From the NCBI GenBank assembly GCA_016930645.1, contig JAFGGH010000022.1, positions 1 to 33,067 on the forward strand: a stretch of DNA of 33,067 nucleotides. Reading direction: 5' to 3'. The position numbers and the translations under genes were made by a program. Below the pieces are notes generated by a model. The model worked only from the letters and a program-made list of their open reading frames with translations, searched no databases and was not told the DNA's origin. Positions 1-33,067 of this stretch are shown here, in pieces. This DNA comes from Sedimentisphaerales bacterium (GTDB taxonomy: Bacteria > Planctomycetota > Phycisphaerae > Sedimentisphaerales > Anaerobacaceae). How positions within the stretch are numbered: position 1 is the first letter of the stretch; every line of letters begins with the position of its first letter.

Positions 1-39
1 ATATAATCCTTTCATAAATTTATTTTTTACCAACCGAAT

Positions 40-291
40 CTACCTCTGCCTCGACCTCGCCCCCCAGGCTCGGCCACGACCAAAACCGCGACCAAAACCA
101 AATCTGTGAAAACCTCTGCCGTACCAGGGGCCAACGGGTGCGTAAGGCATACCATAACCGGCACCATAAAAACCGGCTCCCCCCGCATAAGGATTCATAT
201 ATCCCGGTACCGGATACCCTGCACAATAACCGGCAGCTCTTCCTGTCATTGGGCCGAAACCCGCAGGACCTGTTCCGTTTCCACGTGGCAT
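40..291 (-). CDS. DUF5320 family small Gly/Arg-rich protein
   Basis: Small protein of 83 residues that opens with MPRGNGTGPAGFGPMTGRAA, the hallmark N-terminus of DUF5320 proteins. The rest is rich in Gly, Tyr, Phe and Arg (GRGFGRGRAWG near the C-terminus) and shows no enzyme motif, signal peptide or membrane segment. The function of the family is unknown. Members are common in anaerobes. I chose the ATG at 291 because an AAAGGAA ribosome site lies just upstream; an in-frame TTG at 306 would place that site inside the gene. It lies 19 bases downstream of the DUF89 gene on the same strand, so the two probably share the promoter at 1255-1283. Confidence 0.85.
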   Translation of the reverse strand: MPRGNGTGPAGFGPMTGRAAGYCAGYPVPGYMNPYAGGAGFYGAGYGMPYAPVGPWYGRGFHRFGFGRGFGRGRAWGARSRQR

Positions 292-310
292 TTTATTTCC
301 TTTCAAAAAT

Positions 311-1180
311 TTAATCTATCAATACGTTTTGTTTTTGCCTTAGTAAAACCGGCGTTCCGATTTCACAGCCGATATGCTTTGCTATTACAGGGCACTTGGC
401 TTTGAGCATAAAGAAGATGTCCTTATCAACACCGCTTAGTGTTTCGTAATTGCCCTGTCCTTTTGCGATAATCAAATCGGCTTTATTAAATTCATCTTTG
501 AACCGCTCGGAGCATTGTTCAAGAATCGTCCCCGGTGCATCGTTACCGTTATCGATTACGCGTACCAATTTATCTATACCTGCGATTTCGGCGTCTTCTG
601 TGAGCATATCATTGAGAATGGGTTTACCGCGGACGGCATAAGTGATTTTTTTCATGGGTAGCTGTTCGAGCAGTACTTTATCGAAAAAGTTTTCACCGGT
701 ATTGTCGGCTATGTATAGAATATTATTGGCTTGAGTTATCGCTTCTTTGAATTCATTAATGTTATTACCAAAATCAAATTTCATTGTCCGTTCGATAGCT
801 TTTTCGATATCCGCTTCGGTCATATCCGAGTTGACACCGAAGTCGATAATATTGCCGGCTATGGCAAGGCGTACTGAGGTCTCAAACGGATTTTGAGACT
901 GGGCAATCAGCTCTTCGAGTTTTGGCAGGAATTTTTTACCGGCCTGGTTACAACGGTTTTTAATTTCTATATACGCGTCTGTTACACCGGTTACCTTGCG
1001 TACTATTCGGTGGATAGCCTGACCCATCAGAGGGGGGGATTGATTAAGGTCGATTTTGCTCATTTCGGCAAAGAGCATACGGAGAATATCTATTTGCAGA
1101 GAGTTATCGACAGTAATCCTCCTGACGGCATCTAAGCTCTGGCGGACAAAGCAAGGCAAGCAATCCAAATATATTCTCAT
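311..1180 (-). CDS. DUF89 family protein (ARMT1-like damage-control phosphatase)
   Basis: 289 residues. The N-terminus YLDCLPCFVRQSL (Cys7, Cys10) is the signature of the bacterial/archaeal DUF89 subgroup. Residues 157-163 (IADNTGE, with Asp159-Asn160) match the metal-binding motif of the family, and AKGQGNYE near residue 240 matches the second conserved block. DUF89 proteins are metal-dependent phosphatases thought to remove damaged or excess phosphometabolites; the substrate of this subgroup is not known to me. The start is supported by a GAGGAA site five bases before the ATG. First gene of a two-gene unit with the DUF5320 gene; its promoter is covered by a perfect palindrome, which points to control by a dedicated repressor. 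Confidence 0.85.
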   Translation of the reverse strand: MRIYLDCLPCFVRQSLDAVRRITVDNSLQIDILRMLFAEMSKIDLNQSPPLMGQAIHRIVRKVTGVTDAYIEIKNRCNQAGKKFLPKLEELIAQSQNPFETSVRLAIAGNIIDFGVNSDMTEADIEKAIERTMKFDFGNNINEFKEAITQANNILYIADNTGENFFDKVLLEQLPMKKITYAVRGKPILNDMLTEDAEIAGIDKLVRVIDNGNDAPGTILEQCSERFKDEFNKADLIIAKGQGNYETLSGVDKDIFFMLKAKCPVIAKHIGCEIGTPVLLRQKQNVLID

Positions 1181-1254
1181 AAGTTCCTCAAAAATAAGAC
1201 TTTACCGGCTTAAGCATACAGCATTTCTACAAGCCAATAAATACAACCTATTAC

Positions 1255-1283
1255 ATTATGGGCATATGCCCATAATAGTTCAA
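1255..1283 (-). promoter_or_regulatory. Promoter with overlapping 22-bp perfect palindrome (operator candidate)
   Basis: On the minus strand TTGAAC (1278-1283) and CATAAT (1255-1260) are separated by exactly 17 bases, a good sigma-70 type promoter for the DUF89-DUF5320 pair. Positions 1255-1276 form a perfect inverted repeat with half-site ATTATGGGCAT. It covers the whole spacer except one base and the entire -10 box. A bound dimeric protein would block polymerase, so I read it as a repressor operator. The regulator is not in the window. Confidence 0.65.
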
Positions 1284-1355
1284 GTAAAATTTCGTGATTT
1301 TTTCAATTTTTTATCATATTTTGTTGAGACTTAGCTTTTTTGGATGGATTTTTGA

Positions 1356-2039
1356 ATGAGAATAGATGTTTTGACATTGTTTCCGGAGATGTTCGAGTCA
1401 CCGCACGGCCATTCGATAATTAAGCGTGCCTGCGAAAACGGTCTTGTCGATATTGTCCTGACCGACATCCGCGATTTTGCGCCTGAACCTCATTATAATG
1501 TCGATGACAAGCCTTACGGCGGCGGACCCGGGATGGTTATGATGTGCCAGCCTGTTTTCGATTGCTTTGAAGATGTCCAAAAGCAAGATGCGGAAAAAGG
1601 CAAAGCCATCCTGCTGACACCGCAGGGTAAGCCATTCAATCAGCAAAAAGCACAGGAGCTTTCCAGAGAGAAACGGCTGATACTGATAGCAGGGCGGTAT
1701 GAGGGTTTCGATGAGCGGATACGGCAGGGATTGGATACCGAGCAGATATCTATCGGCGATTATGTGCTTTCGGGCGGTGAATTGCCGGCGATGGTGATTA
1801 TCGATGCTGTTGTGCGTTTATTGCCGGGGGCATTAGGGGATGAGGATTCGGCAGCGGATGATTCTTTCAGCGGAGGCCTGCTTGAATATCCGCATTATAC
1901 CCGGCCTGAAGATTTTCGGGGGATGAAGGTGCCTGAAGTGCTTTTGAGCGGGCATCATGCTAAAATCGAAAAATGGCGCAAGAAGCAGGCCCTTGAGCGT
2001 ACAATAGGAAAGCGGCCTGATTTGCTGAAAAATCAATAA
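1356..2039 (+). CDS. trmD: tRNA (guanine-N1)-methyltransferase TrmD
   Basis: 227 residues, the usual length for bacterial TrmD, which methylates G37 of tRNAs with a purine-rich anticodon 3' side using S-adenosylmethionine and so prevents +1 frameshifting. Diagnostic blocks are [13 protein letters not shown] at the start, [11 protein letters not shown] (52-62), [11 protein letters not shown] and [13 protein letters not shown], the last forming the trefoil-knot SAM site. The ribosome site is weak (GGATGG about 11 bases upstream). rplS follows after 82 bases, as in most bacteria; the usual upstream partners rpsP and rimM are absent, the neighbour being the divergent DUF89 gene. Confidence 0.97.
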
Positions 2040-2047
2040 ATTGGTGC

Positions 2048-2076
2048 TTGCTATTGGTTTTTGGATAGACTATACT
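2048..2076 (+). promoter_or_regulatory. Sigma-70 type promoter for rplS
   Basis: TTGCTA (2048-2053), a 17-base spacer, then TATACT (2071-2076) in the 82-base gap after trmD. It would start rplS transcripts near 2083 with a leader of about 40 bases, giving the ribosomal protein its own promoter in addition to read-through from trmD. Confidence 0.55.
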
Positions 2077-2121
2077 ATAAGGCTTTAGAATTTTCAGCTA
2101 TTAAAATATGGAGTAATAATC

Positions 2122-2490
2122 GTGAAAACTGAATTGCTGGACCACGTTGAGAGCAAGAGCTTAAAGAAGGATAGTCCGCACTTTGAAGTGGGGGATATTG
2201 TTGACGTTCACTGCCGGATTGTCGAGGGCAACAAGGTGAGAACCCAGATATTTACCGGAACGGTAATTTCGCATAAAGGCCGTGGTATCAATGAGATGTT
2301 CACGGTGCGCAGGATTGTCGGTGATGAAGGTGTCGAGAGGATATTCCCGATTAACTGCCCGAATGTTATTGACATCAAGCCAGTCAGAAGCGGCAAGGCC
2401 AGGCGTGCCAAGCTGTATTTTCTGCGCAAACGAACCGGCAAATCGGTAAGACTTGCCCAGAGACACAGCGAGCATACTGTTGCCAAATAA
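2122..2490 (+). CDS. rplS: 50S ribosomal protein L19
   Basis: 122 residues, normal for bL19, which lies at the 30S-50S interface of the ribosome. Recognised by FEVGDIVDVHCRI, the block FTGTVISHKGRGINEMFTVR, and the C-terminal basic segment GKARRAKLYFLRKRTGKSVR. The start is GTG, with GGAG at 2110-2113 eight bases upstream; no ATG lies in a suitable place. Followed by a clear intrinsic terminator at 2536, so it probably closes the trmD-rplS transcript and yraN needs another start. Confidence 0.97.
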   Translation: MKTELLDHVESKSLKKDSPHFEVGDIVDVHCRIVEGNKVRTQIFTGTVISHKGRGINEMFTVRRIVGDEGVERIFPINCPNVIDIKPVRSGKARRAKLYFLRKRTGKSVRLAQRHSEHTVAK

Positions 2491-2535
2491 AACTATATCA
2501 TTTTGAGCAAGGCAAGGATTTTTAAAAGTATATTA

Positions 2536-2560
2536 CCCCGCAAATTAGTGCGGGGTTTTT
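2536..2560 (+). terminator. Rho-independent terminator after rplS
   Basis: Seven-base-pair stem CCCCGCA / TGCGGGG with a six-base loop, followed directly by TTTTT and an AT-rich tail. It lies 45 bases after the rplS stop and before yraN. Confidence 0.88.
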
Positions 2561-2591
2561 AATTTAATGACAATATGATATTATTTGTGCG

Positions 2592-2984
2592 ATGTTATTT
2601 TTCAAAAAACAAATGCCGTTAACCGACCGTGAAGCACTCGGCAACTGGGGCGAGAGGCGTGCAGAAAAATATTTGAAAAAGAAAGGTATGAAAATTCTTA
2701 CCAGAAATTATAAATGCAAGACGGGTGAGCTCGATTTGGTTATGGTTGATACAGACGGGACAGTTGTTTTTGTCGAGGTCAAGGCAAGGGCAAGCAGTGA
2801 TTTTGCCGAAGCGGAAGATGCGATTAATTTACCGAAGAAAACAAAGTTATCCCGAACGGCACAGTATTTTCTTAAGACCCAAAAAATAGAAAACCGGCCT
2901 TGCCGGTTCGATGTTGTTACTATAACTTTTGACGAATCCGGCAAAGAAACGATAAAACATTACCAAAGCGCTTTTGTTCCTTAA
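2592..2984 (+). CDS. YraN family protein (UPF0102, nuclease-like fold)
   Basis: 130 residues, typical for UPF0102. The conserved core is present: GNWGERRAEKYLKKKG near the N-terminus, then GELDLV (Glu46, Asp48) and VFVEVKAR (Glu62, Lys64). This is the D/E-x-K arrangement of the PD-(D/E)xK / Holliday-junction-resolvase-like nuclease fold. Biochemical activity is not established for most members; links to DNA processing are inferred. Close to trmD-rplS, a common setting for this family. The stop is 23 bases before the tatD start, suggesting a yraN-tatD pair. Confidence 0.9.
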   Translation: MLFFKKQMPLTDREALGNWGERRAEKYLKKKGMKILTRNYKCKTGELDLVMVDTDGTVVFVEVKARASSDFAEAEDAINLPKKTKLSRTAQYFLKTQKIENRPCRFDVVTITFDESGKETIKHYQSAFVP

Positions 2985-3007
2985 GTGAGGCTTATTTGAG
3001 GCACAAG

Positions 3008-3802
3008 ATGCGAGATACGAAATACGAATTGATTGATACGCATGCTCATCTGGCATTTAAGCCGTTTGTTGATGAAGCGGGCGCGGTGCTTGACAGGAGT
3101 ATCGAGGCCGGCGTTACAGGCTGGATTACGGTCGGTACGGATTTGGAGGAAAATCGCAAGAGTATCGAACTGGCCGAGGAATATGACAATCTCTATGCGG
3201 CGATTGGTTTCCATCCGCACATAGCTAAGGACATTACCGAAGATGACTTAGCAGAACTTGAAAAGTTAGCTCAAAATGAAAAGGTGGTCGCTCTCGGTGA
3301 GATGGGACTGGACTTTCACTATAATTTTTCAGGGCAGCCTGCACAAAAGGAGTTGTTTGCCAGGCAGCTTGAGATAGCTAAAAAACTTAATCTACCTGTT
3401 ATTATTCACAACAGAGAGGCTTTTGAAGAAACTATGCGAATCCTCGATGAATGCGGCAGGGGGATGGAGAAAATTGTTTTTCACTGTTTCGGGGGAAATG
3501 CCGAACAGGCGAAAGTCATAATTGATAAAGGCTGGTATATCTCCTTTACCGGAGTGGTGACATTCAAGAACGCGCATACCGCCCGTGAGGCGGCAAAAGC
3601 AACGCCATTAGACAGGCTGATGCTTGAGACAGATTGTCCATATATGTCGCCGGAGCCGGTGAGAAAACAGAAAGTCAATGAGCCTGCGCTGATGGTTCAC
3701 ACTGCAAAGTTCCTTGCCGAACTGAAGGGTGTTTCATTTTCTGAATTTGCAGATATTACAACCCGAAATGCCAAAAGCTTCTTTGGTATTAGAGCAATTT
3801 AA
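3008..3802 (+). CDS. tatD: TatD family metal-dependent hydrolase (DNase)
   Basis: 264 residues from the chosen start, normal for TatD, an amidohydrolase-fold 3'-5' exonuclease. Metal ligands are visible: DTHAHL (His12, His14), GEMGLDFHY (Glu), IIHNRE (His), VFHCFGG (His) and LETDCPYMSPEP (Asp). Start choice: ATG 3008 has TTGAGG at 2996-3001, six bases upstream; a TTG at 2996 is possible but less likely. Family members usually begin close to the LIDTH motif. Here seven extra residues precede it and they are encoded by a heptad repeat (3011-3040), so the repeat has supplied or replaced the 5' end of the gene. Confidence 0.93.
   Translation: MRDTKYELIDTHAHLAFKPFVDEAGAVLDRSIEAGVTGWITVGTDLEENRKSIELAEEYDNLYAAIGFHPHIAKDITEDDLAELEKLAQNEKVVALGEMGLDFHYNFSGQPAQKELFARQLEIAKKLNLPVIIHNREAFEETMRILDECGRGMEKIVFHCFGGNAEQAKVIIDKGWYISFTGVVTFKNAHTAREAAKATPLDRLMLETDCPYMSPEPVRKQKVNEPALMVHTAKFLAELKGVSFSEFADITTRNAKSFFGIRAI
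3011..3040 (+). repeat. Heptad repeat copy forming the tatD 5' end
   Basis: Successive 7-mers CGAGATA, CGAAATA, CGAATTG, ATTGATA begin three bases into tatD. Close relatives of the first two units occur at 20749-20783, 27302-27329 and 30322-30343, and inverted at 20336-20359. Confidence 0.7.
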
Positions 3803-3859
3803 TTTTTCGTGTTTGCTTTATGCCTGTTGCGGCTTCGGCTGGCAGCATCAGATTTGCTC

Positions 3860-3883
3860 GCGATCCCGACAAATCGGGATCGC
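3860..3883. repeat. Dispersed palindrome, TCCCGA..TCGGGA family
   Basis: Perfect 10-bp stem GCGATCCCGA / TCGGGATCGC with loop CAAA in the 149-base gap between the convergent tatD and UroD-like genes. Weaker outer pairing (AGATTTGC with GCAATCT) may lengthen it. There is no T tract, so it is not a standard terminator. The core recurs at 17167, 17191, 30344, 30571 and 30886. Confidence 0.7.
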
Positions 3884-3951
3884 TGTGCAATCTTCTTTGC
3901 CAGACTTGTCCTCACGACGGCCTAAATTCGAACAGAAAATATTAAAGTGCT

Positions 3952-5106
3952 CTAAGCCTTCCTAAGGTTGAGCTTGTTTTTAATTTCAGTTTTTCGCTTT
4001 TGAATTCTTTCGAGATTGATTGGGTATATTCCGTATTTTTTTACGGTTCGGTACATCGCCTCAACATTTTCAACGGGTAAAAGGTCATTGACCTCGCCGG
4101 ATGAGCCTATGAAGATACCGCCATCAGGTCCGATTCTTTCGATAAGCTCTAATGTTTCATCTTCAACATCATAGATATTGCCATGCGGTAGGGTAGCAGC
4201 ACAGCAGACGTTGCCGAATAACAGCTTTTGGGGATATTGCCTGTGGATTTCAAAAATATCGTTACAGCCGTTACGCTCGATTGGATTCAGGGCTTCGGCG
4301 CCGAATTCCTCGAGGATAATCGGCAGTAACAGACCATAACGGCCATCGGTATGGAACATTAATTTGAATCCTTTTTCTTTAATGGGCTTGCGAATCTGTT
4401 CCCATCTCGGCATCGCTTCTTTGCGGATAAAATCGGGGCTGAACATAGGGCCTGATGTGCCGGCGCAATCTTCGCCCATAAACAGCAATGGAGCTGAGGT
4501 GTTTTCGGCAAAAACCTGAGCGATATAAGTGGAAAGTTTTGCTGAACAATCCATCAGGTGCGCTATCAATTCGGGGGCGTCGTGAATACCCAACATAAAC
4601 AGCTCCATGCCGGTATAAGTGAAGGAGTTATTCAAGGGGCCTTCAACGGAGCCGATGAAAACTAAATCGTAACTGTCGAAGATTTCCTTTATAGTTTTGA
4701 AATATGTCTTATACCATTGGCTGACTTGGTCGTATCGAGGCGGGTTGGGCAGGTTTTTTTCAAGCTCTTTGAGGTTTTTGAAAGGTCTTTTTGAGAGCCA
4801 GGCGGTACCGCTTTTTTGAGAGACCTCCCACTTGTCCGCCTCGGCGTTGAAAAAGCGAATCCAGTTTTCGATTTTTTCGTCCATCCAGTTTTTGGCAGGG
4901 TCATATATACATCTTGTAACATCAAGGCCGATGGCCTTAAAGGCCTTTGCGTTTATGTGGGCTAATTCCTCGAAGGTATATTTTTTGTTGATGTCGTAAC
5001 CAGCGTGTTTTTCCAGAACGGTGCGGTTGATGATAAAATCATAAGTCATTATCCGCTCGACCGGCTTAAAATTAATAGCGTTTGTGAATATCGTAAGGTT
5101 ATTCAT
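3952..5106 (-). CDS. Uroporphyrinogen decarboxylase-like (URO-D superfamily) protein
   Basis: 384 residues from the chosen ATG. The N-terminal block FTNAINFKPVERIMTYDF matches the NRE..F.PPDRVP opening of URO-D superfamily proteins. GEDCAGTSGPMFSPDFIRKE, FKLMFHTDGRYG and the C-terminal GGIFIGSSGEVNDLLPVENV are typical of the COG0407 branch that includes methylcobamide:CoM-type methyltransferases and many uncharacterised proteins. It is too divergent to call a haem enzyme, and no haem or corrinoid gene is nearby. ATG 5106 gives the expected family N-terminus but has no clear ribosome site; ATG 5142 is an alternative. Soluble, no signal peptide. Transcription probably starts at the extended -10 box at 5166-5174. 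Confidence 0.8.
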   Translation of the reverse strand: MNNLTIFTNAINFKPVERIMTYDFIINRTVLEKHAGYDINKKYTFEELAHINAKAFKAIGLDVTRCIYDPAKNWMDEKIENWIRFFNAEADKWEVSQKSGTAWLSKRPFKNLKELEKNLPNPPRYDQVSQWYKTYFKTIKEIFDSYDLVFIGSVEGPLNNSFTYTGMELFMLGIHDAPELIAHLMDCSAKLSTYIAQVFAENTSAPLLFMGEDCAGTSGPMFSPDFIRKEAMPRWEQIRKPIKEKGFKLMFHTDGRYGLLLPIILEEFGAEALNPIERNGCNDIFEIHRQYPQKLLFGNVCCAATLPHGNIYDVEDETLELIERIGPDGGIFIGSSGEVNDLLPVENVEAMYRTVKKYGIYPINLERIQKRKTEIKNKLNLRKA

Positions 5107-5151
5107 TTTTATATTATATATCGCCACAGGCTTGAAACCCATGGAACCTAC

Positions 5152-5174
5152 TGCCAAATTGGCATATTATACCA
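5152..5174 (-). promoter_or_regulatory. Extended -10 promoter and palindrome upstream of the UroD-like gene
   Basis: The minus strand reads TGGTATAAT (5166-5174), a perfect -10 hexamer with the extended TGn element. Directly downstream, where transcription would begin, lies the palindrome TGCCAA-T-TTGGCA (5152-5164). No good -35 is seen. The palindrome is a candidate operator. Confidence 0.45.
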
Positions 5175-5290
5175 TAACGTCGTATTCGCATAAGTCTTTA
5201 GTATATAAGCACTTAATGAATATAAGCCTGTGGGCACGAGTTTTGCATATATACTTTATGTATTAGTGTATATTGCTGAAAGAGAAAAAT

Positions 5291-7873
5291 ATGAGATTTG
5301 ATAAATTTACAATGAAGGCCCAGGAGGCACTTGCGACGGCTCAGCAGATTGCTATGGCGAAATCGCATATGGTACTTTCGCCGCTGCATTTATTGAGTGC
5401 ACTATTAAGTGACGAGAGCGGTATAACCGTGCTGGTTCTTAAAAAGATAGGTGCTAATGTTGAGCAGATAAAATCCATGACCGAATCGGAACTGGGCCGT
5501 TTACCTCAGGGCAGCACGACCCAGATTATGCCCGACCCTGCAGTCAATCAGATAGTATTAGACGCTCAGAACCGGGCAGACGCGATGAAGGATGAATATC
5601 TCAGCGTTGAGCATCTGTTTTTGTCGCTGTCCGCTGTTCAAAGCGACGCCAAGGAAATTTTGAAACTCAATTCTGTCAAGACAAAAGAAATTGAAAAGGC
5701 ACTCGAGCAGGTTCGGGGCGGGCAAAAAATCCAGGACGCAAATCCGGAAGATAAATACAACGCGCTTGAGCGTTATGGTATTGACTTATTAGAGATGGCG
5801 AGAAAGGGCAAGCTCGACCCGGTCATAGGAAGAGACGAGGAAATCCGCAGATGTATGCAGGTTTTGAACCGCAGGACAAAGAATAATCCTGTTCTGATAG
5901 GCGAACCGGGTGTAGGAAAGACCGCAGTGGTAGAAGGACTCGCCCAGAGAATTGTAGCCGGTGATGTACCAACAGGTTTAAAGAATAAAAGAATCATAGC
6001 TTTGGATATGGGAGCATTGATTGCAGGGTCGAAGTTCAGGGGTGAATTTGAGGATAGGCTAAAAGCTGTCCTGAAAGAAGTGGTTAGCGCTGAAGGTCAA
6101 ATTATACTTTTCATCGATGAGCTGCATACTGTAGTCGGAGCAGGTAAGGCTGAAGGGGCTGTCGATGCCGGCAATTTGCTTAAACCATCATTAGCGCGGG
6201 GTGAGCTGCGGTGTATCGGGGCAACTACGATTGATGAGTATAGAAAATATGTCGAAAAAGACGCAGCGCTGGAAAGAAGATTCCAGCCTATAACTATCGA
6301 CCCGCCAAGTGTCGAGGAGACAATCGCTATACTAAGAGGACTGAAAGACCGTTACGATATGCACCACGGGGTAAGGATTACCGATTCAGCTTTGGTTGCG
6401 GCGGCGACATTGTCAAACCGATATATCTCGGACAGGTGGCTGCCGGACAAGGCAATAGATTTGGTTGACGAGGCGGCGTCCAAGCTGCGGATTGAAAATG
6501 ATTCGCTGCCGGCGGAGCTTGACGCAATACGCAGAAAGATAATCCAGCTTGAAATCGAACAGCAGGCACTTAAGAAAGAAATCGACCAGGCCAGTAAAGA
6601 GAGATTAAAGAATACTGAAAAGCAGCTTGCTGATTTGAAGGAAAAAGATGAGCAGCTTACTACTCAGTGGGAATCTGAAAAGGGCGACATAGACAAGATA
6701 AAAGAGCTAAAAACTCGGATAGAGCAGGCTCAAAACCAGTTCGAAGATGCCCAGCGAAGAGGCGACCTGGAGACCGCAGCAAGATTAAAATACGAGACGA
6801 TTACCAATTTGAAGAAAGAACTCGAAGAAAGAGAAGCGGCACTTACTAAAGCCAATAGCCATCAGATGATTCAAAATGAGGTTACCGAGGAGCATATCGC
6901 CCAAGTGGTTTCCAAGTGGACCGGTATTCCTGTTTCCCGATTGCTGACCGCCGAACGCGAGCGGTTAATGAAGATGGAAGAGCTAATAAAGAAGCGGATA
7001 GTCGGACAGGATGAGGCGGTAACAGCTCTTTGCAACGCGGTCCGCAGAAACAGGGCGGGGCTGGGTGAGGCAAACAGGCCTATAGGGACATTTCTGTTTT
7101 TGGGGCCGACTGGTGTCGGCAAAACCGAACTGTCCAAAGCACTGGCCGATTTTCTGTTCAACGACCCCAACGCAATGATTCGTATAGATATGAGCGAGTT
7201 TATGGAGCAGCACTCGGTTGCCCGTTTGATTGGCGCACCTCCGGGTTATGTTGGTTATGAGCAGGGCGGCAGGCTGACCGAGGCGGTGAGAAGGAAGCCG
7301 TATTCGGTAATTCTTTTTGATGAAGTTGAAAAGGCCCATATCGACGTCTTTAACGTGCTTTTGCAGGTGTTCGATGATGGACGATTGACCGACGGACAGG
7401 GCAGAACGGTTGATTTCAAAAACACCGTTATAATAATGACAAGCAATATCGCAGGGGCGCAGATACAAAAATTGACCGAGGAAGAAGGCGCCGACTGGGA
7501 AATCGAAGCTCACGTCAAAGATGTATTGAAAAATTTCTTCCGCCCGGAGTTTTTAAATCGAATTGACGAGACAATTGTGTTCCACACATTGAAAAAAGAA
7601 GACCTCATAAAAATTGTCAATATCCAGCTTGGCTACCTTGCCGACAGACTCGGTGCCCAGAATATCGAGCTTGAGTTTACGGACGCCGCCAAGAATATGA
7701 TTCTGGATGAAGGCTATGACCCTGTTTACGGCGCAAGGCCGTTAAAGAGAACGATACAGCAAAGGCTTGAAAATCCCCTTGCAGTTGAAATTTTAGCGGG
7801 AAAGTTCACCGAAGGCGATACGATAAAAATCGACTCTACTGCCCACCAGTTTAAATTTGAAAAGGTAAGTTAG
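5291..7873 (+). CDS. clpB: ATP-dependent disaggregase chaperone ClpB
   Basis: 860 residues from ATG 5291, the normal length for ClpB (an in-frame TTG at 5273 is disregarded). This hexameric AAA+ protein works with DnaK to pull proteins out of aggregates. Order of domains: Clp N-domain (about 1-145, [16 protein letters not shown]), first ATPase with Walker A GEPGVGKT (204-211) and Walker [11 protein letters not shown], long coiled-coil middle domain (about 400-530, many Glu/Lys/Gln heptads) that separates ClpB from ClpC/ClpA, and second ATPase with GPTGVGKT (605-612) and [11 protein letters not shown]. The ClpP-binding tripeptide loop of ClpA/X is absent as expected. No CIRCE element is visible upstream. 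Confidence 0.97.
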
Positions 7874-7923
7874 GTCGGATAAGTTCAAAGATTCATGGGG
7901 ATACCGCGCTTGGCGTGATAAAA

Positions 7924-8337
7924 TTAAGATAGGTTGGTTTTGATTATACCCTTGATTAGGTCGATAAATTCCTCGGCTTGTTTGATTTGCTCTAATGCTT
8001 CGGATTTTTCGAAGACTGTTGTTGGTATATAATCAGCTTCCTGTCTTGCATCAAAAAGCCTTTGATAGAATTTACTCCATTTGACGTCAACCTTTCCTGA
8101 CTTGATATATAAGCGAGTAAACTCTGACCTGACGGCGGAATGCCTGGCAAATTGTTTGCTATCCTGCAAAAGAAGTGCTGTAACTGCGTAGAAACACGAA
8201 TAGTATAAACGGTTGACAGCAAAAGTTATGTGCCCCTGGTTTAGTTCGAGTTCGGCGGAGTCCAGCGCATCGGCAGCTTTTTCGAGCCAAAGCTTAATAA
8301 TTTCTCTGCGTGCTTCAGCGTTGGTCATACCTGACAT
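7924..8337 (-). CDS. HEPN domain protein (UPF0332-like), partner of MNT
   Basis: 137 residues, all predicted helical. The stretch RLYYSCFYAVTALLL (about 62-76), followed by HSAVRSEFTRLYIKSGKV and an ARQEADY segment, fits the HEPN/UPF0332 pattern. HEPN proteins paired with minimal nucleotidyltransferases form toxin-antitoxin systems in which the HEPN protein is usually the RNase toxin and is silenced by AMPylation. I do not see a clean Rx4-6H catalytic motif, so the activity of this copy is uncertain. The gene overlaps the MNT stop; a second ATG at 8328 forms a classic ATGA overlap and may be the true start. Convergent with clpB. Confidence 0.78.
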   Translation of the reverse strand: MSGMTNAEARREIIKLWLEKAADALDSAELELNQGHITFAVNRLYYSCFYAVTALLLQDSKQFARHSAVRSEFTRLYIKSGKVDVKWSKFYQRLFDARQEADYIPTTVFEKSEALEQIKQAEEFIDLIKGIIKTNLS

Positions 8338-8669
8338 CCGTCTTTTTCAACTTCACTGTGAATAAGCATATGATGAATCAGTCCATCCGACCAGTCTTTT
8401 TCATAGACAACCACTGAACTGAGCATAACATCATTTTGAAGATTTATTTCTGCGAGTTTTTCGGAAATATCTCTCCGCAGTTTGCTGTTTACCGGGCACG
8501 AGGTAAGAACAAGCAGGTCGATATCGGAATATATATCGCCCTGTCCGCGGGCTTTAGAGCCGAATAGAACGACTCGTGATACAGGGAAATCGGCTGTTAT
8601 GGTGTTTTTTGCCTGGAGAATCGCGGCCTTTTCTTTTTCTGATATTTTTGTGTTTTCTAATGTTTTCAT
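8325..8669 (-). CDS. MNT-type minimal nucleotidyltransferase (antitoxin of HEPN/MNT pair)
   Basis: 114 residues. VSRVVLFGSKARG (Gly37-Ser38, Arg41-Gly42) followed by SDIDLLV (Asp49, Asp51) is the complete pol-beta nucleotidyltransferase signature. A third Asp is expected later; ENDV-like INLQNDVMLSS near residue 95 is a candidate. Known MNT antitoxins add AMP to a tyrosine of the HEPN toxin. Start ATG 8669 is supported by GGAA six to seven bases upstream. A perfect TATAAT lies so close before the start that the transcript may be nearly leaderless. Four-base-scale overlap with the HEPN gene indicates translational coupling. Confidence 0.85.
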   Translation of the reverse strand: MKTLENTKISEKEKAAILQAKNTITADFPVSRVVLFGSKARGQGDIYSDIDLLVLTSCPVNSKLRRDISEKLAEINLQNDVMLSSVVVYEKDWSDGLIHHMLIHSEVEKDGCQV

Positions 8670-8732
8670 ATTTATTCCATTATATCTGAACGCGTGTATT
8701 GTATCTGTTGGTTCTAATTAATTCAAGACAAA

Positions 8733-9497
8733 TTACAGGTTCATAGGAACACCGCGGCCTGCGAGGTATTCTTTCATATCGCGGATTGAGCATTCGCCGA
8801 AGTGTGTAATCGATGCCATTAAGACCGCTTCTGCGCCGCCGTCAACGATAGCGTCGTAAAGATGTTCAAGCTCACCTGCTCCGCCTGATGCGATAACGGG
8901 AATATTTACGGCGTTTGAAACCGCTTTGTTTAGCTCGTTATCGTAGCCTGCTTTTGTGCCGTCGGCGTCCATACTTGTAAGGAGTATTTCGCCTGCGCCA
9001 AGTTTTTCGCCTTTTGCCGCCCATTCGACTACATCTATATCGGTAGGCTCGGTTCCTGCTTTTACGCAGACCTGCCAGTGGCCGGGCCTGTCTTTGGAAC
9101 GGCGGGCATCGATAGCTAAGACTACGCATTGATTGCCGAATTTGCTCGCGGCCTGGCTAATCAGACCTGGATTCTCAACGGCTGCGGTATTTATGGACAC
9201 TTTTTCTGCGCCGCTGCGGAGGAGTATATCGAAATCGCCAAGCTCAGTTATTCCGCCGCCTACGGTAAATGGGATAAAAACGTTTTCTGCGACCCGCTCG
9301 ACCATGTCCACGATGGTTTTGCGCGAACGGATCGTAGCGGTAATATCGAGAAATACCAGCTCATCGGCGCCTTCATCGCTGTAGCGGGCACCAAGCTCGA
9401 CTGGGTCGCCGGCATCGCGGAGGTTAAGGAAATTAACACCTTTAACCACACGGTTGTCTTTTACATCGAGGCAGGGGATTATTCTCTTGGCTAACAT
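8733..9497 (-). CDS. hisF: Imidazole glycerol phosphate synthase subunit HisF
   Basis: 254 residues, normal length. HisF is the cyclase half of the enzyme that makes imidazole glycerol phosphate and AICAR, linking histidine and purine synthesis. The (beta/alpha)8 barrel is marked by [15 protein letters not shown] with catalytic Asp11 and by LAIDARR with catalytic Asp130, plus the phosphate-binding FTVGGGI and IASGGAGE motifs. It overlaps the hisH stop by one base (TGATG), so the glutaminase and cyclase are translationally coupled and made in equal amounts. hisA and the rest of the pathway are not in the window. Confidence 0.97.
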
Positions 9498-10108
9498 CAG
9501 GCATTACCTTTTTCACAAATGTTGTAGAAGTTTTTCAGCACAGCCAGGCCGTTTGGGCCGCTTTTTTCCGGGTGGAATTGCGTGCCATATACGTTGGCTT
9601 TTTGTACGGCTGCGGGCAGCTCGAATCCGTAATCGGTAAACGCAAATTTTGCATTGGTATCACTGACCAGTGAATAGTAAGAATGAGCGAAATAAAAATG
9701 CTTCGCTTTGCCGAGTCCTTCGAACAGGTCCATATCTTCAGGCAGCTCTACAGAATTCCAGCCCATGTGCGGGATGGTTCTGCCCTGTGGGATGTTTACT
9801 ACATTTCCTTTGATAAATCCGAGTCCTTCGTTATCACCGTGCTCGCAGCTTCTGTCGAAGAGCAGCTGATAGCCGACACAGATACCGAGGATCGGCTTGC
9901 CGTTATTGACCACAGTTTTGATTAGCTCGGTTAAATCTCCAAGGGCGTTCATCGCATAGCCGAAAGCGGCGACACCGGGCAGAACAAGGCCTGAGGCGTA
10001 TTCGATATCCTGTATCTCCCTGCTAAGGGTGGACTTACAGCCGATATAATCGAAGGCGTTGCATACGCTTTTTACGTTTCCGACATCGTAATCTATGACT
10101 ACTATCAT
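9497..10108 (-). CDS. hisH: Imidazole glycerol phosphate synthase glutamine amidotransferase HisH
   Basis: 203 residues. Class I glutamine amidotransferase that supplies ammonia to HisF through the barrel. The triad is visible: Cys77 in GICVGYQLL, His179 and Glu181 in TQFHPEKSG. The N-terminus [15 protein letters not shown] is typical. GAGGAA lies about 12 bases before the ATG, a long spacing. First gene of the hisH-hisF pair; its promoter must lie in the 138-base gap shared with the divergent tRNA-Gly, but I could not pick convincing boxes. Confidence 0.96.
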
Positions 10109-10202
10109 TTTACCAGCGATTCCTCAAAGCACACTTATTTATAAAAAAATACATTTAACATTATCCCAAAGACAAGTCAATCAGTACCTTGGCTAAATAG
10201 GC

Positions 10203-10231
10203 TTGACCGTAATGGCTTAAAAATATAGACT
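10203..10231 (+). promoter_or_regulatory. Promoter for tRNA-Gly
   Basis: TTGACC (10203-10208), 17-base spacer, TAGACT (10226-10231), about 15 bases before the first base of the tRNA. Confidence 0.45.
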
Positions 10232-10246
10232 AATGAAAGGTATTTT

Positions 10247-10318
10247 GCGGGTGTAATTCAGTGGTAGAATGTCGGCTTCCCAAGCCGAATGTCGTGGGTT
10301 CGAATCCCATCGCCCGCT
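10247..10318 (+). tRNA. tRNA-Gly (anticodon CCC)
   Basis: 72 bases fold into a full cloverleaf: acceptor GCGGGTG with CGCCCGC, D arm ATTC/GAAT around AGTGGTA, anticodon stem TCGGC/GCCGA around the loop TTCCCAA (anticodon CCC, reads GGG), and T arm with loop TTCGAAT. The discriminator is T. The 3' CCA is not encoded. Its end is only three bases from the stop of the convergent OstA-like gene. Confidence 0.96.
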
Positions 10319-10321
10319 TTT

Positions 10322-13300
10322 TTATTTTTTGAGCTGATACCTGCCGGGGTCTGTTATATCGACATTCAGAACGATGCCTTTATTAATATCGTAGATTATA
10401 TTATCAACTATCGCGCCGTTAAGATAGCAGCGATTTTGTTTGCTTGCATTGGCCCGGACAAGAGAAGTTTTGGCGTCATATAAAAGCGTATCGCCGATAA
10501 ATTGATTGTCCGGATCTTCATAGGTTATGCCGCCTTCAGCTTTGAGGCTTGAAATTTCATTTTGTCCTTTTGTGTTTTGGGCAAGCTGGATTTCTATTGT
10601 GCCGGCTGAGGCTTTTATTTGTTGCTGTTCTTTTTGCCCTTCTGTGACCGGGAAATAATCGGCTAATATCTTATCCTGATTATTAGACGCTTTTATATGG
10701 TTTGTTTCCAAATTATAGCTTAGATTTTCAAAGTCGCGCAAAAACGCGTAACACCTTTTGCTGAAATTTACCTTTTCAGATACCACCTGACTGACGTAGA
10801 TTTTGGAATTATCAATAGTAATAAGCCCCGGCCCTTCGGCAAAAAAGATTTTATCCGCCGTGTCATATTCTATACGCCGGCATTTAAGTTTGCTGAAGTT
10901 TATCAATTTATTCGATTCGGTTGTGACATTTGACAGGTGCACCAATTCTCCTTCAGCGGTAATTTTATCTATCTGGAGGGCAGATACGGCGAACAGCATT
11001 TTATCCCGGTCGGTTAAATCGAGGGTGATTGTATTCGCAGAAAGAGTATATTTATTTTCAGAGTCTGTCTTTGCCCTTACCATTGTACAGAGGCAATCGC
11101 CCTGGAAGATTAACTGGTTTTTCGCCCGTAAAAACTTCGTGTTTTCTTTGGCGTTTACACGAACCGGGACAGCCGCTCCCAGTGTAGTGGCAGGCATAAA
11201 ATCATTTGCATAAAAGCTGAAATCACAAGGCCCATTTGCGGTAATGGTCTCGGTCAAGGCGTCATATCTTATGCTCGCAGCGGCAAATTTGGCCAGTTCC
11301 GTAATACTTTCAAGAGGTGTTACCGTGATAACAGCGTTATCTTTTGCCGTTAAATATTTAATTCCCGCAAAGCCTGTAACCGAATCATTATTTCCGGCAA
11401 TATCCACAGTTACTTTGGGAGCCTGCAGGATATATTTTCTGGGTACACCGGAATCGACGCGAATCATTGAGCATTGGCAGTCGCCTTTGAAAATGACCTG
11501 ATTTGAATCTAATAAAAAGACGGTTTTTTCCTGGGCTGTTATTGTTGTCGGCGAATCCGCTTTATTTTGAACTGCTGTAACGGCATCGGTGAAAATCAGC
11601 AATCTTGACGGGCCGGGTGCCGTAATGAGGTTTTTACTTTGGTCATATTCAATTGTGTGAGCTGAAAATTCCGCCAGTTTTTCTCCATCTTTTTGTGTAT
11701 ATGTTTTTATGGTTGCGTTGCCTGTTGCCTCAATCCTTCGTATGCCTTCGATGTCTGATTCAGTTTGTCTGTTATTTGATTTGAAAAGCTCAACCATGAT
11801 GCTATCTGAATTTAACGTGTATTTGCGCCCGTTATAGTTTTGGCCGGTGAACATTTCGCAGTAACAATTTCCCTCGAAAGTTATCTGGTTTGTTAAAGCA
11901 TTGTAACGAATTCTTTCATTAGCGGTAACAGTCAGCTTTTCGGCCTGGCTGGCAAAGCCTGCCTGTTTTGTTTCTATAAAGTTTATACTCAGGACCGACG
12001 GGCCGCTTGTTATTATCTGCTGCTCCTGAGGTTTATAGTCGATGCGTTCTGCGGTTATTGAGGCTGTTTGGAAGTCGTTATTTATATCGAAGACGGAAAT
12101 ATTAGCTCCGCCGCGTGCCGTGATTTGATTTAAAATAACAGCTTTTTCCCCGATGGTTTTATCGCTGGCTGACTGTACAAGATTTACCAATAAAGACGGG
12201 GATTTGAGAGTATATTTTTGCGGTTTGTTCTGTTTGTTTGTTATAAGGGTGCAAAGACAATCACCCTCAAAGTAAATCAATCCTTTGTTATAGTCGTATG
12301 TAATGATTTCTTCGGCGGTAACGGTTAATATGTCCGGTTTAGCTTGTGAAGAGTCGTTCTTTACATAGTAAATTATTTTTGCCGGGCCGGTTGCTACAGC
12401 CTGCCTGCTTGCAGTGTCGTAATCTAAAGCCGTTGTCCATAAGAGATTTGACCCTGCTCCCACTGAAAAAGCGTCTTTTTCAAAATCCGGTTCATTTGCG
12501 TCATTGCCTAAGCTGTTTAAAATCCCAAGCTGTTCGATATCATTATCCATAGGATTGACAACAAGTCCGCCATCACAGGTGATAATTACATCCATCAGTT
12601 CCTGCCAGCCTGGTGCTTGTGATGTTTCGGAGCTTGTGACTGAATTAGTATCTTCTTTGTTTTCGACTGAGTTGCCGGAGGCGATAATATTATGTATAGC
12701 CAAGAGCTCCTTTGCGAAGAACATATTATCCTGTGTGCTTATCTTTACATTTTTACTTAAAACGGCACGGTATTTTTCGGCGGATTTTCCCTGAAGATTA
12801 CTATCGTCGCTTTTATCTTCCGGTGCGGATGATTGCTGTTGTTCTTCGGCTGACGCAAACAGGGATTGATTCTGTACCTGATTAATACAAAGGCTTTGCA
12901 GGTCCGCGATTTTCAGAAAGTCCAGCCGGCTCTTTTCATAATCGTAAACAATCTCCATTCCTTCGCCTAATAGTTGTGTGTCTTTCGAGATGATTTTTAC
13001 CGGGCCGTCAGTTATAAACAAAGACTTATCACTGATAAAAACGACATCATTGAGGAAAGCGTCGATTTGGCCGATACCGGTCTTGTGCTTTGGTGTTATA
13101 TTAATTTCCACATTACCCTGAAGCTTAGCTTCTTTGATATCAACATCAATCTCTAACTCATCGGCTATCACGGTCCCCTTTTTTGCGGTGAGTTTACAAT
13201 CGAAGTTGTCCTGGTAGAGATTTATAAAAGGTTCGGCAATATCCCATTTGTCCCCTTGTTTGTGAAGAAGTTTTGTAAAGCCGAATTCCCTGCTCACTTG

Positions 13301-13528
13301 TTTGTTTTTATTGAACGAGACATATCGGGCTTTTTCAATAGTGCCTACTCCTATGGTTCCTATTTTATTTATGTCATTGGAATCATCTTCCGTGTTGGAA
13401 GGGACCTGTGTGGTCTGGGGCAGCTCGATACTGCTTTTATCCTGAAAGAATGTAATAAGCCGATACACTGCGATTACTATCAGCAACGCTGTGCCGCCCA
13501 CATAAATTTTTCGCCAGATAATACGCAT
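10322..13528 (-). CDS. Large LptC/OstA-like envelope protein with four CxC-marked repeats
   Basis: 1068 residues. One N-terminal membrane anchor (about 9-27, GGTALLIVIAVYRLITFF), then a periplasmic body built almost entirely of beta-strand repeats. The region around 60-200 resembles LptC/OstA strand repeats (YVSFNKNKQVSREFGF, AKLQGNVEI, ITDGPVKI). Four units of about 129 residues follow, each with (I/V)xFxG(D/N)CxC at Cys424/426, Cys555/557, Cys684/686 and Cys812/814, and each with an IxYDxxxxxIxAxGP segment before it. LptA/C/OstA-fold proteins bridge lipopolysaccharide across the periplasm; here the length would suit a long periplasmic bridge, but no lptA, lptB, lptF or lptG is nearby. The CxC pairs could be disulfides or a metal site. 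AT-rich compared with neighbours. Fold inferred by pattern only. Confidence 0.7.
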   Translation of the reverse strand: MRIIWRKIYVGGTALLIVIAVYRLITFFQDKSSIELPQTTQVPSNTEDDSNDINKIGTIGVGTIEKARYVSFNKNKQVSREFGFTKLLHKQGDKWDIAEPFINLYQDNFDCKLTAKKGTVIADELEIDVDIKEAKLQGNVEINITPKHKTGIGQIDAFLNDVVFISDKSLFITDGPVKIISKDTQLLGEGMEIVYDYEKSRLDFLKIADLQSLCINQVQNQSLFASAEEQQQSSAPEDKSDDSNLQGKSAEKYRAVLSKNVKISTQDNMFFAKELLAIHNIIASGNSVENKEDTNSVTSSETSQAPGWQELMDVIITCDGGLVVNPMDNDIEQLGILNSLGNDANEPDFEKDAFSVGAGSNLLWTTALDYDTASRQAVATGPAKIIYYVKNDSSQAKPDILTVTAEEIITYDYNKGLIYFEGDCLCTLITNKQNKPQKYTLKSPSLLVNLVQSASDKTIGEKAVILNQITARGGANISVFDINNDFQTASITAERIDYKPQEQQIITSGPSVLSINFIETKQAGFASQAEKLTVTANERIRYNALTNQITFEGNCYCEMFTGQNYNGRKYTLNSDSIMVELFKSNNRQTESDIEGIRRIEATGNATIKTYTQKDGEKLAEFSAHTIEYDQSKNLITAPGPSRLLIFTDAVTAVQNKADSPTTITAQEKTVFLLDSNQVIFKGDCQCSMIRVDSGVPRKYILQAPKVTVDIAGNNDSVTGFAGIKYLTAKDNAVITVTPLESITELAKFAAASIRYDALTETITANGPCDFSFYANDFMPATTLGAAVPVRVNAKENTKFLRAKNQLIFQGDCLCTMVRAKTDSENKYTLSANTITLDLTDRDKMLFAVSALQIDKITAEGELVHLSNVTTESNKLINFSKLKCRRIEYDTADKIFFAEGPGLITIDNSKIYVSQVVSEKVNFSKRCYAFLRDFENLSYNLETNHIKASNNQDKILADYFPVTEGQKEQQQIKASAGTIEIQLAQNTKGQNEISSLKAEGGITYEDPDNQFIGDTLLYDAKTSLVRANASKQNRCYLNGAIVDNIIYDINKGIVLNVDITDPGRYQLKK

Positions 13529-13806
13529 AATAACTCAAACGGAATGGTAGTTAAATTGTGCGTTGTTAATCAACTCTGATACCTTTTTATATTATCAGGT
13601 TTTCCTTGCGCATAGCATTTCATTTACAGAAAACACCTGTATTTGTACCACTTTTAAGCGGTTTATTCCAGACTAAATTATACCATCAAAAAGGGAAAAG
13701 TTTGCAGAAATGCATCATAAGGGGATTTGGAATGTAAATTTTTGTTGACAATCAGTTTGCTTAAATCTGGTCCAGGAGTAATTACATTACCTGATGAAAA
13801 ACACTA
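13529..13806. other. 278-base gap between two minus-strand genes
   Basis: No ORF of note. It holds the extended -10 promoter at 13677-13685 for the large envelope gene. I see no terminator with a T tract for the pseudopilin gene. Confidence 0.5.
13677..13685 (-). promoter_or_regulatory. Extended -10 promoter for the large envelope protein gene
   Basis: The minus strand reads TGGTATAAT, a perfect -10 with TGn extension, about 150 bases before the ATG at 13528. No clear -35. The same nine bases occur upstream of the UroD-like gene (5166-5174). Confidence 0.45.
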
Positions 13807-14802
13807 TTACCACCAGTAAACAGGGTCACCACCTTGATTTCTATACATCATTTTATCGAATTTTCGCCAAGTTACACTGCCGTCGCAAAATCCGATACTT
13901 CCTCCATCTACCTTATCGCTGTAAAGATGGTTCGACGGGCTTGGCCAGCCCCAAAGGGCCTCGTGGCCGCCCGGACATTTCATAACAGCTTGATAATGAT
14001 CTCTTGCTTTGATTGCGTTGTTGTATATCGCGCTGCTGATAATTGAATCAGCAATCAATTCGACCTCAGCAGGAGACCTGTGAGATTTTCTTCTTTGCGA
14101 AAGCCTTGTAGTGAATTCACCTGTTCTTATCGGAGGGCCAAGGTTTATGATAGGGTCAAATATCAATCCACCGCTCCTCTTCATTAGCCAGGTGTACCCT
14201 ATAATTCTAAAACGTTCTTCCATTTCTTGTTTAGTGAGTTTATCTTCTTCTTCTTTGTACTTTTCTTCGGGGTAATACTCACCATTCGCCCCCTTAGACT
14301 GAGCGAGGCTCCAGTACCAGTTTCCGGTTCTTTTTTTTGCTTCTACGTACTTATTCGTTGGGCAGTAGAAAATCTGCCTGTTTTTGCCTGTATATTTTAA
14401 TATGGCGTTCGTCACGTCGAAAGGAACGTCCCACATCCAGACGCTGCTTTTCATATCAGGCACAAAATCATTGTTGTCACCGGCGTACATAATTATACCT
14501 ATAAGCTGCTGCCTTACATTGCTTCCGCATTTAACTCGCGCAGCGAGTTTTTGTGCTGTAGCTAATGCCGGCATCAAAACCGCCATTAGCAATGCAATGA
14601 TGGCAATTACTACTAATAATTCCACCAGGGTAAATGCTCTTTTCTTATTCGCCTTCGCCAGAATACTCTGTAGCTTGCTACAGTGATGAATGGCGGGGCG
14701 AACCGCGGCGGAGCTCGATAGAGCGAAGCCGGGTTGGCTTCGGCGGAATTCCGCTCTGATACCCCGCAGCCTGCTGCGGGGAGCTTCATTTTCTGTGTGC
14801 AT
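13807..14802 (-). CDS. Prepilin-type (type II secretion pseudopilin-like) protein with repeat-derived leader
   Basis: 331 residues. The class III signal sequence KKRA|FTLVELLVVIAIIALL starts its mature part at Phe57, with Glu at position +5, followed by the usual hydrophobic helix. The C-terminus (GGSIGFCDGSVTWRKFD) is the HxG/DGxV pattern of planctomycete prepilin-domain proteins, which are exported and assembled or anchored in the envelope. The leader before the cleavage site is 56 residues, far longer than the usual 5-25. Residues about 8-38 are encoded by a composite palindromic repeat (14692-14784) that sits in frame. The start is well supported by AAGGGGA before the ATG, and by the consensus promoter at 14954-14982. 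Exact substrate or partner unknown. Confidence 0.85.
   Translation of the reverse strand: MHTENEAPRSRLRGIRAEFRRSQPGFALSSSAAVRPAIHHCSKLQSILAKANKKRAFTLVELLVVIAIIALLMAVLMPALATAQKLAARVKCGSNVRQQLIGIIMYAGDNNDFVPDMKSSVWMWDVPFDVTNAILKYTGKNRQIFYCPTNKYVEAKKRTGNWYWSLAQSKGANGEYYPEEKYKEEEDKLTKQEMEERFRIIGYTWLMKRSGGLIFDPIINLGPPIRTGEFTTRLSQRRKSHRSPAEVELIADSIISSAIYNNAIKARDHYQAVMKCPGGHEALWGWPSPSNHLYSDKVDGGSIGFCDGSVTWRKFDKMMYRNQGGDPVYWW
14692..14784. repeat. Composite palindromic element inside the pseudopilin leader
   Basis: A chain of hairpins: GCTC-gata-GAGC (14713-14724), GAAGCC-gggtt-GGCTTC (14725-14741), GCGGAATTCCGC (14743-14754) and CCCCGCAGC-ct-GCTGCGGGG (14762-14781). The stretch with CCGCGGCG and CGAAGCCGGGT resembles the frame of the three elements at 30553-31010, so it is probably a relative. 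It keeps the reading frame open through about 31 codons. Confidence 0.7.
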
Positions 14803-14978
14803 TTGTAATCCCCTTTCATTATGAAATTGCGGTCCGTCAGGTGTTCAGCTACCCTGAATAAACCTCGTTTTTCAATAAAATAACAGTTCTGCCCTGAATA
14901 TGCCGGTTTTTTTGCTGTTAATCGAAGGTTTTGCGGCTAAAACAAGCAAACACATTATAACTTTATAATGCTGAAATG
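14803..14978. other. Pseudopilin leader region, 176 bases without a gene
   Basis: Read on the minus strand this is the 5' untranslated region of the pseudopilin gene, about 145 bases from the predicted start. It contains two imperfect direct copies of TATTCAGGGCAG / TATTCAGGGTAG. I do not recognise a known riboswitch. Confidence 0.45.
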
Positions 14979-14982
14979 TCAA
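14954..14982 (-). promoter_or_regulatory. Full-consensus sigma-70 promoter for the pseudopilin gene
   Basis: The minus strand carries TTGACA (14977-14982), exactly 17 bases, then TATAAT (14954-14959): both hexamers match the consensus fully. It overlaps the stop codon of ntpD. An 18-base palindrome CATTATAA-ag-TTATAATG (14953-14970) spans the -10 region and may be a regulator site. Confidence 0.8.
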
Positions 14983-15593
14983 GCGCGAATCATATCTGCG
15001 ATTTTCATCAGGCGGGTTGTGTTGTCGCGTTCGGCTTCACCGAGCTTATCGAAGATGAATTTAATTGTTTCCTGCATTTCAGGAATTACGACGTATTCGA
15101 GCACATTGACTCTCCTGCGAGTCATTTGCAGCTCAACGGCAAGCAGCCGGGCCTGTTTTTCCTTTTCCGCAAGCTCAATCAGATTATCGAAGGCTTTTTC
15201 GAGGGCGAGCAATGCCACATCGAGCTCACCGCTGGTCGTCGCAAAGCCGTAGCTGATTATTTCTCCGGTCATTTCCTTGGAAAGATGGGGAACTTTTACA
15301 TTCATTACATTAGCGAGATTAAGGGCAAGAGTAAGCTTTTTTGTGGGTACTTCGAAAGCGGGCCTGGTCTCTTCCGGCTCCATTGTCGCGCGGGCAAGCA
15401 TAAAGCGGCGAAATGTCTCGAGAAGCTTTTTTTCGACTTCTCTGCGCAAGGGCTGAATTTCCTTGGCTATCTGCATGAGCTGGCGTGAAATCTCGTCGCG
15501 CTTCTCGCTCAAAAGACGATGACCGCGTATAGCAAGGGCCAGTCGCCTTCGCAGGTGCAGTAATTCCATTCTTGTCGGATTCACTCTTAGCAT
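14979..15593 (-). CDS. ntpD: V/A-type ATPase subunit D (central stalk)
   Basis: 204 residues. The N-terminus VNPTRMELLHLRRRLALAIRGHRLLSEKRDE and the C-terminal RRRVNVLEYVVIPEMQETIKFI are diagnostic of subunit D, the coiled-coil shaft that turns inside the A3B3 head. Predicted as two long antiparallel helices. Last gene of the nine-subunit operon. A remnant S23 cassette (15599-15768) separates it from ntpB, where these genes are normally adjacent. No obvious ribosome site before ATG 15593; the upstream bases are repeat sequence. Confidence 0.95.
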   Translation of the reverse strand: MLRVNPTRMELLHLRRRLALAIRGHRLLSEKRDEISRQLMQIAKEIQPLRREVEKKLLETFRRFMLARATMEPEETRPAFEVPTKKLTLALNLANVMNVKVPHLSKEMTGEIISYGFATTSGELDVALLALEKAFDNLIELAEKEKQARLLAVELQMTRRRVNVLEYVVIPEMQETIKFIFDKLGEAERDNTTRLMKIADMIRA

Positions 15594-15598
15594 ATTTT

Positions 15599-15628
15599 GT
15601 CTCTCGTCGTCCGGCCCACGGCCCTCGT
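15599..15628. repeat. Heptad array, left arm around the S23 remnant
   Basis: Seven-base units GTCTCTC, GTCGTCC, GGCCCAC, GGCCCTC. GTCTCTCG (15599-15606) and GGCCCTCGT (15620-15628) are inverted copies of CGAGAGAC (15752-15759) and ACGAGGGCC (15744-15752), so the two arms can pair around the remnant with a 13-base bulge. Confidence 0.75.
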
Positions 15629-15720
15629 TAAAGTTTATTAATAAGATTAATCAGCATACGAATTTCGTGATTTATACCGTCGGCTAATTTCGTCAGGTCT
15701 TTGTAATCTTTTACTTTCAT
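15628..15720 (-). pseudogene. Deletion remnant of an S23-type four-helix-bundle gene
   Basis: A 30-codon open frame encodes MKVKDYKDLT followed by HEIRMLINLINKL. The first part matches the usual start of S23/IVP four-helix-bundle proteins, the second their usual end (compare IDHESRMLRSLIKKL in the intact copy at 20369). About 80 to 90 central residues are missing, so this is most simply a gene with an internal in-frame deletion. It lies between ntpB and ntpD and is bracketed by inverted heptad arrays. It could still make a tiny peptide, but I see no ribosome site. Confidence 0.7.
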
Positions 15721-15736
15721 TAGCTTTTGCCTATAA

Positions 15737-15768
15737 ACGAGTCACGAGGGCCGAGAGACGAGTCACGA
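15737..15768. repeat. Heptad array, right arm around the S23 remnant
   Basis: Units ACGAGTC, ACGAGGG, CCGAGAG, ACGAGTC, ACGATTT. The 11-mer ACGAGTCACGA occurs twice (15737-15747 and 15758-15768). The ntpB stop codon (TGA) lies within it. Confidence 0.75.
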
Positions 15769-17154
15769 TTTTACCTTCTCACGAAAGCGGGGCATATATT
15801 TCTCGATAAGGTCGACGTCGATACGTTTCAGTTCGACATTCTCGAACATGCTCAACAGTTCCCAGCCTAAATCGAGCGTCTGCTCAATCGTCCGGTTGTC
15901 GTAATAACCCTGCGATACGTATCTCGCCTCGAACTTATCGGCGAAGGTCATATACTTTTTATCTTCATCGGAAAGGGCGTCTTCACCCATAATTGTCGCA
16001 AGCTCCTGCGCCTCTTTACCGCGGGCGTATGCGGCGTAAAGCTGGTTGTACAAATCGGCGTGGTCCTCGCGGGTCTTGTCCGGGCCGATGCCTTTGTCTT
16101 TGAGCCGTGAAAGGCTCGGCAGGGCGTCCACCGGCGGGGCGATAGCCTTTCTGTGAAGCGACCGAGAAAGAATAATCTGTCCTTCGGTTATATAACCTGT
16201 TAAATCCGGCACCGGGTGTGTCTTATCATCTTCGGGCATAGTCAAAACGGGAACCATTGTAATCGAACCTTTTTTGCCTTTGATTCTGCCCGCCCGTTCA
16301 TATACCGTTGCAAGGTCGGTGTATAGATAGCCTGGATAACCCCTTCTGCCGGGTACCTCTTTTCTGGCCGCGCTGATTTCACGAAGGGCTTCGCAGTAAT
16401 TTGTCATATCGTTAAGAATAACGAGAACGTGCATATCCTGCTCGAACGCAAGGTATTCAGCGGCGGTCAGTGCGAATCTCGGCGTTGCTATTCGCTCGAT
16501 AGCCGGGTCGTTTGCCAGGTTGATAAACATTACCGCCCGCTCAATGGCACCTGTTTCGGTCAGGTCGTTGATAAAGAACTGGGCAGCCTCGAATGTTATA
16601 CCCATAGCGGCGAACACAACCGCGAATTGTTCGCCTTTGCCCCTGACTGTGGCCTGGCGGGCAAGCTGTGCGGTCATATCGTCATGAGGCAGACCGGCGC
16701 CTGAGAAAATCGGCAGCTTCTGTCCGCGAACCAGAGGGTTCAATCCGTCGATAGTCGATATGCCGGTCTGAATGAATTCGTTGGGGTAATCACGCGCCGA
16801 AGGGTTAATCGGCGCGCCGTTGATATCCAGAGATTTTTCAGGGATGATTTCCGGGCCGTCGTCTTTCGGCTCGCCAAGACCGCTGAAAACCCTGCCGAGT
16901 ATATCAGGCGATACGTCAAGGGTCAGCGGTTTGCCCAGAAATCGCACCGTGCTTTTATCGACGTCGATTCCTGTTGTGCCCTCGAAGACCTGCACAAGGA
17001 CCTTGTCGTTTTCCACCTGAAGTATCTGGCCGTGACGAACCGAACCGTCACTAAGCTCGATGTCAACGATATGGCCGTACTTGGCGTCATCGATTTTTTC
17101 CACCAGCATCAGCGGGCCGTAAATATTTGTTACTGTCTGATATTCTTTTAGCAT
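15763..17154 (-). CDS. ntpB: V/A-type ATPase subunit B (regulatory nucleotide-binding subunit)
   Basis: 463 residues from ATG 17154, chosen because [16 protein letters not shown] is the family start and GGGAG lies about seven bases upstream; the longer frame from 17214 runs through repeat DNA and overlaps ntpA. Subunit B alternates with A in the A3B3 head and lacks a P-loop: the region reads [18 protein letters not shown]. Other family blocks are [35 protein letters not shown] and [15 protein letters not shown]. The last codons (KS, stop) run into a heptad repeat. Confidence 0.96.
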
Positions 17155-17166
17155 TGCTGTCTCCCG

Positions 17167-17206
17167 TCCCGATTCATCGGGATACGTTTGTCCCGACAAG
17201 TCGGGA
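17167..17206. repeat. Double TCCCGA palindrome between ntpA and ntpB
   Basis: Two hairpins in a row: TCCCGATTCATCGGGA (17167-17182) and TCCCGACAAGTCGGGA (17191-17206). Together they encode the last ten or so residues of NtpA and carry its stop codon. The first is identical to 30344-30359. Confidence 0.8.
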
Positions 17207-18961
17207 AACTTCACCTATCTGTTTTTCAATTGTATTTCGTATCTCGGAAATTTTAATCATTTCTTCCTGAGGTATATATTTTGCTCTTGCTATTTCCTCG
17301 CGGACAGGCAGCTTGAATATATCGGCGGTATCGGCTCCTGCGTCTATTGCTTCGAGCGCCACCTTGTGGAAATGTAAAATCATTTTGAGCATTTCATATT
17401 GTTTTTCGAGTGTCGTAAAGGTATCCACTTTATGAAAAGCGTTTTGATGCAAAAAGTCTTCGCGAATCGACCGTGAAGTTTCAAGTGCCAGCCTGTCTTT
17501 AGGTGATAACGCCTCGGAGCCGACCAACCGGACGATTTCAAGCAGGTTCGATTCCTGCTCCAACAGGCCCATCGCCTGCTTTATCATCTCGTCCATTTGA
17601 ATGCCTTGCTCTTTATCCTCGAAACATTCCTTCAAATACTCCTTATAGAAGGAATAACTGGTAAGCCAGTCGATAGCGGGGAAGTGTCTTTGCTGGGCAA
17701 GTTTAGCCATCAGAGACCAGAACACCTTTACCACGTGAAGAGTCGCCTGCACAACCGAGTCTGACAGGTCGCCGCCCGGAGGACTGACCGCGCCAATAAT
17801 CGATAGCGCACCTTCTCTTTCCGGGCTGCCGCAGCACTGTACCCTTCCGGCGCGTTCGTAGAAGGACGCGATTCTCGCTCCCAGATACGCGGGATAACCT
17901 TCTTCGGCGGGCATTTCTTCCAGTCTCGTCGAGATTTCGCGCATTGCCTCTGCCCAGCGGCTTGTGCTGTCTGCCATAAGAGCGACCGTATAACCCATAT
18001 CACGGAAGTACTCGGCGATGGTGATACCCGTATAAACCGATGCCTCACGAGCTGCCACCGGCATATTCGATGTATTTGCGATGAGCACCGAGCGTTTCAT
18101 CAAAGGCTCGCCGCTTCGCGGGTCCTTCAGTTCCGGAAATTCGGTCAGCACATCGGTCATTTCATTGCCGCGCTCGCCGCATCCGACATAAACAACAATA
18201 TCGGCGTCAACCCATTTGGCTAACTGATGCTGAACGACTGTTTTACCTGTTCCGAAAGGCCCCGGCACGCAGGCTGTCCCGCCTTTTGCTATAGGAAAGA
18301 ATGTATCGATAACCCGCTGGCCGGTAACTAATATCCTGTTCGGTGCAAGACGCTTTATAACTTTTCTCGGATTGCGTACAGGCCATTTATGCATAAGCTG
18401 AAGTTTCGTTTCGCCATCTTTACCTTTAACAATGCCTATGGTATCTTCAACGGTAAATTCACCCTCGCGAAGTCCGTCTACTTTTCCGCTGACCTCGGCT
18501 GGAACCATTATTTTGTGAACAACAAGCGAGGATTCCTGAACCTCACCAATGATATCGCCCGGTTTTACTTCGGTTCCGTTTTCGATTACCGGCTTGAACT
18601 GCCATTTTTTTGTCCTGTCGAGTCCTGGTATGCTTATACCGCGGCTCATAAATGCGCCTTCTTTTTCGTAAAGAGCATTAAGAGGCCGCTGGATACCGTC
18701 ATAAATACTTTCAATCAGTCCCGGCCCAAGCTCAACGCTCAAAGGTGCCTCGGTATCGGCCACCGGTTCGCCGGGCCCGATACCTTCTGTTTCTTCGTAA
18801 ACCTGTATCGATGCCAAATCGCCGTGCAGCTCGACAATCTCACCTATCAGTTTGTGCTTGCTGACACGCACCACGTCATACATTCGCGAGCCTGTCATAC
18901 CTTCGGCGACCACAACAGGGCCTGCCACTTTTACCGTTTTGCCTTGTCTTTTTTCTGTCAT
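17174..18961 (-). CDS. ntpA: V/A-type ATPase subunit A (catalytic)
   Basis: 595 residues. Catalytic subunit that hydrolyses or makes ATP in the A3B3 head. Walker A is GPFGTGKT (234-241, Lys240). Other marks are [41 protein letters not shown] and [15 protein letters not shown], with the A-specific insertion (non-homologous region) between about 115 and 190. The start has GAGG eight bases upstream, ten bases after the ntpG stop. The C-terminal residues RLVGTNVSR are encoded by the palindromic repeat 17167-17206, so the native end has been replaced or extended. Confidence 0.97.
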
Positions 18962-18971
18962 TATTAAAACC

Positions 18972-19295
18972 TCAGTTATTTTTAAGTATATCTATACCCG
19001 TAGCCATTTTTAACGTGTGCCGCAGGCTTTCAGTTGCTACACCTGACGGCTCGGTGGTAAATGGAACCACTATTACGCAGGGAAGCGGCTTATTTTGTAC
19101 CGAAAGGAAAACCGCTTCAGCTTTTTCTGCTATGTTCTCAGCTAAAATCACAAGCGTATATTTATTTTCGAGCACCTCTTTAGCGGTACTTATAATCGAA
19201 TCAGTCTCATCACCGACCGCATACGTATCGACACCCAGAGCCGAAAACGGCGTCGCAAAGTCAACATTTCCTATTGCTGCTATTTTACCTTCCAT
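18972..19295 (-). CDS. ntpG: V/A-type ATPase subunit F (NtpG)
   Basis: 107 residues, the size of subunit F (called NtpG in Enterococcus hirae), a Rossmann-like domain that sits on the central stalk with D. Seen: KIAAIGNVDFATPFSALGVDTYAV at the start, LVILAENIAEKA, and PCVIVVPF. The ATG overlaps the ntpC stop by one base (TAATG), and ntpA starts ten bases after its stop, as expected of a tightly packed operon. Confidence 0.93.
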   Translation of the reverse strand: MEGKIAAIGNVDFATPFSALGVDTYAVGDETDSIISTAKEVLENKYTLVILAENIAEKAEAVFLSVQNKPLPCVIVVPFTTEPSGVATESLRHTLKMATGIDILKNN

Positions 19296-20335
19296 TATTC
19301 ACCCAAACGGTCGAGTATTAATCTTGGCTCAAGGCTGTTTTTCTTGGCTGTTAAAATTAGTCTTAGTGTTCTTATTTCGCCTTCTTTGGTCATCAGGTAC
19401 GCTATTAACGGCTGAGGGCCGGCTGTTATCTGGGAAGTCTGTTTAAGAAAACCGTCGACGAATTTGTCGCAGTTAGCTTCGAGTTTTAAGAATGAATTAT
19501 TGCTCGTAAGATAGCTTGCGCCGGAATTAATTATTTCAAAATATGGTGTCGCTGCGAATAACGCGGCGACCGATTCGAAGCCGATATCCAGTCCGTGTTT
19601 AAGACTTTCAATTTCCAGGTATCCGCCTTCGATAAAGACGTCTCTCAATTCGGACGCTGTAAATTTAAGACGCAGCATTGCCTTTATGTTGAGAATGTCG
19701 ATTTGTATTCTGAACAGTCCTTCGAGAAAGATGTTTTTAAGCTCGATGACTTTTGCGAGTTTATAATGAGCCTGGCAATTATCTATGGCAAAGTCTATCC
19801 AGCGGACGTTCTTTTCATTTTCATAAAAAGAAAGCACCGCGCATTCGATTCCTTCCTGCATGTATTCAGGCAGAGGAGAATAGTTTTCCTGCTCGAATAT
19901 CTGTTCGAATTCTTCGGCGGGGATGCTTCCTTCGTTACTGTAATCGGTGCCGATTTGGCGGTCAGTGAGCTTGCGTCTTAAGGCGAGACGGAGGTTGGCA
20001 AAATCGTCTTTTTCGCGAAGCAGCTCCAGCAGTGCATCATCCATTATCAAATTGGCGAAGAGTTTGCGAATGTCACTTCTTCGCGCAATGAGCATTTCCT
20101 CGACTTCATTGAAATCCTTACCGCCGCCTGCAACCGAGTATTCCGTAGAGCTCAACGAATCGACGGCGGAAGCGAAGTCAGGTGCGTTTGCCATATCCAA
20201 AAGGGTCGAGCGGTTAATCAATTGTGTTTCCAATGCACGCACCTTAGCTGTTGCAAAGGTGTACCGCCAGTCATCACCACCGATAGGCGGATACGTATTA
20301 AAATCAATCCTCGGTTGTTCAGTTGTAATCAGCAT
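19295..20335 (-). CDS. ntpC: V/A-type ATPase subunit C (V0 d / AC39 type)
   Basis: 346 residues, the funnel-shaped subunit that couples the central stalk to the membrane rotor. Recognised by length, position between E and F, the internal repeats of helical units with Tyr/Phe-rich tips, and IDILNIKAMLRLKF, the 'D..N...L.R.K' motif repeated in this family. The ATG follows directly on a heptad array (20336-20359), which leaves only ACGAG as a possible ribosome site. Confidence 0.9.
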   Translation of the reverse strand: MLITTEQPRIDFNTYPPIGGDDWRYTFATAKVRALETQLINRSTLLDMANAPDFASAVDSLSSTEYSVAGGGKDFNEVEEMLIARRSDIRKLFANLIMDDALLELLREKDDFANLRLALRRKLTDRQIGTDYSNEGSIPAEEFEQIFEQENYSPLPEYMQEGIECAVLSFYENEKNVRWIDFAIDNCQAHYKLAKVIELKNIFLEGLFRIQIDILNIKAMLRLKFTASELRDVFIEGGYLEIESLKHGLDIGFESVAALFAATPYFEIINSGASYLTSNNSFLKLEANCDKFVDGFLKQTSQITAGPQPLIAYLMTKEGEIRTLRLILTAKKNSLEPRLILDRLGE

Positions 20336-20359
20336 CTCGTATTTCGTATCTCGTATCTT
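20336..20359. repeat. Heptad array, left arm around the S23 gene
   Basis: Units CTCGTAT, TTCGTAT, CTCGTAT, CTT. TTCGTATCTCG (20343-20353) is an exact inverted copy of CGAGATACGAA (20770-20780). Confidence 0.78.
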
Positions 20360-20368
20360 GAGCAGTTC

Positions 20369-20731
20369 TTATCCCAATTTCTTAATAAGGCTTCTCAGCA
20401 TACGAGATTCATGGTCTATCTTCTCCAGCAATAAGTTTTTTCTATTCTCATCGATATAGTTTAATTCAAATGAGATTTCAATTTGTGTTTCCAGCTCAGC
20501 ACACGAACCTAATGATATGTACAAAAACCTTTTATATTCTTTATTATGGAATCTGTTAAATCCTTCAGCTATATTCGACGGTATTGATATAGAGCACCGT
20601 TGCATTTGAGCAGTCAGGCCATACTGTTCCTTTTGAGGAAATCCCTGAACGGCCTTGTACACTTCTTTTACAATTGTTTTCCCCAACTGCCATATATCCA
20701 GGTCTCTAAAATTTTTTATCTTTTCATTCAT
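20369..20731 (-). CDS. S23/IVP-type four-helix-bundle protein inserted in the ATPase operon
   Basis: 120 residues. KIKNFRDLDIWQLGKTIVKEVYK, IPSNIAEGF and YISLGSCAELETQI are the signature of the S23 ribosomal intervening-sequence protein family (TIGR02436-like), a four-helix bundle also related to the Avd protein of diversity-generating retroelements. Its biochemical role is unsettled. It has no known link to ATPases, is AT-richer than its neighbours, and sits between ntpE and ntpC, which are adjacent in standard ntp operons. Inverted heptad arrays at 20336-20359 and 20749-20783 bracket it closely. No clear ribosome site. I infer a small insertion cassette. Confidence 0.9.
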   Translation of the reverse strand: MNEKIKNFRDLDIWQLGKTIVKEVYKAVQGFPQKEQYGLTAQMQRCSISIPSNIAEGFNRFHNKEYKRFLYISLGSCAELETQIEISFELNYIDENRKNLLLEKIDHESRMLRSLIKKLG

Positions 20732-20748
20732 TAACGGTATTATAAAAT

Positions 20749-20783
20749 CGAGATACGCTTCACGAATCCCGAGATACGAATAA
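20749..20783. repeat. Heptad array, right arm around the S23 gene
   Basis: Units CGAGATA, CGCTTCA, CGAATCC, CGAGATA, CGAATAA. It overlaps the 3' end of ntpE and supplies its last residues (VSRDS) and stop codon. Inverted relative to 20336-20359 (11 identical bases). Confidence 0.78.
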
Positions 20784-21362
20784 CTCCTTTGCCAGCTCTA
20801 TTTCAAGCTCCTTTTTGGCCTTATCCAGCAGTACGCCGATGGACACGTTGTTCTGTATCTGACCTCTTCTTAGAATAAAGCCGCCTCCGATATTCATTCT
20901 CTGCTCGGAAAGTCTCAAATTGCCATGGTAACCCGGGCCAAGCTCACGGTTGGCCTGCTTTACAAATTTAAAGTCGATTCTCTTCTCGTTAGTATCGACA
21001 ACAACCTCTTCATCACCGGTCTCGACAGCTTCGTGCATGAGCTTTTTCATTAATGATAAGTACTCTTCGTCACAGAGCTTTGAAAATTGCTCTTTCGCTT
21101 TAACGAAGACCTCATCGAGCAACTTTCTTTTCTGGGCTAAATACTGTTTTGCGATGTCCATTCTTGCCGCCGAGAGCATACGCGCCATTTTGTCCTCAGC
21201 CGCTTTTTGGGCGAGGGCTGCGGTTTGCTCTTTGAACTGGGCAAGCTGCTTGTCGAGCTGCTTTTGCTCGGCCTGTTGCTTTTCATCGGCCTGGCGTTTA
21301 ATTTCTTCCGCCTCAGCGCGAGCATCGGATAATATTTTTTCTGTTACCTGTTCAGCTTTCAT
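20760..21362 (-). CDS. ntpE: V/A-type ATPase subunit E (peripheral stalk)
   Basis: 200 residues. The N-terminal half is a long charged coiled coil (AEAEEIKRQADEKQQAEQKQLDKQL) and the C-terminal half the globular head, with LSEQRMNIGGGFILRRGQIQNNVS close to the usual end pattern of subunit E. Pairs with the small NtpF-type subunit to form the stator. The final five residues VSRDS come from a heptad repeat, so the original C-terminus has been altered. Weak ribosome site. Confidence 0.9.
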   Translation of the reverse strand: MKAEQVTEKILSDARAEAEEIKRQADEKQQAEQKQLDKQLAQFKEQTAALAQKAAEDKMARMLSAARMDIAKQYLAQKRKLLDEVFVKAKEQFSKLCDEEYLSLMKKLMHEAVETGDEEVVVDTNEKRIDFKFVKQANRELGPGYHGNLRLSEQRMNIGGGFILRRGQIQNNVSIGVLLDKAKKELEIELAKELFVSRDS

Positions 21363-21411
21363 CTACACTGTCCCGGATTAAGGATTAACGTTTCTTAATT
21401 ATACAGGTTTT

Positions 21412-21954
<543 letters not shown>

Positions 21955-23919
21955 CTATTTGTTTTTCTGCTCAATATAAATATGTTGATATTTCTTGGTC
22001 AAAGGCTCAAATTCTCTGCCGCCTCCGACCAGAAATTTAGGGAAGAACTCCACGTACTGCAAACGCAGCGTATGTACAAACGCGCTCAATATCGCAAGCA
22101 GCATATTGAATAAATGGCCTCCGACTAAAACCACAATTGTAACGACAATTCCTATCACAGGTATATCGCCGCAGATTTGAGCGATGACATTAATCGCCAT
22201 AGCAAGACCGGCGCCCACCATTCCAAGTGCCATCAATCTCAGATAACTTAAAACATCTCCCAGATAAAAAACGCTGCTGAAAAGATTGTAAAAACCCATT
22301 CCAAGACGTGCGCCTATTCCACCCTGGCGTTCACTAAACAGGAAAATTGCGATTGCGGGAATAATTGCTAAATAACCGAATAATTTTCCGGCTTCAGCCG
22401 GTATCGCACCCATCTTGCCCGCGCCGAACAGGACTATCGAGTTAAGCATTACAATCCATGTCAACTGGTCGCATATCGCGGCAATATAGTCTTTTTGTCT
22501 GATATTGTGAACTAAAGCAATAACAAGACCGGTGATAAGCTGAAAATATCCTAATCCCACAGCAATACCGAAAAACAGCATAGGATTTTTAAACGGGTCG
22601 AACCATAACGCAAGATTTTTATGCTCCATGCCCGGAATAAATTTCTGGATGGCATCGCCAAACCAGCCGCCGGTAAGTGCTCCTACTACAACTGTTGCAA
22701 TTGCGCACAGACCCAGCATATAAAGCAGCTTCTTGTCACCCTGTATCTTCCAGATAAATAATGCCAGCAAAGCTATCATCAAAAGGCCGTATCCTGCGTC
22801 GGCGATACACATCCCGAAGAAAACCGCGAAAAACGGCGCAAGAAATATGGTCGGGTCAAGACTATAATTTTCCGGCATTCCATAAAGTCTGGTCACAACT
22901 TCAAACGGTTTTATTACGCCTCTGTTTTCGATTTCAACCGGCACAGCTTCGCCTTGTGCCGGTTGAACCTCATTTAGCTGTGCCGCGTCGAATTGCGAGA
23001 CTATTTTTTCAAGCTTAGCGAAATCTTTTTTACGTGTCCAGCCTTCAAAGATTACTGTCTGCTCGGTAGCAGGGCAGTCATTGCCTGTTGTATCCCTTTC
23101 CAGAAGATTCGAGTAATGGTCAGAGAGAATTTGAACTTTGAGAAAATCTTTTGCCAGATCTTTAGCTTTTTGCTTTTCTTTTTCCAAAGCCGATTGTTTT
23201 TCCGCGAGCTCTTTTTTATCCTGTTTAGACAATTGAGCGACTGTTCCGCTCATTCCTTCGAAATTAACCATCTCGAAATCAGCCGAGCGCAGCAGCTTCT
23301 GGATATCCGGCTTTTGTTCCTTCAGACAAACAACGAGGCAGGCATACTGAACGCCGGTCTGATTTATAATTTCTATAACCGCTCCGGCTTCATCGAGCTG
23401 TTGTTTTACTTCGTTGAGTTTGTTAACAGGCAATAAACCGGCGAGGCACGAGGCTTTTTCCATTGTACCCAGCTCTTCGACATTTATATCGAGCGCTGAC
23501 CATGGCACCAGGTAATCCAGCTTTTCCTGAAGATTGCCCATCTCGGATTCTATCCTGTTGATTTCCGATTTGAGAAGATTGGATTTTTCGACAAGGTCGC
23601 GAGCCTCTTTTTCTTTTGTGATTGAGTTGTATTGCTCCTGATTTATTATAGCTTTCGGTGCAAGGGCCGCTGATAGGCCTTTTGGTTTGTCCGCGTACTG
23701 TTTTAGAAAGTCAAGGCTATTCGAAATTTGGTTGAGTTTGTCGGCGACTTCCTTAGGCCGCTCGCCTGCTGTGGTCAAATCCGGAAACTCTTTGCTGACC
23801 ATTGCTTGTTCGGCGTTGAGTATCTGGCAGGCACCGCTTTGCTGCAATGCTTCGAGCAAATCGGAAACCTGCGATTTGTGACAGGCGATTATTATTTTTG
23901 CCATCCTTGATATCGCCAT
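21955..23919 (-). CDS. ntpI: V/A-type ATPase subunit I (membrane stator, a-subunit)
   Basis: 654 residues. The N-terminal half (about 1-330) is cytoplasmic, with coiled coils (EKEARDLVEKSNLLKSEINR; KSALEKEKQKAKDLAKDF) that anchor the peripheral stalks. The C-terminal half has seven or eight membrane helices, beginning near FLAPFFAVFFGMCIADAGYG and including YLGDVLSYLRLMALGMVGAGLA, which carries the conserved Arg of the ion path, and AFVHTLRLQYVEFFPKF at the end. Start ATG 23919 has AAAGG upstream and lies two bases after the ntpF stop. Confidence 0.96.
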   Translation of the reverse strand: MAISRMAKIIIACHKSQVSDLLEALQQSGACQILNAEQAMVSKEFPDLTTAGERPKEVADKLNQISNSLDFLKQYADKPKGLSAALAPKAIINQEQYNSITKEKEARDLVEKSNLLKSEINRIESEMGNLQEKLDYLVPWSALDINVEELGTMEKASCLAGLLPVNKLNEVKQQLDEAGAVIEIINQTGVQYACLVVCLKEQKPDIQKLLRSADFEMVNFEGMSGTVAQLSKQDKKELAEKQSALEKEKQKAKDLAKDFLKVQILSDHYSNLLERDTTGNDCPATEQTVIFEGWTRKKDFAKLEKIVSQFDAAQLNEVQPAQGEAVPVEIENRGVIKPFEVVTRLYGMPENYSLDPTIFLAPFFAVFFGMCIADAGYGLLMIALLALFIWKIQGDKKLLYMLGLCAIATVVVGALTGGWFGDAIQKFIPGMEHKNLALWFDPFKNPMLFFGIAVGLGYFQLITGLVIALVHNIRQKDYIAAICDQLTWIVMLNSIVLFGAGKMGAIPAEAGKLFGYLAIIPAIAIFLFSERQGGIGARLGMGFYNLFSSVFYLGDVLSYLRLMALGMVGAGLAMAINVIAQICGDIPVIGIVVTIVVLVGGHLFNMLLAILSAFVHTLRLQYVEFFPKFLVGGGREFEPLTKKYQHIYIEQKNK

Positions 23920-23921
23920 AC

Positions 23922-24260
23922 TTAGCCTTTCTCGTCTCGGCGTAGCGACGAGCCGTAGCCGGACAGGTACTCCATTACTTTATTAACGGCTGATGGTATT
24001 TTCGGTGACACCTTTTCACTGAGTTGCTGACGTTGTTGTTCTGCTTCGGATTGCAGTTTTTTGGCTTCCTTTTTGCCTTCTGCTTCGGCCTCGGCGACAG
24101 CTTCATCGATTGCTTTTTTTCTTTCTGCCTGGGCATGTTCGAGCTTTTCGGCTTTTACCTTGCGGAATTCTTCCGCCTGCTTTGCTGAATTTGCCCTGGC
24201 ATTACTTATTATTTCTGCAGCCTGTTTCTCAGCATCCTTTATTTTTTTTATCAGCTCCAT
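23922..24260 (-). CDS. ntpF: V/A-type ATPase small stalk subunit (NtpF / subunit H-G type)
   Basis: 112 residues of nearly unbroken charged coiled coil (IKDAEKQAAEIISNARANS, then repeated Ala/Glu/Lys heptads), the form of the small peripheral-stalk subunit called NtpF in E. hirae, AhaH in archaea. It dimerises with subunit E. First gene of the operon, with GGAG six bases before the ATG. The end (SLRRDEKG) is unlike the family and could be repeat-derived. Called mainly from size, composition and position. Confidence 0.85.
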   Translation of the reverse strand: MELIKKIKDAEKQAAEIISNARANSAKQAEEFRKVKAEKLEHAQAERKKAIDEAVAEAEAEGKKEAKKLQSEAEQQRQQLSEKVSPKIPSAVNKVMEYLSGYGSSLRRDEKG

Positions 24261-24300
24261 CTGTTTCTCCGGGCTACTGTTATCAACGAATACAAAGAAA

Positions 24301-24329
24301 AGATTACATTATTATTCGTACAATAACAA
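24301..24329 (-). promoter_or_regulatory. Possible promoter of the ntp operon
   Basis: TTGTTA (24324-24329), 17 bases, TAATCT (24301-24306) on the minus strand, in the 92-base gap between mdh and ntpF. The -10 match is poor, so the operon may instead be read through from mdh. Confidence 0.25.
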
Positions 24330-24352
24330 GCTTGATGGGCAATTTTCTTGCC

Positions 24353-25285
24353 TTATAAGAGTTTATCGACTTTTGCGCTCAAATCTTTAACGTGCAATAA
24401 AGACTTTTCAAACGCCGCTTGCTCAATTCCGTTTAACTCAAGCTCGATAATTTTCTCAACTCCGCCTTTGCCGAGTATAGCTGGAACTCCGACAAAATAC
24501 CCCCCAGCCGAATATTCTTTATCACAATAAGCACAGCAGCATACTTTGCTTTTATTATCCCCAAGAATAGCTTTAGCCATTTTAACAGCACCGGCGGCAG
24601 GGGCGTAATAAGCACTGTATCCAAGCAGATTTACGACCTCAATACCGCCTTTACGAGTCCTTTCAACGATGGCCTCGATTTTCTTTTTGCTGAGAAGCTC
24701 GGTAAGCGGCTTACCTTCAACAGTTGTCAATCTGGGCAAAGGCACCATATCGTCGCCGTGACCGCCCATCAAGACCGCATCGATGTCTTTACTGCTGATG
24801 TTCAGTTCGGATGCTATAAAATGTTTATATCTTGCGCAGTCAAGCTCGCCTGCCATCCCCATTATCTTGTTTTTATCGAAACCGCTTACCTTTGACGTCA
24901 CGTAAACCATCGCGTCGAGCGGATTGCAGACAACGATAATAAAACTGTCCGGGCAGTACCTTACGATTTGTTCGGTTACACTTTTTACAATCGAGGTGTT
25001 CTTAGCCAGTAAATCGTCTCTGCTCATCCCCGGCTTTCTCGGTATCCCGCTGGTGATTATTACAATATCACTGCCTGCTGCCTTTTCCCAGTCTGTAGTA
25101 CCGATGATGTTAATGTCGTATCCGCTGATAGGCCCAGCCTGGGCCAAATCAAGTGCCTTACCCTCTGCCAATCCTTCGACAATGTCAATTAATACTATAT
25201 CGCCCAATTGTTCCAGCGCCGCTAAATGCGATGTCGTCTCACCGACATTACCTGCTCCGACCACTGTTATCTTTTTCCCTGCCAC
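24353..25285 (-). CDS. mdh: Malate dehydrogenase (LDH-like type)
   Basis: 310 residues from GTG 25285, the usual length. Interconverts malate and oxaloacetate with NAD(H). Marks: KITVVGAGNVGETTSHLAA (nucleotide-binding glycine loop), VLIDIVEG with Asp for NAD preference, SGIPRKPGMSRDDLL (substrate Arg), VCNPLDAMVY and the catalytic His in GGHGDDMVPL. GTG was chosen because AGGAG lies six bases before it and it gives the family N-terminus; the open frame upstream to 25384 has no family match. A good promoter lies at 25325-25353. It may be co-transcribed with the ATPase operon downstream. Confidence 0.95.
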   Translation of the reverse strand: MAGKKITVVGAGNVGETTSHLAALEQLGDIVLIDIVEGLAEGKALDLAQAGPISGYDINIIGTTDWEKAAGSDIVIITSGIPRKPGMSRDDLLAKNTSIVKSVTEQIVRYCPDSFIIVVCNPLDAMVYVTSKVSGFDKNKIMGMAGELDCARYKHFIASELNISSKDIDAVLMGGHGDDMVPLPRLTTVEGKPLTELLSKKKIEAIVERTRKGGIEVVNLLGYSAYYAPAAGAVKMAKAILGDNKSKVCCCAYCDKEYSAGGYFVGVPAILGKGGVEKIIELELNGIEQAAFEKSLLHVKDLSAKVDKLL

Positions 25286-25324
25286 CGCTAACTCCTGATT
25301 TTTAAAGAAAATATTAAAGGCGTT

Positions 25325-25353
25325 ATTATAAGCTTCTTTCTGCTTATTTCTAA
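25325..25353 (-). promoter_or_regulatory. Promoter for mdh
   Basis: Minus strand TTAGAA (25348-25353), 17-base spacer, perfect TATAAT (25325-25330), about 40 bases before the GTG start. Confidence 0.6.
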
Positions 25354-25366
25354 TGAAATTTATTGC

Positions 25367-25395
25367 TTGAATTTTACGTTCCAAAAGAGTAAAAT
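25367..25395 (+). promoter_or_regulatory. Promoter for the zinc-ribbon gene, nearly leaderless
   Basis: TTGAAT (25367-25372), 17 bases, TAAAAT (25390-25395). Transcription would begin near 25402, only a few bases before the ATG at 25406. That fits the lack of any ribosome site. Confidence 0.5.
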
Positions 25396-25405
25396 TACAA
25401 CCGCT

Positions 25406-25771
25406 ATGAATGAGGAAAGTAACAGTTTAGAATCTATTCGGGACGATTATCAAACTTCGGACAATGACTATCTGCCCGATGACGCAAAGCCTTTGTGCCC
25501 TGAATGCCTGCGGCCTTGTGACCCCTTGTCTTATTATTGTCCTTATTGCGGTTCATATCAGCCAATCAATCCGTTGACACCTTATATGCCGTTTCAAAAT
25601 ATAAGATTTAACTATGGTGGTTTCGCTGTTATGTGGAGGCGTGTTTGGTTTGTCAAAGAAATCCCTGTTTTGTTGCGTTTGTTTTATTTGTTCGTGTTCA
25701 TTATCTTTCTGCCAACATTTATATTGTTACTTTTGCCACTTACGTTGTTATTCAGAAAAAAAGATAAATAA
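25406..25771 (+). CDS. Zinc-ribbon protein with C-terminal membrane segment
   Basis: 121 residues from ATG 25406 (a TTG at 25367 would place the promoter inside the gene). An acidic N-terminus is followed by a zinc-ribbon, CPECLRPCDPLSYYCPYCGS, with two CxxC pairs, and by a strongly hydrophobic C-terminal stretch (about 87-115, LLRLFYLFVFIIFLPTFILL) that ends in basic residues (FRKKDK). It is probably a small membrane-anchored protein with the ribbon in the cytoplasm. Function unknown; no family name beyond zinc ribbon is recognised. Divergent from mdh. Confidence 0.75.
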   Translation: MNEESNSLESIRDDYQTSDNDYLPDDAKPLCPECLRPCDPLSYYCPYCGSYQPINPLTPYMPFQNIRFNYGGFAVMWRRVWFVKEIPVLLRLFYLFVFIIFLPTFILLLLPLTLLFRKKDK

Positions 25772-25883
25772 TTTTTTCTGAGACTATAGAAGCACTCATT
25801 ACCAAAATTGTGTTTTCCTTAATTTCCACAGTTACCCTTTTTGACATCATTTTTTTAACGTCCGACTGTTATACGCAAATTTG

Positions 25884-25920
25884 ATAACGATGGTATCAGT
25901 GTTACAAACGTTATTTTTTT
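25884..25920 (+). terminator. Possible terminator after the zinc-ribbon gene
   Basis: ATAACG / CGTTAT stem with a few additional inner pairs and a long loop, ending in a run of seven T. About 110 bases after the stop codon. Confidence 0.4.
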
Positions 25921-26102
25921 GCCGGTTTGACACTGTATAGTACTTAAGGTTTTAAACTTTACATGTGTTAAAAGAGTTCACAAATTTTGCTAATACGATA
26001 TTCAACGAATCGCCGATTATATTGTTAGCCTGTATCTTGCGTGATTTGAAATAAGAATCGACGCCTTTTGGGCGTGATTAGTAAACGAAAAATAAAAAAC
26101 AC

Positions 26103-26150
26103 GGAGATATGGGCGTTTTTTTATACTTTCAAAAAAGCTTATATTTCTCC
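26103..26150. other. Long imperfect hairpin of unknown role
   Basis: GGAGA with TCTCC, then TAT with ATA, GC with GC and TTTTTT with AAAAAA, can pair as one stem of about 20 pairs with internal mismatches. Confidence 0.4.
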
Positions 26151-26329
26151 AAGCCCCCCATAATTCTGTGGTTCCAATAAAATTCAGGATTAACCGTCTG
26201 ATTAGGGATAATTAACTTAGATTAAGACCAAAATACCCGCTTAACTTGCCTGCTTTTTGTGCCGATAAATTCAATAAGTCTGTAGAATTGCTGCAAAAAG
26301 GCATAAATTTTTCTGAAGATTAACACAGC

Positions 26330-26358
26330 TTGACAATTATGATAATTGTAAAGATAAT
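26330..26358 (+). promoter_or_regulatory. Promoter of the FHA-GAF gene with operator-like palindrome
   Basis: TTGACA (26330-26335), 17 bases, GATAAT (26353-26358). A 17-base perfect palindrome ACAATTAT-g-ATAATTGT (26333-26349) fills the spacer and overlaps the -35. Position suggests a repressor site. Confidence 0.65.
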
Positions 26359-26398
26359 ATAAGAAGTAGGAGTTAGAGCACCATAGGAGATTTGCATA

Positions 26399-27292
26399 AT
26401 GCGTTTAGTTGTTAAAAAAGCTGATTCTGTCATTAGTGAAATGCAGTTTGGCTCCGGGCCTATAAACATCGGCAGACATGCCGACAGCCAGGTCTTTCTG
26501 CCTGACAGAACCGTTTCCCGTTATCACGCCGTCATCTACAGCACACAGGACGGCGAATGGATAGTAGAGGACCTTGATTCTGCAAACAAGACCCATCTCA
26601 ACGGCGAAGCTGTACACAAGGCCCCAATCAAAAGCGGCGATATCCTGAAAATTGTTGATTTTATTATAGAAATAAATCTCGAAGATGAAACAATCGCAGG
26701 AGAACCGATTAATCTTGATGATACTTTAACAACCACGGTTTCAGAAACAGCCGAATCCAAACCTAAAGACCCATACGAGCCTAAAATTATTGTAAGAAGA
26801 ACCGACACCGGAAGGGCGCCTGATATCAAGCTGCCCATTACCAGGACAGCGGCTTTCGCTCAGGCGACCGAAGCTATCTGCAAAGCCAAGGGGATCGAAG
26901 ATGTGCTGAAGGTGCTTATCAGTGTTATCTCAAGGCAGTTCAAAGCTCATAACATCTGGGCGGCTCTTAGAAATGAACCTCAAGGCCCTATGATTGTCCA
27001 TGCCGGCAAAAGCCTTGAAGGCAAAAACGTTAAGCTCGAACAGCTAAGACTGAAAGATAAAATTAATCAGGTAATTGAAAAGCAGCAGTTTTTACTTATC
27101 CCCAGAATTCCGCAAAGACAGGGTGAAAGCCAAATAAACTCGGCAATTATTGCTCCTGTTATGGGCCAGGGGGGTTGTTTCGGTGTAATATATCTTGATA
27201 ACGATATGGCTCACGAAAGGTATGATATCAGCGACTTGGATTACCTGATGCTTCTGGCAATCCACACCTCAACTATCGTCGAAAACTTCTAA
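26399..27292 (+). CDS. FHA domain protein with C-terminal GAF domain
   Basis: 297 residues. Residues 1-95 are an FHA phosphothreonine-binding domain with the conserved Gly25-Arg26, Ser40-Arg41-x-His43 (VSRYHA) and Asn68-Gly69. A linker rich in Pro, Thr and Glu (about 98-140) leads to a GAF-like domain (about 145-297; AFAQATEAICKAKGIEDVLK at its start, SAIIAPVMGQGGCFGVIYLD and LDYLMLLAIHTSTIVENF at its end). Such proteins are signal readers for Ser/Thr kinases or cyclic nucleotides; planctomycetes have many. No output domain is present. AGGAGA lies eight bases before the ATG. Confidence 0.88.
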   Translation: MRLVVKKADSVISEMQFGSGPINIGRHADSQVFLPDRTVSRYHAVIYSTQDGEWIVEDLDSANKTHLNGEAVHKAPIKSGDILKIVDFIIEINLEDETIAGEPINLDDTLTTTVSETAESKPKDPYEPKIIVRRTDTGRAPDIKLPITRTAAFAQATEAICKAKGIEDVLKVLISVISRQFKAHNIWAALRNEPQGPMIVHAGKSLEGKNVKLEQLRLKDKINQVIEKQQFLLIPRIPQRQGESQINSAIIAPVMGQGGCFGVIYLDNDMAHERYDISDLDYLMLLAIHTSTIVENF

Positions 27293-27301
27293 TTCACTTT
27301 C

Positions 27302-27329
27302 CGCAATACGCAGTACAAAATACGAAATA
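27302..27329. repeat. Heptad repeat copy between convergent genes
   Basis: Units CGCAATA, CGCAGTA, CAAAATA, CGAAATA fill nearly all of the gap between the FHA-GAF and glycosidase stop codons. Confidence 0.65.
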
Positions 27330-28946
27330 TTAATACCGCTTATATTTACCCATCAACTCACCCTGTGCCAGGATATGTCCGTCCATCTTTTCGAGGAGAA
27401 CTTTCTTATCCAGCGCAGTCGCGGTGTCTATCGTTGTATCCAGCGCATATATCTTGAAGTAATACCTGTGTGTCCCGCTGGGCGGGCAAGGCCCGCCGTA
27501 GCCCGTCTTGCCGAAATCAGTTACTCCCTGTTGTGTTCCGTTTCCTAATGTCTCATCATCGGGAAAAGCCTCCGGCAGTTCTTTTTTGTCAGGCGGAAGG
27601 TTATAAAGCACCCAGTGAACCCACGTCCCTCTCGGTGCGTCCGGGTCATCACTGATTAGCGCGATACTGACCGTTCCATCAGGTACTGAATCCCATTTCA
27701 GCGGCGGTGATATGTCATCACCGTCACAGGTATATTTGGATGGTATCATTCCATCATTTTCAAACGCCGTGCTTGTCAATTTTATATCCATAACCTTTTC
27801 TCCTTTATATGCAGGTAAATTTTTGCCGGGGATTAATACCGTGGTGGTATCGAGAAGCTCGCAGCAGCACCATAACATCGGAGCCTGGCCGTGCAAATCG
27901 CCAACGACCCTGGGCCTTTTAAGATAAAATTCAATATCATCTTTTTGGCCTGTCCCTACGCATATCTCCCTGAGATTTCCTTCTCTATCGAGATGTGCGC
28001 AAAGAGCTTTCCATGCTTTTTCCACAGATGGTTGGTATTTTTCATTTTCAAGCCATCCGAATTTGACGCCTGTAATCATCGCGTAAGTGAACATCGCGGT
28101 ACACGAGCTTTCTGCCCAGGAGTATTCGTAGTCTATCAACTGCCGCCACATGCCGTTTTCAGTTTGATATTTCAGAAGGGTGCTCATCATTTTCAGGTAA
28201 CTGTTCATTATCTCAGGTCTTTTGGGGTGCTCATTCGGTAATGACTTTAAAATCTCGGTAAGTGACGATGCCACCCAGCCGTTGCCCCGGCCCCAGTAAA
28301 AATGATATTCAGGGCCATGATAAAACAGGCCTGTGGGCTGCTGGAGCTTTTCGATATAAGCCGTGATTTGATTTGCCGCTCTGTCGGCGTATTTGATATC
28401 GCCTGTGGCACGGTACGCCTGAATTTGCAGCATACCTACCATATACATATCGTCAATCCACCATCTTGTCTGGTTTGTAAGGCCGTCAGGCTGCGGATTT
28501 TCCCACTGCTTGTCCGCAAGATATAAGCCAAGTTCCAGAAATCGCTCGTTGCCTGTCTGCATATAAATTTCCAGAGGCAGGATACCTTCTACATTATGGT
28601 CAACATGCTGCACCTTTGAAACCAGCTTTTCTTTATCCGTATCAATCATCCCGCCGTAACGTTTTTTTAATTTCTCCATTAGCTCTTTGTTGCCCGTTAA
28701 TCCTGCCAGGCGAAAGGCGCTGTAAGACGTACACGCCTCGGCGTAATGCAAGCCGTGTTTCCCGTAGAGCATATAATCTTTGCGGCTTAGCAGATTGTTT
28801 GCGACGCGTAATCCTATTTCATCTGGTTTTTGCCCCTGTTTATATTTGATTTGTACTTGTCCCGCAAAAACTAATGGCGCCCAAAAGGCGATTATGAGAA
28901 CCGTAATCGTTGCAAAAATCTGATATTTTTTAATATACGTGTTCAT
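27330..28946 (-). CDS. GH88/GH105-type glycoside hydrolase fused to a PEBP (YbhB-like) domain
   Basis: 538 residues from ATG 28946 (GAGGAA just upstream). A signal peptide ends at LVFA|GQ (28/29), so the product is exported. Residues about 35-370 are an (alpha/alpha)6 barrel of the unsaturated glucuronyl/rhamnogalacturonyl hydrolase type: WWIDDMYM with Asp165/Asp166, and WGRGNGWV at 218-225. These enzymes cut unsaturated uronic acids from lyase products of pectin-like polymers. Residues 386-538 are a phosphatidylethanolamine-binding/Raf-kinase-inhibitor-like domain (CDGDDISPPLKW, DDPDAPRGTWVHWVLYNLP, GPCPPSGTHRYYFKIYAL). The junction holds a strong ribosome site and ATG at 27791, so the PEBP part may also be made alone. 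Follows pbuG closely on the same strand. Confidence 0.87.
   Translation of the reverse strand: MNTYIKKYQIFATITVLIIAFWAPLVFAGQVQIKYKQGQKPDEIGLRVANNLLSRKDYMLYGKHGLHYAEACTSYSAFRLAGLTGNKELMEKLKKRYGGMIDTDKEKLVSKVQHVDHNVEGILPLEIYMQTGNERFLELGLYLADKQWENPQPDGLTNQTRWWIDDMYMVGMLQIQAYRATGDIKYADRAANQITAYIEKLQQPTGLFYHGPEYHFYWGRGNGWVASSLTEILKSLPNEHPKRPEIMNSYLKMMSTLLKYQTENGMWRQLIDYEYSWAESSCTAMFTYAMITGVKFGWLENEKYQPSVEKAWKALCAHLDREGNLREICVGTGQKDDIEFYLKRPRVVGDLHGQAPMLWCCCELLDTTTVLIPGKNLPAYKGEKVMDIKLTSTAFENDGMIPSKYTCDGDDISPPLKWDSVPDGTVSIALISDDPDAPRGTWVHWVLYNLPPDKKELPEAFPDDETLGNGTQQGVTDFGKTGYGGPCPPSGTHRYYFKIYALDTTIDTATALDKKVLLEKMDGHILAQGELMGKYKRY
27789..27805 (-). promoter_or_regulatory. Internal ribosome binding site and start for the PEBP domain
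   Basis: AAGGAG (27800-27805), eight bases, ATG (27789-27791), inside the fused gene exactly where a free-standing YbhB-like protein of 153 residues would begin. Confidence 0.65.
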
Positions 28947-28978
28947 ATCGAATTCCTCGTAATTATAATAAATCCTGG

Positions 28979-30295
28979 TCATATTTTCATTATAATCTCA
29001 GCAAGCCTTTCCTGAACTAAAAATACAAGCGACAGAATCGCGATAATCCACATTACAGGTTTAATTTCTTTCAGCTTGCCGGCCACGGCTTTAATAACCG
29101 CAAACGAAATAAATCCGAATGCAAGGCCGGTGCTGATGCTGTAACTAAGCGCTATCATTACCATAATAATATAGGCAGGGAAGGCGTCTTCGAGATTTGA
29201 AAAATCGATTCTCCTGATTTCCTTCATCATGAAAATCCCAACCATTATCAATGCCGGCGATGTCGCGTAAGACGGAACAACTCCGACAAGCGGAACAAAC
29301 GGCAGGGCGGCAAGGAATAATAATCCCGTTACTACCGAGGTCAGCCCACTTCTGCCGCCTTGTTCAATCCCCGCCGCAGATTCGATATAAGATGTTGTTG
29401 TCGATGTGCCGAAAAGTGCCCCGAACATTGTTGCTATCGCGTCAATACTCAGCAACCTGTCCAACCCCTTTATCTGTCCGTTTTCATCAACCATCTTGGC
29501 CTGGTGACAACAGGCTACCAACGTTCCCACGCTGTCGAACATATCCATAAACATCAGGCTGAATATCGAACCAAACAAACTCCATTTCAATGCCCCTAAT
29601 ATATCCAGCTTAAATGCCACTTTGCCGATGTCCAGGTTTGCCGAGAAAAACTTTTTCGGCATTTCAATCAAACCGCCAAGTGCTGCGGTGATTGTAGAAA
29701 TTATAATTCCGATTAAAAGAGCGCCTTTGATGCCCTTCATCTCAAGAAATATCATCACCAGCAGACCCAACAGGCCTATCAGCACCTCGCGGGTAATTGG
29801 CCCAGCCGAAACTAATGTCGCTTCATTCTGTACGATTACTCCCAGGTTTCTCAAGCCGATAAATGTGATAAACAATCCGATGCCGACCGATATTGCTGCT
29901 ATGAGTGATTGCGGTATTGCCTCGACTATTTTCTTTCGTAAGCCGATAAGTGTAAGCATCAAAAAAACCAGTCCTGAAAGGAACACCGCCCCCAATGCCG
30001 TCTCCCATTTGACCCCTTGCCCCATTACAAGCGTATAGGTAAAAAACGCGTTCAGACCCATTCCCGGCGCCATTGCAATCGGAGCTTTGGCGAAGAATCC
30101 CACAATCAAGGTCGCAAGGGCTGTTACTATACAGGTTATCGCGACAAGTGCATTTTTATCCATACCCGTCTTACTGAGGATATCGGGATTGACGAAGATG
30201 ATATACGCCATCGTAAGAAATGTTGTTGCCCCGGCGACTATCTCCGTTCGGAAGTTGGTTTGCCTTTCGGATAGCTTAAAATATCTGCCAAACAT
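28979..30295 (-). CDS. pbuG: NCS2/AzgA family purine permease (guanine/hypoxanthine type)
   Basis: 438 residues from ATG 30295, with GGAGG seven bases upstream. About 12-14 membrane helices. The start YFKLSERQTNFRTEIVAGATTFLTMAYI, MAPGMGLNAFFTY and GTSTTTSYIESAAGIEQGGRSGLTS are typical of the AzgA/PbuG branch of the nucleobase/cation symporters, which import adenine, guanine or hypoxanthine. Substrate cannot be fixed by eye. The 30-base gap to the glycosidase start, with an upstream ATG forming an ATGA overlap, suggests one transcript. The leader contains a heptad array, a TCCCGA palindrome and a 26-base inverted repeat. Confidence 0.93.
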   Translation of the reverse strand: MFGRYFKLSERQTNFRTEIVAGATTFLTMAYIIFVNPDILSKTGMDKNALVAITCIVTALATLIVGFFAKAPIAMAPGMGLNAFFTYTLVMGQGVKWETALGAVFLSGLVFLMLTLIGLRKKIVEAIPQSLIAAISVGIGLFITFIGLRNLGVIVQNEATLVSAGPITREVLIGLLGLLVMIFLEMKGIKGALLIGIIISTITAALGGLIEMPKKFFSANLDIGKVAFKLDILGALKWSLFGSIFSLMFMDMFDSVGTLVACCHQAKMVDENGQIKGLDRLLSIDAIATMFGALFGTSTTTSYIESAAGIEQGGRSGLTSVVTGLLFLAALPFVPLVGVVPSYATSPALIMVGIFMMKEIRRIDFSNLEDAFPAYIIMVMIALSYSISTGLAFGFISFAVIKAVAGKLKEIKPVMWIIAILSLVFLVQERLAEIIMKI

Positions 30296-30321
30296 CTTCA
30301 AGCCTCCCTGCAATATTACAA

Positions 30322-30359
30322 TGTACGAAATGCGAAATACGAATCCCGATTCATCGGGA
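30322..30359. repeat. Heptad array with TCCCGA palindrome upstream of pbuG
   Basis: GTACGAA, ATGCGAA, ATACGAA, then TCCCGATTCATCGGGA (30344-30359), the last identical to 17167-17182. Shows heptads and palindrome as parts of one element. Confidence 0.75.
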
Positions 30360-30360
30360 C

Positions 30361-30386
30361 TCAAAATGACCAGCTGGTCAGTTTGA
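30361..30386. promoter_or_regulatory. 26-base inverted repeat between tRNA-Leu and pbuG
   Basis: Perfect core TGACCAGCTGGTCA (30367-30380), extended by TCAAA / TTTGA on both sides with one mismatched pair. Ten bases after the tRNA-Leu 3' end. It could be a processing or termination hairpin for the tRNA, although there is no T tract, or an operator for pbuG. Confidence 0.55.
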
Positions 30387-30395
30387 GCAATTTAC

Positions 30396-30478
30396 TGCGA
30401 GCGATAGGAGTCGAACCTACACGTCCAAAGGACACAAGGACCTAAACCTTGCGCGTCTGCCAGTTCCGCCACGCTCGC
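30396..30478 (-). tRNA. tRNA-Leu (anticodon TAG)
   Basis: 83 bases on the minus strand. Acceptor GCGAGCG with CGCTCGC, discriminator A, anticodon stem CAAGG/CCTTG around TTTAGGT (anticodon TAG, reads CUA and CUN by wobble), the long variable arm typical of class II tRNAs, and T loop TTCGACT. The CCA end is not encoded. Confidence 0.96.
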
Positions 30479-30483
30479 TTTTT

Positions 30484-30603
30484 TCGTATCGCGTATCGCG
30501 TATTGCGTACAGCGATTCGTACTTCGTCATTTGTTATTCTGTCTTCCGTCATCTGCCTGCCGCGGCGTAGTCCCGATAGCTTCTATCGGGACGAAGCCGG
30601 GTC
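30484..30603. repeat. Heptad array grading into a GCCGCGGCG...CGAAGCCGGG hairpin element
   Basis: In steps of seven: CGTATCG, CGTATCG, CGTATTG, CGTACAG, CGATTCG, TACTTCG, TCATTTG, TTATTCT, GTCTTCC, GTCATCT, GCCTGCC, GCGGCGT, then the hairpin TCCCGATAG-ctt-CTATCGGGA (30571-30591) and CGAAGCCGGGTC. It runs from next to tRNA-Leu into the 3' end of xseB. Confidence 0.75.
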
Positions 30604-30822
30604 GTCTGTCTTCTGTTCCGTGATTTTCTCAATCCGTTTTTCAGCTTGTTGCAGTATTGTCCGGCAGTGTTTTATCAATGCCATTCCTCTTTCATACTGC
30701 TTGAGGCTGTCGGCCAGGGCGATATCACCTTCTTCGATATCACCGACTATCTTAATAAGCTCTTTAATCGCCTGCTCGAATGACAGCTTACTTATATCGT
30801 TTTGTGTATTTTTCTTTGCCAT
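30583..30822 (-). CDS. xseB: Exodeoxyribonuclease VII small subunit
   Basis: 79 residues. LSFEQAIKELIKIVGDIEEGDIALADSLKQYERGM is the family signature of XseB, which binds XseA to form the single-strand-specific exonuclease VII. AAAGG about seven bases before the ATG. The last seven residues, DDPASSR, and the stop codon come from the repeat element at 30571-30603, so the natural C-terminus was overwritten or extended. xseA is not in the window. Confidence 0.93.
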   Translation of the reverse strand: MAKKNTQNDISKLSFEQAIKELIKIVGDIEEGDIALADSLKQYERGMALIKHCRTILQQAEKRIEKITEQKTDDPASSR

Positions 30823-30835
30823 AATCAGCCTTTAT

Positions 30836-31010
30836 CTTTCTGTTTTCTGTCGTCATTCATCCGTTATCTGCCTGCCGCGGCGTAGTCCCGATGACTTCTA
30901 TCGGGACGAAGCCAGGCCCTCTGTCGTCCGTCTTTTATCGTCAGTTTTCAGTCGTCTGTCCTCTGTTATCCGCCTGCCGCGGCGTAGCTCTTCAGAACGA
31001 AGCCGGGTCA
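30836..31010. repeat. Two more copies of the heptad/GCCGCGGCG repeat upstream of xseB
   Basis: Copy two: CTGCCTGCCGCGGCGTAG (30868-30885), TCCCGATGACTTCTATCGGGA-type hairpin (30886-30906), CGAAGCCAGG. Copy three: GCCTGCCGCGGCGTAG (about 30972-30987), shorter loop CTCTTCAGAA, CGAAGCCGGGTC. Between them run pyrimidine heptads GTCGTCC, GTCTTTT, ATCGTCA, GTTTTCA, GTCGTCT, GTCCTCT, GTTATCC. Confidence 0.75.
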
Positions 31011-31121
31011 TCTGTCTTCATTTTTACTTCTTTATTTCCTGATTTTCAATCAAATTTTCCGTCCCGGGCTTTATCACCATATCTGTACCATCCTGAGCCT
31101 TTTTGATACCGGAATTCATCA

Positions 31122-31151
31122 TTGACATATCTTACAGAAAAAACATATAGT
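31122..31151 (+). promoter_or_regulatory. Promoter of the phosphomannomutase gene
   Basis: TTGACA (31122-31127), 18 bases, TATAGT (31146-31151). Start expected near 31158, with a 40-base leader and GGAG before the ATG. Confidence 0.65.
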
Positions 31152-31200
31152 ATTTGCTGTTTTAGGTTTATTCGAGATTTCGTTTATTTGGAGTTAGCAG

Positions 31201-32577
31201 ATGGATCCTGCGATTTTTAAAGCTTACGATATAAGAGGCATTTACCCCGACCAGATTGACGAAACCGGCGCATGGAAAATCGGCTATGCCGCCGCACGTT
31301 TTCTGCGTTCATTGTTAAGCGGCTATGAGAAAGGCCAGGCCAACTACCAGTCCATCTGCGTTGGCAGAGATATGCGAACCCACAGTAAAATCCTTGTCAA
31401 GGCCCTGATAGACGGAATGAACGCCAGCGGCGCTAATGTAATCGATATCGGGATGATTGACACTCCTCAGATTTATTTCGCCATCAACCACCTTGGCACC
31501 TGCGGCGGCGTACAGGTAACAGCATCGCACAATCCGGCCAAATATAACGGTTTCAAGATTTCCGGTCTCCAGGCCAAGCCAGTCGGCGCCGATACTGGCC
31601 TGAAGGACATCGAGCACATCGCGATGGCATTGCTTCATACAAAGGGTATTTCCAACGGTGCGGTCGAAAAATATGAGCTTGCCGGAGAATATAAGGAGCA
31701 CGTTCTCAAATTTCTTGACCCAAGGGTAAAACCTCTGAAGGTCGCTGTTGATGCGTCAAATGGAATGGCTGGAAAAGTACTGCCTCTGATTTTCGATGAT
31801 GCTCCTGTCGAAATAGTCAAGCTGAACTTCGAGCACACCGGTAAATTCAAGCACGAACCGAACCCGCTTGTCGAAGCCAATCTTGCCGAGCTAAAGCGGA
31901 CAGTCAAAAAGGAAAAATGTCATTTCGGTGTGTGTTTTGACGGCGATGCCGACAGACTGATGATGGTCGATGAGAAAGGTAAAACAATAGGCTGCGACCT
32001 GATGACCGCCCTTATGGCAGGTTATTTCCTCAGACAGAATCCGAAGTCAACTATAGTCTATGACCTGCGGAGCAGCTGGGTTGTGTCCGAAGAAATACTC
32101 GAAAACGGAGGCACACCCCGACGTGAAAGGGTAGGGCACGCGTTTATGAAAAAAGCGCTCCGTGATTCACACGCTGTTTTCGGTGGTGAGCTGAGCGGCC
32201 ATTTCTACTATCGCGATAACTTCTGGGCTGATTCCGGAATGATTACGATGGTACATATGTTAAATATTGTCAGCCAGGCCGGTATTCCTGTCAGCGAGCT
32301 GATTAAACCGCTTAGAAGGTACCACGCAAGCGGTGAGATAAATTTCGAAGTGGCTGATAAACAGGCAAAAATGAACGAGCTTGCAAAACGGCATAAAGAT
32401 GCCCAAATCGATAATCTCGACGGTGTTACGATAATGTACAAAGACTGGTGGTTTAACTGCAGGCCGAGCAATACCGAGCCGTTATTGAGGCTTAACGTCG
32501 AAGCGAAAACAAAAGAATCCCTCGATGAAAAACTCAAAGAGATTGAAGAGATTATCGGCAAAAGAGTTGACCATTAA
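31201..32577 (+). CDS. Phosphomannomutase/phosphoglucomutase
   Basis: 458 residues, typical for bacterial PMM/PGM (alpha-D-phosphohexomutase superfamily), which interconverts the 1- and 6-phosphates of mannose or glucose for envelope sugar synthesis. FKAYDIRGIYPDQ opens the protein. Ser109 in TASHNP is the phosphorylated active-site serine, DGDADR (247-252) binds Mg2+, GELSGHFYYRD is the sugar-specificity loop (the GEMSGH type fits dual mannose/glucose use) and RPSNTEPLLRL is the phosphate-binding loop. No residue appears missing. Own promoter upstream; monocistronic as far as seen. Confidence 0.95.
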   Translation: MDPAIFKAYDIRGIYPDQIDETGAWKIGYAAARFLRSLLSGYEKGQANYQSICVGRDMRTHSKILVKALIDGMNASGANVIDIGMIDTPQIYFAINHLGTCGGVQVTASHNPAKYNGFKISGLQAKPVGADTGLKDIEHIAMALLHTKGISNGAVEKYELAGEYKEHVLKFLDPRVKPLKVAVDASNGMAGKVLPLIFDDAPVEIVKLNFEHTGKFKHEPNPLVEANLAELKRTVKKEKCHFGVCFDGDADRLMMVDEKGKTIGCDLMTALMAGYFLRQNPKSTIVYDLRSSWVVSEEILENGGTPRRERVGHAFMKKALRDSHAVFGGELSGHFYYRDNFWADSGMITMVHMLNIVSQAGIPVSELIKPLRRYHASGEINFEVADKQAKMNELAKRHKDAQIDNLDGVTIMYKDWWFNCRPSNTEPLLRLNVEAKTKESLDEKLKEIEEIIGKRVDH

Positions 32578-32668
32578 TAGATTTTACCGGCTTTACATAA
32601 TCGGTATAGTTTAACATAAAATCTGTGATTTGGTAATTTACTCACCATGCCGAAATGTTAAATCAGAA

Positions 32669-32687
32669 AACCCGTAAAAGACGGGTT
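32669..32687. terminator. Hairpin after the phosphomannomutase gene
   Basis: AACCCGT-aaaag-ACGGGTT, seven pairs. On the plus strand the following T-rich stretch is weak; on the minus strand it is followed by TTCTGATTT, so it may work in either direction. Confidence 0.45.
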
Positions 32688-32761
32688 AGTCCCATATTTC
32701 AATTTTAAAAATATTCATTAAAAATTGATTAAGAAATTAAACTCCAGCCGATTAATATATA

Positions 32762-32946
32762 CATCATAGAATGATGTGGCTCTAAATAATGACCCAATAA
32801 GGCCATGCTGGTTTGAGCCGACCGTGTCAATCACGACAGGCAATCAAGGCAGATCGAAATCGAGATGCAGCCGGCTGGACTTGGCGAAAAAGGAAAGAGC
32901 CACCAGAGATACGGCAGAGCCTGAGCGAGGCTCTGCCATTTTTGTT
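32762..32946 (+). ncRNA. Candidate structured non-coding RNA, unassigned
   Basis: Several helices nest in a gene-free stretch: CATCAT-aga-ATGATG (32762-32776), a closing stem GTGGCTCT (32776-32783) with AGAGCCAC (32896-32903), an inner stem AGCCG (32816-32820) with CGGCT (32872-32876), hairpin CGTG-tcaat-CACG (32823-32835), and a strong intrinsic terminator (32913-32946). The unit is too far from the upstream gene to be its plain terminator. It does not match SRP RNA, tmRNA, RNase P or riboswitch cores I know. Strand is set by the terminator. Confidence 0.45.
32913..32946 (+). terminator. Strong rho-independent terminator
   Basis: Ten-pair perfect stem GGCAGAGCCT / AGGCTCTGCC (loop GAGCG) followed by ATTTTTGTT. 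More than 330 bases after the phosphomannomutase stop. Confidence 0.85.
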
Positions 32947-32953
32947 ATCCACA
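32945..32953 (+). promoter_or_regulatory. Single consensus DnaA box
   Basis: TTATCCACA matches the DnaA box consensus exactly. Only one copy is seen and no dnaA or dnaN gene is present, so it may be chance or a titration site. Confidence 0.35.
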
Positions 32954-32980
32954 GCCTGATGTTAAAAATAACCCCATTGT

Positions 32981-33067
32981 GCGCTCTCACAAGCCTGGAG
33001 CGCTCTCACAAGCCTGGAGCGCTCTCACAAGCCTGGAGCGCTCTCACAAGCCTGGAGCGCTCTCACA
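32981..33067. repeat. 19-bp perfect tandem repeat, cut by the window edge
   Basis: GCGCTCTCACAAGCCTGGA repeated four times without a mismatch (32981-33056), plus 11 bases of a fifth copy. Each junction forms the palindrome GAGCGCTC. No spacers, so not CRISPR. Confidence 0.95.

Follow-up and report, generated by a model that had tools for sequence, protein, structure and literature searches.

S23 genes, so far tied to insertions in rRNA, lie mostly between matched, inverted arrays of heptanucleotide repeats within protein operons, and the unit formed by S23 and its arrays resembles an mRNA form of the rRNA intervening sequence (IVS). We know of no established function for the S23 ('four helix bundle protein') genes, which are present in very many environmental bacteria, nor, to our knowledge, is there a known cause for the heptanucleotide repeats that have been noted for years. 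The link between S23 and the heptads offers a testable explanation for both, and it would turn the rRNA IVS from a ribosomal curiosity into one outcome of a general protein-operon element.

The window, i.e. the whole 33,067-nucleotide stretch of DNA that was analysed, carries on its minus strand a V/A-type ATPase operon in which the genes are transcribed in the order: subunits I, K and E, S23, and subunits C, F, A and B. As had been predicted from the sequence, an S23/IVP four-helix-bundle gene of 120 aa (20369-20731, minus strand; PF05635, 130 bits against a cut-off of 33.8) splits ntpE, the host gene upstream (20760-21362, minus strand; PF01991), from ntpC, the host gene downstream (19295-20335, minus strand; PF01992). 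Two opposed period-7 arrays lie close to the S23 ORF, at a distance of approximately 9-17 bp. The 5' (upstream) array (20749-20781, minus strand), with the units CGAGATA CGCTTCA CGAATCC CGAGATA CGAA, was read directly, being too degenerate for TRF and legible by eye, whereas the 3' (downstream) array (20334-20360, minus strand) was recognized by TRF with period 7 and 3.6 copies. Each contains one arm of an exact 11-bp inverted match (20343-20353 and 20770-20780), which was found again. Both arrays run into the host genes: the upstream one overlaps the last codons and the stop codon of ntpE, and the downstream one reaches the start codon of ntpC, so the end of the NtpE protein (...ELF-VSRDS) and the bases ahead of the ntpC ATG consist of array sequence. 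Tandem 7-bp units in intergenic DNA, characteristic of the STRR-type heptanucleotide repeats, are thus present by both TRF and a period scan. S23 is the sole ORF of the element, and it matched no transposase family (Pfam) or transposase fold (Foldseek).

Taken singly, the window locus is only modestly remarkable, lying slightly above chance for inverted flanks: its inverted-flank score (the inverted local-alignment score of the flanks, used as the measure of layout) is 22, a value matched by 2.4% of the ORFs in 509 kb of its own genome. Its significance comes from the comparison with other S23 loci. Eight S23 genes, each on a different contig, were found in the same genome, nearly all of them between inverted arrays by eye, and each array pair has its own motif. 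In the window's family, 55 of 60 genomes contain S23 genes, and 27 of 36 S23 loci reach a score of at least 22, compared with 11 of 458 own-genome ORFs, the window S23 itself among them (Fisher p=4e-28). A single scan of the contig collection yielded 80 further S23 loci from phyla including Bacteroidota, Nitrospirota, Omnitrophota, Chloroflexota, Bacillota and Pseudomonadota, as well as from a Methanophagales bin, with inverted arrays in 68 of the 77 that could be scored.

In total, across approximately 20 phyla represented mostly by metagenome-assembled genomes, 100 of 118 S23 loci carry inverted, motif-matched arrays, versus 17 of 205 other ORFs at the same loci (p=7e-46); six of the remaining S23 loci have direct arrays only and 12 have neither. 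The threshold of at least 22, picked after the data had been seen, was applied equally to the other-ORF and cross-locus controls, and arms paired across different loci reached it in only 3.9% of cases. The inverted heptad layout is confirmed and extends well beyond the single locus first noted. Both neighbours could be called at 104 loci, and at 82 of these S23 points in the same direction as the two. Cyanobacterial plasmids show the layout too, e.g. nrdB-S23-nrdA with GGGAGTA arrays in Nostoc, and no phage carrier of S23 was seen in a phage search, which gave three weak Avd matches only.

Period 7 is a property of the arrays as a class. Autocorrelation of the S23 flanks peaks at lags 7, 14, 21 and 28, and the mean array score is 13.2/13.7 for period 7, while other periods give 4-7; apart from a minor period-8 component, period 7 alone is prominent. 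On the sense strand, the upstream arrays are G-rich (47/56) and the downstream arrays C-rich (43/56).

At ntpE-ntpC, S23 is absent from all 29 other relatives examined, and the window genome alone has it there; a genus-level search for closer relatives yielded the window genome itself and no other. Several of the 29 relatives have an ntpE-ntpC gap of 11-31 bp, in some cases with heptad scraps left. Two other genera have S23 at the ntpC-ntpF junction, a third keeps a remnant of it at ntpF-ntpA, and some further relatives have inverted arrays without S23 at ntp junctions. The same pattern was observed in a pair of congeners (G015 and G050): eight S23 regions of G015 were compared with G050, which is covered in part, and the five that map by both flanks to G050 stretches are all empty and array-free there. 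The flanks of these filled and empty sites are roughly 72-86% identical, with junctions too diverged for a target-site duplication to be read. Three G015 sites contain simple inserts of 418, 532 and 573 bp, and two others carry extra sequence.

The unit that is gained or lost is S23 with both arrays; the empty alleles fix this unit and not the direction of change, and at each empty site gain rather than loss is presumed. Such sporadic presence among relatives is also a feature of the 23S rRNA IVS. The original prediction of a mobile cassette that lands in protein operons gains support as regards mobility, both from S23 at other ntp junctions in three relatives (one a remnant) and from the empty congener sites. 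Empty alleles and flanking repeats elsewhere, whose joint absence had been named beforehand as counting against that prediction, were both found.

These empty sites also bear on the simplest explanation, namely that S23 is an ordinary, vertically inherited operon gene accompanied by a hairpin terminator or a regulatory stem. The junctions groEL-S23-dnaJ and tRNA-S23-tRNA, kept between genera, would agree with it. However, it is contradicted by the absence of S23 from ntpE-ntpC in every one of the other relatives and by the five empty sites in the congener, and the grouping of the window S23 with proteins of another phylum (see below) also speaks against it; we regard it as highly improbable.

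Across junctions and phyla, the motif of the arrays goes with the S23 lineage. For pairs of S23 proteins with a similarity of at least 0.6 at unrelated junctions, i.e. restricted to locus pairs sharing nothing homologous within 1.5 kb, motif similarity was 21.7, compared with 12.0 for permuted labels (maximum 15.7 of 3000) and 9.2 for orientation-flipped arrays, and motif likeness among similar S23 proteins was seen across phyla as well. On the S23 tree, which is built on few columns and has half of its inner forks unsupported, the window S23 groups with three S23s of Nitrospirota and with the ntpC-ntpF S23 of another genus of the family (G023) with an SH-aLRT of 94, and the label 'window family' requires 15 changes. 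A motif of the GAAGCGTATCTCG type is common to most members of this group. We discarded the idea that a single universal heptad is recognized, as the motif differs between S23 lineages.

The arrays might alternatively be ordinary heptanucleotide repeats arising from polymerase slippage, S23 merely ending up in or near them. Period 7 is indeed the commonest tandem class in the window's own genome (3.9 per 100 kb versus 0.5-1.8 for other periods), and heptads are over-represented in many bacteria (PMC4692102, PMC4679880), the known examples being the STRR of cyanobacteria, GGGNATC of Xanthomonas and Nostoc, and TAACTGA of Beggiatoaceae. Like the arrays described here, the published repeats are intergenic tandem 7-mers, some of them in inverted pairs, but S23 is unmentioned in either paper (PMC4692102, PMC4679880), whereas our arrays are tied to the S23 lineage. 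Slippage is disfavoured, and in our opinion improbable, given that matched pairs in inverted orientation are peculiar to S23, that the arrays are missing together with S23 from all five empty congener sites, and that the motif follows the S23 lineage.

Among the closest known relatives of this arrangement are the IVSs of 23S rRNA in Coxiella and Leptospira, which likewise consist of an S23-family ORF between complementary ends, occur sporadically and are inserted where a cut is harmless (PMC4990558). In the Coxiella IVS, an SD sequence and three GACAGAT heptads directly precede the S23p ORF, the terminal stem comprises 28 bp, and the first heptad is where RNase III cleaves (PMC4990558). The gene family, the repeat period of 7 and the position of the array relative to the start codon are therefore the same as here, and the heptads before the ORF, the first of which is the site of the RNase III cut, make the analogy with the rRNA IVS, put forward in the original prediction, well founded. 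The authors of that study drew no generalisation from the heptads, and they judged S23p not to be expressed in vivo because excision removes the SD sequence (PMC4990558). Our literature search, with preprints and most subscription papers outside its scope, found no paper stating a general link between S23 and heptads; the Coxiella paper was the only one to touch on it. The units described here differ from the 23S rRNA IVS in that they are located in protein and tRNA operons, outside an rRNA helix, that their array motif varies between S23 lineages, and that their cleavage is deduced by analogy. The 23S rRNA IVS is by definition placed inside an rRNA gene, whereas the window S23 lies between ntpE and ntpC, and an Rfam search of the window gave two tRNAs only, with no rRNA gene.

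We lean, if only slightly, towards the reading that S23 and its two inverted heptad arrays form a mobile mRNA counterpart of the 23S rRNA IVS, the stem of which is cut by RNase III. The element would be small (about 0.4-0.6 kb, comprising the S23 gene and both flanking arrays) and would land in the gap between operon genes, mostly along the direction of transcription, therefore leaving both neighbours intact. In the transcript, the upstream array would pair with the downstream array, with the S23 ORF in the loop, and a double-strand RNase (RNase III) would cut the stem at the arrays, parting the S23 message from the host messages. No ligation would be needed, as in rRNA, in the case of mRNA because the cuts would fall between ORFs. 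The S23 protein, whose fold is pentameric and Avd-like, would probably bind the arrays or the array RNA and act in trans to maintain or spread both the element and the solitary arrays that share its motif; the movement itself would proceed by some form of transposition. If the RNA step is true, bacterial mRNAs carry removable inserts without the need of splicing.

The predicted pairing of the arms is in agreement with this mRNA counterpart. In 114 loci, the RNA duplex energy of a locus's own arms has a median of -51 kcal/mol, versus -32 kcal/mol for arms combined across loci (p=4e-28). The window arrays, like the complementary ends of the 23S rRNA IVS, are able to form a stem, and they pair in both the minimum-energy and the centroid RNA folds. 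The expectation that the ntpE-S23-ntpC transcript folds was borne out only as far as the predicted pairing of the arms, whereas the fold of the whole transcript does not exceed shuffled sequence in stability (z=-0.58). At groEL-S23-dnaJ, no ortholog-level covariation was detected, since the motif has been conserved in that clade: arms exchanged between species pair as well as the native ones do, and the pairing thus reflects co-divergence between lineages and not site-by-site covariation. Since some loci have direct arrays only and others neither, the stem is not strictly required. These results, i.e. the 18 of 118 loci without inverted arrays, the unremarkable stability of the whole fold and the lack of ortholog covariation, count against the mRNA counterpart, as do the S23p of Coxiella judged unexpressed, the common solitary arrays and the absence of a transposase.

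The fold of the protein is informative with respect to its putative role. The AlphaFold2 model of the window S23 (pLDDT 93.6) has its best Foldseek match in 2GSC (TM 0.89), an S23 structure with five chains, followed by 2RLD; further matches (TM 0.77-0.79) are to Avd, the accessory protein of diversity-generating retroelements (DGR), alone (4DWL) and in a ribonucleoprotein (8UB7). Because the fold matches these structures, a pentameric, nucleic-acid-binding role of S23 is plausible. Despite the shared fold, S23 differs from the DGR protein in that its match to PF22296 (bAvd) is weak and below the cut-off (24.4 bits versus 40), and no reverse transcriptase was identified beside the window S23. 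The median array length of 36-38 nt depends on the detection threshold, and we therefore do not claim a match of the pentamer to five heptads.

REP elements with RAYT genes (REPtrons) also consist of a gene bracketed by inverted repeats, with relatives of the repeats occurring solo throughout the genome, and the RAYT protein is a Y1 transposase. By analogy, the main rival to RNA cleavage is a DNA-level system in which the arrays, as single- or double-stranded DNA, serve as substrates for copying and spreading, S23 is a helper, the inverted layout serves movement and no RNA is cut. The window's own genome contains many solitary heptad arrays that lack S23, and their mean best score against the S23 arrays of that genome is 33.7, compared with 26.8 (maximum 29.4 of 40 draws) against those of other genera of the family and 21.0 against other phyla, although this rise could partly reflect base composition. 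The six loci with direct arrays only, and the S23 loci not co-directional with their neighbours, also fit a DNA-level process. On the other hand, S23 is a four-helix bundle for which Foldseek gave no catalytic fold match, a Y1 (HUH) transposase is absent from the window element, which encodes S23 only, and the prevalence of inverted arrays and of co-directional S23 need not result from a process acting purely on DNA. We consider this DNA-level system unlikely, though a serious contender.

Extending the mRNA counterpart to its full range, we tentatively propose, with rather less than even confidence, that S23 with inverted heptad arrays constitutes a widespread mobile class (approximately 20 phyla, one archaeal bin among them), which would hide between the genes of polycistronic mRNAs by being excised from the RNA. 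In this view, the rRNA IVS would be a special case of this class, and the solitary heptad repeats of cyanobacteria, xanthomonads and others would be its non-autonomous offspring.

Some further observations concern the surroundings of the arrays. On a Nostoc plasmid (L277, 343-3345), S23 separates the two genes for the ribonucleotide reductase subunits, lies on the strand opposite to them and has strong inverted GGGAGTA arrays; on a Pseudanabaena plasmid (L280, 401-2565), it lies between cas6 and cas4 with long AAAGCTA/AAAGCCA heptad arrays that are direct, not inverted. A non-S23 ORF of the window's own genome (L072, 5900-6660) is placed between inverted CACGAAT-type repeats with an inverted score of 50, possibly a different cargo carried by arms of this type. 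Some ntp junctions of relatives contain other inserts (L043 and L045 at ntpE-ntpC, L044 at ntpC-ntpF), namely an unidentified ORF of approximately 330 aa, a TlpA/thioredoxin-like lipoprotein and a membrane protein, and one-sided heptad arrays occur near some of them.

Within the window itself, a tRNA gene (30396-30478, minus strand) lies between inverted heptad arrays without S23 (30324-30563), and these arrays are similar to the ones at another S23 locus in this genome. A solitary array, CAAGATGCGAGATACGAAATACGAATT (3004-3030), with the motif of the window S23's arrays, is found at the start of the ORF at 2996-3802. Repeated CTGCCGCGGCGTAGTCCCGAT...ATCGGGACGAAGCC blocks occur amid period-7 CTGTC-type sequence at 30550-31000, and the contig end (32981-33067) is formed by a perfect 19-bp tandem repeat, GCGCTCTCACAAGCCTGGA, in 4.6 copies.
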